From positions 1-46,756 of the forward strand of contig DXGJ01000060.1 in NCBI GenBank assembly GCA_019113985.1: DNA of 46,756 nt. Reading direction: 5' to 3'. The notes beneath the pieces were generated by a model. That model saw nothing but the letters and a program-made list of their open reading frames with translations. It ran no database searches and was not told the origin of the DNA. Below are positions 1 to 46,756 of this stretch, in pieces (the first letter of the stretch is position 1; each line of letters begins with the position of its first letter). The DNA is from Candidatus Levilactobacillus faecigallinarum (GTDB lineage Bacteria > Bacillota > Bacilli > Lactobacillales > Lactobacillaceae). The position numbers and the translations under genes were made by a program.

Positions 1-1
1 T

Positions 2-1228
2 ACACATTTAGATCATGTCACATCTGCTAAGCACATTCATGATAATAAACGCGCACGGTTATATATGACCGACGATGAACGTAATGATATGGCTGTAGAT
101 GAGCATAACATGGCACCAATCGATGGGAGAATGAATCAATCGAAAGGTGAAGATGACGTTCAGGATTGGGCTAATAAAAAGGAAAAAAATGGTGAAACTA
201 AGGCGGCAAAATATGATGTCGATGAAGAGAAGATTGCGGATAGAAAAAAAGAGTCGGAAAAGTTTATCAATCGGACGGTTAACAAATCAGCGGTAAAAGA
301 ATTTAATTCGGCAGCCAAGCAACGAGGCATGCAGCAAGCTAAACGTCAAGCATGCGGGGTTGCTATGTACATGGCAACGGATATAGTTATTGATGAGATG
401 ACAACATACGTCCATGATTGGAAAAGTTTTGCGTCAGTATCGGAAAAAGTTGATGGCATAAAGGCAACCTTTAAACGGATTCAACGGCGATTGTGGGAAA
501 GATTAAAGCAAATAAAGTCATGGGCTGGAGAATTAATTGGGGCTGCTTTTTCAGGCTTTACGAGTGGCGTGATAGGTACCTTAATTTCGACACTGATAAA
601 TTCACTGACAACAACGATTTCAGCATGGGGGAAAATATTACAGGATGGTTTAAACACGTTTGTTCGTGCCTTCAAAATGTTGGTTACAAATCCCAAAGGT
701 CTTTCAAAGGGAGAACTGACGAAAGCAGTTCTCCAATTGATTGGTATTGGATTTAGTACCTCGATTGGACTTGTTATCGGAGAAAAAGTGAACGAGTTCT
801 TGGTGACACTTCCGGGACTACCTAAATTTTTGATGGATGCTATCTCAACAACAATTAGTGCTGTAATTAGTGGCTGCCTGAGTGCACTTGTCATTGTTTC
901 TATTGATAATTTCGGCCGAGTCATTCGTAATTTTAAATTAGCATGGGATGATTTTAAGCAGGGAATTGAACTATCGATGGATGAGGTAAAGAAAACATAT
1001 AATGAAGCGTTGCAAAAAGTTGATGAATCATACCATGGTATTTTATTGGAGATTGAGACCGAGTATGAAAAGATGGGGAAATTGGCAAGTCTTGCTCATG
1101 ATGTGACTCAGTTAGCAAGTAATCAATTATTCTCCAGTGTAATATACGCTAGAGCAAGTGGTGTGCCAGAAAAAGAGATACTGCATGATAATACTGAAGT
1201 ATCGGATTATTTTTTAGGAGGAAAATAG
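2..1228 (+). CDS. HNH-like/membrane protein of unknown role, 5'-truncated by the window edge
   Basis: The frame is open from the first bases of the window, and the ATG at 65 has no ribosome binding site, so the gene most likely starts upstream. The residues encoded before and after 65 read L-D-H-V followed by I-H-D-N, and later D-E-H-N-M and N-Q-S-K-G. That spacing resembles an HNH nuclease core (DH, then N, then N..SKG), without the zinc cysteines. A charged linker follows. Three glycine- and threonine-rich hydrophobic segments lie at roughly residues 154-205, 217-247 and 257-283 (counted from 65), then an amphipathic, coiled-coil-like tail. The stop is one base before the next gene, whose ribosome binding site lies inside this gene, so the two are probably translationally coupled. 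I do not recognise the family. A nuclease-plus-pore effector is inference only. Confidence 0.6.
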   Translation, partial: THLDHVTSAKHIHDNKRARLYMTDDERNDMAVDEHNMAPIDGRMNQSKGEDDVQDWANKKEKNGETKAAKYDVDEEKIADRKKESEKFINRTVNKSAVKEFNSAAKQRGMQQAKRQACGVAMYMATDIVIDEMTTYVHDWKSFASVSEKVDGIKATFKRIQRRLWERLKQIKSWAGELIGAAFSGFTSGVIGTLISTLINSLTTTISAWGKILQDGLNTFVRAFKMLVTNPKGLSKGELTKAVLQLIGIGFSTSIGLVIGEKVNEFLVTLPGLPKFLMDAISTTISAVISGCLSALVIVSIDNFGRVIRNFKLAWDDFKQGIELSMDEVKKTYNEALQKVDESYHGILLEIETEYEKMGKLASLAHDVTQLASNQLFSSVIYARASGVPEKEILHDNTEVSDYFLGGK

Positions 1229-1229
1229 A

Positions 1230-2093
1230 ATGCTTAATTCAAAGGAAAGAAAAGAAGCTAAGAAAGATTTACAAGAAGCCGTTGATAGTCAAAAGGTAGT
1301 AGCAGATCAACTCAAAGAAAATATGGAGTATCTTTATCACACACGTCAAAAGTTAAAGGAAAGAATTCAGGAAGCAATGGTGTACATAAATTCTCTAAAA
1401 AATGTTCCCGAGAATTTAAATGTTAAAATTGAAAAGATTCAGGTCAATGTTAGTCGTTATGAAGGCCTATTGAAACAAGCCGATGTTGAATATGCTAAGG
1501 TAAAAAAGCAAGCAGGTGGAACGGCAGCTGCCGGAGTCGGTGCTGGAATTGGAGTTGCAACTTTAGCACCTACAGCAGCAATGGCGGTCGCGACAACTTT
1601 TGGTACAGCCGCCACAGGTACTGCGATTGCGTCTTTATCAGGTGCTGCTGCGACTAATGCGGCACTTGCATGGTTAGGGGGTGGAGCACTTGTTACAGGG
1701 GGTGCTGGAATAGCAGGTGGTGAAACATTGCTGGCACTTGCTGGTCCAGTTGGCTGGGCTATTGGTGGTGCGGCGTTGCTTACGGGTGGTGCTATGGCCA
1801 ATGGAAAGAATAAAAAAGCTGCTGCAGAAATGAAGGCACAAACAATAAAAGTTTATGCAGCTGAGAGAACGCAGCAAGCGTTAACCACTGAAATTAAACG
1901 AATGGACAGTCTTACAGAGGATGATTTAGTGGATATTCGAAGTCGGATTATGATGGCACAGGCATATCCCCTAGATTTTCATGAGATGACAGAGGCACAG
2001 ATTTCACTACTTGGAACACTAGTTAACAATGTTCACAGCGCCGCGAAGAGATTAAATTCTACGCTAGGTGAGAATGGTAAATTTACTGATTAG
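1230..2093 (+). CDS. Coiled-coil protein with glycine-zipper hydrophobic domain, unknown role
   Basis: A 287-residue protein starting at ATG 1230 behind AGGAGG with 8-base spacing. Residues 1-95 are highly charged and predicted to form a long coiled coil. Residues about 96-190 are an extended Gly/Ala/Thr-rich hydrophobic stretch with repeated GxxxG-like spacing (for example GAGIGVATLAP and LAGPVGWAIGGAALLTGG). The rest is a second charged helical region. The hydrophobic block has the composition of glycine-zipper membrane or pore-forming segments known from several bacterial conflict proteins. The exact family is not identified. It follows the upstream membrane/HNH-like gene by one base, so the two probably act together. 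It converges on the WYL regulator gene with only 25 bases between them. Confidence 0.65.
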   Translation: MLNSKERKEAKKDLQEAVDSQKVVADQLKENMEYLYHTRQKLKERIQEAMVYINSLKNVPENLNVKIEKIQVNVSRYEGLLKQADVEYAKVKKQAGGTAAAGVGAGIGVATLAPTAAMAVATTFGTAATGTAIASLSGAAATNAALAWLGGGALVTGGAGIAGGETLLALAGPVGWAIGGAALLTGGAMANGKNKKAAAEMKAQTIKVYAAERTQQALTTEIKRMDSLTEDDLVDIRSRIMMAQAYPLDFHEMTEAQISLLGTLVNNVHSAAKRLNSTLGENGKFTD

Positions 2094-2118
2094 TAAAAGA
2101 CCATTATAAGTGCTGTAT

Positions 2119-3072
2119 CTATAGGTTCCTGTATGTGGCTAGAGCTTTTATTAATTCATCATGAATTTCATGGACAAATATTGAGGGAGCTTTCACCGTC
2201 ACCAGTGCACCTTGACTCAACAACCACATTTTCGCCCCTTTATCAAATACATCAGCTTCAATCAGCACGCTATGCCTTTCTGGATAGCGTGCTTTTATTG
2301 TGGCCGTAGGAAAGCGGTCAAGGGCGGCTTCGACGATACCCCGAAATTCAAATTGAATCGTCATTCGCTCACCGGGCTGCATGTAATGGATGACCTGGCG
2401 TAAGGCACCATCCTCAACTCGTTCTGCCCGGGAACGCGTGAGTTTTTCAGAAGACACTGTGTAGTTTTCAATCCGATCTAAACGGAAGAACCGATTGGCC
2501 TGATATTTTTGGCTGTAGGCGACGACGTAAAAATAATACTCAGAGAAAATAATCGCCTGCGGTAAGATTATCCGTTGGTCAACATGGCCCAGTTGATTTC
2601 GGTAGGTAATTTCAAGGGTAGTTTTTGTGATGATAAATTGGCTGAACTGCCAGATTAATGTTAGGAGTGGCTTATCGTGAGAAACCGGTCGGTAATAAAA
2701 TAGCTCATTTTTTATAATGGGCTGAATTTGACGCTGTTCCGGAGCCGGAATTAGGTTGAGCAAACTGGTGATTGTCTGCTTGATTTCAACAGAATTCAAT
2801 GAACGGCTAGCGAGCATAACTTTGATTAGAACTAAAACCGCTTGTTTGGAGAGACTATCTTGAGTCACGTCTAATCGATAACCACCGAGTTGGCGATGGT
2901 ACGTTAGTTCGTAAAAAAGTTGTTGTTCCTGGATAAATGATTTGATTTGGCTGATATCTGATTGAATCACACGGGGTGTTACCTGAAATTTATCAGCTAA
3001 AGCGGCCTTGTTTAGGATGTGGTCTGAGAGTAATTGCTGAAACATGTAGAGCTGACGATATGCGGCAGTCAT
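2119..3072 (-). CDS. WYL-domain transcriptional regulator
   Basis: A 317-residue regulator. The N-terminal 60 residues form a winged helix-turn-helix (AALADKFQVTPRVIQSDISQ). Residues about 170-215 carry the WYL core, with the pattern PQAIIFSEYYFYVVAYSQ and then R-F-F-R-L-D-R-I. A C-terminal WCX-type extension runs to the end. WYL proteins bind DNA and sense ligands, often nucleic acids or nucleotides, and several control phage-defence or DNA-damage genes. ATG 3072 is preceded by GAGGTGA. The gene converges on the two-gene membrane module and diverges from the Mor-like operon, so it could control either neighbour. Dyads in its own promoter region suggest autoregulation. Family assignment is firm; target and ligand are unknown. 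Confidence 0.85.
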   Translation of the reverse strand: MTAAYRQLYMFQQLLSDHILNKAALADKFQVTPRVIQSDISQIKSFIQEQQLFYELTYHRQLGGYRLDVTQDSLSKQAVLVLIKVMLASRSLNSVEIKQTITSLLNLIPAPEQRQIQPIIKNELFYYRPVSHDKPLLTLIWQFSQFIITKTTLEITYRNQLGHVDQRIILPQAIIFSEYYFYVVAYSQKYQANRFFRLDRIENYTVSSEKLTRSRAERVEDGALRQVIHYMQPGERMTIQFEFRGIVEAALDRFPTATIKARYPERHSVLIEADVFDKGAKMWLLSQGALVTVKAPSIFVHEIHDELIKALATYRNL

Positions 3073-3105
3073 TAAAACTCACCTCAATTTTTTTATTTAA
3101 AATAA

Positions 3106-3181
3106 GTAGAAGCATTTCTTCTACCTTGAAGGATATGCTGAACTTATCAAGAAAGCAAGGGGACGTTGATCCTTGATAAGT
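3106..3181. promoter_or_regulatory. Inverted repeats in the WYL promoter region
   Basis: Two perfect dyads lie just upstream of the WYL gene. GTAGAAG/CTTCTAC (3106-3112 and 3118-3124) has a 5-base centre. ACTTATCAAG/CTTGATAAGT (3142-3151 and 3172-3181) has a 20-base centre. A possible minus-strand promoter (TTGCTT, 17 bases, TATCCT) falls within this region, with the larger dyad flanking its -35. The arrangement fits an operator, but binding by the WYL protein is inference. Confidence 0.4.
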
Positions 3182-3243
3182 GAATTGAGGTGCGAAGGAA
3201 GGGGAGTGGTTATTTTCCTTGAAAGTGACCGGTCCAAGTGCGG

Positions 3244-3272
3244 TTCAAAAAGGCAACGGTGTTTACTATATT
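3244..3272 (+). promoter_or_regulatory. Promoter of the Mor-like/zinc-ribbon operon
   Basis: TTCAAA (3244-3249) and TATATT (3267-3272) are separated by 17 bases and lie 24 bases upstream of the ATG at 3296. No other promoter-like sequence is evident before the three-gene operon. Confidence 0.4.
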
Positions 3273-3295
3273 AGAAATAAAAGGTGGTGGATGGG

Positions 3296-3556
3296 ATGAA
3301 AGAGAAAATTGACGTGTTAGCACTGCATCAGTTCTATCGCGGTTTAAGTGAACTGGTAGGCGTGGAGGACATGTTTAAAATCTATCAGGCGTACAAGGGA
3401 ATGCAAATTACGATTCCGACGCATTTATATGACCGAAAACTAGCCGCCCAGAAAGTTGTTCAGGCTTATAACGGCCACAATCAACAGATTTTAGCCAGAA
3501 AATATGGTTATTCACAAAAGTGGATTCAACGAACGTTACGTGAGAATCAAGAATAA
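3296..3556 (+). CDS. Mor/C-type transcriptional activator-like protein
   Basis: An 86-residue protein. The start at ATG 3296 is chosen because AGGTGG lies 8 bases upstream; a GTG at 3284 would overlap that site. The C-terminal half reads as a helix-turn-helix in the style of the Mor transcription activator family: VVQAYNGHNQQILARKYG followed by YSQKWIQRTL. The N-terminal half is helical and acidic, as in Mor-family dimerisation segments. It is the first gene of a likely operon with the zinc-ribbon protein (17 bases downstream) and the TcaA-like membrane protein, so it may regulate that operon. Mor-like proteins occur both in phages and as small chromosomal regulators. No phage genes are nearby. 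Confidence 0.6.
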   Translation: MKEKIDVLALHQFYRGLSELVGVEDMFKIYQAYKGMQITIPTHLYDRKLAAQKVVQAYNGHNQQILARKYGYSQKWIQRTLRENQE

Positions 3557-3573
3557 TACGAGGAGTGTTTATT

Positions 3574-4101
3574 ATGAAATTTTGTCCAAACTGTGGTCAT
3601 CAATTAGAAGCGAACGTTAAGTTTTGCCCGGCCTGTGGCGCACAACTAACCACAGATAAACAATCGGTGGAAGCATCTGCAGCGCAAGCTGAGGAGACAT
3701 CCGAAACGACAGCTAACACAGATTCAAGGCAGCAGGAAGACCACTTTAAAGCACATCAAAATGACCAAGAGAATCAAGAAACGCAGCCGCAATTAGGTTT
3801 TGTAAGTAGCATTCAATACATTATGCAGCATTGTTTTGAGTTTAACGGAGATATCCCGGAAAGTCGTAAGTCGGTGTTTTGGTGGGGCTTCCTGGGAGTG
3901 GCCTTATTAAATCTTGTTTTTGTGGCGATTCCCTATTTAGGGACCATCCTATGCTGGGCCACCGGATTATTATTGGTTGCGGCAACCATGCGACGGTTGG
4001 CCTACCTGAAACAAAATGTTGGTTTGGGATGGCTGATGATGGTTCCAGTAGCGGGATTGTATCCACTGTTCTTAATGCTAACTGATCGAAAGGATGACTA
4101 A
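3574..4101 (+). CDS. Zinc-ribbon membrane protein with DUF805-like C-terminus
   Basis: ATG 3574 is preceded by GAGGAG at 8 bases; an upstream in-frame GTG overlaps that site. Residues 1-30 form a zinc ribbon of two CxxC pairs (CPNCGHQL and CPACGAQL). A polar, glutamine- and glutamate-rich linker of about 60 residues follows. The last 85 residues contain three hydrophobic helices with the DUF805-like pattern of an aromatic WW near the first helix and an MRRLAYL segment between helices 2 and 3. The protein is probably anchored in the cytoplasmic membrane with the ribbon inside. It overlaps the frame of the next gene's upstream region, supporting an operon. Function is unknown; a role in envelope sensing is inference from the neighbour. 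Confidence 0.6.
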   Translation: MKFCPNCGHQLEANVKFCPACGAQLTTDKQSVEASAAQAEETSETTANTDSRQQEDHFKAHQNDQENQETQPQLGFVSSIQYIMQHCFEFNGDIPESRKSVFWWGFLGVALLNLVFVAIPYLGTILCWATGLLLVAATMRRLAYLKQNVGLGWLMMVPVAGLYPLFLMLTDRKDD

Positions 4102-4105
4102 TACC

Positions 4106-4708
4106 ATGAAGAAAAAAGATATGATTGCGTTGATAGTCGCGGTTGTGATTGTGCTCGTTGGTGGTAATCTCTTCATCAAAACACGGGTCGCCGTGTCAGA
4201 GAATCGTTTGGCAAGTAACATCAATCGAGCTGTTCAGAATAAGGATGGAAAACTCTTCCTCAAGCAGTTTTCTAAGGATAATCAGAATATCAAGTTCAGC
4301 GATATCGGTGCCCAGAGCGTGGTCAAAGACCTCCACGATAACGCAACTGATCCGACCAGTGAGATTGGTAAGATTATCACTGATGGGCGAACGGTTGCCG
4401 GAACCAAGGTTGATTATAGGTTTACGGTTGAAAGTAGAAGGGTGATGGGGCTCTTTACGAGTTACTACCTGACCACTAGAAAGTCCCCGGTACAGATTAC
4501 GAATTACACCGGTTATGGGGATGACATGACTGTTAAAATGACGAGTGGCGGTAAGTCTCAGACGGTTACGAAGAGTCAATTAAGTAGTGGTCTCTTTCCC
4601 GGCAGATATGATTTTGATATCAGTTCAGGCGGTGAAGACGACGGAAGCTACTGGGTTCGGCCAGCCGGTGATGGCGACACAATTGAGTTGACAGTGACAA
4701 GCTACTAG
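4106..4708 (+). CDS. TcaA/YvbJ-like single-pass membrane protein
   Basis: About 200 residues from ATG 4106. That start is preferred over ATG 4094 because AAAGGA lies ahead of it and 4094 sits inside that site. An N-terminal membrane helix (MIALIVAVVIVLVGGNLF) is followed by an NTF2-like extracellular segment (NRAVQNKDGKLFLKQFS) and a beta-rich C-terminus containing LFPGRYDF, a motif typical of TcaA/YvbJ-like proteins. Proteins of that type usually pair a zinc ribbon with a membrane helix and repeated extracellular domains and are linked to cell-wall stress. Here the zinc ribbon is encoded by the preceding gene, so the architecture appears split over two adjacent genes. Family assignment is moderate. 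Confidence 0.55.
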   Translation: MKKKDMIALIVAVVIVLVGGNLFIKTRVAVSENRLASNINRAVQNKDGKLFLKQFSKDNQNIKFSDIGAQSVVKDLHDNATDPTSEIGKIITDGRTVAGTKVDYRFTVESRRVMGLFTSYYLTTRKSPVQITNYTGYGDDMTVKMTSGGKSQTVTKSQLSSGLFPGRYDFDISSGGEDDGSYWVRPAGDGDTIELTVTSY

Positions 4709-4773
4709 TTGCGCATGCCTTAAGAGAAACGGACGATGTGATTTACTTTAAATCTGAATACGAGGAGAGAACA

Positions 4774-4907
4774 GTGAGTTTTTCAAATAATTGTATTCGT
4801 GCAAAGGAAGTTTTAGAAAAGTAGTTATGCAGCGTATTTTGGGAATTGCCAGGGTGTCCGAAATTACTATTATTCGAATTAGGAAGGGAGAAGAGATTAG
4901 AGAATAA
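4774..4907 (+). pseudogene. Possible remnant of a small helix-turn-helix gene
   Basis: GTG 4774 behind CGAGGAG opens a 16-codon frame ending at 4824. ATG 4827 opens a 26-codon frame in a different phase, ending at 4907. The second contains LGIARVSEITIIRIRKG, which looks like the recognition helix and following turn of an XRE-type helix-turn-helix. A single-base shift would join them. This is weak evidence: the pieces are short and the reading may be coincidental. Confidence 0.25.
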
Positions 4908-4917
4908 GATGAATATT

Positions 4918-4955
4918 AAATCGGCAGTCGGATAACTAAATCCGACTGCCGATTT
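4918..4955. terminator. Bidirectional terminator between the TcaA-like and DUF916 genes
   Basis: A perfect 16-base inverted repeat (4918-4933 and 4940-4955), with an AAAT 5' end and ATTT 3' end, separates two convergent transcription units. It ends the minus-strand WxL operon, which finishes at 4987, and could end the plus-strand operon too. Confidence 0.8.
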
Positions 4956-4986
4956 GCTTAGGGGGCGATATTCAAATGTATGGTAG

Positions 4987-5997
4987 TTACCTTTTTGTTT
5001 TATGTTGCCCTAGCCAGTAGCTACCGCCACCAAAGGCTAGTAATAAGAGCAGCAGCAATAACCAGATCCACCACGTGTGTGTGGCGTGATCGACATGAAT
5101 TAGCTGTTTCACAGAATCGGCAGGTGTTATCGTAAAATTACGGTTGAATCGCCAAGTCCTATTGTGAATATGAATCCTCAAATGTTCTGTGTAATGACCA
5201 GGTTGGGTGACTTGTTCACTTACGTTTAAGGTATAGTAAAAATATGAATTGGGTGCCATGGAACCATTAGGCATTGTCTGTTTTGCTAAGACCTGCTTCC
5301 TACCTTTTTTCGTGATAGTTGCTTTTAGGTGCATTCCGCGAAAATAGACCGGGTGATAATTTCGAATTTTTGTCTGAACCAGGAGGCTATTGCCTTGCCT
5401 TACGACTGAGGCCGGTCCGGCCCACAAACCCGGAGATAAATGACGACGGGGATGTTCATTCAAAGAGAGGCCAATAATCATCGCATAGCGGTTAACTACC
5501 GTACCACCTTGATTTGAGTGACGAGTTGTATTGTAAACGTAAAGACCTCCCAATAAGGTTCCGTTAAAGCCGGAATGTGGCACCCGATAGTGAAAACGAA
5601 CATTCTTGGTGCTTCTGGCAGGGATGGTGACCTGTTGGGCCGATGTTAATAGATGTGGTAGGGTCGTCTGGGCACTTTTATCAGGAGGGCGATTCATTGG
5701 TGAGTAGTTAATTTGGCCGCTATCAGTTGTTGTTGCCCGCGTTGGCGTGATGCTAAAATGCTGCTTTTTGGTATCGTTATTTGCTATTTTAATGGTAAGT
5801 GTTCCCTGTTGCTTCGGTGTAACATTTAATTGAAAGTAGCCGGTTTCGCCGCCAACTTGATTATAGGGATAAACGGGACTAACCGTAAAGTTAGCACCAT
5901 TATCCGTATTAGCCTTGGCGGTGATGGGCAGCATCTCCTGTACGGTAAAAGGTAATAGCATACAGAGAAATCCCAATATCAGTCTATGATAATGCAC
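4987..5997 (-). CDS. DUF916/DUF3324 WxL-interacting cell-surface protein
   Basis: A 336-residue protein with GTG start at 5997, set by AAGGAG 8 bases upstream. An N-terminal signal peptide is followed by a DUF916 domain (residues about 35-165, starting FTVSPVYPYNQVGGETGYF) and a DUF3324 domain (about 170-295). A C-terminal membrane helix with a leucine run (WIWLLLLLLLLAFGGGSYW) and a short basic tail complete it. Proteins of this kind bind peptidoglycan and WxL proteins at the cell surface. It lies 47 bases after the WxL gene on the same strand, forming a minimal WxL operon. There is no LPXTG partner here. Assignment is firm. Confidence 0.9.
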   Translation of the reverse strand: MHYHRLILGFLCMLLPFTVQEMLPITAKANTDNGANFTVSPVYPYNQVGGETGYFQLNVTPKQQGTLTIKIANNDTKKQHFSITPTRATTTDSGQINYSPMNRPPDKSAQTTLPHLLTSAQQVTIPARSTKNVRFHYRVPHSGFNGTLLGGLYVYNTTRHSNQGGTVVNRYAMIIGLSLNEHPRRHLSPGLWAGPASVVRQGNSLLVQTKIRNYHPVYFRGMHLKATITKKGRKQVLAKQTMPNGSMAPNSYFYYTLNVSEQVTQPGHYTEHLRIHIHNRTWRFNRNFTITPADSVKQLIHVDHATHTWWIWLLLLLLLLAFGGGSYWLGQHKTKR

Positions 5998-6044
5998 AAT
6001 TTTAACTCCTTAGAGTTAGTAGATTGAAGGCGCTAGTATTTTTT

Positions 6045-6665
6045 CTATTGTACAGAGGCCAAAGTCCAGGTAACTTCTCCAGTATAGGTTCCTGCCTTAA
6101 ACTTAGGCGTTGCTGGAAGGATTAGTTGTGCTGCTGCATGGCCACTAGCGGATGTCGAGGTGAAAGCATAGCGAGAAGTTCCGGCAAAAGCCGAGGCTTT
6201 TTCAACTACTGGTTGGGCACCGTTTCCTGAAAGCGTTGCACTATCTGTTTGCGTGTAATCTTGCACTGAGTCTGTCGTACCAGCCTCACTTGCTAATTTT
6301 AAGGTGGCATTGGCTAATGTGGTGCTATCGGTGCTGGTAAATGGCTTGGTCAAATCAGCAGTGACAGTCCAAGCTTGGTTACCGTTGCCACGGGTGTCAG
6401 TTATTTGCAAGTTGTTGGTGCTAGCTGTAGTGGTTAGGTCTAAGGTTGCACCAGTTAACAGGTCCTTAGCAGATGCTGTGCCAAAATCAAAATTGGGGAC
6501 GGCATCCAGCGTTAGTGCACCGTCCGAAGCATCGATATCAACTGTTGCGTCGGAGGTTTTATTGCCACCAGCGTCGGTAGTTTCAGCGTTAGCCATCAGG
6601 GGCGTCCCAGATGCTAACAGTAGGGTTGTTAGACTCAAACTAAAAGCTTTTTTGAACTTATTCAT
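6045..6665 (-). CDS. WxL-domain surface protein
   Basis: A 206-residue secreted protein. The signal peptide (about residues 1-27) ends near LMANAE. The protein ends with the hallmark distal WxL motif, YTGEVTWTLASVQ (YxxxVTWxL). A proximal motif, AWTVTADL, lies near residue 100. WxL domains attach non-covalently to peptidoglycan. The protein is short, essentially a stand-alone WxL domain with a short acidic Ser/Thr/Asp-rich N-terminus, so it is probably a structural partner of the DUF916 protein encoded next in the operon. ATG 6665 is preceded by GAGGAGAG. No large adhesin is encoded with it. Confidence 0.92.
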   Translation of the reverse strand: MNKFKKAFSLSLTTLLLASGTPLMANAETTDAGGNKTSDATVDIDASDGALTLDAVPNFDFGTASAKDLLTGATLDLTTTASTNNLQITDTRGNGNQAWTVTADLTKPFTSTDSTTLANATLKLASEAGTTDSVQDYTQTDSATLSGNGAQPVVEKASAFAGTSRYAFTSTSASGHAAAQLILPATPKFKAGTYTGEVTWTLASVQ

Positions 6666-6777
6666 AAAAATCTCTCCTCGTATAATGGTTAGATTATGAA
6701 TTTTCTCTCGATAAAGATTTCGAAGCTGCCTGTAAACTTATCGTATCATGGTGAGTGAATCACTGTGTGTCTACTAT

Positions 6778-8292
6778 TTACCTAGGCATGGGATAATGTG
6801 AAGGTGATTTTAGCTTGTTGAAGTAGGCTTGTTCTAGAAATCGGTTAAGTTCAGGGAAGTCTGTATCATATTCTGGACTTAACATGACAAATTCCTGATA
6901 GTTGGTTTGCATGGAATAAGTTTGATGAAAGTTACTAATGATAATGTCGTACTGCTGGTCTTTCTGGTAAGTCATAATTTTAAAGTTTAAGCGGGCGTCA
7001 ATTTTTTGCTGCAATCGGTTGATAATAATCTGGGCCATGGTATCTTCATAGCCAAAATTACAGCCAATTCGGAGCTGATAGTTAATGTGTTGAAAAGCTA
7101 GCTGAAAGATTGCGGCATATCGACCGGATATTTCTGAGAAAAGGGTGGTTGCATCGTTATCGGCCAATCCTAATAAATCGACAACTTGTTGGCAAAGAGC
7201 CCGGCAGTGACTGAAGAATTTAACCTCTGGTAAAAATATGAGTCGATCATAAATTCCCTGGTCGCCAAAAATGGCAATCCAGCCGCGCATAAAGACGGCA
7301 CGATAGTGGATTTGTATTAGTGTGATTTCAACCTGATTAAAAAAGTCCGTGGTAAGTTTGTAAGGGGTCAACCTTATTTTTATTTGGTTAAAGATACTTT
7401 GTTGGAGCGACCAAACTGGTATGCAGTGTTTGGCATCGGTCATGATATTATGTCTAACTTGGGAATGCGACGTGTCAAAGCAAAAGTTACTAATTAGGAA
7501 TAGATATAGAAGTTTTTGTTCATTGGTAGAAAAGTGCATATGGCTAAAGGTCGGTTGATTATCAAAAAAATTATGAATTTGCTGGAAGAGATGTGACTGA
7601 AATGTTAACTTTTTAAGTCGCTCTGTTGGTAGACGAGGAGATACTAAATGTCGTCGGGTTTCAACGGTTTGGAGATAAATCATGAGCTTTTTAGTACCAA
7701 TGGTTGTTAGGAGTGGTTGTTGCCGTTGGTTGAAAAAATGGACAATTTCCTCAATCTTAGGCGTATTGAACTGTGTCTCAGTTAGCTTGTAGGGATAAGA
7801 GAACCAAATTAATTGGAGAAAAAAATGACGTATTTGAATTTCTGATCCCACTAATTTTCCACTCTTTAAGGTGATATGGAAGTCTATTAGTAGCCTATTT
7901 AGCTCGCGGATACGCCGTTCTAGGGTCGACAGACTAATGTTTAAGTAAGTGGATGTTGTGATGGAGTCGATTTTTCCGTGATCAAAGAGGTACATTAGGA
8001 TTCGGTATTTAGTTGAGTCCTTTAGGTAGGCATAGTAAAGTTCATTAGCGGCGGTATGGGTGTCTCGTTTAAAGTGAACCACACTTTCCGTTACAGTCAG
8101 TTTTAGTGTTGAGGATAATTCGGAAAATTTTACATTGATTCGTCCGATATCTTCTTTGATGGTTGTTCGATTGGCGTCCAGCTTTTCAGCAATTGTTTGT
8201 AGCGAAATTCCCTGCTGATTACGAGAAAGTAGCTGGATTAGGGCTACTTGTCGCTGCTCAGGGTTATCTAGTAAGTAAAATAGTTTCATCAT
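6778..8292 (-). CDS. Mga-family helix-turn-helix regulator
   Basis: A 504-residue regulator. Residues about 15-65 form a first helix-turn-helix (LQTIAEKLDANRTTIKEDIG) and 85-140 a second of Mga type (ISLSTLERRIRELNRLL). The middle resembles degenerate PRD segments, and the C-terminal 90 residues an EIIB-like fold with the YDIIISNF pattern. Regulators of this architecture (Mga/AtxA-like) commonly sit beside WxL clusters and control surface genes. It is encoded immediately upstream of the WxL gene, on the same strand, with a 112-base gap. Two in-frame ATG codons (8292 and 8289) follow AGGAGAGGG; I took the first. A direct repeat upstream may be its own binding site. Confidence 0.8.
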   Translation of the reverse strand: MMKLFYLLDNPEQRQVALIQLLSRNQQGISLQTIAEKLDANRTTIKEDIGRINVKFSELSSTLKLTVTESVVHFKRDTHTAANELYYAYLKDSTKYRILMYLFDHGKIDSITTSTYLNISLSTLERRIRELNRLLIDFHITLKSGKLVGSEIQIRHFFLQLIWFSYPYKLTETQFNTPKIEEIVHFFNQRQQPLLTTIGTKKLMIYLQTVETRRHLVSPRLPTERLKKLTFQSHLFQQIHNFFDNQPTFSHMHFSTNEQKLLYLFLISNFCFDTSHSQVRHNIMTDAKHCIPVWSLQQSIFNQIKIRLTPYKLTTDFFNQVEITLIQIHYRAVFMRGWIAIFGDQGIYDRLIFLPEVKFFSHCRALCQQVVDLLGLADNDATTLFSEISGRYAAIFQLAFQHINYQLRIGCNFGYEDTMAQIIINRLQQKIDARLNFKIMTYQKDQQYDIIISNFHQTYSMQTNYQEFVMLSPEYDTDFPELNRFLEQAYFNKLKSPSHYPMPR

Positions 8293-8311
8293 ACAAGCCC
8301 TCTCCTACACA

Positions 8312-8354
8312 AAAGTCTATTAATAGATAATCCGGACAATTATAAAGTCTATTA
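8312..8354. repeat. Direct repeat upstream of the Mga-like regulator
   Basis: AAAGTCTATTA occurs at 8312-8322 and again at 8344-8354. The 32-base period equals about three helical turns, so both copies face the same side of the DNA. They lie 20-62 bases upstream of the regulator start. This suits autoregulation, but no protein binding can be seen from sequence. Confidence 0.4.
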
Positions 8355-8584
8355 TGGCCGTAAATTTAAACTGGTAGACGTCACAAAATAGATGGTGCAT
8401 GGTAAAAATTGATAAACCTAATTTGTGATAGATATTGTTCAGTAAGTTTAGGAAGTATAGCAGTAGTTTGAGTGATTTGACGAGAAATACGCTGGTAGAT
8501 TTATAAGAAGGATATGGTATGGCGGTCATTTATTATCGAAAATAGGAAAAAGAATGATGGCCGCTTAGCGTTTTTTATGAATAT

Positions 8585-8617
8585 ACTAGCGGATAGGCGG
8601 TCTTGAAAGGCGCTAGT
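8585..8617. terminator. Hairpin followed by TGTTTT
   Basis: ACTAGCG (8585-8591) pairs with CGCTAGT (8611-8617) around a 19-base loop, and TGTTTT follows on the plus strand. It may be a weak terminator or an operator ahead of the next gene. The stretch 8293-8661 otherwise holds only the direct repeat and no convincing gene. Confidence 0.3.
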
Positions 8618-8661
8618 TGTTTTAATCAATAGAAGTGTTCTTTATTTAGAAGGTGATGTGC

Positions 8662-9429
8662 TTGTTTGACAAACTGATTGTGAACGGCATTCAAAATAGT
8701 TTATCGTCCATGAAGGTGTGTTGTATGCCACGGGTAGCTCATGAAAGATTACCAGATAAATCAGTATCTACACGAGTTACTAGCGTTCACTATGTTGATT
8801 GGCAAACGAAAGAGGCGCTGTCCTGGACCTCTCAAGGTGTATTTGGAAGTCGTGAATTGGACGTTTCAGTGATGGAAAGTCTGATCGTTTTGAGGATGCG
8901 TGGTTATCGAGTTATGACCAACTATTATGATGGGTTAAAAATTCAGAATAGTAGGGGAACTGAGCATGCTATCAGGTTAGATATGCCGCCTGATGATGCC
9001 AAACGACTGATTGATGAGCGAATTATGGTTTATTTAAATCATCAGTGGCGATGTCTGTGTGGTAGCAATCCCGATAAATTATGCATTCGGCGGAGATTCT
9101 TAACTGGGAACCATGCTAGAAACAGGTTAGTATCTGGTGATGCTTATGGGGCAACACAAACAATTGATGCCTTAATTATTTCAAAACCCAATCGTATGAT
9201 ACTTAATCGTCGACTGGTCATGAAATTACGAAAAATTTTAGTTACAGATATGGATGTCCTGGCAGCTTCAGGTATTTTAGCGGCATATGGCTATCGCTAT
9301 CGACTGGGCCTCATGCCAGCACCGCGAGTGGTTAGAATGGATGGAAGTGACGATGGTTATCGGGAAAGTGAACTCGGGGTGTTACCAACGGGGTATGTTC
9401 GGTCGACAACGATTTTTTTAGATGGTTAA
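8662..9429 (+). CDS. Orphan protein with Mub/MucBP-like segment, no export signal
   Basis: The start is taken as TTG 8662, because AAGGTGAT (8650-8657) gives normal spacing to it and overlaps the earlier GTG/ATG codons. Residues about 35-110 follow the mucin-binding repeat pattern: VTSVHYVDWQTKEAL, a glycine turn, then LRMRGYRVMTNYYDG and a beta strand ending IRLDMP. A second, more diverged half contains AAYGYRYRLGLMP. No signal peptide, LPXTG motif or membrane helix is present, so it would stay in the cytoplasm unless it is a fragment of a larger adhesin. It may be a decayed piece of a Mub-type gene. The family call is tentative. Confidence 0.45.
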   Translation: MFDKLIVNGIQNSLSSMKVCCMPRVAHERLPDKSVSTRVTSVHYVDWQTKEALSWTSQGVFGSRELDVSVMESLIVLRMRGYRVMTNYYDGLKIQNSRGTEHAIRLDMPPDDAKRLIDERIMVYLNHQWRCLCGSNPDKLCIRRRFLTGNHARNRLVSGDAYGATQTIDALIISKPNRMILNRRLVMKLRKILVTDMDVLAASGILAAYGYRYRLGLMPAPRVVRMDGSDDGYRESELGVLPTGYVRSTTIFLDG

Positions 9430-9581
9430 TCAGTTGTTGGAGAAGATGAAGGAATTTTTTAATAAAAGAGGAATTTACGTTATTTTAGATAAAGTTAGCA
9501 ATAAGTTATTCTATAATTTTTTAAGTAAAGACAGAAAGTAGATGGATATAAATTCAAAAAAATTCGAAGGTAACGTATCAA

Positions 9582-9875
9582 TTGGCCTATAACTGGACGG
9601 TTAGTCAACTGTATGAAGCTTATAAGCAGGCCCAGCAAAAACGGTGGGGCCGGTATAAATATATGGATGTTTTAGAGTCTATCGTTCAGCGCGTGCAATT
9701 GGACGCTACGGAGCATATGATGGATGATCAATTTTTTCAAAGTCGCGATTTGTATTGGTGGCAATTTATTTTAAGCCCGGGAAGTAACGTTTTAGGGACT
9801 GCCTGGGCTGGAAAACTGATTGGACCATTGTATGTTGTTTTGGCACAGGGAAACGATGGTTCAGAAATTGCATAA
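9582..9875 (+). CDS. Small hypothetical protein
   Basis: A 97-residue frame starting at TTG 9582 with GAAGG about 11 bases upstream. The protein is soluble and aromatic-rich, with a helical N-terminus (VSQLYEAYKQAQQKRWGRYK) and a WWQFIL segment near residue 60. I do not recognise a family. The composition is protein-like (few rare residues, balanced charge), which supports a real gene, but the weak start and isolation in an AT-rich stretch leave doubt. The 9430-9581 gap holds only a 31-codon frame (9446-9541) with poor support. Confidence 0.45.
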   Translation: MAYNWTVSQLYEAYKQAQQKRWGRYKYMDVLESIVQRVQLDATEHMMDDQFFQSRDLYWWQFILSPGSNVLGTAWAGKLIGPLYVVLAQGNDGSEIA

Positions 9876-9933
9876 AGTATTGTAGAAGTAGTCAATTTTT
9901 AATCTAGTTACCTACGTTATTTATAGACTATTT

Positions 9934-9976
9934 AAAATGCACTTGAGACAACATATGGTTGTCCCAAGCGCATTTT
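9934..9976. terminator. Long hairpin terminator
   Basis: AAAATGC-CTTG-GACAAC pairs with GTTGTC-CAAG-GCATTTT with single-base mismatches, across 9934-9976. The plus side ends in ATTTTATATTTT. It is suitable to terminate the 9582-9875 frame and could work in both directions. Confidence 0.65.
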
Positions 9977-10033
9977 ATATTTTCATGCACATGAAAATAT
10001 AATTGATTTAGTCATCATATATCTGATATATGG
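9977..10033. repeat. Two consecutive palindromes
   Basis: ATATTTTCATG/CATGAAAATAT with a 2-base centre spans 9977-10000. CATATAT/ATATATG with a 3-base centre spans 10017-10033. Together with the adjacent terminator these make three dyads within 100 bases, none inside a gene. They may be binding sites or the remains of a mobile element end. Confidence 0.4.
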
Positions 10034-10079
10034 GAATCAACCTGTTCAATTACGGCAAAAAGAATTTTCCAAGGTGATT

Positions 10080-10193
10080 TTACAAGTAATAATCTGATAA
10101 CCAGAAAGATACCGCTATTGATTGCTCAATCCAACTCTTTTTGGGATTGCTCAAGTTGGCTTTTAATTTCTTTATCTTTTTACTTTTAGACAT
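10080..10193 (-). CDS. 37-residue lysine-rich peptide, hypothetical
   Basis: On the minus strand, ATG 10193 is preceded by AAGGA about 12 bases upstream and opens a 37-codon frame. The peptide starts MSKSKKIKKLKANLSNPKKS and continues with an amphipathic stretch rich in Trp, Phe and Leu. A basic head with a hydrophobic tail could suit membrane association. No family is recognised. It is the only plausible gene in the AT-rich gap 9876-10531. Confidence 0.3.
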   Translation of the reverse strand: MSKSKKIKKLKANLSNPKKSWIEQSIAVSFWLSDYYL

Positions 10194-10309
10194 GTTATTG
10201 GTTTTCCTTATTTTGTTGGAGGTAAGGTGTTATTCGTCAAGGATAATTAATGGAGATAATCATGAATAAGTGCTCTATTAATACCGCCTAGGAGATATAC
10301 GTTAAAAGT

Positions 10310-10336
10310 AATTAATTGGGGTCGAAACCCTTAATT
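10310..10336. repeat. Hairpin AATTAA-GGGT/ACCC-TTAATT
   Basis: AATTAATTGGGGT and ACCCTTAATT pair around CGAA with a small bulge. A second small dyad, AAACGT/ACGTTT, lies about 25 bases further on. The stretch 10194-10531 contains no convincing gene and marks the border between AT-rich DNA to the left and GC-richer DNA to the right. Confidence 0.3.
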
Positions 10337-10531
10337 ATAAAAATTTAGTTATTCGTAAACGTATAAAAACGTTTTAATCTCCATACGCTTGCGAAATAGT
10401 GGTGAAATGGTAGGGTTATCTCCGTGCCCCTCACTTGAGTTCCACTAAAATGTTTTGTACAATTGACCAATTACTGCATCATTCCACCAACGACCGTTAC
10501 CCGCAGACACCTTAGTCGGGAGGCTATATTC

Positions 10532-10984
10532 ATGCACCTACGACCCTATCAACCTAGTGACCTAGCAGGCATCCGGAATCTTTTCCGGACCACCATCGAA
10601 CGCGTTAACTGGCGCGACTACACCGCCGAGCAACTGCAAGCCTGGATTGGCACCGACAATTCGGCCACACAACAACAGTGGCAGGACACCCTCAGCACTC
10701 ACCGCACTCTGGTTGCCATCGACCGGGGGACCCTAGTGGGCTTCGGCGACATGACCACCACCGGACTGCTCGACCGACTGTACGTCCATTACGCCCATCA
10801 GAACCGGGGCATCGCCACCGCTCTGGTGCGCACCCTGGAGGCCGATATCCCCGCCGCGACCTATCAAACCTACGCTTCAATCACGGCGCGGCCATTTTTC
10901 GAACGCCAGGGCTACCAGGTCACACGGACCAATCACGTCCAACGGCAAGGTGTCGACCTGCTGAACTATCATATGCAAAAGTAA
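10532..10984 (+). CDS. GNAT-family N-acetyltransferase
   Basis: The start is ATG 10532, with GGGAGG 8 bases upstream; the longer open frame upstream lacks a site. At about 150 residues it has the usual GNAT length. The acetyl-CoA binding motif appears as RLYVHYAHQNRGIATALV near residue 85 (Q/RxxGxA). The N-terminal strand MHLRPYQPSDLAGI is typical of the fold, and the C-terminal motif B has ARPFFERQGYQ. Substrate is unknown. It converges on the MFS transporter with a shared terminator. It is the first GC-rich gene after the AT-rich left part of the window. Confidence 0.88.
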   Translation: MHLRPYQPSDLAGIRNLFRTTIERVNWRDYTAEQLQAWIGTDNSATQQQWQDTLSTHRTLVAIDRGTLVGFGDMTTTGLLDRLYVHYAHQNRGIATALVRTLEADIPAATYQTYASITARPFFERQGYQVTRTNHVQRQGVDLLNYHMQK

Positions 10985-11023
10985 AAATACCCGCCAACTA
11001 TTAAAAGTTTGGCGGGTATTTTT
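10983..11023. terminator. Bidirectional terminator between GNAT and MFS genes
   Basis: AAAAATACCCGCCAA (10983-10997) pairs perfectly with TTGGCGGGTATTTTT (11009-11023). Its right arm overlaps the end of the MFS gene. The A and T tracts on both sides suit termination in either direction. Confidence 0.85.
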
Positions 11024-12401
11024 AGGCCGTTTGATGCGATAATTCCGGCTGCGTTTTCAGATGCGCGGCAACCAACACCGCACAAATCAGGAGGGTTAAA
11101 CAAATCAGAAAACCGGCCTCAATTCCCACGTGGCCGCTGTTTGGCACGTAGTGGTTGACCAAGGCCACAGCTGCCACGATGATCGCCGTGCCGAACGACG
11201 CCGCAATCTGGCGCAGCGTGTTAAACGTCGCCACACCATCGGGAACCATGTCATAGGGGAGTAGCCCCAACGCATGGGTTTGTAGCGGAATCAACATGGT
11301 AACCAGCCCCAACTGGCGGACCGTCTGAAACGTCGCCAACACGACCGGCGAACTGTTGGCACCAATCAACGCCTGAAGCAGAGTGCCCAGGCAATCAATG
11401 GTCAATCCGGTGAAGACCAGCTTGCGCACTGAGATGCGGTCATACAGCCGACCGCTCAGCCGCGAGAGGGTCCCCGTCAGCAATGCGCCCGGTAGGATGA
11501 CCAGTCCGGAGACCAGCGCACTACGGTGTTGGAACGTTTGAATCAGGAGTGGCAACAGAATCGTATTGCCGTACATCGTCGCCACAATCAACATGTTGAC
11601 CAGAGTCGCCACCAAGAACTGGCGGTGGTTAAACACGTGCAAGTTAATCAGCGGGTTGGTCGTAGTCAGTTGGGTACGGTAGAAAATCAATGTGATGATC
11701 ACGCCCACCAGAATCAATCCACCGACCTGCCAACTAAAGAAGGCGGCGGTTGAAATGTTGGAAAGACCCATCAATAACGCCCACAGGCCAATACTAATCA
11801 GAATCAGCCCGGGAAGGTTGAACCGCGGCGACTCGTTATGGGGAATCTTGGGTAAGACCACGATGGCCGCCACCAGGGTCAGCACGATGAACGGCAAGAT
11901 GATGATAAACAGGTAGCGCCAAGACAGGTAGTCCAGGATGATTCCCGAGACCGTGGGGCCGATAATTGGCGAGAAATTGAACGCCAAGCCGATGATGCCC
12001 ATGATGGCGCCCTTGCGTTCGGGTTTAGCGTAGCGAATCGCCAGAACGTTGACCAGGGGCATCATCATGCCAGCACCGATGGCCTGAATCATCCGGGCCA
12101 CGATGACGAAGATAAATTGCGAGCTGACGGCGCCCAGCAGCGTACCGCCCAGAAAAATCGCGGTCGCAAGTATGTAAAGATGGCGGAACAGGAAGCGTTT
12201 AATCAGGTAGGCACTGACGGGAATCATCAGCGCGTTGACCAACATGTAACCGTTGGTGACCCACTGAACCTGGGCCTCGTTGACCTGGAAGGCGGTCATC
12301 AGTTGGGGCAGCCCGGTGTTCATTAAGGTCGAGCAGAGAATCCCGAAGAAGGTCCCAAAAACCATGACGATGAGGGACTGGGAAATACGTTTATTGGTCA
12401 T
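11022..12401 (-). CDS. MFS drug transporter, DHA2 (EmrB/QacA-like) family
   Basis: A 459-residue multi-pass membrane protein. The N-terminus reads LIVMVFGTFFGILCSTLMNTGLP. The antiporter signature region, near residue 140, contains FNFSPIIGPTVSG, similar to motif C (gxxxGPxxGG) of proton-driven drug exporters. Hydrophobicity fits 12-14 helices. Proteins of this kind export drugs or toxic metabolites in exchange for protons; the substrate cannot be told from sequence. A promoter and a perfect inverted repeat just upstream indicate local repression, but no regulator gene is adjacent. Start ATG 12401 has AAAGGAC upstream. Confidence 0.88.
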   Translation of the reverse strand: MTNKRISQSLIVMVFGTFFGILCSTLMNTGLPQLMTAFQVNEAQVQWVTNGYMLVNALMIPVSAYLIKRFLFRHLYILATAIFLGGTLLGAVSSQFIFVIVARMIQAIGAGMMMPLVNVLAIRYAKPERKGAIMGIIGLAFNFSPIIGPTVSGIILDYLSWRYLFIIILPFIVLTLVAAIVVLPKIPHNESPRFNLPGLILISIGLWALLMGLSNISTAAFFSWQVGGLILVGVIITLIFYRTQLTTTNPLINLHVFNHRQFLVATLVNMLIVATMYGNTILLPLLIQTFQHRSALVSGLVILPGALLTGTLSRLSGRLYDRISVRKLVFTGLTIDCLGTLLQALIGANSSPVVLATFQTVRQLGLVTMLIPLQTHALGLLPYDMVPDGVATFNTLRQIAASFGTAIIVAAVALVNHYVPNSGHVGIEAGFLICLTLLICAVLVAAHLKTQPELSHQTA

Positions 12402-12423
12402 GTAAAGGTCCTTTCTAAAAGTT

Positions 12424-12474
12424 AGTTGTTAAAAAACAACTTGTTTAGATTAGCACAATGGGTGTTTTTGTCAA
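12424..12474 (-). promoter_or_regulatory. Promoter and operator of the MFS gene
   Basis: On the minus strand, TTGACA (12474-12469) and TAATCT (12452-12447) are separated by 16 bases. Just downstream, AGTTGTT/AACAACT with a 4-base centre spans 12424-12441, overlapping the expected transcription start. That placement is typical of a TetR- or MarR-type operator. Confidence 0.55.
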
Positions 12475-12609
12475 TTGAATGACAGAAGAAATGGTGATGC
12501 AGTCCCATGATTATTAGGGGAAAGGCGTGCATTTCAACGCCGATTTTCTGGTGGCGGGTCATTTTTATTGGAATTTTGGTTATTTTTTGCGTTGGGCGAA
12601 GACTTCTGA

Positions 12610-12656
12610 TTGCGCCACTTTTTTCGGTTCAGTATACTGGTGAGAGCGCAAGCGCT
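12610..12656 (+). promoter_or_regulatory. Promoter of the APC permease with a start-site dyad
   Basis: TTGCGC (12610-12615) and TATACT (12633-12638) are separated by 17 bases. AGCGC/GCGCT (12645-12656, 2-base centre) sits at the predicted transcript start and may be an operator or a 5' hairpin. Confidence 0.5.
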
Positions 12657-12689
12657 AGATTACGGCATTAGGGAAGAGATGGGGAACGC

Positions 12690-14036
12690 GTGAAAGATGA
12701 AACGGTGGGGCTAAACCGCTCGATTGGTCTGTGGTCAGCCTTGGCCCTGGTCATCGGGACGGTTATTGGGTCCGGAATTTTTTTCAAACAGGCCTCGGTC
12801 CTGCAACTAACGGGCTCGACGAATTTGGCCTTGATGGCCTGGCTGTTGGGGGGACTGATTACCCTGGCGGATGGCTTAACGCTCTCGGAGATTGGGGCGC
12901 AGATTCCCCATACCGGGGGCCTGTACCAGTACATGACCCACATTTACGGTGAATTTTGGGGCTTCATGTCCGGTTGGATGCAGGTGATCGTCTACGCGCC
13001 ATCAATCGTTGGCTCAATTGCCGGTTACCTGGGATTGTTAATGGTCAATTTCTTTGGCATCAGCGGCTTCTGGAAGGCGCCCATCGCAATTCTGGCGATT
13101 ACGCTGATCGCAGTCTTGAACATGTTGGAAAACCGCTACGGCGCGACGTTTGCGATCGTAACCACGATTTGTAAACTATTACCGATTATTGCTATCGTTA
13201 TTTTTGGCCTGTTCTTTGGTCACGAGAACGCGGTGGGGGAGACCCTGACCACGGTTCATCAGAGCGTCGGTAATTTCGGGGTGGCGGTGCTGGCGACCAT
13301 TTTTGCCTATGATGGGTGGATTTTGATTACCAATCTGGGTGGCGAAATCAAGCACCCGGAAAAGCTCCTGCCGGTAGCGATTATCGCGGGTATCTCGATC
13401 ATTATTATCTTGTACCTCGGCGTGACCTTCGGGATTTTTCGCTCGATGAGTGCGACACGCATCGATGCCTTAGGGGAAAATGCGACGGCGTACTTCGCCA
13501 CCAACGCCTTTGGTCCGTTGGGTGGTCGGCTGGTCAACATCGGCATTATGGTATCCATTATCGGGGCGTTGAATGGCAAAATCATGAGTTTTCCCCGCAT
13601 TTACTACGCGATGGCGGCCCAGCACCATCTGCCATTTGCCAAGTGGTTAGGCCGACTGAACCGGCACACCCAAACGCCAGTCAACGCGACGGTCACGTTG
13701 TTAGCCTTGACCGCAGCGATGATTTTGACGATTGACACCGACCGCTTGTCGGAACTTTGCATCTTCGTGATGTACAGCTTTTATATCGCGGCGTTCGTAG
13801 GGGTGTTCATTCTACGACGTCGGAATGGCGGCAAGCAGACGCGGCTCTTCAGTACGCCGGGCTACCCGGTGGTCCCAATTTTCGCGATTTTGGGGACTGG
13901 CTTCGTGGTGGTCAGTGAGCTGTTCTCCGACTTTGTCGGGGCGGTGGCCTCCATTGCTGTGATTGGGCTGGGAATTCCGTTGTTCTATTATTTAAAACGC
14001 TATTATCACGATGCGGCGACCCGCGACGTGGACTAA
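12690..14036 (+). CDS. APC-family amino acid permease (SteT-like)
   Basis: A 448-residue protein with 12 predicted membrane helices, starting at GTG 12690 behind GGGGAA. The first helix carries the substrate-backbone motif VIGTVIGSGIFF, conserved in the amino acid-polyamine-organocation superfamily. The overall sequence resembles the LAT/SteT subgroup (serine/threonine exchangers): the PHTGGLYQYMTHIYGEFWGF segment and the FAYDGWI segment are typical. It probably moves neutral amino acids across the cytoplasmic membrane by exchange or proton symport; exact specificity is not visible. It is transcribed alone, with its own promoter and terminator. Confidence 0.85.
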   Translation: MKDETVGLNRSIGLWSALALVIGTVIGSGIFFKQASVLQLTGSTNLALMAWLLGGLITLADGLTLSEIGAQIPHTGGLYQYMTHIYGEFWGFMSGWMQVIVYAPSIVGSIAGYLGLLMVNFFGISGFWKAPIAILAITLIAVLNMLENRYGATFAIVTTICKLLPIIAIVIFGLFFGHENAVGETLTTVHQSVGNFGVAVLATIFAYDGWILITNLGGEIKHPEKLLPVAIIAGISIIIILYLGVTFGIFRSMSATRIDALGENATAYFATNAFGPLGGRLVNIGIMVSIIGALNGKIMSFPRIYYAMAAQHHLPFAKWLGRLNRHTQTPVNATVTLLALTAAMILTIDTDRLSELCIFVMYSFYIAAFVGVFILRRRNGGKQTRLFSTPGYPVVPIFAILGTGFVVVSELFSDFVGAVASIAVIGLGIPLFYYLKRYYHDAATRDVD

Positions 14037-14045
14037 AAGGATAAT

Positions 14046-14083
14046 AAAAAGGACGAGTGGTCTGAAACCAGCTCGTCCTTTTT
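14046..14083 (+). terminator. Terminator of the APC permease
   Basis: AAAAAGGACGAG-GGT pairs with ACC-GCTCGTCCTTTTT (one bulge) ten bases after the stop codon, with a CTGAA loop and a T tract. Confidence 0.85.
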
Positions 14084-14119
14084 GGTGACTTTTAGGGATT
14101 TATAAGGTGATGATTCAGT

Positions 14120-14521
14120 TTAGTACCAGTGGTGACTCTGCCAGAAGCGCTTGGCCTTGGTCCAGTTACCATAACGGCCGGCAACGTAAGAGTTGGCCGT
14201 CTTTTCTTGGTTGGCTGGTGAGTAATCGCCGTGCAGGTAAGCCTTCAACAGTTGGTAACGGCCGTAACAATTTCCGTTGCGGGCGGTGTAGCTGTAGCGG
14301 GATTCGTGGTAGGCAATCCAGTTTTTAGCGGCTTTTTGTTTCTTGGAGAGTGAGGCGTTGATGGCCGCGATTTTTTTCTTCTGGCTAGCGGAGACCTTCG
14401 AGGACGCCTGAGCCGTGGTCGTGGTTTCTGGGAAGACGTTGGCGGTCACGTCGGTGGCCATTCCGAAGGCGAAACCGAAGACTAATAAGAGTGAAACAAG
14501 TTTAAGTTTGAATTTTGTCAT
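14120..14521 (-). CDS. Secreted APF/transglycosylase-like muralytic protein
   Basis: A 133-residue secreted protein. The signal peptide (about residues 1-28) is followed by a Ser/Lys-rich linker and a C-terminal domain of about 75 residues: WIAYHESRYSYTARNGNCYG, YQLLKAYLHGDYSPANQE, YVAGRYGNWTKAKRFW. That pattern is the small lytic transglycosylase-like domain found in lactobacillar aggregation-promoting factors and related wall hydrolases. The HES motif provides the expected catalytic glutamate, and the protein ends HHWY. It acts outside the cell on peptidoglycan. It is transcribed alone from a promoter within 14522-14740, which I could not place precisely. Confidence 0.85.
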   Translation of the reverse strand: MTKFKLKLVSLLLVFGFAFGMATDVTANVFPETTTTAQASSKVSASQKKKIAAINASLSKKQKAAKNWIAYHESRYSYTARNGNCYGRYQLLKAYLHGDYSPANQEKTANSYVAGRYGNWTKAKRFWQSHHWY

Positions 14522-14740
14522 GTTTTATAACTCCCTAATTTGTTCGTTCATTACCTAGTAGCATACGCGAATAGTGTTTCAGTCAGATTAACAGGTAGTT
14601 ACTAAGATGTTAAGAAGTTGTCACATTTGCTTAAGTAAGCCCTTTTCTGGACGGTTTTGGGTGATAATGATTGTTTTAACGATAAATTGAATGCTATTGA
14701 TTGGTGATGACGTAGGTAACTGCGGATGATACGGTCAAAC

Positions 14741-14794
14741 AAAAGAACACCTTCAACGGGGGCTGGTAAAGCCAACGGTTGAAGGTGTTCTTTT
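14741..14794. terminator. Strong terminator hairpin
   Basis: AAAAGAACACCTTCAAC pairs with GTTGAAGGTGTTCTTTT, with a further inner pairing of GGCT/AGCC. Both flanks have A/T tracts, so it can work in either direction. No gene ends close to it on the plus strand, so it most likely ends minus-strand transcription from degV or from the structured region. Confidence 0.75.
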
Positions 14795-14940
14795 AATAGA
14801 GTAGGTGCTGTGAATTTAATTACTTAAAACCCAACGGTGCCTCCTCGTGGAACAATGTGGTTGGGGCCCACCAACGACGGTTCGTTGGTGATGAGGTTAG
14901 CTTACCGCAATCGGAAAGCACGTGCCCCGTTGGCTTTCTG
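14741..14940 (-). ncRNA. Candidate structured RNA downstream of the DegV gene
   Basis: Read on the minus strand, CCAACGG (14933-14927) can pair with CCGTTGG (14837-14831), closing a domain that contains the perfect hairpin CACCAACGA/TCGTTGGTG (14869-14890). A strong terminator hairpin ending in TTTT follows at 14794-14741. The organisation (closed domain, internal hairpin, intrinsic terminator) fits a small RNA or a structured 3' UTR of the upstream degV gene. It matches no RNA family I can name. The stretch 14522-14969 has no convincing protein gene. Confidence 0.4.
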
Positions 14941-14969
14941 AGAATTTCCTGAAAATAGTTCAGAATCAC

Positions 14970-15836
14970 TTATTGGCGGGCGTGGTCTTCCATCGCAAAG
15001 ACGGCCACACAACCGAATCCGGTATGACAAGCGATGGTCGGACCGATGGGCCCAATGGTGATGTCGGTATCCGGCAATTCCTTTAAAATCGCGTCCCGGA
15101 CGTATTCGGCGGCTGGCCAGTCGCCGCTGGTGGCGATTAAAATAGGCTGGCGGACGTCAACGTGCAGGGCAATGATGACCTTATCCGCCAGGGCGTTCAG
15201 GGCCCGTTTGCGGGTACGGATCTTTTGCACCAGGCGGAGCTTACCATCTGGGTCGACGTCGAGTAGTGGTTTGATACTGAGCAGGGTGCCGATGGCGGCA
15301 CTGGAGCGCGATATTCGACCGCCCCGCGAGAGAAAGAGCAGGTTGTCGACGGTGAACCAGGAGCGTAACTGTTGCTTGTGCTCGTTCAGCCAATCGACGG
15401 TCTCCGTCAGGGTGGCCCCGTTTTTCCGCAGACGCACGGCCTCCAATAGCAAGCGGCCTTCCCCGGCGCAGGCGGCTAAGCTATCGACCACGGCAATTTC
15501 TGCCTGGGGGTATTTTTCCAACAAGATGTCCCGGGCCTGAACCGCGCTGGCATAGGTGCCGCTAAGGCCGCTGGATAGCCCCATGAACAGAATTGGGTTC
15601 CCGGCTGCGACGTACGGCTCGAAAAAGGCTAGGTATTCCCCGATATTGATTTGCGCGGTCGTTGGCTGAATTCCCTGCCGCAGTTGCGCGTAAAAATCCG
15701 CCAATTGCTGATCGGTCAGACGGTGGTCCGTCATGTGACCATTGACCTGTAGGTGAAACGAAATCACATCGATGTGATGGTCCTGCAAGGTGGCGGCGGA
15801 TAGGCCACACTCCGAATCTGTTAAGAGTTGGTACAT
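14970..15836 (-). CDS. DegV family fatty-acid-binding protein
   Basis: About 288 residues. The start is ATG 15836, with GGGGAG 7 bases upstream; the ATG at 15851 is immediately upstream of, and overlaps, that site. The protein has the DegV fold features: an N-terminal LLTDSECGL strand-loop, a TTAQIN segment in the TSQPS position, GLSSGLSGTY near residue 90, VVDSLAA, and FTVDNLLFLSRGGRIS near residue 165. DegV proteins (FakB-type) bind a fatty acid, and many present it to the FakA kinase for phospholipid synthesis. No fakA is nearby. Assignment is firm; the precise ligand is not visible. Confidence 0.9.
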   Translation of the reverse strand: MYQLLTDSECGLSAATLQDHHIDVISFHLQVNGHMTDHRLTDQQLADFYAQLRQGIQPTTAQINIGEYLAFFEPYVAAGNPILFMGLSSGLSGTYASAVQARDILLEKYPQAEIAVVDSLAACAGEGRLLLEAVRLRKNGATLTETVDWLNEHKQQLRSWFTVDNLLFLSRGGRISRSSAAIGTLLSIKPLLDVDPDGKLRLVQKIRTRKRALNALADKVIIALHVDVRQPILIATSGDWPAAEYVRDAILKELPDTDITIGPIGPTIACHTGFGCVAVFAMEDHARQ

Positions 15837-15905
15837 GGTCTCACTCCCCATAATTCATTTGGTTGTGCTATGTATCTGACTAAATTATATAGTTTTCATT
15901 ACTAG

Positions 15906-16016
15906 ATGTAAACGTGGCGACCTTTCAGAAAACCCGTTTAAATTTTTTCGACCTTTGTCGCTTACATGAACATATAAGCTGATGATCAGTTGGTATTTTT
16001 TCGTTTTACGCGTAAA
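15906..16016. promoter_or_regulatory. Cluster of dyads and direct repeats between degV and the GIY-YIG gene
   Basis: ATGTAA...GCGAC (15906-15921) is complementary to GTCGC-TTACAT (15957-15967). Inside lies a direct repeat CGACCTTT (15918-15925 and 15949-15956). Further on are CTGAT/ATCAG (15980-15990) and a perfect 12-base palindrome, TTTACGCGTAAA (16005-16016). These sit in the divergent promoter region and probably include operators for one or both genes. Confidence 0.4.
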
Positions 16017-16050
16017 CTTTAGGTAAAAGACAAACGGGGTGGTGCATAAG

Positions 16051-16878
16051 ATGAGTCCGTTTACGATCAATACGTTTTTCCCAACCGGTGATCCCAGTGG
16101 TTTTCGAATCTCAACGGTACCGACACAGCCAATCATGGCCTTCTATATTCCTCGTGAAGCCATCAAAGCAGTTGTGGGCGAGCGGAAGGAACTCAAATGG
16201 AACGGAGTCTACACGCTCTTCAATGAACTAGGGGATGGTATTCGACGAACGGCGTATATAGGTGAGGCTGAAGACGTTGGCCATCGATTATTGCAGCACA
16301 ACGTTCCGGGAGAAGATTGGTGGGACTTTGGCGTTGCCTTTGTTTGGAACAATGCGGACCAGCAACTATCAAAGGCTGATATCAAGTATTTGGAACACAT
16401 GATGTACCAGCAGGCCGTGACCAGCGATACCATGGATTTACAAAATGGCAATACACCCCATGAATCGTTTGTTAGCGAGGCCCGGACTTTTGACTTGCAG
16501 GTTGTTTTTGAGAACATCGACTTACTCTTGCGGTCGTTTGGGCTCCCCTTGTTTTATCAGGCACCGAACGATAATCGGGTGCGCTTGCTGTACTTTACGG
16601 GACGGGAAAGTGATGCGACGGCCGTTTATACTAGCGAGGGGATGACGGTCCGTAAGGGGTCGCGATTATCACCATTATCGCCGTCGAAGACCTTTGGAGA
16701 TGGTTCCCGTTTAGCCGGGCTTCAAAAGAAAGGGATTATTCAAAATGATATCTTCACCAAGGACTATACGTTTGAAAGTCCTTCGGGTGCCGGTCGGATT
16801 ATCTATAAGGCTAGTTGTAATGGCTGGACCATGTGGCATGATCAGAATGGTCAAACCTTAGCGGATCTTTATCGTTAA
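16051..16878 (+). CDS. GIY-YIG nuclease-domain protein with DUF4357 C-terminus
   Basis: About 275 residues from ATG 16051 (GGGGTGG 8 bases upstream; the earlier GTG codons overlap that site). Residues about 50-140 form a GIY-YIG domain: WNGVYTLF, then RTAYIGEAEDVGHRLLQH with the expected tyrosines, glycine and arginine. Residues about 180-275 match DUF4357: DATAVYTSEGMTVRKGSRLS and the final NGWTMWHDQNGQTL. Such proteins are found near restriction or DNA-modification genes, though their substrate is undefined. A decayed DUF1524-like HNH gene follows immediately, so the locus looks like the remains of a defence or DNA-processing island. Confidence 0.8.
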   Translation: MSPFTINTFFPTGDPSGFRISTVPTQPIMAFYIPREAIKAVVGERKELKWNGVYTLFNELGDGIRRTAYIGEAEDVGHRLLQHNVPGEDWWDFGVAFVWNNADQQLSKADIKYLEHMMYQQAVTSDTMDLQNGNTPHESFVSEARTFDLQVVFENIDLLLRSFGLPLFYQAPNDNRVRLLYFTGRESDATAVYTSEGMTVRKGSRLSPLSPSKTFGDGSRLAGLQKKGIIQNDIFTKDYTFESPSGAGRIIYKASCNGWTMWHDQNGQTLADLYR

Positions 16879-16881
16879 GCC

Positions 16882-16920
16882 AAAAACTCGTTATGACAAT
16901 GACTGCCATGACGAGTTTTT
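16882..16920 (+). terminator. Terminator of the GIY-YIG gene
   Basis: AAAAACTCGT-ATG pairs with CAT-ACGAGTTTTT four bases after the stop codon, followed by more T. Confidence 0.8.
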
Positions 16921-16932
16921 TACTAGGGTTAG

Positions 16933-17289
16933 ACTAGTTCCCAGTGGACTAAATCAACCGTATTGGCAGATCAGCATGCTAACAATAGTGAAAAAATTAC
17001 GCGGCTCATTTGAATCTATCAACCGGTCTTCAAGGACGATAATTATCAACTGGTTCAGCTCGCACCGGGCACGCCTTATCAGAACCGAATTGGCAATTGG
17101 ACGTTATTAGAGAAGCGATTGGTGAAGGCGGATATCGCCAGCTCGGCAGACTTAGTCCCTTACTTGGCGAAATCCGGTTTAAAGGGCAATCAGGACCTGG
17201 CGCGCCAGATTCAGCAGACGGGGTGGACGCAGCAGAATGTTACGCAACGCCAAAATGACTTTGCAGCAAGTACCACATTAGTCTGGTAA
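16933..17289 (+). pseudogene. Remnant of a DUF262/DUF1524 (GmrSD-type) HNH protein C-terminus
   Basis: A single frame runs from 16933 to the stop at 17287-17289, broken by TGA at 17011-17013, with no start codon or ribosome binding site. The translated C-terminus has NRIGNWTLLEKRLVKADI, then YLAKSG, then a tryptophan followed by QQNVTQRQNDFA, and ends in W. That matches the end of the DUF1524 HNH module (N..GNLTLL, then y..S, then W....I..R...la) found in GmrSD-type modification-dependent restriction enzymes. Only about 118 codons survive, so the gene is dead. Family assignment rests on motif spacing alone. Confidence 0.55.
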
Positions 17290-17291
17290 AA

Positions 17292-17330
17292 CAAACGGGA
17301 GACTGGCCATGACGGCGAGTCTCCCGTTTG
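17292..17330. terminator. Bidirectional terminator before tetR
   Basis: CAAACGGGAGACT (17292-17304) pairs perfectly with AGTCTCCCGTTTG (17318-17330). It ends the minus-strand TetR gene four bases away and also stands after the pseudogene. Confidence 0.8.
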
Positions 17331-17333
17331 CGT

Positions 17334-17912
17334 CTACTCCTTAAAAAACGAACTCAGTCCCGTCAAGTTCAACCGGGAAACGTAGCGCTTAAACTGTTCG
17401 CGGTCGAAGTGATTGGAGTCGGCTGCGACGTTGGTAAAGTAGCCATAGAGTGATAGGGTGTTGTGAACTAGAAAATAGGCCGTGATAGCGGCATCTTGGC
17501 TGGTCATTGGGTAGGATTCTCGAATCGTTTCGGCTAGGGTCTTGGTCAGGGCCCGTTCAATCCGTTTCGCAAAACGACTGTAATCATCAGAGAAGAGGAT
17601 GCGTTGGACCGCCGCCGAATGGACGCGCAGAAAATCAACGAGCTCGTCAATCAAAATTCCCGGATGGTGGTAGACCGTTTTAAATGTTTGACGACGAATG
17701 ATTTTAGCCAATTGTACCGCGACCTGGTCCGCGTAGGTATCGACCAGATCATCAATCGAGTTGTAATGGAGATAGAAGGTTTTGCGGTTGATGCCGGCTA
17801 ACTTGGTAAGTTTGGTGACCGTAATGTCACCGTAATCGTGATTCACGGCCAGTTCCTCCAAGGCCGCGTGAAGGGCGTTCTGGGTTCGCAGAATGCGTTT
17901 GTCTGTCGTCAT
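17334..17912 (-). CDS. TetR/AcrR-family regulator
   Basis: A 192-residue regulator. The N-terminal DNA-binding domain has the family pattern ITVTKLTKLAGINRKTFYLH followed by YNSIDDL at residues about 30-60. The rest is a helical ligand or dimer domain of about 130 residues resembling TetR_C_8-type regulators of YhgE-linked genes. It is divergent from the YhgE/Pip gene, with 177 bases between starts, and that shared region contains nested inverted repeats. By family precedent and position it most likely represses the YhgE gene and itself. The ligand is unknown. Confidence 0.88.
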   Translation of the reverse strand: MTTDKRILRTQNALHAALEELAVNHDYGDITVTKLTKLAGINRKTFYLHYNSIDDLVDTYADQVAVQLAKIIRRQTFKTVYHHPGILIDELVDFLRVHSAAVQRILFSDDYSRFAKRIERALTKTLAETIRESYPMTSQDAAITAYFLVHNTLSLYGYFTNVAADSNHFDREQFKRYVSRLNLTGLSSFFKE

Positions 17913-17930
17913 GATTGTGGCTTCCTTTCA

Positions 17931-18064
17931 ACGTTAAACCCCAATTACACCACAAGTGCGGTATAAGCCCCAACTTTCACCTACTTGGTGTGGTTATACC
18001 GGGGATTAGCGGCTATAGTCTTAATACACACGTGGGATTTATCTGGCATTACTATACCACGTTA
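17931..18064. promoter_or_regulatory. Divergent tetR/YhgE control region with overlapping dyads
   Basis: ACACCACAAGT (from 17947) and ACTTGGTGT (ending 17992) form one imperfect dyad. GGTATAA (17960-17966) and TTATACC (17994-18000) form a second that overlaps it. CGTTAAACCCC near 17931 and CGTTAAGGG near 18060 echo each other. This arrangement fits a TetR-type operator covering both promoters. Confidence 0.45.
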
Positions 18065-18089
18065 AGGGCAGACAAAGGGGGACTTCAAT

Positions 18090-21000
18090 ATGATTAAAGC
18101 AGAATGGGCGTATCTCCGCCAACACAAATTTATGGTGATTGTTTTATGCGTCATCATGTTCATCCCCTCCATCTATGCCGTGACTTTTCTCAAGTCAATG
18201 TGGGATCCGTACGGTAAGATGGGGGATTTACCGGTGGCCGTGGTCAACCAGGACCAGCCGGTGACCTATCAGGGCAAACGTCTGACGGTCGGTCGGCAAT
18301 TAACACAGAATTTGAAAACATCTAAGGCCATGGACTTTAAGGTGACCTCGGTGGTCAAAGCACAACGGGGATTGCACCGTGGCAAGTATTACATGGTCCT
18401 AACGATTCCACGCAACTTCTCACAACACGCCACGACGTTACTGAATCAGCGGCCCCAAGCCATGACACTTCACTATCAGACCAGCGCCGGTCACAGTTTC
18501 ATTGCCGGCAAAATGGCCACGGCGGCCGTGACTAGCATCCGGACGCAGGTGGCGAACCAGATTACCCAAACCTACGCGCGAACCCTGTTTACGGCCATCA
18601 AGCAGCTAGATACCGGGCTGGGGACGGCGGCGAAAAATAATCAGAAGTTGGCGACGGGCAGTGAACGTCTGCGGGCTGCCAACCAGAAGATTAGCACCAA
18701 CCTCGATACCCTGGCACAAAGTGAGCTTAAGCTAAAGACCGGTGGACAAACGCTCAACGTGGGGATGAACCGCTACCTGAAGGGCGTTGCCGAGTTGCAA
18801 GCGGGAAGCGCCCAAGTGACTACTGGGTTGGATCAGCTCTTGGTCAAGAGCCAGCAATTAATCGGTGGCTTACAACGGCTAACCACGGGTGCACGCGCCG
18901 TTCAGAGCGGTGTTGCAGCCTACGTGGTGGGCACCCAAAAATTAGGCGCCGGTGCGGTACGGACCAATCAGGGCGCTCAACAGTTAGCAACAGGTGCCAG
19001 TCAATTTGGTCAAGGGACCGGACAACTTGCCAGCGGCGCCCAGCAATTAGGAACTGGGGTGACCCGGTATGTGGGCGCGGTTGGCACCGTCAACAACGGT
19101 GCCAGCCAGTTGAACCAAGGCTTGCAACAACTCAATCAGCAGACGGGGAAGCTGACGACTGGGTCGACGGCGCTCGGCACGGGGGCCAGCAGTCTGCAGC
19201 AGGGTCTACAAACGCTGACCACGGGGAGCAGTCAGGTGACGACGCAATTACAAGCGTTAAAGCAGCAGGTTACGCAATCGGGGCAATCTGCTAGTACAGT
19301 GACGAGCCAAATAACTGCTTTGAAAAAACAATTAACGGGGGCGACCCAACAGACGCAGGCCGTTACCCAGGTCAAAGCGGCCCTCGACCGCTTACAACGG
19401 GCGGTCACGGCCGCGCAATCGGATACGACCGGCGATACCAGTAGCGACCTCAAGCAGCAGCTAGCAACGGTCGCAGATCAGCAAAAGCTAACGGCAACGC
19501 AAAAGGCCGCCATCCTGGCGGTAGCCACCAAGCAGGCTGGTTCGACCAAGGCGGCGGATATGACGGCCATCAAGTCGGCGGTCAACAGTTTGGAGACGGC
19601 CATCGATGCGCTTAGTACCACCACACCGACCACCGATTTAGCCAGTTTGAGTACGGCGTTGGCGACCATGAATCAGCAACAGGCGGCGCTTGCGACGGCC
19701 CTCGATAAGCTGGCCGCTGGTTCGCAACAGGTAACCACGGGGCTGACAACGGCCGCAACCAGTGCGGGTCGGCTAGCTACGGGCACCGATCAGCTGACGG
19801 GAAGTTTACCGACCCTGACCAGTAGTATCGGCCAACTATCCGATGGGTCGGCGACATTGGCCGCTGGCACGGCGCAACTGGCCCAAAATGGCAGCCAACT
19901 TACGAATGGTCTACAGACAGTTACGACCGGTGCCCAGGCCCTGAATCAGAAGAGCCAACAGTTGGCCAGTGGGGCAACACAATTGGCAACGGGGACTGCC
20001 CAATTAGTAACCGGCGCTAGTCAGTTAACCAGCAAAGGGGGGCAATTGACCAGTGGTGCTGGTCAGGTCGCCACGGGCCTCCAACAGGTCCAAACGAAAC
20101 TTCCCGCGCTGACCCAGGGTGTTTCACAGCTGGCGACTGGGAGTCGCCAACTGACCAGCGGATTGGATCAGCTTAGTACCAGTGGCTTACAACTGGCCAA
20201 TGGTGCGGCACAGTTGGCTACGGGAAGTGGGCAGGCCGCGACCGGCGCCCAGCAGTTAGCAGCCGGGGCCGCACAGGCTAGTCAGGCGACGGGCAAGGTT
20301 CAAGCCGGCAATCAGCAGCTGGCGACCAAACTTGGCATGGCGGCAACGCGGGGGAAAGTCAACCCAACCAAGCTGACCTACGCTCAGGTCGCTAAGCCAG
20401 TCACCACCAGTCACACGGATCACGATGACGTGCCGAATAACGGGACGGGGATGGCACCCTACATGATGTGTGTCTCCCTGTTTGTGGGGGCGTTAGCGTT
20501 GAACATGATGTTTGACTTGTACACGCCGCGGCGTTTTCCGAAGTCGGCGGTGGCTTGGTGGGCCAGCAAGGCTAGCATTCGCAGTGCCTTCGTTTTCTTT
20601 GAGAGCACGATTATGTTCGGCCTGTTGATGCTCATCGACGGCTTGCGGCCGATTCACCCGTTTGCGACTTACGTGCTCTTGCTGGTGATTGCCACGACCT
20701 TTATGGCGATTGTCGCGTGGTTGAATCTGGTCTTTGGCAAGGCCGGGGCGTTCTTCAGTATGGTACTCCTGGTACTTCAACTGGGGGGCTCGGCGGGAAC
20801 CTATCCAATTCAACTGTCCAACCACTTCTTTGAGGCGTTACACCCGTGGCTGCCCATGTCTTATGGCGTGGATGGCCTGCGGCAGACGTTGATGACGGGG
20901 AATACCTCGTGGCCGCAACTGGGGATGCTGATGCTGTTCCTGGGACTCTTCACCGGGGCCACGTTGTTGTTCTTTGCCCGACGCTATCCTCGAATCAAGG

Positions 21001-21092
21001 TCATTGATTTTCACGACACGCGGGCGATTCAAGCGACCCAGAACGGGTTAGCGAAGCGGATGGCGCAGAAGCAGTCAACTGATACTCATTAG
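18090..21092 (+). CDS. YhgE/Pip-family membrane protein with long repeat region
   Basis: A 1000-residue protein with ATG 18090 behind GGGGGAC. Residues 1-40 hold one membrane helix followed by the YhgE/Pip N-terminal domain (LPVAVVNQDQPVTYQGKR, then LTIPRNFS). Residues about 180-760 are extracellular, dominated by short repeats with the consensus QLxxGxxQLxTG, rich in Gln, Gly, Thr and Ala. They are interrupted near 390-540 by a more helical, alanine-rich segment. Residues about 780-975 hold five membrane helices of ABC-2 type. The family includes the phage infection protein Pip of Lactococcus (a phage receptor) and relatives of EsaA. Export or envelope roles are suggested but not proven. A divergent TetR gene probably controls it. 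Confidence 0.88.
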   Translation: MIKAEWAYLRQHKFMVIVLCVIMFIPSIYAVTFLKSMWDPYGKMGDLPVAVVNQDQPVTYQGKRLTVGRQLTQNLKTSKAMDFKVTSVVKAQRGLHRGKYYMVLTIPRNFSQHATTLLNQRPQAMTLHYQTSAGHSFIAGKMATAAVTSIRTQVANQITQTYARTLFTAIKQLDTGLGTAAKNNQKLATGSERLRAANQKISTNLDTLAQSELKLKTGGQTLNVGMNRYLKGVAELQAGSAQVTTGLDQLLVKSQQLIGGLQRLTTGARAVQSGVAAYVVGTQKLGAGAVRTNQGAQQLATGASQFGQGTGQLASGAQQLGTGVTRYVGAVGTVNNGASQLNQGLQQLNQQTGKLTTGSTALGTGASSLQQGLQTLTTGSSQVTTQLQALKQQVTQSGQSASTVTSQITALKKQLTGATQQTQAVTQVKAALDRLQRAVTAAQSDTTGDTSSDLKQQLATVADQQKLTATQKAAILAVATKQAGSTKAADMTAIKSAVNSLETAIDALSTTTPTTDLASLSTALATMNQQQAALATALDKLAAGSQQVTTGLTTAATSAGRLATGTDQLTGSLPTLTSSIGQLSDGSATLAAGTAQLAQNGSQLTNGLQTVTTGAQALNQKSQQLASGATQLATGTAQLVTGASQLTSKGGQLTSGAGQVATGLQQVQTKLPALTQGVSQLATGSRQLTSGLDQLSTSGLQLANGAAQLATGSGQAATGAQQLAAGAAQASQATGKVQAGNQQLATKLGMAATRGKVNPTKLTYAQVAKPVTTSHTDHDDVPNNGTGMAPYMMCVSLFVGALALNMMFDLYTPRRFPKSAVAWWASKASIRSAFVFFESTIMFGLLMLIDGLRPIHPFATYVLLLVIATTFMAIVAWLNLVFGKAGAFFSMVLLVLQLGGSAGTYPIQLSNHFFEALHPWLPMSYGVDGLRQTLMTGNTSWPQLGMLMLFLGLFTGATLLFFARRYPRIKVIDFHDTRAIQATQNGLAKRMAQKQSTDTH

Positions 21093-21093
21093 T

Positions 21094-21140
21094 GAAAAAG
21101 GTGCGTAACTTGGTTTCACAACCGGGTTATGCACCTTTTA
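21094..21140. terminator. Terminator shared by the YhgE and AlkA-type genes
   Basis: AAAAAGGTGC-GTAAC-GGTT pairs with AACC-GTTAT-GCACCTTTT, with small mismatches, starting just after the YhgE stop and reaching the end of the convergent gene. Confidence 0.8.
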
Positions 21141-21776
21141 TTTAAACAAATGGAACGGTTCATTCGTCAGTCCATTATCAAGTGCCCGGTACAAATACCG
21201 CGCCGCGATGGAACAGTACGGCCGCCACTTCCGACACTTTTTCTGAACGGCTCGAGCGCTGTAATCGTCGGTCTTGTAAACCCAGCCGTACGCTTGCAGG
21301 AAGGCCAAGTCCTCGTAGGGCAAAACGTCGGGGCGGTCCAACGAAAAAATCAGGTACATCTTGGCCGACCAGTTGCCGATGCCCTTGACCTGGGTGAGCT
21401 CTTGAATGATGGCTTGGTCAGACATTGCGACATGGTGGTCAAAGCTGATGGTACCAGCATTCACAGAGGCCGTCAGATTGCGGATGTACCCCACCTTAGC
21501 GTGAGACAACCCAATGCTGCGAATCTGATCATCCGTTAACGCGGTGATGGTGGTTGGCGTGATTTCCGGCTGGCACAGGGCCTCCAGGCGTTTGATCAGG
21601 ATGGCGGCGACCTTGTTCGAGAGCATCTGCCCCACGATTTCGATGACCAGGTCGGCGTAGCCGTTGGTGGCCAATTGGTAGTCCAATGGGCCAACCATCC
21701 GGATGACTTTGGCGAGGTGCCTGTCCCTTTGGCAGAGGTACCGAATCGTCGGTGAATTTTGGGCTAAATGTTGCAT
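21138..21776 (-). CDS. AlkA-type DNA-3-methyladenine glycosylase (HhH-GPD)
   Basis: A 212-residue base-excision repair enzyme. The helix-hairpin-helix is TQVKGIGNWSAKMYL near residue 130, followed by the proline-rich loop and the catalytic aspartate in VLPYEDLAF. The family removes alkylated bases such as 3-methyladenine from DNA. It is shorter than E. coli AlkA because it lacks the N-terminal beta domain, as in many Gram-positive relatives. Start ATG 21776 has AAGGAG upstream. It lies 12 bases after the yaaA gene on the same strand, so peroxide-stress and alkylation-repair functions share a transcript. Confidence 0.88.
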   Translation of the reverse strand: MQHLAQNSPTIRYLCQRDRHLAKVIRMVGPLDYQLATNGYADLVIEIVGQMLSNKVAAILIKRLEALCQPEITPTTITALTDDQIRSIGLSHAKVGYIRNLTASVNAGTISFDHHVAMSDQAIIQELTQVKGIGNWSAKMYLIFSLDRPDVLPYEDLAFLQAYGWVYKTDDYSARAVQKKCRKWRPYCSIAARYLYRALDNGLTNEPFHLFK

Positions 21777-21788
21777 GGGACCGTCTCC

Positions 21789-22535
21789 TTACGCGTGATA
21801 TATAAAGACTAACTTATCCGGTGTCGACCGTTGCGTATCGAAGCGGTAGTCGGGGTGGTCAAACGCCCGAATAGCGGCTACAGTCGTTATCTGGTGCTCT
21901 GCCAGGTAACGAACCATTGCTCCGCGGGCCATTTTAGCTAGAGTCGCCTTAGTTTTCAGCCGGCCGTCGACCAGGCTCGCGAAGATGATGGACACCAACC
22001 GTTGCCCCGGCTGGAGATAGGGTCGAATTGCTTTGGCATATTCTTCAGAGGCTAGGTTGATTACGGGGCTTTTATCGAAGGCTAGTACCTGGTAGAGCCG
22101 GTCACCCCAGAATGTGTAAAGGTTAGGCGCGGTCGCAACATCAAGTTTGGCCTGCATTTCTAAGCGGTAGGGCACGACACCGTCGAAGGGCCGCAGAATC
22201 CCATAAAACCCGGAGAGAATGCGCAGATTCTGTCGCACGTAATCCAGAGCCGGGGCGGTGAAGACGTCGGGCGCCATGTATTGGTACTGAATACCGCTGT
22301 AACTTAACAACGCAGGCGTTAAATTGTGGGTCAGGTCGAGTTCCTGCAACCAGGCGTAGTTGGTTTGCGCCAGCTTGTCGCTACAGTGCCACAGAAGATG
22401 GGCTTGCTGGTAGGAGAGCTGCCGCATCCGGTCGAGAATCTGTTGAGTCTGTTCGAGATATTGTGGTGTATTTTCGACGGGAAAACTATCCGGGTCGATG
22501 CGCATCTTTTTAGCGGGAGCGATGATGATTTTCAT
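21789..22535 (-). CDS. yaaA: Peroxide stress protein YaaA (UPF0246)
   Basis: A 248-residue protein with start ATG 22535, placed by AAAGGTGG about 8 bases upstream; the longer frame to 22559 runs through that site. It begins MKIIIAPAKKM, the family's invariant opening, and contains LSGFYGILRPFDGVVPYRLE, FWGDRL and INLASEEY, all diagnostic. YaaA reduces intracellular free iron during peroxide stress and so limits Fenton damage to DNA. It acts in the cytoplasm. It is first in a two-gene unit with the AlkA-type glycosylase. Assignment is firm. Confidence 0.93.
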   Translation of the reverse strand: MKIIIAPAKKMRIDPDSFPVENTPQYLEQTQQILDRMRQLSYQQAHLLWHCSDKLAQTNYAWLQELDLTHNLTPALLSYSGIQYQYMAPDVFTAPALDYVRQNLRILSGFYGILRPFDGVVPYRLEMQAKLDVATAPNLYTFWGDRLYQVLAFDKSPVINLASEEYAKAIRPYLQPGQRLVSIIFASLVDGRLKTKATLAKMARGAMVRYLAEHQITTVAAIRAFDHPDYRFDTQRSTPDKLVFIYHA

Positions 22536-22591
22536 GGTGTGAGCCACCTTTCGGGTCAAAAATAAGTACCTCTATCGTAGCATAGGCGGAC

Positions 22592-22631
22592 AAAGAAGCC
22601 ATTCCCCAAGTTTTAGGAGAATGGCTTCTTT
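22592..22631. terminator. Terminator of the adenine deaminase operon
   Basis: AAAGAAGCCATTC (22592-22604) pairs perfectly with GAATGGCTTCTTT (22619-22631), eight bases beyond the adenine deaminase stop on the minus strand. It also lies upstream of yaaA. Confidence 0.85.
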
Positions 22632-22639
22632 ATCTGCGT

Positions 22640-24409
22640 TTAGGATTTAACCGCCAAAATTGGGTCAAAGTAGGTTAGTTGCGTGTAGTCCACGTTACCG
22701 CCATCGGTGATTGCCAGGTCGGGGATCGCCGTGATGGGCAGGAACGACAGGTAAAACAGGGGGTCGGGTAGCGTGCTCCCCAATTGTTGCGCCGCGGCCT
22801 TGAGTTCCAGCTCCTTTTCAGCCAGTTCTTCCGGTAACAGGTCGGTGGTAATGCCGCCAATCGGCAATTTTAGCAGGGCAACCACGTGACCGTCGACCAC
22901 CACGACCTGACCGCCACCACAGTCAATCAGGGTGTTCGCCGCCAGGGCCATGTCGGCGGGATCAATCCCCGCCACGACCAAGTTGTTGTCGTCCGGCGCG
23001 GCCGACGTGGCAATGGCGCCGCGCTTGATTGACCAGCCGGAGATAAAACCGTGGGCGTGGTTCTGGTTGATGCCGTAACGCTCGATGACTGAGACGGCCG
23101 CCACGTCCTGGGCTGGGTCGGGATGAACCACGCTATCAACGATGGGGAGGTCCAAATCCAGGGCTTTACGAACGAAGGGCCCCTCACTGTGAATTGTGCG
23201 GACCGTCGCAGTTCCCGTTTCCCGATTGACGGGGTAGGTGAATTCCTCCGGGGTCAACAAAGCGTGTTTCAGGTGTCCTTGTAAGGCGGCGCTCCGCTTG
23301 GGCGACTTAAACGGCACGCCGAGTTGACCAGCCTGTGTGACCAAGGTGCCCTTGCTAATGACGGTCTCCACGTTGAACGTTCCGGGGTGGTCGACTAATA
23401 AGATATCAGCGTCTTTTCCTGGGGCAATCGAGCCGACAGTATCATCGATGTGATAGGCTTCAGCGCCGTTAAGGGTTGCCATCTGAATGGCGGTCATCGG
23501 TGCAACGCCCGCTTGAATCGCCAGTCGGACCATGTGGTCGAGGTGGCCGTGCGCCAGAACATCGTGGGCGGTCACATCATCAGTACAAAAGCTGGTGTGG
23601 CGGGCGACCCCGGCCGGTCCCTCGGTAATTGCGCGGATATTTTCCTGAAGAAATTGTGTGACTGAGGATTCACGCAGAACAACGTGCAATCCCTTACGTG
23701 CCTTTTCCAAAAACTCTTCGTGACTGTAGCTCTCGTGATCGATGTGGACGCCACTCATCAGAAATTCATTGAGGGCGAGACCCCGGGCCATTGGTGAGCA
23801 ACCGAAGATGGGTTTGTGGAACCGTTTGGCGAGTTCGAGGGCCTTTAGCGTGTCTGGGTCCTGGACGGCTACCGCCTCACGAACTGTTTCCCAAACGCCG
23901 TAGCAGGTTTCCTGCGGCAGGTAGCGTTCGTGGTCGGCACCGGTGACGTTATAGGCGATGGTTGATTTTGGCATCGTATAGGGCGTCTTGTAAGGGAGCC
24001 CCCAAAATACCTTGAAGGGCAAGGCCTTGATCTCGGCAAAAATTTCGTCGAGGCCTGACAGCCCAATTACCGAGATGTATTCATCGAGACCGGAGACGAT
24101 GCTGGTGGTGCCGTGGGGCAGAACCAGCTGGGCAAACCGGGTCATGCTGAGTTTACTGCACTCCACGTGGATGTGACCGTCAATCAGTCCGGGCACCAGA
24201 GTTTTGCCGGTGGCATCGATGTGACGGGTCTTGGGACCCACGTAGGCACTGACGTCTGCGTCGACCGCCACGATGCGTTGCTGATAGACCGCGACGTCGG
24301 CCGGGTAAAATTCCCCGGTATCCACGTTGGCGAGGGTACCATGTTCGATGACTAGGTCGGCGGGAATCCGCGCGGCACCCGCATCAAGGTAACGTCCTAA
24401 TTCAGTCAT
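22640..24409 (-). CDS. ade: Adenine deaminase (AdeC family)
   Basis: A 589-residue metal-dependent amidohydrolase of the usual AdeC length. The metal-binding start of the barrel is LVPGLIDGHIHVECS near residue 75. Other diagnostic segments are GTTSIVSGLDEY, HIDHESYS, SFCTDDVTAHDV and GSIAPGKDADILLVD. It converts adenine to hypoxanthine and ammonia in the cytoplasm for purine salvage, using two metal ions. The purine permease gene lies 10 bases upstream on the same strand, so uptake and deamination are co-expressed. The C-terminal domain with GGGQVVV and LPIGGI is intact. Assignment is firm. Confidence 0.93.
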   Translation of the reverse strand: MTELGRYLDAGAARIPADLVIEHGTLANVDTGEFYPADVAVYQQRIVAVDADVSAYVGPKTRHIDATGKTLVPGLIDGHIHVECSKLSMTRFAQLVLPHGTTSIVSGLDEYISVIGLSGLDEIFAEIKALPFKVFWGLPYKTPYTMPKSTIAYNVTGADHERYLPQETCYGVWETVREAVAVQDPDTLKALELAKRFHKPIFGCSPMARGLALNEFLMSGVHIDHESYSHEEFLEKARKGLHVVLRESSVTQFLQENIRAITEGPAGVARHTSFCTDDVTAHDVLAHGHLDHMVRLAIQAGVAPMTAIQMATLNGAEAYHIDDTVGSIAPGKDADILLVDHPGTFNVETVISKGTLVTQAGQLGVPFKSPKRSAALQGHLKHALLTPEEFTYPVNRETGTATVRTIHSEGPFVRKALDLDLPIVDSVVHPDPAQDVAAVSVIERYGINQNHAHGFISGWSIKRGAIATSAAPDDNNLVVAGIDPADMALAANTLIDCGGGQVVVVDGHVVALLKLPIGGITTDLLPEELAEKELELKAAAQQLGSTLPDPLFYLSFLPITAIPDLAITDGGNVDYTQLTYFDPILAVKS

Positions 24410-24419
24410 GCGCGACCTC

Positions 24420-25772
24420 CTATGATTTTGGCAGGATGTTTAGAATGTACAGCAGAATCACAAAGACGACCATTAATCCCCACATCACGGCGTTGACTTC
24501 CTTGCGGCGGCCAGCGGCGGTCATCAGAATCGGGTAGGTCAAGAAACCAAAGGCGATTCCGTACGAGATGTTATAGGTCAGCGGCATCCCCACGATGGTC
24601 AAGAAGGCGGGAACGGCGATTTCAAATTGATCCCAGTGGATATCCTTTAAAGCTGAAGCCATCAGGACCCCAACGATAATCAGTGCTGGGGCGGTTACCT
24701 GTGAGGTCACGACAGTCAGTAACGGCGAGAACATCAGGCTAAACAGGAATAGAACACCAGTCGTCAACGCCGTCAAGCCCGTCCGACCACCAACAGCAAT
24801 GCCGGCGGAGGATTCCACGTAGGCGGCGGTTGGCGTGGTCCCCATCACGGAACCGGCCAACATGGATAAGGAATCGGACATCAAGGCCCGACCAATGCGG
24901 GGCATCTTGTTGTTTTTCATGATGCCAGCTTGTTGTGCCAGACCAATTAACGTACCAGCTGTGTCGAAGAAGGCGACTAATAGGAAGATGATGACCACCG
25001 CCCACATCTGCGGGTCGGCAACGGCTGGCAAGTTTTTGATGCTGACGCCCATGGTTGGGCCCATGCTGGGTGCCATGGAGATGATACTGGTCGGCGCCTT
25101 AATCAGACCGGTGACCAGTCCCAGAATCGTGGAGGCCACCAGGCCAATGAAGATTGAACCGGGAACCCGCATCGCCATCAGGATGGCAATCACGAAGATT
25201 CCAAAAATGGTTAACCAGGTCGTTGGAACCGCAAACGAGCCGATCTCGACCAATGAGGCCTTGCTGGCGACGATAAGGCCACCACCTTGCAGGCCGACGA
25301 AGGCGATGAAGATCCCGATACCGGCGGCCATGGCTAATTTGAGGTCCTTGGGGATGGCGTCGATGACGACCTCCCGCACCTTCATGAAGGACAGTAAAGT
25401 GAAGAGAATGGCGGCAACGAAGACGCCGGCCATCGCCTTTTCCCAAGGGATTCCCATTCCCAAGACGACGGAATATGTAAAGAAGGCGTTGTCTCCCAGA
25501 CCGGGCGCGATGGCGATGGGGTAATTGGCCAGAAACGCCATCAAGAAGCATCCTAGAATTGCCGAGAGGGCGGTGACCGTGAAGACGGCCCCCTTGTCCA
25601 TGCCGGCAGCCCCCAAGATGGTTGGGTTAACGAAAAGAATGTAAGCCATGGAGACGAAAGTGGTCAACCCCGCTAAGAGTTCTTGGCGCACGGTGGTCTT
25701 CTGTTCCGAAAGGTGGAAGGTCCGTTCCAAGAAGCTGGTTGATGCGGTGATGTCACGAGATGTTTTGAACAC
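24420..25772 (-). CDS. NCS2-family purine permease (AzgA/PbuG-like)
   Basis: About 450 residues with around 12-14 membrane helices. The start is taken as GTG 25772, because AGAAAGGAG lies 9 bases ahead; the longer frame to 25799 runs through this site. Conserved features are TTFVSMAYILFVNP near the first helix, APGLGDNAFFTY (substrate-site loop) and VAFFDTAGTLIGLA. The AzgA subgroup carries adenine, guanine or hypoxanthine by proton symport. It is the first gene of an operon with adenine deaminase, which favours adenine or hypoxanthine as substrate. A PurBox-like site lies upstream. Confidence 0.9.
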   Translation of the reverse strand: MFKTSRDITASTSFLERTFHLSEQKTTVRQELLAGLTTFVSMAYILFVNPTILGAAGMDKGAVFTVTALSAILGCFLMAFLANYPIAIAPGLGDNAFFTYSVVLGMGIPWEKAMAGVFVAAILFTLLSFMKVREVVIDAIPKDLKLAMAAGIGIFIAFVGLQGGGLIVASKASLVEIGSFAVPTTWLTIFGIFVIAILMAMRVPGSIFIGLVASTILGLVTGLIKAPTSIISMAPSMGPTMGVSIKNLPAVADPQMWAVVIIFLLVAFFDTAGTLIGLAQQAGIMKNNKMPRIGRALMSDSLSMLAGSVMGTTPTAAYVESSAGIAVGGRTGLTALTTGVLFLFSLMFSPLLTVVTSQVTAPALIIVGVLMASALKDIHWDQFEIAVPAFLTIVGMPLTYNISYGIAFGFLTYPILMTAAGRRKEVNAVMWGLMVVFVILLYILNILPKS

Positions 25773-25842
25773 GATATGAAACTCCTTTCTCTTTCTCAAG
25801 GTAGTTCACATTGTGCCATATAATGGTCGTGCAATCAATAGC

Positions 25843-25855
25843 TATGTTCGGATTT
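25843..25855 (-). promoter_or_regulatory. PurBox-like site
   Basis: On the minus strand the sequence AAATCCGAACATA matches the Gram-positive PurR PurBox (AWWWCCGAACWWT) at 12 of 13 positions. It lies between the purine permease operon and the divergent deaminase gene, directly beside the latter's -35 box, so one site could act on both. Confidence 0.6.
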
Positions 25856-25861
25856 ATTCGA

Positions 25862-25912
25862 TTGACGTCCGGCTTTTATATGGTAAAATCGGGTTAATTA
25901 CAAACAAACCCG
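25862..25912 (+). promoter_or_regulatory. Promoter and start-site hairpin of the deaminase gene
   Basis: TTGACG (25862-25867) and TAAAAT (25884-25889) are separated by 16 bases. CGGGTT/AACCCG (25890-25895 and 25907-25912) forms a dyad at the expected transcript start, either an operator or a short 5' hairpin. Confidence 0.55.
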
Positions 25913-25942
25913 TATAATTATATTTGTAGGAGGTATTAACAT

Positions 25943-26959
25943 ATGACTACCGAAGTAACTCAGACGTTTACTCAAGGCCTACCGAAAGCAGAATTGCATT
26001 TACATATTGAAGGTACTCTGGAACCGGAGCTAAAGCTGAAGCTCGCCCAGCGCAACCACGTAGATATTGGTCAGACTACGATTGCTGAGGTTCAGAAGAC
26101 TTACGATTACGACGACTTAGCGTCCTTTCTCGCCGTCTATTACCCGGCGATGAATGTGTTGATCCATGAGCAGGACTTCTATGACCTGGCCTTCGCGTAC
26201 CTGCAGCGGGCGGCGGCCAATAACGTCCGGCACGTGGAGATTTTCTTCGACCCCCAGGCGCATACCAGCCGTGGCATCGCCTTTGCGACCGTGATCAACG
26301 GCTTGTACCGAGCCACAGTGGATGCCCGGGCACTAAACATTGATGCGCAACTGATCATGTGTTTTTTGCGGGACTTCTCCAAGGAATCGGCACGCCAAAC
26401 GCTAGCGGCGGCGTTGCCGTACAAGGATAAGTTTATCGGTATTGGTCTGGACTCCGACGAGCACAACAACCCGCCAATAAAGTTTGCCCGCCAGTACGAG
26501 GACGCGGCTGCGGCCGGCCTGCACCTGACGGCCCACTGTGATATTGACCAGAAGGATTCCATCGAGCACATTCGGCAAGCCCTGGAACAGCTGGACGTGG
26601 AGCGGCTCGACCACGGGACCAACATTGTTGAAGACCCCGACTTGGTCGATTTCGTGGCTAAAAGGGGTATTGGCTTAACCTCCTGCCCGTTATCCAACGC
26701 GTTCGTGTCACCCGAGATGAAGGGCAAAGAGATTTTGGAGTTGTTAGCCCATCAGGTAAAAGTCTCCATCAACTCGGATGACCCCGCCTACTTTGGCGGC
26801 TATATCGGCGATAACTACTTTGCATTAGCCGATAAGTTTAATCTGACCAAAGCCCAGGTTGTCCAACTGGCCCGCAATTCATTTGAGACCTCGTGGATCA
26901 GTGACGAACAAAAAGCCCTGTACCTTCAGGAACTGACGGCGTACGTGCAAGCACACTAA
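25943..26959 (+). CDS. Adenosine/adenine deaminase-fold protein (ADA superfamily)
   Basis: A 338-residue enzyme with a strong site (GTAGGAGG) before ATG 25943. Residues 16-25 give KAELHLHIEG, the metal motif HxH of the family. The segments YYPAMNVLIHEQDFYDL, EIFFDPQAHTSRG and NSDDPAYFGGYIGDNY resemble the adenine-deaminase (PA0148-like) branch more than classical adenosine deaminases. The usual HAGE motif, whose glutamate is the proton donor, is H198-C-D-I-D here. Either a neighbouring aspartate takes over or the substrate differs. It is divergent from the purine permease/adenine deaminase operon, so a purine salvage role is likely. Automatic annotation as adenosine deaminase should be treated with caution. 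Confidence 0.8.
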   Translation: MTTEVTQTFTQGLPKAELHLHIEGTLEPELKLKLAQRNHVDIGQTTIAEVQKTYDYDDLASFLAVYYPAMNVLIHEQDFYDLAFAYLQRAAANNVRHVEIFFDPQAHTSRGIAFATVINGLYRATVDARALNIDAQLIMCFLRDFSKESARQTLAAALPYKDKFIGIGLDSDEHNNPPIKFARQYEDAAAAGLHLTAHCDIDQKDSIEHIRQALEQLDVERLDHGTNIVEDPDLVDFVAKRGIGLTSCPLSNAFVSPEMKGKEILELLAHQVKVSINSDDPAYFGGYIGDNYFALADKFNLTKAQVVQLARNSFETSWISDEQKALYLQELTAYVQAH

Positions 26960-27036
26960 GATACCCCCCATGTTGATTGGTCAGCGTTGGGTGATTTTTA
27001 AACAGGATTTTTGGGATGGCGGGTAAAAAAGCGTAC

Positions 27037-27067
27037 CCTAATAATATAATGATTATTATTAGGAGGG
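27037..27067 (+). promoter_or_regulatory. Dyad covering TATAAT and the ribosome binding site
   Basis: CCTAATAAT (27037-27045) and ATTATTAGG (27055-27063) form a perfect 9-base dyad. Its centre contains TATAAT (27045-27050), and its right arm runs into the AGGAGGG site (27061-27067) of the next gene. It could be a repressor site over the -10 box. Confidence 0.5.
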
Positions 27068-27074
27068 CTTTCTG

Positions 27075-27734
27075 ATGGACTTAACGATTGCACAGAATTA
27101 CCTATTAATGACTGAAAAGATTACGAATCGGCCCATGCTACGGACACGGTTTACGACCCAGGCCTATTTAGTCTTGGCCGCATTCTTAGATTTGCGGGCA
27201 GCGCGCCTGATAACGTTAGATGCTCAGCGCGTGACGATAAGCGACGAGCAACAGTTGCGGGCCGACTTACCCGCTAGCCTACAATTGTTTGCGACGGATT
27301 TAGGGGATGCCCTGAAACAAGGCGCAGACACCAAAGCAGTTTTTAAGCTCCTGACCAGTTGGAACCTGGCCAACGCCGTTTATGACACGGTCGGGTCAGA
27401 ACTCGAGCGACAAGGATGCGTCGAAAAGGTGATTTTTCAGAATAATCTCTTGCCCAAGACGATTTATGAGCCAACGAGCGTGGGAAGACAGGCTGTCGTT
27501 GATCAGCTGACGAATCAGCTCCAACACCAGTCGTTAACAGCCTCGTCGCGGGCCTTGTTAACCATTTTCACCCAGCTAAATGCCTTGAAGTGGGTGTTGC
27601 CAGCCGAAGTGCGCGACCTGGTGGCACCACAACTCGCGTTGCATGAAGATGCCGCGGTGCTTCAAGCGTTGACCACCATGGCCCAAGAGCGCATCACCAC
27701 GCGTAAGTTTGAACTCGATTCCTGGCTCAGTTAG
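27075..27734 (+). CDS. GPP34 (GOLPH3/Vps74-like) family protein
   Basis: A 219-residue, mostly helical soluble protein with ATG 27075 behind AGGAGGG. The N-terminus (LTIAQNYLLMTEKITNR) and the helix pattern AYLVLAAFLDLRAARLITLD, with a beta turn VTISDE, resemble the start of GPP34 domains. In those proteins a Leu-rich helix pair is followed by a short strand. The later LTASSRALLTIFTQLNALKWVLP also fits the family's C-terminal helices. GOLPH3 binds PI4P in eukaryotes; bacterial members are of unknown function. The assignment is from pattern only. It stands alone between purine salvage genes and the GH8 gene. Confidence 0.5.
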   Translation: MDLTIAQNYLLMTEKITNRPMLRTRFTTQAYLVLAAFLDLRAARLITLDAQRVTISDEQQLRADLPASLQLFATDLGDALKQGADTKAVFKLLTSWNLANAVYDTVGSELERQGCVEKVIFQNNLLPKTIYEPTSVGRQAVVDQLTNQLQHQSLTASSRALLTIFTQLNALKWVLPAEVRDLVAPQLALHEDAAVLQALTTMAQERITTRKFELDSWLS

Positions 27735-27814
27735 TCCCATAACCGATAAAATGGGGGCTTACCAGCCGCCGTTTTCGGTGAGATACTGGAACTAAATGGA
27801 AAGAAGCGAGACGG

Positions 27815-28933
27815 ATGCGCAAAAAACAATTTTGGTTATTCTTGGTCCTTGCGACCGGCGTGTGGGGGCTATTCCTAGCGATGCCACAACCGGCTTCGGC
27901 GAAAGCCACCCAAGCGGTGACTTGGTACCAGCAGTGGCGACGAACTTACGTTGGCGGGAAGACCCAAAAGTACGTTCGGGCGAACGATGGTCAAGGGGCC
28001 ACGACGGCTTATTCGGAAGGCCAAGGTTATGGGATGTTAGCGGCGGTGCTGGCGGCCAAGCAAGGGGCCAACACGCACGCAATTTTTAACCAATTTTATC
28101 GGTATTATCGGGCGCACCGTGTCGCCAGTAAGGTGCCCTTGATGGCTTGGCGGCAAACCATGCGTCAAGGCAAGTTGACCAGTGTCGGGTCCGAGAAAAA
28201 CAGTGCGACCGACGGCGACCTGGACATTGCCTACGCCCTGATTTTGGCGGACAAACGGTGGGGCAGCCGGCAGACCAATTATCGGCAGGCGGCTAAGTCC
28301 CTCCTGGCAGCGATTTACAAGCGAGAAATCAATCCGACTACGAAGTTGCCGTTAATGGGCAATTGGGCCACTTCTGCCTATGACCAGAGCAAGGTGCGGA
28401 CGTCGGATTTGGTGCCCGGTTACTTTAAGGTCTTTGCGAAATTCACCAAGAATAAGGGCTGGCAGGCGGTGGCGACGCGTAGTCAGAAGCTGATCAAAAA
28501 GCTGAGTGCCCGGCACAAGACCGGCCTGTTCCCAGACTTCATCCGGGTCACGGGCACGGGGCTGGCGTTAACGGCGGTCAAGGCTTACGAGATCGAATCG
28601 GCGACCGATAATCAGGTCGGGTATAACGCGAACCGGGTGCCCTGGCGCCTAGCGCAAAGCTATCAACTGACCAAGAATGCAACCATTAAACGAGCGCTGA
28701 CCAAGCAATTGACCTTTTTCAAGAAGCGGCAGAAAGTTTTGTCTGGGTACACACTGAGCGGTCGGGCAGTGCAATCGTATGGTGACGCCGCGTTCGTGGC
28801 CCCGGTCAACGTTGCTGCGCGAGTTCTGAAGCAGACTAGTCTGAAAAAACGGACGGGGAAGCAGTTACCTAAGACCATCCAAAAGAAAAATTATTATTCG
28901 GGGACGTTACAGATGTTGTGCGCCTTGTCATAA
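27815..28933 (+). CDS. Secreted glycoside hydrolase family 8
   Basis: A 372-residue protein with a signal peptide (about residues 1-30, ending PASAKA). The GH8 catalytic features are present: the acid glutamate in TTAYSEGQGYGM near residue 70 and the family signature SATDGDLDIAYALILADKRW near residue 130. GH8 enzymes cut beta-1,4 linkages in glucans, chitosan or xylan from the extracellular side. The substrate is not visible, but the BcsZ/chitosanase relatives in lactobacilli may trim an exopolysaccharide. Two bases upstream of the start there is no strong site (GAAGCGAG at about 6 bases), so expression may be modest. It is followed by its own terminator. Confidence 0.88.
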   Translation: MRKKQFWLFLVLATGVWGLFLAMPQPASAKATQAVTWYQQWRRTYVGGKTQKYVRANDGQGATTAYSEGQGYGMLAAVLAAKQGANTHAIFNQFYRYYRAHRVASKVPLMAWRQTMRQGKLTSVGSEKNSATDGDLDIAYALILADKRWGSRQTNYRQAAKSLLAAIYKREINPTTKLPLMGNWATSAYDQSKVRTSDLVPGYFKVFAKFTKNKGWQAVATRSQKLIKKLSARHKTGLFPDFIRVTGTGLALTAVKAYEIESATDNQVGYNANRVPWRLAQSYQLTKNATIKRALTKQLTFFKKRQKVLSGYTLSGRAVQSYGDAAFVAPVNVAARVLKQTSLKKRTGKQLPKTIQKKNYYSGTLQMLCALS

Positions 28934-28942
28934 AAACTGACT

Positions 28943-28979
28943 AAAACGCGTTGATCCTAGTCGGGGACCAACGCGTTTT
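28943..28979 (+). terminator. Terminator of the GH8 gene
   Basis: AAAACGCGTTG (28943-28953) pairs perfectly with CAACGCGTTTT (28969-28979), nine bases after the stop codon. Confidence 0.8.
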
Positions 28980-28988
28980 GTGTAACCA

Positions 28989-29016
28989 AAAATGCCGCCC
29001 CATTCAGGACGGCATT
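28989..29016 (-). terminator. Terminator of the GH25 gene
   Basis: AAATGCCG-CC pairs with GG-CGGCATTT, 20 bases beyond the stop of the minus-strand GH25 gene, with an A tract on the plus side that gives a T tract on the minus strand. Confidence 0.7.
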
Positions 29017-29036
29017 TCCGGGTAAATTCAAGTTTT

Positions 29037-29978
29037 TTAGTAAGTCGTTACGTAGGATTGGTTGGCAGTAACGTACTTGCCATTCGTTAATTGGAACCGG
29101 TAGGCGTTCTTGCTGTTCTTGGTGATTGCTTTGACAGCGAGCGTCTTACCAGCTTTGACCTTGGTGCTCCGTTGATTCTTGGTGAAGTTGACCCCGTTGT
29201 ATTCGTAGACCGTTTTATCGGTCTTGATACCCGTTACACCGGTCATACTGGTGTAGTAGCTAGCTGCACTGTGCGTAGCGGAGCTGTTGAACCAGCTGTT
29301 AACCGTAGCGCTGTCCAGCGTCTTGTTCAGGTCAACGTTGCCACTGATTCCGGAGACGGAACCCTTGCTGGTGTATTGCCAGAGGTCAGCTGAGACACCG
29401 GAAACGCTAGGCTTAACGGTACTGTACTTAGCAATCCAAGCACCATCGAACTTGGAGAAGTTCAGGTTATGTGAGTTGGCGTAGTATTCACCAGAGTACA
29501 TGATCAAAGGCTTGTTGGTCAGGGAGCGCATGGTCTTTAACCAAGCGTTGACGTAGGTCTGTTCGGACTTCGTCGCTGAGCCCATCCGTTGTTCTTCATC
29601 CAGGACGAAGAACTTGGTGTGTGCATTACTCCGCTTGTAGAAGTCTTTGGCTTCCTGTTGGGCGTCCTTCACGCTGGTGAATTGGGCGAACATGTATTGG
29701 CCAAATGGTACGCCGTACTTGTAGGCGCCATTTGCGTTGGTGTTGCGGGCGGTGTCAACCATGTAGCCCTTGTCACCCTTGCTCCCGTGTTGGACCCGGA
29801 TGATGACACCCTTTAAGTCCTTGGATGCCTTCTTCCAGTTGACGTTTCCTTGATATTGGGAAATGTCAGCAATCTTGTTGCCGGCGGCACTGGCCGTAGT
29901 GGTGTTTAACCCCACGCCTACCGCAACGACAGCCGCCATGGCCGCTAAGCCGATACCTAATCGATGTAACATCTGCAT
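29037..29978 (-). CDS. Secreted GH25 lysozyme with SH3-like/DUF5776 C-terminus
   Basis: A 313-residue secreted muramidase. The signal peptide (about 1-32) ends at ASAA. Residues 35-230 are the GH25 domain: KIADISQYQGNVNWKKA, IIRVQHGS, GQYMFAQF, FFVLDEEQ with the catalytic acidic residues, LIMYSGEYYA and ADLWQYTS. The last 75 residues repeat the DUF5776-like pattern ending GKYVTANQSYVTTY, which probably binds the wall. It cleaves the N-acetylmuramic acid linkage of peptidoglycan and may serve in autolysis or turnover. ATG 29978 has GAGGAGG at 8 bases. Upstream and on the same strand lies the matrixin gene. Confidence 0.92.
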   Translation of the reverse strand: MQMLHRLGIGLAAMAAVVAVGVGLNTTTASAAGNKIADISQYQGNVNWKKASKDLKGVIIRVQHGSKGDKGYMVDTARNTNANGAYKYGVPFGQYMFAQFTSVKDAQQEAKDFYKRSNAHTKFFVLDEEQRMGSATKSEQTYVNAWLKTMRSLTNKPLIMYSGEYYANSHNLNFSKFDGAWIAKYSTVKPSVSGVSADLWQYTSKGSVSGISGNVDLNKTLDSATVNSWFNSSATHSAASYYTSMTGVTGIKTDKTVYEYNGVNFTKNQRSTKVKAGKTLAVKAITKNSKNAYRFQLTNGKYVTANQSYVTTY

Positions 29979-30091
29979 AAAAACATCCTCCTCAGTCTTT
30001 GCCCCCTATTGTACACGGGAGACATCGCCTCGAGGTTACCATAAATTTACAATTAATGACATTTCTAATTACATTTCGATTGCAAGCCGTT

Positions 30092-30128
30092 AAAAAACCG
30101 CCTTCCCGAAAAAAGTGGGGAGACGGTT
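30092..30128 (-). terminator. Terminator of the matrixin gene
   Basis: AAACCG-CT-CCC pairs with GGG-AG-CGGTTT around a short A-rich loop, just beyond the stop of the minus-strand matrixin gene. Confidence 0.75.
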
Positions 30129-30135
30129 TGCGGAA

Positions 30136-31071
30136 TTACTTTTGCTTTGCCACGTAAATCTTAAGCGCCAACTGTGCCCGAGCTTTATCGGTCGCAGTGA
30201 CGGGATTGTAGGTTTTTAAACCAGTCTTAGAGGTTACCTGACTGTAGCTATTGACGCGGCTGGTGCCGCTCTCGAAGTACATCAGATCCGTCTTGTTCGG
30301 TGAATGGTTAAGACCCATCACGTGCCCGAACTCGTGCGCAATGGTGCTAGCGTACTCGTACATCCGGCCCTGTTCGGCTACGCTGTTCCGGACAGCCGCC
30401 ACTTGGGTCTCTAGCGTCTGGTAGGCTGGTAGGCTGGTTTCCACGTTGCTAGCCGTTTCGTTGAACTTCTGCGTGTAGTCCTTGTCAGTAGTTGCGACGC
30501 CTTGACTGGCCAACAGTGCTTTGGCCTTAGCCTCGACCGTGGCCGCGTATTTCTTGTAGAAGGCATTGTTAAGGTGTGTGGTCATGGCCTCACCGATATC
30601 TTGCGTGGTTTGGTCGTAATAGTACTTCCGGACCTGAACCTTCTTGGTCCCAGGCGTCCACCAGGCGTCGCTGGTATCGTTCTTCGACGGCTTCGCATTC
30701 GATACGGAGAACGTCAGGGTGTGATTTTTCTTGGTTCCCTGGGTGAATTCCTTTTTACCCAGCTTATGGTTCCAGTAATCCATGGCCAATTTAACACTTT
30801 GCTTGAGCTTAGTGTCCTTGGTATTGACCCAGACGACGGCCTTACCGTTCTTCTTGAGTGCGGTCTGGGCACTGTAGGCAAACTTGTATTGTTTGCCTAA
30901 GGCCTTGGCGTGCTTCCGGTAATAGCTGTTGCTCTTCTTGAGAACGCTGGCGGACGGTTTGACGCTGGCCGCTTGTGCAGTGACCGTGTTAGTGGTTACT
31001 AGCGGCGTGACTAACAGCGTTGCCGCAATCGCTGTTAGGACCGTCCGGCGTTTGATGTGATGTCCGTTCAT
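30136..31071 (-). CDS. Secreted matrixin-type zinc metalloprotease
   Basis: A 311-residue protein with start ATG 31071, fixed by GAGGAGG about 9 bases upstream; the longer frame to 31155 is excluded by this site. A signal peptide (about 1-37, ending AQAAS) is followed by a helical propeptide-like segment. The catalytic core has AHEFGHVMGLNHSPN, the zinc motif HExxHxxGxxH, and then DLMYFESG with the Met-turn. Matrixin-like proteins of lactobacilli are secreted and their substrates are unknown. There is no cysteine switch in the propeptide, as is common in bacteria. It stands with the GH8 and GH25 genes in a stretch of exported enzymes. Confidence 0.92.
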   Translation of the reverse strand: MNGHHIKRRTVLTAIAATLLVTPLVTTNTVTAQAASVKPSASVLKKSNSYYRKHAKALGKQYKFAYSAQTALKKNGKAVVWVNTKDTKLKQSVKLAMDYWNHKLGKKEFTQGTKKNHTLTFSVSNAKPSKNDTSDAWWTPGTKKVQVRKYYYDQTTQDIGEAMTTHLNNAFYKKYAATVEAKAKALLASQGVATTDKDYTQKFNETASNVETSLPAYQTLETQVAAVRNSVAEQGRMYEYASTIAHEFGHVMGLNHSPNKTDLMYFESGTSRVNSYSQVTSKTGLKTYNPVTATDKARAQLALKIYVAKQK

Positions 31072-31221
31072 TTTAGAAAACCTCCTCGAACTCCCCAAAA
31101 CTATTTTCGTTGACAACAGCATATGCTTTTCTAAAATCGGGGTCAAGCAAAACAACCGTTAGGCCAATCTCGTGGATTCCCCGTTTAGCAGGCGTGTTAT
31201 CGCTTACCTGAAAATGACAGG

Positions 31222-31235
31222 GGAATATATGTTCG
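31222..31235 (+). promoter_or_regulatory. LexA (SOS) box-like site upstream of tag-sbcDC
   Basis: GGAATATATGTTCG differs from the symmetrical Gram-positive LexA box CGAACATATGTTCG at two positions and keeps the GAA-N-TTC core. It overlaps the -35 region of a predicted promoter (TTCGCG at 31232-31237, TATAGT at 31254-31259, 16-base spacer), where a repressor would block transcription of the DNA-repair operon. Confidence 0.45.
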
Positions 31236-31345
31236 CGTTGAAGCGAAATCTGGTATAGTAGGAGTAGACATTTAGGAGACGAATGGCCTAGCGTAATTCT
31301 TAACAACGGTGCTCGGTCGTTAAGCGACAATTAAGGGGGAATTAG

Positions 31346-31918
31346 ATGGTTAACCGGTGTTCTTGGGCCACGAGCTCGCCAAGTATGCAACAGTATCATG
31401 ATCAGGAGTGGGGGCGACCGCAGCATGATGAACGGGCGCTCTTCGAACTATTGTGTCTGGAAACTTATCAAGCGGGGTTAAGTTGGCAAACGATTTTAAA
31501 TAAACGGGCGGCATTTCGTCGGGATTTTGCCAATTTTGATATCGCTCAGGTGGCAGCGATGGGACCAACAGACTTGGCGCGCCTGCTTCATGATTCGGCG
31601 ATTATTCGCAACCGTCTCAAGCTGAGCGCCACCATCAACAACGCCCAGGTGTTGGTCCATTGGCCGGCCGGCGACTCATTTAGCACCTGGTTATGGGCCT
31701 TCGTGGGTGGGCAACCAATTCGACACCACTTCACCACGGGCGACCAGATTCCAGCCACCACGGACCTGGCCCAACACATCTCACGCGAAATGAAAAAACG
31801 CGGTTTTAAGTTTGTCGGACCGACCGTGGTATATTCTTTTCTCCAGGCCGCCGGGTTGATCAATGATCACCTGGTCGACTGTGATTGGGCCCCAGAACGA
31901 CAGACAAAGGAGCGATAG
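31346..31918 (+). CDS. tag: DNA-3-methyladenine glycosylase I
   Basis: A 190-residue enzyme of normal family length. It has the opening RCSW, YHDQEWGRP, and LCLETYQAGLSW, in which the glutamate recognises the base, then IIRNRLKL and INNAQ. The zinc ligands (Cys5, His18, and the C-terminal His and Cys in DHLVDCDW) are all present. The enzyme excises 3-methyladenine from DNA. It is the first gene of a unit with sbcD (3-base gap) and sbcC. A LexA-box-like site upstream suggests damage induction. Start ATG 31346 follows AAGGGGGA. Confidence 0.93.
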   Translation: MVNRCSWATSSPSMQQYHDQEWGRPQHDERALFELLCLETYQAGLSWQTILNKRAAFRRDFANFDIAQVAAMGPTDLARLLHDSAIIRNRLKLSATINNAQVLVHWPAGDSFSTWLWAFVGGQPIRHHFTTGDQIPATTDLAQHISREMKKRGFKFVGPTVVYSFLQAAGLINDHLVDCDWAPERQTKER

Positions 31919-31921
31919 GAC

Positions 31922-33055
31922 ATGCGATTTTTACATACGGCCGATTGGCACATCGGCAAGAAGTTACACGGCTATGATTTATTGACCGAACAGCGGGATG
32001 CTTATCGGCAGATCAAAGCGATTGTCCTTGATGAGCAGGTGGATGCTGTTGTGATTGCGGGTGACCTGTACGACCGGGCGTTGCCTAATGAAGATGCGGT
32101 CACGGCCCTCGATGAGATGCTGGTCGACTTGAATCGGACGCAGAAGTTTCCGGTGCTAGCCATTAGTGGGAACCACGATTCTGGCGTTCGACTAGGCTAT
32201 GGCCGGCAGTGGTTCGCCAGCACGGGATTTTACCTGCGGACGCAGGTGGCAGAGGGGCTAGATTCCATCACCCTGGGTGATACCCAGTTCTTTTTGTTGC
32301 CTTACTTTGAACCCTTTGCGGTCCGCCAACTGTTCGATGATGAATCGATTCGCACGGTGGCCCAAGCCATGGAACGGTTGGTGACGGCAATGCGTGCGAA
32401 GTTTGCTCCCGATAAAAAGCACGTTCTGGTGGCCCACTTCTTTGCGGCCGGTAGTCAGCATAGCGATTCGGAGACCCAGGTCCAAGTTGGTGGTTTGAAT
32501 GCCGTGCCGGTTGATTTACTGCGTGATTTTGATTACGTGGCCCTGGGACACCTTCACCGGAAGGAGGCCCTACAACATGAACCGACCATTAAGTACAGCG
32601 GCTCACCACTGAAGTTTTCGACCAGTGAGGCGGCGGATACCAAGGGGGTCTGGATTGTCGATACCGATACGACACCGGCGACCGTGACCTTTAAACCCTT
32701 GAAGCCCCTGAACGACTTGGTGGTGCTCCAGAGCAGCTTTGCGGAGTTGATGGACCGCGACCAGGACTTTCCGGTTACGGCTGACGATTTTATCGCCGTA
32801 GCGCTGACCGATACCGCGCCAATTCCCAACGTCATGCAACGGCTGAAGACCCGCTTCCCGAAGATTATCGAACTCCAACGGGTCAATCCGCTAGACGTGG
32901 CCTTGCCAGAGCTGAACACCCAGCAGGTTCAGGCGGACCCCTTCGCACTGATGACGGACTTTTTTAAGCAAACGACCAAACACGACTTGACCCAGCAACA
33001 GACTCAGTGGGCACAGCGGGCCTTACAGGCGGCCACCAAGGAGGATGCGCAATGA
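31922..33055 (+). CDS. sbcD: Exonuclease SbcD (Mre11-type nuclease subunit)
   Basis: A 377-residue metallophosphoesterase. The phosphoesterase motifs are in order: HTADWHIGK near residue 5, VIAGDLYDRALP near 45, AISGNHDSGVRLG near 80, VAHFFAAG, and VALGHLHRK. A SbcD C-terminal domain follows. Together with SbcC it forms an ATP-dependent nuclease that opens DNA hairpins and double-strand break ends. Its stop overlaps the sbcC start in an ATGA, the usual coupling for this pair. It lies three bases after tag, with AAAGGAG for its own start. Confidence 0.95.
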   Translation: MRFLHTADWHIGKKLHGYDLLTEQRDAYRQIKAIVLDEQVDAVVIAGDLYDRALPNEDAVTALDEMLVDLNRTQKFPVLAISGNHDSGVRLGYGRQWFASTGFYLRTQVAEGLDSITLGDTQFFLLPYFEPFAVRQLFDDESIRTVAQAMERLVTAMRAKFAPDKKHVLVAHFFAAGSQHSDSETQVQVGGLNAVPVDLLRDFDYVALGHLHRKEALQHEPTIKYSGSPLKFSTSEAADTKGVWIVDTDTTPATVTFKPLKPLNDLVVLQSSFAELMDRDQDFPVTADDFIAVALTDTAPIPNVMQRLKTRFPKIIELQRVNPLDVALPELNTQQVQADPFALMTDFFKQTTKHDLTQQQTQWAQRALQAATKEDAQ

Positions 33056-36000
33056 CACCATTAACGTTGCATTTACAGTATTTTGGCCCCTATCGGGATG
33101 CGACAATTGACTTTACCAAGTTTGCCAGTACCCCGTTATTTTTGATCAGTGGTAAGACGGGGAGCGGTAAGACCACGATTTTTGATGGCATGTGTTATGC
33201 CTTGTTTAATCAGACCTCGGGCATCGATCGAGAGCCTAAGGCCATGCGGTCGGACTTTGCGACCTTCGACGACCAGACCCAGGTGACATTTACCTTCAGT
33301 CATCGAGACAAACACTATGAGATTGTCCGGGAGCCGGAGCAGACGCTGCATAAGAAACGGGGCGATGGGGTCACCAACGTTGCGGCCAGCGTTACGTTGA
33401 CCGTTTGGGACGGCACGACCGAGGTCGATCAGCTGACCAAGGCAGGACAGGTCCAAGATTACCTGGGCCGACTTCTCCAGATGGATGCGAAGCAATTTGC
33501 GCAAATCGTTCTGTTACCGCAGGGGCAATTTCGCCGCTTCCTGGTGGCGCCTAGCGATGAGAAGGCTACGGTCCTGGAACAGCTCTTCAATACCGAGCTC
33601 TTTGGGAAGTGGTCGGATAAGCTGGTGGACCAACTCCGTGAGAGCCGCACCGCTAACAAGGCTGCTCTTACCGAACTGCACCGTCTCCAAACGGAATTGA
33701 CCTGGGACCAACCGAACCAGGCGACCGCGGCGGAGCTTATCACGGCCCAGAAAACCACGGATTTACTGGCTCTAATGGCCACCCAACAAGCCACCACACA
33801 GGCAGCCCAGCAGCAGGCAACAACGGCCTATCAAACCGCGCAAACGCGGGAACAGGCACTGACCCGGCAGGATACCCGAGAGGAGCAGCTCCTGAATGAC
33901 CGGCAGCAATTGACGGCTGCCCAGGCGCAACAGCAAGCATTGGCCGGACAAACCACGGAGATGGCGACTCTGCAGAACGAAATCACCGAACTTGACTGGA
34001 CCCAGACGTTCCAACCGACCTGGCAAAACTGGCAACGAGCGCAGACGGCCCTTAAGCAACGGCAGCAAGCGGTCCAGACTGCTACGCAACGATTGACTGT
34101 GGCCCAAACGGCTGACAAAGCCGCCCAGGAGCAACAGGCTAGCCTGACTGATTTGCAGCAGAACATCGCCAAGTGGCAACAGCAGCAAGTCCTAAATCAA
34201 CGGATTCGTCCGGTCTACGAACAAATCACGGCGACGCAGACTAAGCTCACGGCGGCTCAGGGCGCGATGACGCAAGCTACGGCGACCGTTACGACAACGA
34301 CGCAACAACTGCAGGTCAACCAGACGGCCACTTCGTCTCAGCAGGCGATCATCGCGGGACAAAGCGACCTGTATGCAAAGGCCCAAGAGTTAGCAGAGCA
34401 GGCAGCAACGCTTCACGACTGGCAACAGCAGGCGACCCGGTTACAACAACAAGCGCAGGCCAACCAGGCTGTGGAGGACCAGCTCACGGCGTTGACGCCC
34501 CGGGTCAACCAGGCCCAGTCCGCCGCCGAATCTGCCCAACAAGTGGCCGATGACCGTTACCAACTGCGGTTACGGCACCAAATTGCGGAATTAAGCGCGC
34601 AATTGACCCCTGGTAGCCCTTGCCCGGTCTGTGGGTCGACCGAACATCCCGTGCCAGCCCCGACCCAAGTTGCGGGGGAGCGGGTCTCGGCCGAAACGGT
34701 CCGTGCCGCCCAGACTACGGCGACACAAGCGCAACGCACCGCCACCGAGTTAGCGGCTGAGCAGACCCAGCTGACACAAAAGCGTGACCAGAACGCGACC
34801 GAGTACCAAACGGCCTTGACCAAGTTACGGCAAGTGCTACAGACTAGCTTTGACCTTCCGGATACAGCCGATGGGGTGGTCCTGGACCAAGTTCTGCAGA
34901 CAGCATTGCGGGAGAACGTGGCCGCAACCAAGACCACACAACAAGCGTTGGACCAGGTCAAGCAGGCCCAAACACGGCTAACCGCCTTAACGCAAGCTGC
35001 GGACCAATTACAAGACCACTTGGTGCAACAACGGACGGCGGTTCAACGGGCGCAGACCCAGGTTGATCAGCTGACGGCCCAGTTAGCGGCGCAACGCGAT
35101 CAGTTACCGGAAGATGCGCCAACCTTTGCTGCGTTCGCCGAGCAGGAACAACGCGTTAACCAGCAGCTGACGACGGGACAGGCCCAGTGGCAGGCGGCGG
35201 TCGACCACGTGGCAGCGACCAAGCAGGCTGTGACGGTTGCCCAAACGGAAGCCCAGAGTGCCCAAACGGAGTTGGCTCAGAGTCACCAACAGGTCACAAC
35301 AGCCCGGCAGGCTATGGACCAAATCTTGGCGAACCATCAGTTGGATTGGGCACAGGATGAGGCGCAGGTTGCGGAACAGCTGGCGGCGCTACCAACGCTG
35401 ACGCAGAAACGCCAAACGCTCCAGAATTTCCGGTCGCAACAAGAACGGCTAACCGCCACGATTACCGAATTGACCAAACGAATTGGCGACCAGCCAGAGC
35501 CCGACCGCGAACAGACCCAGGCAGCCCTGGCGGCAGTCCATCAGCAGGTCGCGCAATTGCAGGACCAACGTTACGCCTACCAGAGCCAGTGGCAACATAA
35601 CGACCAGCTGGTCACGACGCTGAATCAACAACTGGCGGACCATGCAGTAGCCATGCAGGCCACCCAGGACCTTGAGGAATTGGCCGGGGTCCTGAATGGT
35701 GACGGCCCAAACAGTCGGATTGGGTTGGAGCGCTATGTTTTGCAGACGTATCTGCGTCAAATCTTACGTGTCGGCAACCAACGTCTTCAGAACCTGACCA
35801 ACGGTCGCTACCAGTTCGTCATCGACGAGACTCCGGCGGCTTCAAAGAAGCGGTCGGGACTTGAAATCGACGTTTATGATGATCACGTTGGCGAGCAACG
35901 GAGCGTGCATACCTTGTCCGGCGGGGAAAGCTTTATCGCGGCCCTGGCCTTAGCATTAGCCCTGGGTGAGGTCATTCAGCGAACGACCGGGAGTGTGGAT

Positions 36001-36219
36001 GTGGATGCCCTGTTTATCGACGAAGGTTTTGGGTCGCTGGACGAGGATGCCTTAATGACGGCGCTCGAATCCTTAGAATCCGTCGAGGGTCAGCACCGGA
36101 TGATTGGGATTATTAGTCACGTGAGCGAGCTTCAGACGCAGGTACCGAACCAGCTTCAGGTCATCTCGAATGGTAACGGTGAGAGCCATGTGCGCTACCG
36201 GACCCTGGCCGACCTATAG
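33052..36219 (+). CDS. sbcC: Exonuclease SbcC (Rad50-type SMC ATPase)
   Basis: 1055 residues from ATG 33052, with GGAGG just upstream and a four-base overlap with sbcD. The Walker A is ISGKTGSGKTTIFDG near residue 40. A long glutamine- and threonine-rich coiled coil follows. The zinc hook CPVCG lies near residue 524. A return coil leads to the signature LSGGES and the Walker B LFIDEGFGSLDEDAL near the C-terminus, with the D-loop and switch histidine after it. It forms a dimer with SbcD and tethers DNA ends through the hook. The domain order and hook position at mid-chain match intact SbcC. Assignment is firm. Confidence 0.95.
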   Translation: MTPLTLHLQYFGPYRDATIDFTKFASTPLFLISGKTGSGKTTIFDGMCYALFNQTSGIDREPKAMRSDFATFDDQTQVTFTFSHRDKHYEIVREPEQTLHKKRGDGVTNVAASVTLTVWDGTTEVDQLTKAGQVQDYLGRLLQMDAKQFAQIVLLPQGQFRRFLVAPSDEKATVLEQLFNTELFGKWSDKLVDQLRESRTANKAALTELHRLQTELTWDQPNQATAAELITAQKTTDLLALMATQQATTQAAQQQATTAYQTAQTREQALTRQDTREEQLLNDRQQLTAAQAQQQALAGQTTEMATLQNEITELDWTQTFQPTWQNWQRAQTALKQRQQAVQTATQRLTVAQTADKAAQEQQASLTDLQQNIAKWQQQQVLNQRIRPVYEQITATQTKLTAAQGAMTQATATVTTTTQQLQVNQTATSSQQAIIAGQSDLYAKAQELAEQAATLHDWQQQATRLQQQAQANQAVEDQLTALTPRVNQAQSAAESAQQVADDRYQLRLRHQIAELSAQLTPGSPCPVCGSTEHPVPAPTQVAGERVSAETVRAAQTTATQAQRTATELAAEQTQLTQKRDQNATEYQTALTKLRQVLQTSFDLPDTADGVVLDQVLQTALRENVAATKTTQQALDQVKQAQTRLTALTQAADQLQDHLVQQRTAVQRAQTQVDQLTAQLAAQRDQLPEDAPTFAAFAEQEQRVNQQLTTGQAQWQAAVDHVAATKQAVTVAQTEAQSAQTELAQSHQQVTTARQAMDQILANHQLDWAQDEAQVAEQLAALPTLTQKRQTLQNFRSQQERLTATITELTKRIGDQPEPDREQTQAALAAVHQQVAQLQDQRYAYQSQWQHNDQLVTTLNQQLADHAVAMQATQDLEELAGVLNGDGPNSRIGLERYVLQTYLRQILRVGNQRLQNLTNGRYQFVIDETPAASKKRSGLEIDVYDDHVGEQRSVHTLSGGESFIAALALALALGEVIQRTTGSVDVDALFIDEGFGSLDEDALMTALESLESVEGQHRMIGIISHVSELQTQVPNQLQVISNGNGESHVRYRTLADL

Positions 36220-36375
36220 GCTGCTTTCCTAGTCCCCTGAACGGTTTAGGGGCGGTTTGATTAGTTGATTTGTTTAAATATAAAACAGTTATATACTCAA
36301 TGTTTTTGCGTGCATAATGTCTCAAAAAGGTCTATTATAGTTTTAATCAAAGACAGAAAGAAATGAGATGGTTTT

Positions 36376-37380
36376 ATGTGCACGAGCTTAACTTACAAAA
36401 ACAGTCGGGGCGACCACTTCTTAGCCCGTACGATGGATTTTTCCTTTGAACTGAATGGTCGGGCAATGTTTATGCCCCGGCAGCGGACAGTTCAGGGGGA
36501 TGCCGGCGCCTTTACGACGAAGTATGGATTCGTCGGCGCGGGTCGGACGATTGGTCACGAAATTTTTGTGGATGGCGTGAATGAACGGGGCGTTGGGGCC
36601 GCAGCCCTGTATTTCCCACAAAACGCGCATTACGTAGATCAAGCCGACGAGGATAAGCTCGGGATTGCACCGCACGACTTTGTGACCTGGGTCTTAGGGA
36701 ATGCCGGCAGCGTTGCTGAACTCCGCGACCTGGTTCATCAAGTCCAACTAGTCGATACGCCCATCTCATTGCTACAGCTCACCACACCACTGCACTACAT
36801 CATTAGTGACACCACCGGGGATACGGCGGTATTGGAAGCGACCAGCGACCACTTGGAACTGATCGATAATCCCGTGGGGGTCATGACGAACTCACCCGAG
36901 TTCGGCTGGCATCTACAGAACTTGAGCACCTACGGGACGTTGACGGCTGAGGAACGGCCACTCCACGACTACCTGGGGTATCAGCTGAAGACCCAGGGGC
37001 CCGGTACCGGGGCGTTGGGAATGCCAGGAGACTACACCTCACCGTCACGGTTCGTCCGGACGGCCTTCGCTAAGCACTTTAGCCAGGCAACGCCGGATAC
37101 GCCGAGCACCTTGAACCTCCTCCAGCATCTATTGGACAGCGTGACGATTCCTAAGGGCGTTAAGCTCAAGGCCGATGGCGAGAGCGACTACACCCAATAC
37201 CGGGGGTACATGAGCCTCGATGATCGGGCTTACTACATGGAGCCTTACGACAATCTCGAGTTGCAGTGCCTGCAATTGACTGACGATATGTTGGCGAACC
37301 AACACGACCCCATTGAATTCCCACTGGAACACGGCGTTCACATCCACAACTTGACGCCCACTCCCGCATCAGCAGAATAA
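36376..37380 (+). CDS. Choloylglycine hydrolase-family amidase, penicillin V acylase-like
   Basis: A 334-residue Ntn hydrolase. The catalytic residues are visible: Cys2 (exposed after Met removal), Arg18 and Asp21 in ARTMDF, Asn172 in GVMTNSPEF, and an arginine in SPSRFVRTAF. Where bile salt hydrolases have Asn in the GLNYP-type loop, this protein has Tyr79 (AAALYFP). Bacillus penicillin V acylase has the same tyrosine, so an acylase or N-acyl-amide substrate is at least as likely as bile salts. It acts in the cytoplasm. The gene is transcribed alone. The region 36220-36375 has a weak hairpin (CCCCT/AGGGG) and no other gene. Confidence 0.88.
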   Translation: MCTSLTYKNSRGDHFLARTMDFSFELNGRAMFMPRQRTVQGDAGAFTTKYGFVGAGRTIGHEIFVDGVNERGVGAAALYFPQNAHYVDQADEDKLGIAPHDFVTWVLGNAGSVAELRDLVHQVQLVDTPISLLQLTTPLHYIISDTTGDTAVLEATSDHLELIDNPVGVMTNSPEFGWHLQNLSTYGTLTAEERPLHDYLGYQLKTQGPGTGALGMPGDYTSPSRFVRTAFAKHFSQATPDTPSTLNLLQHLLDSVTIPKGVKLKADGESDYTQYRGYMSLDDRAYYMEPYDNLELQCLQLTDDMLANQHDPIEFPLEHGVHIHNLTPTPASAE

Positions 37381-37385
37381 GAAGA

Positions 37386-37421
37386 AAAAAACCACAACCC
37401 GCGAAGGTTGTGGCTTTTTGT
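37386..37421. terminator. Terminator between the acylase and GH3 genes
   Basis: AAAACCACAACC pairs with GGTTGTGGCTTTT around CCGCGAA. The A and T tracts on both sides suit termination of both convergent genes. Confidence 0.8.
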
Positions 37422-37432
37422 CATGATCAGAA

Positions 37433-39691
37433 TTAACGGGCGTGGTTTGCCTCGTGGATGAAGCGGTGAATCAGGTCGTACGGTGTGCCCAGTGCAACGA
37501 CGGCCCGGAGTGGCATGTTTAGGAACATCCGGTCTTGTAGTGCTGAAGCCTCACCGTTGGCGTCAGTCGCCACGAATGGATTCCCGCTTTGGTCACCGTC
37601 GGCTAACGGTTTGATGACCGTTTCCTTGAAAGTGGCCAGCAATTCGGGGTCGCGAACGATGGTGGTCAAGTAGGTTTCTGGTGTGATGGGGGCTGGCGAG
37701 TTCTCGAAGTCCATGGTTAACTTGGTCTGGAGCCGCATGTCGCGGGAAGAGGCCCCAATCATGATTTCGTAATCGCCAGTATCGGCCTGCCACCGATGGT
37801 TACGTTCACACCACCAGCTGAAGTCGCGGCGGTTGAGCTTGAGCGTAACGGGGACGGTTTCACCCGGCGCCACGGCGACCTTGGTGAAGGCCCGTAGTTC
37901 CTTAGTCGGCATGGGGGCGTGGGAGGCGTGGTTCGCCACGTAGAGTTGTGGCACAGCCTGACCGGCCAGGTCGCCGGTGTTGGTGACGTCAAAGGTGACG
38001 GTGGCCCCGTGTGCGTCGGCGTTAACGTTCAGGTTCGTGTATTCGAAGGTGGTGTAACTCAGGCCGTGGCCGAACGGGAAGAGAACGTGCATTTCGTGAG
38101 TATCGTAGTACCGGTAACCCATAAAGATACCTTCGGAATAGTATTCGTGGTGTGGGTCCTGCCCAAACGTTGGGGCCATTGGCGTATCGGTCAGGCGAGC
38201 TGGGAAGGTCTCGGTCAAATGGCCGGATGGGTTGACCCGGCCCGTAATGATGTCCCAGGTGGCTTCACCGACAGCCTCACCAGCCAAGTAGGTCTCAACG
38301 ACGGCGGCAACCGTGTGAATCCACGGCATTTCGACGGCTGAACCGTTCTGGAGGACTACCGTGGTGTGGTCATTGAGCTTGCCCAGGCGGCCAATCAGGT
38401 CGGTCTGATTCTCAGGTAACATCAGAGAGGACTTGTCGAAGCCCTCTGATTCAGCGCTGGCCGGATACCCGGCGAATACGATAACGTGGTCGGCCTTTTC
38501 GGCGGCGTTGAGCGCTTCCTGAGCCAGGTCATCGTTGGTTTCGTCTTCGTTTAGGTGATAACCTGGGTAATAGTCGGCGGTCAACCCACTATCCTTTAGG
38601 GCCTCGAGCGGCGTAGTCAGCTCGCTGGGATTGACGTGGGAACTGCCGGCACCTTGGTACCGGGGATTTGCGGCCAATTCCCCGATAATGACCACCTTGC
38701 CGGCCTTGGCCGGTTTAAGCGGTAATTCGTTGTTTTTATTTTGTAAGAGAACAATCCCGTCGTCGGCCATCTTTCGGGCGAATTCGTGATGTTCGTGGTG
38801 GTCGTAACTGCCAGCTTCAGGGGCAGCTTGCCAGTCGCGTAGCAGGTGGAGCAGATGCCGGACCGACTTGTCCAGCGTCCCTTCATCGAGTTCACCGGTT
38901 TCAACGGCGCGGATGACTTCGTCGATCGACGCCTGGCCCTTACCCGGCATTTCCAGGTCGAGACCTGCGCGCAAGGCCGCCGCGTGGTTGGCCACGGCGC
39001 CCCAATCGGACATCACAGCACCGTGGAAGCCCCATTCATCACGGAGAATGCTACGAAGCAGTCGGTGGTTCTGGGAGTTCAACGTTCCGTTGATCCGGTT
39101 GTATGAGGTCATCAGGGTTGCCGGGTGTGCCGCCTTGACGATAATTTCAAAGGTTCGTAAGTAGAGTTCACGTAGGGTCCGTTGGGACATGTCGCTTGAG
39201 GCCGTGAACCGTTGATTTTCACGGTTGTTAGCGGCAAAGTGCTTAACGGAAACACCAACGTGTTGGGATTGGACTCCCTGAACGTAGGCGCTTCCGAGCT
39301 TCCCAGCTACCAGGGGATCTTCGGATAAATATTCGAAGTTTCGACCACCCAGGGGGGAACGTTTCAGATTGACCCCGGGACCGAGTAAGAGGCTGACCTG
39401 TTCGGCACGGGCCTCAGCACCCAGATGTTCGCCTAATTTTTGCATTAATGGCTGGTTCCACGTGCTAGCGCTCAGGGCGGCAGCGGGATAGGTGATGGCG
39501 CGCACTGAGTTGTTTAAATCGTTTGCCCCAGCAGTCGAATCTTGTTTCCGTAATCCTGATGGGCCATCCGTCATCATCAAAACCGGTAATCCAAGGCGGT
39601 CGATAGTGGCGGTGTACCAATTGTGTTTACCCGAAACTAAAGCGGCCTTCTCCGGTAGGGTGAGGGCTGCTAGTGTCTTTTCGATGTCCAT
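37433..39691 (-). CDS. Glycoside hydrolase family 3 beta-glucosidase
   Basis: A 752-residue enzyme of normal length. The N-terminal barrel has GLPVLMMTDGPSGLR, GPGVNLKRSPLGGRNFEYLS, and the nucleophile Asp229 in VMSDWGAV. The alpha/beta domain follows. The C-terminal fibronectin-III-like domain carries VTFDVTNTGDLAG and a tail with SWWCERNHRW. It lacks a signal peptide, so it hydrolyses imported beta-glucosides inside the cell. Start ATG 39691 has AAAGGA at 9 bases. A TGAAAACGGTATAC segment upstream is partly like a catabolite (cre) site overlapping the -10 box, but this is weak. It stands alone, with no sugar transporter beside it. Confidence 0.92.
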   Translation of the reverse strand: MDIEKTLAALTLPEKAALVSGKHNWYTATIDRLGLPVLMMTDGPSGLRKQDSTAGANDLNNSVRAITYPAAALSASTWNQPLMQKLGEHLGAEARAEQVSLLLGPGVNLKRSPLGGRNFEYLSEDPLVAGKLGSAYVQGVQSQHVGVSVKHFAANNRENQRFTASSDMSQRTLRELYLRTFEIIVKAAHPATLMTSYNRINGTLNSQNHRLLRSILRDEWGFHGAVMSDWGAVANHAAALRAGLDLEMPGKGQASIDEVIRAVETGELDEGTLDKSVRHLLHLLRDWQAAPEAGSYDHHEHHEFARKMADDGIVLLQNKNNELPLKPAKAGKVVIIGELAANPRYQGAGSSHVNPSELTTPLEALKDSGLTADYYPGYHLNEDETNDDLAQEALNAAEKADHVIVFAGYPASAESEGFDKSSLMLPENQTDLIGRLGKLNDHTTVVLQNGSAVEMPWIHTVAAVVETYLAGEAVGEATWDIITGRVNPSGHLTETFPARLTDTPMAPTFGQDPHHEYYSEGIFMGYRYYDTHEMHVLFPFGHGLSYTTFEYTNLNVNADAHGATVTFDVTNTGDLAGQAVPQLYVANHASHAPMPTKELRAFTKVAVAPGETVPVTLKLNRRDFSWWCERNHRWQADTGDYEIMIGASSRDMRLQTKLTMDFENSPAPITPETYLTTIVRDPELLATFKETVIKPLADGDQSGNPFVATDANGEASALQDRMFLNMPLRAVVALGTPYDLIHRFIHEANHAR

Positions 39692-39796
39692 ACGTTCAAA
39701 TCCTTTCTACTTAATCAGCTTATCACCAGTATACCGTTTTCATTGTTGAGATGTCACCGTTAACCCAAAAACTTTCGGAAGCGGAACACATATACT

Positions 39797-39825
39797 TTGA
39801 CAAACCGGCGGAAGTGGGTTACTTT
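39797..39825 (+). promoter_or_regulatory. Promoter of the cysteine-leader/OppA transcript
   Basis: TTGACA (39797-39802) and TACTTT (39820-39825) are 17 bases apart. The predicted start, near 39832, leaves about 47 bases before the leader peptide. Confidence 0.6.
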
Positions 39826-39878
39826 AAGAAAGTGCAATCAAGCATTTTGCTAAAAAAGACGAAAAGGAGGAAATCACG

Positions 39879-39971
39879 ATGATCAGCGCTAACCAAAACC
39901 AAGTTCAAGTCGTTCTGGCTGCCGCATGTTGCGAATGTAACGTGTGCTTTTTGCGTTGCGTTCATCCGTGA
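39879..39971 (+). CDS. Cysteine-rich 30-residue leader peptide
   Basis: ATG 39879 follows AAAAGGAGG at about 8 bases, a near-perfect ribosome binding site. The frame encodes 30 residues ending in TGA at 39969-39971. Residues 17-27 contain five cysteines (AACCECNVCFLRC), a very high density. An intrinsic terminator begins about 50 bases after its stop, and an OppA-like lipoprotein gene follows. No signal peptide or bacteriocin leader pattern is present. The arrangement fits a leader whose translation through the Cys codons senses charged tRNA-Cys. It is too short to be called by most gene finders. Confidence 0.65.
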   Translation: MISANQNQVQVVLAAACCECNVCFLRCVHP

Positions 39972-40019
39972 TTTCCAGCCAAACTAGTCGTACATAATCC
40001 AATGAGACGATTAAATAGG

Positions 40020-40061
40020 CGGGTATTTCTCACGTGTGAACGTGGGGAATACCCGTTTTTT
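40020..40061 (+). terminator. Intrinsic terminator/attenuator before the OppA-like gene
   Basis: CGGGTATT (40020-40027) pairs with AATACCCG (40048-40055), and CACGT pairs with ACGTG inside. TTTTTT follows. It lies between the leader peptide stop (39971) and the gene start (40230), so read-through must be conditional. ACGTG within the leader's Cys codons (39940-39944) could pair with the CACGT of the terminator and prevent its formation. Confidence 0.7.
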
Positions 40062-40229
40062 GTGGTCTTAGGGGGTTGCATTGCACCCGTAATACCGTTC
40101 GACGAGAAGCGACCCTGGGACTGGCGACGGCCATCCCAGTCATCACAAAGGGCCCCAACTTGCAAGGGTGATGTCGTGGCTTCAACGGCGTTCGGATCTG
40201 ACAGGAGTTTTGAGGAAAAGGAGAAATCA

Positions 40230-41873
40230 ATGATGAGAAAATGGACCGGTATCGGATTGTTGACAGCAGTAGTCGCTATGGGGTTAGGCCTCGCTGCTTG
40301 TGGACAATCGACCACGACGGCAAAGCCCAAGCAGGACTTAAACCTGCCGGCCACAGCCGCTCTGGACACAATTGATTTAGCAAAGGCCACGGGATATGGT
40401 CAGACGGGGAACGTCTTTGAAAGTTTTTACCGCTTGGGTAAGGACGGGAAGGTTGCCCCGGGCCTGGCTGATTCGGCCAAAGTCTCCAAGGATCAAAAGA
40501 CCTGGACGTTCCACATTCGGGACAACGCAAAGTGGAGTAACGGCGATAAGATTACCGCGCAAGACTTCGTTTATTCCTGGCGCCGGACGTTAACGCCCGC
40601 GACCAAGTCGACCTATACCTACCTGTTCTCCGGTATCAAGGGCGCTAATCAGATTATCGCAGGCAAGGCTAATCCCAAGACATTGGGGATTAGTGCCAAG
40701 GACAAGCAGACCGTGGTTATCCAGCTGGACAAGCCAATGGCCTACTTCAAGATTCTGATGGCCTACCCGCTGTTCGCACCCCAGAACCAGAAGGTTGTGA
40801 ACCAGTACGGCAAGAAGTATGCGACCAAGTCCCAATACATGGTCTACAGTGGGCCCTTTAAGATTCAGGGCTGGTCGGGGACCGGCAACACCTGGTCCTT
40901 CGTCAAGAACAACCAGTACTGGGACCACAAGGTCGTGAAGATGCAGAAAATCAACTACCAGGTGGTCTCCAACCAACAGACCGGCCTGGGGCTGTACCAG
41001 AACAAAAAACTCGACTTTGCCCAACTGACCAACGAACAAGTTAAAAATTACAAAAATAACGCGGCGTTCAAGGAATACCCGTATTCCATCATGATTCACC
41101 TGAAGTACAACTTCAAGAACACCGACGCGACCAAGCGGAAGCAACTCAGCAACCAGAATCTACGGCAGGCGATTTCCCTGTCATTGGACCGGGCGCAATT
41201 GACCAAGAAGGTACTAGGGGATGGTTCCGTGACGCCGACCGGCTTTGTGACCAGCGGCCTGGCTAAGAACCCGAAGACTAACCAGGACTTCGCGACGGAG
41301 CAGGCCGTCAAGAACACCACGACCTACAACCCAACGTTAGCCAAGAAGAAGTGGCGGCTGGCTCAAAAAGAGTTGGGGACCAAGACTATCACCTTGGACA
41401 TTCTGGCAGGCAACGATGACCCAGCGGCCAGCACCGTGACCCAGTACCTCAAGGGGCAACTGGAGAAGACGTTACCCGGCTTTAAGCTGAAGATTCAAAA
41501 CGTGCCAGCTCAGGTTGCTCAGCAACGGTCACAAAACGGCGACTTCGACATTTACCTGTCCCACTGGGGTGCCGACTTTAACGACCCCATCTCCTTCATG
41601 CAGATTCCGGTCAGCTCCAACGCGTTGAACTACGGCAAGTGGTCCAACAAGACTTATGATAGCCTGATCAATAAGGCGCAGAATCAGGACGCGGCTAACC
41701 CAGAGCAACGCTGGGAGGACATGGTCCAGGCGGCCAAGCTGATCAACAAGACCCAGAGTTTTACCCCGCTGTATCAGGCCAACTATGCTTACTTGCAACG
41801 GACCAACGTCAAAGGCATTATTCACAACACCGCCGGGACGCAGTGGAGTTACAAGTACGCCTACATCAAGTAA
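40230..41873 (+). CDS. OppA-like peptide ABC transporter substrate-binding lipoprotein
   Basis: About 547 residues. ATG 40230 or the next codon's ATG (40233) follow AAAAGGAG. A lipoprotein signal peptide leads to the lipobox LAAC (Cys near residue 24). The SBP family 5 features are present: LADSAKVSKDQKTWTFHIRD near residue 80, WSNGDKITAQDFVYSWRR, DILAGNDDP, and FDIYLSHWGADFNDP. It binds peptides outside the membrane and delivers them to an Opp-type transporter. No permease or ATPase genes are adjacent, so it must use components encoded elsewhere. The leader and attenuator upstream suggest that it serves cysteine supply, for example cysteine-containing peptides. That role is inference. Confidence 0.9.
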   Translation: MMRKWTGIGLLTAVVAMGLGLAACGQSTTTAKPKQDLNLPATAALDTIDLAKATGYGQTGNVFESFYRLGKDGKVAPGLADSAKVSKDQKTWTFHIRDNAKWSNGDKITAQDFVYSWRRTLTPATKSTYTYLFSGIKGANQIIAGKANPKTLGISAKDKQTVVIQLDKPMAYFKILMAYPLFAPQNQKVVNQYGKKYATKSQYMVYSGPFKIQGWSGTGNTWSFVKNNQYWDHKVVKMQKINYQVVSNQQTGLGLYQNKKLDFAQLTNEQVKNYKNNAAFKEYPYSIMIHLKYNFKNTDATKRKQLSNQNLRQAISLSLDRAQLTKKVLGDGSVTPTGFVTSGLAKNPKTNQDFATEQAVKNTTTYNPTLAKKKWRLAQKELGTKTITLDILAGNDDPAASTVTQYLKGQLEKTLPGFKLKIQNVPAQVAQQRSQNGDFDIYLSHWGADFNDPISFMQIPVSSNALNYGKWSNKTYDSLINKAQNQDAANPEQRWEDMVQAAKLINKTQSFTPLYQANYAYLQRTNVKGIIHNTAGTQWSYKYAYIK

Positions 41874-42013
41874 GCTATTGCGGCGCTACGGTAATTACCT
41901 CGGGCTACTGCTGATAAGCGTGGCGCGTACCCAGCACTGACGGTTACTTTATCTAAGTTTGACGATAAAAAAGAACGATTTCTGACGCCATCCCCTGAAC
42001 CGGATTGGCTGAT

Positions 42014-42059
42014 AACTGGCGGCGTCCTTCGTGGTGAACGGGGGAGCTGCCAGTTTTGT
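42014..42059 (+). terminator. Terminator of the OppA-like gene
   Basis: AACTGGCGGC (42014-42023) pairs with GCTGCCAGTT (42046-42055) with one mismatch, and TTTGTATT follows. It lies before the next gene. Confidence 0.65.
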
Positions 42060-42102
42060 ATTCTCAGCTATGGTACACTGAGAGGCACTAGGAGGTGACG
42101 GG

Positions 42103-42651
42103 ATGACAATAGCAGTTGATGATGGGGACCAGTGGACCACCAACGGCGCTCGGGAGTACGATGCCTACTTCGGCACGCCGACCCATGATGACCACATCCT
42201 GTTCGAATTGATGACGGTGGGGGTCTTTCAAGCGGGACTCAGTTGGCAGGCCGGCGCCAGCAAACTGCCAGTCTTTCGGCGGGTTTTTGCTGGAATGGAT
42301 ATCGCCAAGGTTGCCCAAATGGACCTTGAACTGGACGTTGAGCGCCTAGCACGCGACCCTGAGATGATTCGCAACGTCCGTAAGATTCGCGCCACGATTC
42401 GGAACGCCCGAGCGATTCTCAAAATCCAGGCCGAGTTTGGTAGTTTTGCCGACTATCTCTGGGGGTTCGTTCACGGGAAGCCGCTCCTGTTACCCGTGGT
42501 CAGTCGGGATGAAATCGTGAACCAGTCGACGATGGGGTCGGCGGTCGCGAAGGACTTAAAACGCCGGGGCTGCCAGTTCGTGGGTCCGGTGGTCACCCAT
42601 ATGTTTCTCAAGGCGGCGGGGATTTTGCGTGACGAAATTCAGGATCAATAA
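42103..42651 (+). CDS. Tag-family paralogue with degenerate active site
   Basis: A 182-residue protein of the 3-methyladenine glycosylase I family by its middle region: VFQAGLSWQ, FRRVFAGMDIAKVAQM, IRNVRKIRATIRNARAI, and FADYLWGFVHG. Compared with the intact Tag in this window it lacks the N-terminal zinc cysteine. It has YDAYFG instead of YHDxEWG, a glycine in place of the base-recognition glutamate before FQAGLSW, and no C-terminal His/Cys pair. It may bind DNA without classical glycosylase activity, or act on another lesion. ATG 42103 follows AGGAGGTG. It lies alone between the OppA-like and methionine transport genes. Confidence 0.75.
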   Translation: MTIAVDDGDQWTTNGAREYDAYFGTPTHDDHILFELMTVGVFQAGLSWQAGASKLPVFRRVFAGMDIAKVAQMDLELDVERLARDPEMIRNVRKIRATIRNARAILKIQAEFGSFADYLWGFVHGKPLLLPVVSRDEIVNQSTMGSAVAKDLKRRGCQFVGPVVTHMFLKAAGILRDEIQDQ

Positions 42652-42772
42652 AGTGAGAATTACATGAGAAGTTTCGGTCACTTGCCTTTGACCCAATCCA
42701 GTCTTTAACCGGGTAAAGCGCCAAACGGCAACCCGTCGCCCTGGTCATAACGAAAATTATATTGACTTGTCC

Positions 42773-42801
42773 TTGACACCGAATTAAAGATGCATTAGAC
42801 T
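42773..42801 (+). promoter_or_regulatory. Promoter of the methionine transport operon
   Basis: TTGACA (42773-42778) and TAGACT (42796-42801) are separated by 17 bases. They lie immediately upstream of the T-box leader. Confidence 0.7.
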
Positions 42802-42805
42802 TACT

Positions 42806-43104
42806 TGTAAATTAAGCGATTGAAAACAATGTGATCAGGAGAGTAACCTTTGGCACGGCTTCTAGAGAGCCCGCGATTTGCTGCAAGCGGGTAGCTACCA
42901 CCGAGGTGAAGATGGCCTGAAATGAATTGGTACTGTTGAGGTCTTCGACTAAGACAGTAATGACCGGCACCCATTATCGTGCACGCACTTCCCGACTCCG
43001 GTCGGTGAGTGTTAATGAGGGGTCGGCGTCTGCCGATTTAAATTAGAATGGTACCACGACTAAGTTCGTTTCTATTAAGTTAGAAGCGGACTTTTTCTTT
43101 TGGT
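42806..43104 (+). promoter_or_regulatory. Methionine T-box leader
   Basis: A T-box antiterminator core, AGAATGGTACCACG (43045-43058), is followed by the terminator hairpin AAGTTCGTTTCTA/TAGAAGCGGACTT and TTTTTC (ending near 43104). Stem I is closed by TCAGG (from about 42835) and CCTGA (42916-42920). The specifier loop between them carries GAAG-ATG-G, with ATG at 42912-42914 as the likely specifier codon, for tRNA-Met. When tRNA-Met is uncharged the terminator is disrupted and metQQNI is expressed. Downstream genes agree with methionine. Confidence 0.85.
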
Positions 43105-43162
43105 CACGATTCAGTCGCTGTTAGCTTTGCCATTATTTTGTTGATTAAAGGGGACTTGTCAG

Positions 43163-43984
43163 ATGCGAAAATCATTTAAACGTTTTGCCTGGTTGTTTCT
43201 ACTATTAATACCGCTATTGATCGTCTCGGGCTGTGGCAAGTCGAGCAGCAACAAGACCATCAAGGTCGGTATCATGGGGAGCGATGAAAAAATCTGGAAA
43301 CCTATCCAGACCAAACTCGCGAAACAGGGTGTTAAGATTAAGCTGGTCAGCTTCACCGATTACAATCAACCCAACGCGGCGTTGACCAACCATGAAATCG
43401 ACCTGAACTCGTTCCAGAACCGTTACTTCATGAATACCTGGAACAAGGCCCACAAGACCAACATTGTCGCGTTTGCCGATACCTACCTGGCACCGTTACG
43501 GTTGTACTCCAAGAAGGTCACCAAGGTTTCCCAAATCAAGCAGGGCGCTCAAATCACCATTCCTAACGACGCCACCAACGAAGGCCGGGCCTTACATCTC
43601 CTGGCTTCGGCTGGCCTGATCAAGGTCGACAAGAAGGTTGGTTTGCCAACGCCAAAGAACATTACGGAGAACAAGCTGCACCTGAAGATTACGCCAGTTG
43701 ATGCGGCCCAGACGCCACGGTCCCTCTCGGATGCGACGGCGGCCGTGGTCAACAACGAATTTGCGGCCAGCGCGAAGTTGGATGCTAAGAAGGCCCTCTT
43801 CAAGGAAGCCGTGAACCAGGATTCAAAACCGTACATCAACATCTTAGCTACCAATAAGGCGGATAAGAACAACGCAACCTTCAAGAAGATTGCCAAGGCC
43901 TACCAGACGGCGGCTAACAAGAAGAACATCGCCAAGGTGTACGATGGCTTGTCCATCCCAGCTTGGAATTTGAAACTCAAGTAA
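43163..43984 (+). CDS. metQ: MetQ methionine-binding lipoprotein (first copy)
   Basis: A 273-residue lipoprotein with ATG 43163 behind AAAGGGG. The signal peptide ends in the lipobox VSGC (Cys near residue 24). The mature protein has the NLPA fold: IKVGIMGSDEKIWKPIQTKL, YNQPNAALTNHEIDLNSFQN, then FADTYLAPLRLYSKKV, TIPNDATNEGRALHLL and AAVVNNEFAASAKL. It binds D- or L-methionine outside the membrane for the MetNI transporter. It is the first gene of the T-box-controlled operon. The next gene is a near copy, so this is a recent tandem duplication. Assignment is firm. Confidence 0.93.
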   Translation: MRKSFKRFAWLFLLLIPLLIVSGCGKSSSNKTIKVGIMGSDEKIWKPIQTKLAKQGVKIKLVSFTDYNQPNAALTNHEIDLNSFQNRYFMNTWNKAHKTNIVAFADTYLAPLRLYSKKVTKVSQIKQGAQITIPNDATNEGRALHLLASAGLIKVDKKVGLPTPKNITENKLHLKITPVDAAQTPRSLSDATAAVVNNEFAASAKLDAKKALFKEAVNQDSKPYINILATNKADKNNATFKKIAKAYQTAANKKNIAKVYDGLSIPAWNLKLK

Positions 43985-44054
43985 CGTATTTGGACGCACC
44001 GTCCGTTCATGAGGCGGCGGGGCGTCAGCACAATTAAAAGGGGATTGTATTTAT

Positions 44055-44879
44055 ATGAAAAAATCATTCAAGCGTTTTTCCTGGTTATTCTTACTATTGC
44101 TTCCATTATTGATCGTTGCCGGCTGTGGCAAGTCGGCTAGCAGCACCAAGACCGTGAAAGTTGGTATCATGGGGACCGACGAAAAAATCTGGAACCCCAT
44201 CAAGACCAAGCTGGCCAAGGAAGGCATCAACATCAAGCTGGTGACCTTCACTGATTACAACCAGCCCAACGCGGCCCTGACCAACCACGAAATTGACTTG
44301 AACTCGTTCCAGCACACCTACTTCATGAACACCTGGAACAAGGCCCACAAGTCCAACATCGTGGCCATCGCCAACACCTACCTGGCACCACTACGGTTAT
44401 ACTCAAAGAAGATCAAGAGCGTTTCCCAAATCAAGAAGGGTGACCAAATCACCATTCCAAACGATGCCACCAACGAAGGTCGGGCCCTGCATTTACTCCA
44501 GTCCGCTGGCCTGATCAAGGTCAACGATAAGGTTGCCTTACCAACGCCTAAGAACATTACCCAGAACAAGCTGAACTTAAAGATTACACCAATGGACGCT
44601 GCTCAAACGCCACGTTCCCTGTCCGATGCCACGGCGGCCGTAGTCAACAACGAATTCGCGGCCAGCGCGAAGCTGAACGTGAAGTCCGCCCTGGCCCGCG
44701 AAAAGGTCAACAAGGCGTCCAAGCCATACATTAACATCATCGCGGCCAACAAGTCCGACAAGAACAGCGCCACCTTCAAGAAGATCATCAAGGCTTACCA
44801 GACGGAAGCCACCAAGAAGAACATTGAAAAGGCCTACGATGGCTTGTCCATCCCAGCCTGGAACCTGAAACTGAAGTAA
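44055..44879 (+). CDS. metQ: MetQ methionine-binding lipoprotein (second copy)
   Basis: A 274-residue paralogue of the preceding gene, co-linear along its full length, including the signal peptide (RFSWLFLLLLPLLIVAGC) and motifs. Differences cluster in the 145-165 and 200-245 regions. Both copies keep the ligand-site segments, so both are probably functional, perhaps with different affinity or substrates (for example methionine sulfoxide or D-methionine). ATG 44055 follows AAAAGGGG. The gap between the copies is 70 bases, and no terminator separates them. It is followed directly by metN. Confidence 0.93.
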   Translation: MKKSFKRFSWLFLLLLPLLIVAGCGKSASSTKTVKVGIMGTDEKIWNPIKTKLAKEGINIKLVTFTDYNQPNAALTNHEIDLNSFQHTYFMNTWNKAHKSNIVAIANTYLAPLRLYSKKIKSVSQIKKGDQITIPNDATNEGRALHLLQSAGLIKVNDKVALPTPKNITQNKLNLKITPMDAAQTPRSLSDATAAVVNNEFAASAKLNVKSALAREKVNKASKPYINIIAANKSDKNSATFKKIIKAYQTEATKKNIEKAYDGLSIPAWNLKLK

Positions 44880-44919
44880 GCCCTCGTGACCGGCAGCGGG
44901 GAGAAGGAGAAGAAAGACT

Positions 44920-45984
44920 GTGACGAAAGAACCTATTATTGCATTAAACAATATCGACGTTACCTTCCATAATAAGGGCCAAACGGTGCAGGCCGTTAAG
45001 GACGTCTCGTTAGAGGTCGACCGTGGCGATATCTATGGGGTTGTTGGCTTTTCTGGCGCGGGTAAGAGTACCCTAGTACGGGTGATCAACCGCCTACAGA
45101 AGCCAACTGCGGGAAGCGTTGAGGTCAACGGCCAAGATATCCTGACCCTGCGTTCCGGTGAACTCAGAGCGGCGCGGCAGAAAATCGGCATGATTTTCCA
45201 ACACTTCAACCTGATGAACGCCCGGACAATCGCCGATAACGTGGACTACCCCTTGATGGGGACCGGTCTCTCGCATAAGGAACGGCAGGAAAAGGTCGCC
45301 CGGTTGTTGGACCTGGTTGGCTTGAGTGAAAAGGCCAAGGATTACCCGGCCCAGCTCTCCGGTGGTCAGAAGCAACGGGTCGCCATCGCGCGGGCCCTGG
45401 CCAACGATCCCGAAATCTTGATCAGTGACGAAGCTACCAGTGCTTTGGACCCCAAGACCACGACGGCGATTCTGGAACTCCTGAAGCGCTTGAACAAGGA
45501 CCTTGGCCTGACCGTGGTGCTGATTACCCACGAAATGGAAGCTGTGAAGGAAATCTGTAATAAGGTTGCCGTGATGGAGGACGGGAGAATCATCGAACGT
45601 GGTGACTTGGTGTCCATCTTCAGCGACCCACAACAGCCACTAACCCGGGACTTCATCAACACGGCGACGCAAATCGATCAGGCCTTGGAGAAGATTTACA
45701 AGCAGGCCAAGACGTTGGGGTTAGACGACCATCACCGACTGGTCCAGCTCAAGTACGTGGGTGCTAGTACCGATGCCCCCCTGATTACCGAGTTGTTCAA
45801 GCGGTACCAGGTGGTCTCCAACATCCTGTACGGGAACGTGGAGATTTTACAAGACACGCCGCTGGGAAACCTAGTGGTGGTCATGGCCGGGGAGCCCGAC
45901 CAACTCGAACAAGCCTGGCAGTATTGTCGGGATGCCGGGATTGAGATTACGTTATTGAAGCCAGAAAATCCGGAGGTGGCCTAG
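44920..45984 (+). CDS. metN: MetN methionine ABC transporter ATPase
   Basis: A 354-residue ATPase. The Walker A is GFSGAGKST near residue 45, the signature LSGGQ is near 146, and the Walker [13 protein letters not shown] follows. The H-loop histidine lies in ITHEMEAV. The C-terminal 100 residues form the NIL domain ([20 protein letters not shown]), which senses methionine and inhibits transport when it is abundant. GTG 44920 follows GAAGGAG. Its stop abuts metI. It energises uptake of methionine bound by either MetQ. Assignment is firm. Confidence 0.95.
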
Positions 45985-46668
45985 TTGAGCTTTTTTGCAA
46001 AATATTTTCCCAACGCGGTCACGATGAAGAGTGACTTTCTGCAGGCCACGTGGGAAACCATTTATATGACCCTGATTACCGCCGTGGTGGCGGGCATCAT
46101 CGGGATGGCCATCGGTATCGGGTTGATTGTGACCCAACCGGGCGGCATCCTGGAGAACCGGGTCATTTATAACATCCTAGACAAAATCGTGAACCTGTTC
46201 CGGTCAATTCCGTTCGTGATTCTGCTGGCAGTCATTGCGCCCGTCACGCGGATTATTGTGGGGACGGCGATTGGGACCACCGCGGCCATCGTGCCGTTGG
46301 TGATTGGCTCCGCCCCGTTTTACGCGCGGCAGATTCAAAATGCCCTGGCTGAAGTTGACCACGGGGTCATTGAGGCCGCGGAGGCCGTTGGTTCCGGCCC
46401 CATTGCCATCATCTTCCGGGTCTATCTCCGTGAAGGATTGGCGGACATCATTCGCTCGTCCGTCCTAACCTTGATCAGTCTGATCGACCTGACCGCCATG
46501 GCAGGTGCCATCGGTGGTGGGGGACTTGGTAACTTGGCCATCAACGTGGGGTACAGCCGCTTCGAAAGCGACGTGACCTTCCTCGCGATGTTGATTATCC
46601 TGGTGCTGGTCTTCGCCATTCAACTCTGTGGTGATTTACTGGCTCGCCGAGTCGACCATTCAGCTTAA
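45985..46668 (+). CDS. metI: MetI methionine ABC transporter permease
   Basis: A 227-residue permease with five predicted membrane helices. The start is TTG 45985, with GGAGGTGG 6-8 bases upstream, directly after the metN stop. The coupling EAA loop is ALAEVDHGVIEAAEAVGSGP, which contacts the ATPase. LFRSIPFVILLAVIAP and AGAIGGGGLGNLAINVGY are characteristic of MetI. It completes the metQQNI operon. A terminator follows ten bases later. Confidence 0.95.
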   Translation: MSFFAKYFPNAVTMKSDFLQATWETIYMTLITAVVAGIIGMAIGIGLIVTQPGGILENRVIYNILDKIVNLFRSIPFVILLAVIAPVTRIIVGTAIGTTAAIVPLVIGSAPFYARQIQNALAEVDHGVIEAAEAVGSGPIAIIFRVYLREGLADIIRSSVLTLISLIDLTAMAGAIGGGGLGNLAINVGYSRFESDVTFLAMLIILVLVFAIQLCGDLLARRVDHSA

Positions 46669-46677
46669 TGCGTCGTT

Positions 46678-46710
46678 TAAAACGTAACCGTTCGCGGTTG
46701 CGTTTTTTTA
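46678..46710 (+). terminator. Terminator of the metQQNI operon
   Basis: AAAACG-AACC pairs with GGTT-CGTTTT, and a run of T follows. It lies just after the metI stop. Confidence 0.8.
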
Positions 46711-46756
46711 AGCCGTTAAAGTAGCTGTAATCCTTGATATACCAGGGAAATCCCCG

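Follow-up and report, generated by a model that had tools for sequence, protein, structure and literature searches.

A conserved leader with tandem cysteine codons suggests ribosome-mediated transcription attenuation of cysteine-supply genes in Lactobacillales

The gene for an OppA-like protein in Candidatus Levilactobacillus faecigallinarum is preceded by a short ORF rich in cysteine codons and by an intrinsic terminator, an arrangement that very probably reflects cysteine-responsive, ribosome-mediated transcription attenuation of cysteine-supply genes in Lactobacillales. The window (i.e., the whole stretch of 46,756 nucleotides analyzed; contig DXGJ01000060.1, positions 1-46,756, forward strand) holds one member of a family in which the leader ORF, a conserved CysCys pair, covarying alternative helices, a terminator, and similar leaders in front of transport or cysteine genes are all observed. 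A preliminary description of this DNA had proposed that ribosomes stalling on Cys codons would relieve termination ahead of one OppA-like gene. Conserved Cys codons, compensatory hairpin changes, and similar leaders before cysteine genes favor such an attenuator, as far as sequence can speak to it; the picture of a single arrangement in front of one gene has given way to that of a family recurring across genera.

The elements of the locus all lie on the forward strand. The promoter (39797-39825) consists of the -35 hexamer TTGACA at 39797-39802, a 17-nt spacer, and the -10 hexamer TACTTT at 39820-39825. It had been described as a good promoter, which holds in part: in the leader comparison, the genus group retains TTGACA, the spacer of 17 nt, and a -10 much like this one, but the -10 is a poor match to the consensus, and a consensus promoter scan does not list the site. 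The strong ribosome binding site reported earlier is present and conserved (AGGAGG, 39865-39870), as is the 30-codon reading frame, MISANQNQVQVVLAAACCECNVCFLRCVHP, at 39879-39971, which is seen in the sequence and the ORF list and whose codons 17, 18, 20, 23, and 27 give five Cys in eleven. An intrinsic terminator with a T run does precede the lipoprotein gene, as had been claimed; it occupies 40017-40061 (stem 40017-40058 with 19 pairs, T run 40056-40061), is detected by terminator scan, and has a conserved, covarying helix. The OppA-like substrate-binding lipoprotein gene follows at 40230-41873 (Pfam SBP_bac_5, E 6e-80). The locus has three of the parts of an attenuator, namely an upstream ORF with a Shine-Dalgarno (SD) sequence and start codon, adjacent Cys codons, and an intrinsic terminator between ORF and gene.

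Taken alone, the Cys-rich ORF is mildly unusual at most. Two ATG ORFs of 12-60 codons with at least five Cys in 11 residues occur in the window versus a mean of 0.15 in dinucleotide-shuffled windows, 9 of 60 of which contain at least one, and the four terminator-like sites found in the scanned stretch are at chance level (3.7 expected). The leader ORF and terminator rise above chance because they are conserved in relatives. As a DNA query, the leader region matches 35/35 genomes of its own genus and 0/23 other genomes of the order. The expected conservation of the Cys codons is borne out: a Cys leader lies upstream of the OppA orthologue in all 32 loci of the genus group (the window, 29 titled Levilactobacillus, and two titled Lactobacillus sp.), most with the core peptide ACC-x-CN(V/M), and Cys codons recur in other genera. 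Five of seven more distant OppA relatives also possess a Cys leader (four Pediococcus and L. corticis), and none was found in the DNA examined for the other two, L066 (at a contig edge) and L067.

The spacing of these leaders points to two kinds of constraint. When the ATG behind the SD was chosen regardless of frame, its distance to CysCys was divisible by three in 32/32 loci (39, 42, 45, 48, or 51 nt). From CysCys to the leader-end segment termed strand 2, the distance in the 31 leaders measured was 41, 42, or 43 nt, with remainders of 2, 0, and 1 on division by three in 22, 7, and 2 leaders, respectively, so that frame is not kept. It follows that the constraint is on coding up to CysCys and on the RNA thereafter. 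Cys23 and Cys27 of the window fall in the stretch conserved as RNA, where the frame is not conserved; of the five Cys codons first put forward as the sensor, the probable sensors are therefore the tandem Cys17-Cys18 (TGT TGC, 39927-39932), joined by Cys20 in the genus group. The tandem pair forms the only invariant columns across genera in an alignment of 22 peptides.

The same measurements bear on the idea that the ORF is incidental and that the conserved RNA acts as a riboswitch for a ligand or as a protein-binding leader. Conservation of the nucleotides after CysCys across a change of reading frame is what such an RNA would show, and the helix between the 5' end and the post-terminator region described below would be superfluous for a simple attenuator. 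The invariable multiple of three and the retention of SD and start codon argue against an incidental ORF, as does the occurrence of both CysCys codons as TGT and TGC in other genera (where CysCys was a condition for counting a leader). An Rfam search of the window gave 0 matches, hence no T-box or riboswitch class; seven matches at a relaxed threshold within 39700-40300 (E 0.3 to 9.6) fell far below the cut-offs; and Rfam 15 had no match, T-box and riboswitch classes included, over the leaders of 20 loci. A binding RNA of this kind is thus very unlikely. Much the same small probability attaches to nascent-peptide arrest, in which the peptide rather than the supply of Cys-tRNA would stall the ribosome (e.g., through the metal or redox state of its thiols). 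The peptide is indeed Cys-rich, and a CysCys..AsnMet-like core appears in many genera in the peptide alignment; against this, AsnMet is explained by the hairpin 3' arm AAC AUG, the 22-peptide alignment shows variable residues ahead of CysCys, in the part that would occupy the exit tunnel, and several of the genes downstream have transport or cysteine functions.

Attenuation, the preferred reading, calls for alternative RNA structures. Untranslated leaders (18 folded) form one long hairpin, in which the SD/start region at 39869-39878 pairs with the leader end at 39967-39976, enclosing an inner hairpin with the CysCys codons, and this is followed in most by a middle hairpin and then the terminator. 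Strand 1, GGAAATCACG (39869-39878), overlaps the leader SD, touches the start codon, and forms 10 bp with strand 2 (39962-39980). The latter, with its core CGTGATTTCC at 39967-39976, can pair with strand 1 or, in the proposed antiterminator, with the terminator 5' arm, and contains the leader stop codon, TGA at 39969-39971; in the relatives read, the stop lies in or just past strand 2. The inner hairpin, GCAUGUU/AACGUGU (39924-39945), carries the tandem Cys codons in its 5' arm and is found as a 7-pair hairpin in 25/25 chosen leaders, with no more than one unpaired position in each. The middle hairpin (39985-40013), seen by folding, brings strand 2 together with strand 3, i.e., the terminator 5' arm plus loop side (40017-40039; terminator scan and folding); its helices (4-6) covary in relatives, and the window's own row fits that alignment badly there.

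The compensatory hairpin changes that the preliminary description had named as a check in relatives are present in the terminator and in the 1:2 and 2:3 helices. Alignment A2 comprises 28 of the 32 loci, without L031 and L064 (no recognizable post-terminator partner), L046 (no terminator, the one such case in the genus group), and L049 (a near-duplicate of L044). In it, the full structure (1:2, inner, middle, terminator, and 5'/3' helix) has 95.9% of cells paired, versus at most 48.7% when the partner is slid, and 21/55 pairs are changed on both sides versus 8.9 in shuffles, 0/500 of which reach 21, in a test whose shuffles ignore kinship among rows and whose structures came from leaders within the set. 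Helix 1:2 has 93.8% of cells paired and 6/11 pairs changed on both sides (28 rows), and the terminator helix 94.6% and 8/17 (28 rows). RNAalifold returned no pairs on a first mixed-genus alignment, A1; the model based on it, R1, was sequence-only, and genus-level alignments took its place. Across genera, the comparison comprised the 90 leaders with a located terminator (31 from the genus group, 58 from the survey described below, and L. corticis; L046 and L168 were not included). Strand 1 pairs with its own leader end at -21.9 kcal/mol versus -12.0 with those of other genera, and fewer than 5% of foreign leader ends do equally well in 69/90 leaders (about 4.5 expected), with the weakest result in group g55 (9/22 leaders pass).

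The competing candidate antiterminator, 2:3, is supported by covariation in the genus group and less evenly across genera. When the RNA was folded only to the terminator loop, strand 2 and its surroundings paired along the terminator 5' arm in 36 leaders from the genus group, Pediococcus, and L. corticis, engaging 9 to 16 arm positions per leader; in the window, 39962-39980 pairs with 40018-40039. Against shuffled arms, z ranges from -3.2 to +1.4 over these 36 (above 0 in L032, L033, and L068), and the fold is weaker than the terminator in 30/36. In alignment A3 (23 of the 32 loci), the antiterminator with the middle hairpin has 89.2% of cells paired versus at most 42.5% on sliding, and 9/24 pairs changed on both sides versus 3.9 in shuffles (0/500). 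Helix 2:3 accounts for five of these nine; pairing drops to 76.5% of cells in one of its parts, and a further measure was matched by 4/500 shuffles. Kinship and the origin of the structures limit this test as they do that on A2. Across genera, the gain is -7.7 versus -4.4 with foreign arms, with 30/90 leaders under 5%, and 24/90 pass against shuffled arms; g54 lends it no support, and g22 (Pediococcus) little. A plain duplex test of 2:3 is weak, with 12/59 passing, as compared with 30/90 in the fold-gain test. It had also been suggested that ACGTG within the Cys codons could pair with CACGT in the terminator. These letters do match, but conservation points to another partner for the terminator arm, CGTGA at 39967-39971, which lies 27 nt further on and downstream of the Cys codons; ACGTG-CACGT was rejected as the conserved antiterminator pairing. 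Finally, when only the RNA downstream of a stalled ribosome is folded, the terminator persists in the minimum-energy fold of 18/18 leaders, so the decision of the switch must be kinetic, as attenuator decisions are elsewhere.

A plausible sequence of events can be outlined from these structures. As the polymerase makes the leader RNA, a ribosome would begin the 30-codon ORF. With ample Cys-tRNA, it would reach the stop codon and cover strand 2, and the 3:4 terminator would stop transcription before oppA; in an untranslated leader, strand 1 would pair with strand 2, and the terminator would form as well. When charged tRNA-Cys is scarce, the ribosome would wait at the tandem Cys codons, leaving strand 2 free to form 2:3, which would block closure of the terminator, allow transcription of oppA, and increase uptake of cysteine-containing peptides. 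Both the stalling and the read-through in this scheme, together with the substrate of OppA, are what we infer from the sequence. With a ribosome on CysCys, the usual footprint would end near 39944. The 1:2 helix could in principle close around this ribosome, with strand 1 behind it and not under it. Because strand 1 is the SD/start region of the leader rather than the sensor codons, a second ribosome, trailing the first and positioned on the start codon, is suggested, and it would keep strand 1 off strand 2. There would be room for it: the first codon of CysCys is number 14 or 15 in 77/90 leaders and number 17 in the window, leaving 13-14 and 16 codons ahead, respectively.

Attenuators of the trp/his type employ 1:2, 2:3, and 3:4 alternatives, sensor codons, and a stop codon near strand 2. 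The present leaders share the sensor codons, a stop near strand 2, and the helix alternatives, of which 2:3 is the proposed antiterminator; they differ in that an inner hairpin, enclosed by strands 1 and 2, carries the sensor codons in place of strand 1, and in that strand 1 is formed by the region where the leader itself is initiated.

An additional helix joins a 5'-end element, GTGCAAT (39832-39838), to a post-terminator element, ATTGCAC (40080-40086), which is read from the sequence and covaries in relatives. The UGUGCAAUCC/GGAUUGCACA helix has 98.9% of cells paired and 3/10 pairs changed on both sides (28 rows), and is just 7 bp long in the window. It passes the foreign-partner test in 27/31 genus-group leaders versus 7/59 others, and was consequently rejected as a general feature of the family. 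A bolder and more doubtful proposal, to which we give about one chance in three, is that of a regulon for cysteine spanning Lactobacillales and built on one mobile attenuator of novel design. Its initiation site would serve as the anti-antiterminator strand and would read a two-ribosome state (one stalled on CysCys and one loaded behind), and the 5' end in Levilactobacillus, by pairing past the terminator, would mark or shield transcripts that have escaped.

The reach of the family was surveyed with covariance models. A model from 23 leaders matched 39/301 genomes of the family Lactobacillaceae at E≤1, and several of these matches were real leaders ahead of other genes. Model R2 scored Pediococcus leaders poorly (e.g., L061 at 10.7 bits, E 0.75), and R3 was therefore built from 25 chosen leaders; owing to the near self-complementarity of the inner hairpin, nine of the R2 matches read had been assigned to the wrong strand. 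At E≤0.1, R3 had matches in 107/397 family genomes, a number that includes 25 of the own genus. From 61 of the 82 other-genus genomes with an R3 match, 65 loci were read, and 59 have a CysCys leader (CysCys being the condition for counting); there is no CysCys ORF at L178, L183, L184, L186, and L187, and L188 was judged spurious.

A terminator was found after 58 of these 59 survey leaders, and the search after the remaining one, L168, found none. This weighs against translational control, in which stalling would free a downstream ribosome-binding site. In Pediococcus (g22), 8/10 loci do have a second short, Cys-containing ORF between terminator and oppA (one of which starts with TTG and encodes just one Cys), as such control might lead one to expect; among the leaders viewed, with no systematic test, no conserved helix holding the oppA SD was seen, and this explanation is extremely unlikely.

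The genes behind the leaders, assigned from sequence with profiles run on representatives, are largely those of uptake. The first gene is OppA-like in 42/59 survey leaders and an amino-acid ABC transporter in 8/59; the best profile for L179 is a cystine ABC permease (NCBIfam; 235 bits, below the cut-off of 300), a glutamine permease profile scores best for L158 and L097, and L182 was judged from fragments. SDF-family symporters, which we presume to be TcyP-like, come first in 2/59, and MetA-like then CysK-like genes follow 1/59. The remaining first genes are peptidase C26 (3/59, with an amino-acid permease next in L172, the one read further), ProC-like (2/59), and OsmC-like followed by an OppA-like gene (1/59); the ProC-, OsmC-, and C26-type genes have no plain link to cysteine. 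No cysS was seen as first gene among the 59, by profiles on representatives and otherwise by sequence reading. Two leaders can also coexist: in genome G275, one stands ahead of an OppA-like gene and a second ahead of an ABC permease, and in L. corticis the two are separated by 1.9 kb, with oppA directly after the second.

Beyond the family, an order-level search matched 25/246 genomes at E≤0.1, seven from the own family. Among the other 18 genomes, five matches were read, with a leader in L134 and none at L135, L136, L137, and L139. In a second family of the order, 15/105 genomes had matches, and 11 of 17 matches were read. In six of the 11, all from a single genus, a gene read from sequence as CysK-like is preceded by a CysCysCysCys leader and a terminator-like hairpin, and in five of the six it is followed by a cystathionine synthase/lyase-like gene, again by sequence reading; the other five loci read show no such leader.

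The nearest precedent, in those parts of the literature that were accessible, is uORFC-8-2 upstream of cysS in Rhodobacterales. Passages of that report place tandem Cys codons within a first stem, usually as codons 14 and 15, with a terminator after the stem, and propose that stalling at the Cys codons leads to read-through (PMC8632094). On that account, both have a tandem-Cys uORF in a stem, an intrinsic terminator, and proposed read-through upon stalling. They differ in that uORFC-8-2 belongs to Alphaproteobacteria, precedes cysS only, and has two prominent stems, whereas the present leaders belong to Lactobacillales and precede mainly uptake genes (the gene in the window being OppA-like rather than cysS); the Lactobacillales leader also has an SD/start strand that pairs with the leader end, as well as a proposed antiterminator. 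Actinobacterial leaders likewise have runs of Cys codons before cysteine genes, for example Mycobacterium cys, P. acnes, and B. longum cbs, with no conserved terminator hairpins reported for Mycobacterium in the text available (PMC1262725). The mycobacterial polycysteine uORFs of Canestrari 2020 (via PMC13236596) are leaderless, according to the title, and thus differ as well. Codon-sensing attenuation is also on record within Firmicutes, for other amino acids and genes, in the leader peptides of hisS/hisZ in bacilli and a leucine-rich attenuator in S. aureus, judging from extracts of these papers (PMC2965389; PMC5794164). A 2008 T-box survey mentions L. plantarum, with no cysteine leader there in the portion seen (PMC2494555). 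A literature search covering titles, abstracts, and passages, with subscription papers mostly outside its scope, turned up no report of a Lactobacillales cysteine leader. Leader-peptide attenuation itself is known; given this search and the absence of an Rfam match, the Lactobacillales cysteine leader is apparently a new form of a known mechanism.

The OppA-like protein of the window shares 92% identity with its L. spicheri counterpart and 90% with the L. namurensis one (best segment), and the closest solved chains by sequence are 5kzt_A, PrgZ 4faj_A, and 6npo_A. No permease or ATPase gene adjoining oppA was seen in the ORF list of the surroundings, and two OppD/F-type ATPase matches lie on another contig of the same draft genome. 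A search of a plasmid collection with oppA gave 39 records with 60-80% identical pieces. Since Opp of E. coli imports reduced glutathione, according to the part of the source available (PMC11719327), cysteine-containing peptides or glutathione are plausible cargo by analogy.

Little was found in print on how lactobacilli sense cysteine. Many lactobacilli depend on external cysteine or cysteine peptides, and a direct answer would be an attenuator that senses codons ahead of genes for OppA-like proteins, amino-acid transporters, and cysteine synthesis. The leader also suggests a role in cysteine supply for peptide-binding proteins that are otherwise unassigned, and the substrates of transporters would become predictable from the leader that precedes them.

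Near the 5' end of the leader RNA, the element UGUGCAAUCC (window positions 39832-39838) is complementary to positions 40080-40086, a site located just past the terminator. This pairing covaries among the other loci of the genus group, in which a cysteine leader precedes an OppA orthologue, and loci L038, L041, and L056 carry the covarying version UGUACAAUCC/GGAUUGUACA; when the pair was looked for at L031 and L064, none was recognizable. The helix may serve to shield or mark read-through transcripts. In Levilactobacillus cerevisiae DSM 100836 (L046:1220-1500), the leader is intact and the post-terminator element is still present, but the terminator is absent: its hairpin was either deleted naturally or collapsed during assembly.

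An Rfam search of the window yielded no element above threshold. A further Cys-rich short ORF, MVRRTCRRHLRWCCGRCQPCSPCHPCSRVGPG, at 29705 (+) is probably a chance occurrence. Two tandem MetQ-like lipoprotein genes (43163-43984 and 44055-44879; identity read from the ORF list) are located in the vicinity of the cysteine-leader oppA gene.

Among relatives, eight of ten loci of genus g22, Pediococcus (L151, L157, L160, L161, L132, L100, L101, and L106) possess a second short, Cys-containing ORF between the terminator and oppA, with peptides that begin MxxEC.. or MSPGC.., and this ORF is possibly a second, translational control step. Lactobacillus corticis possesses two cysteine leaders spaced 1.9 kb apart (L204 and L207), each apparently preceding one of two tandem oppA-like genes. 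Finally, at three loci of genus g23 (L172, L180, and L181), a peptidase C26 (gamma-glutamyl hydrolase-like) gene lies downstream of a cysteine leader, accompanied in L172 by an amino-acid permease gene, an arrangement that perhaps reflects the use of gamma-glutamyl-cysteine compounds by these bacteria.
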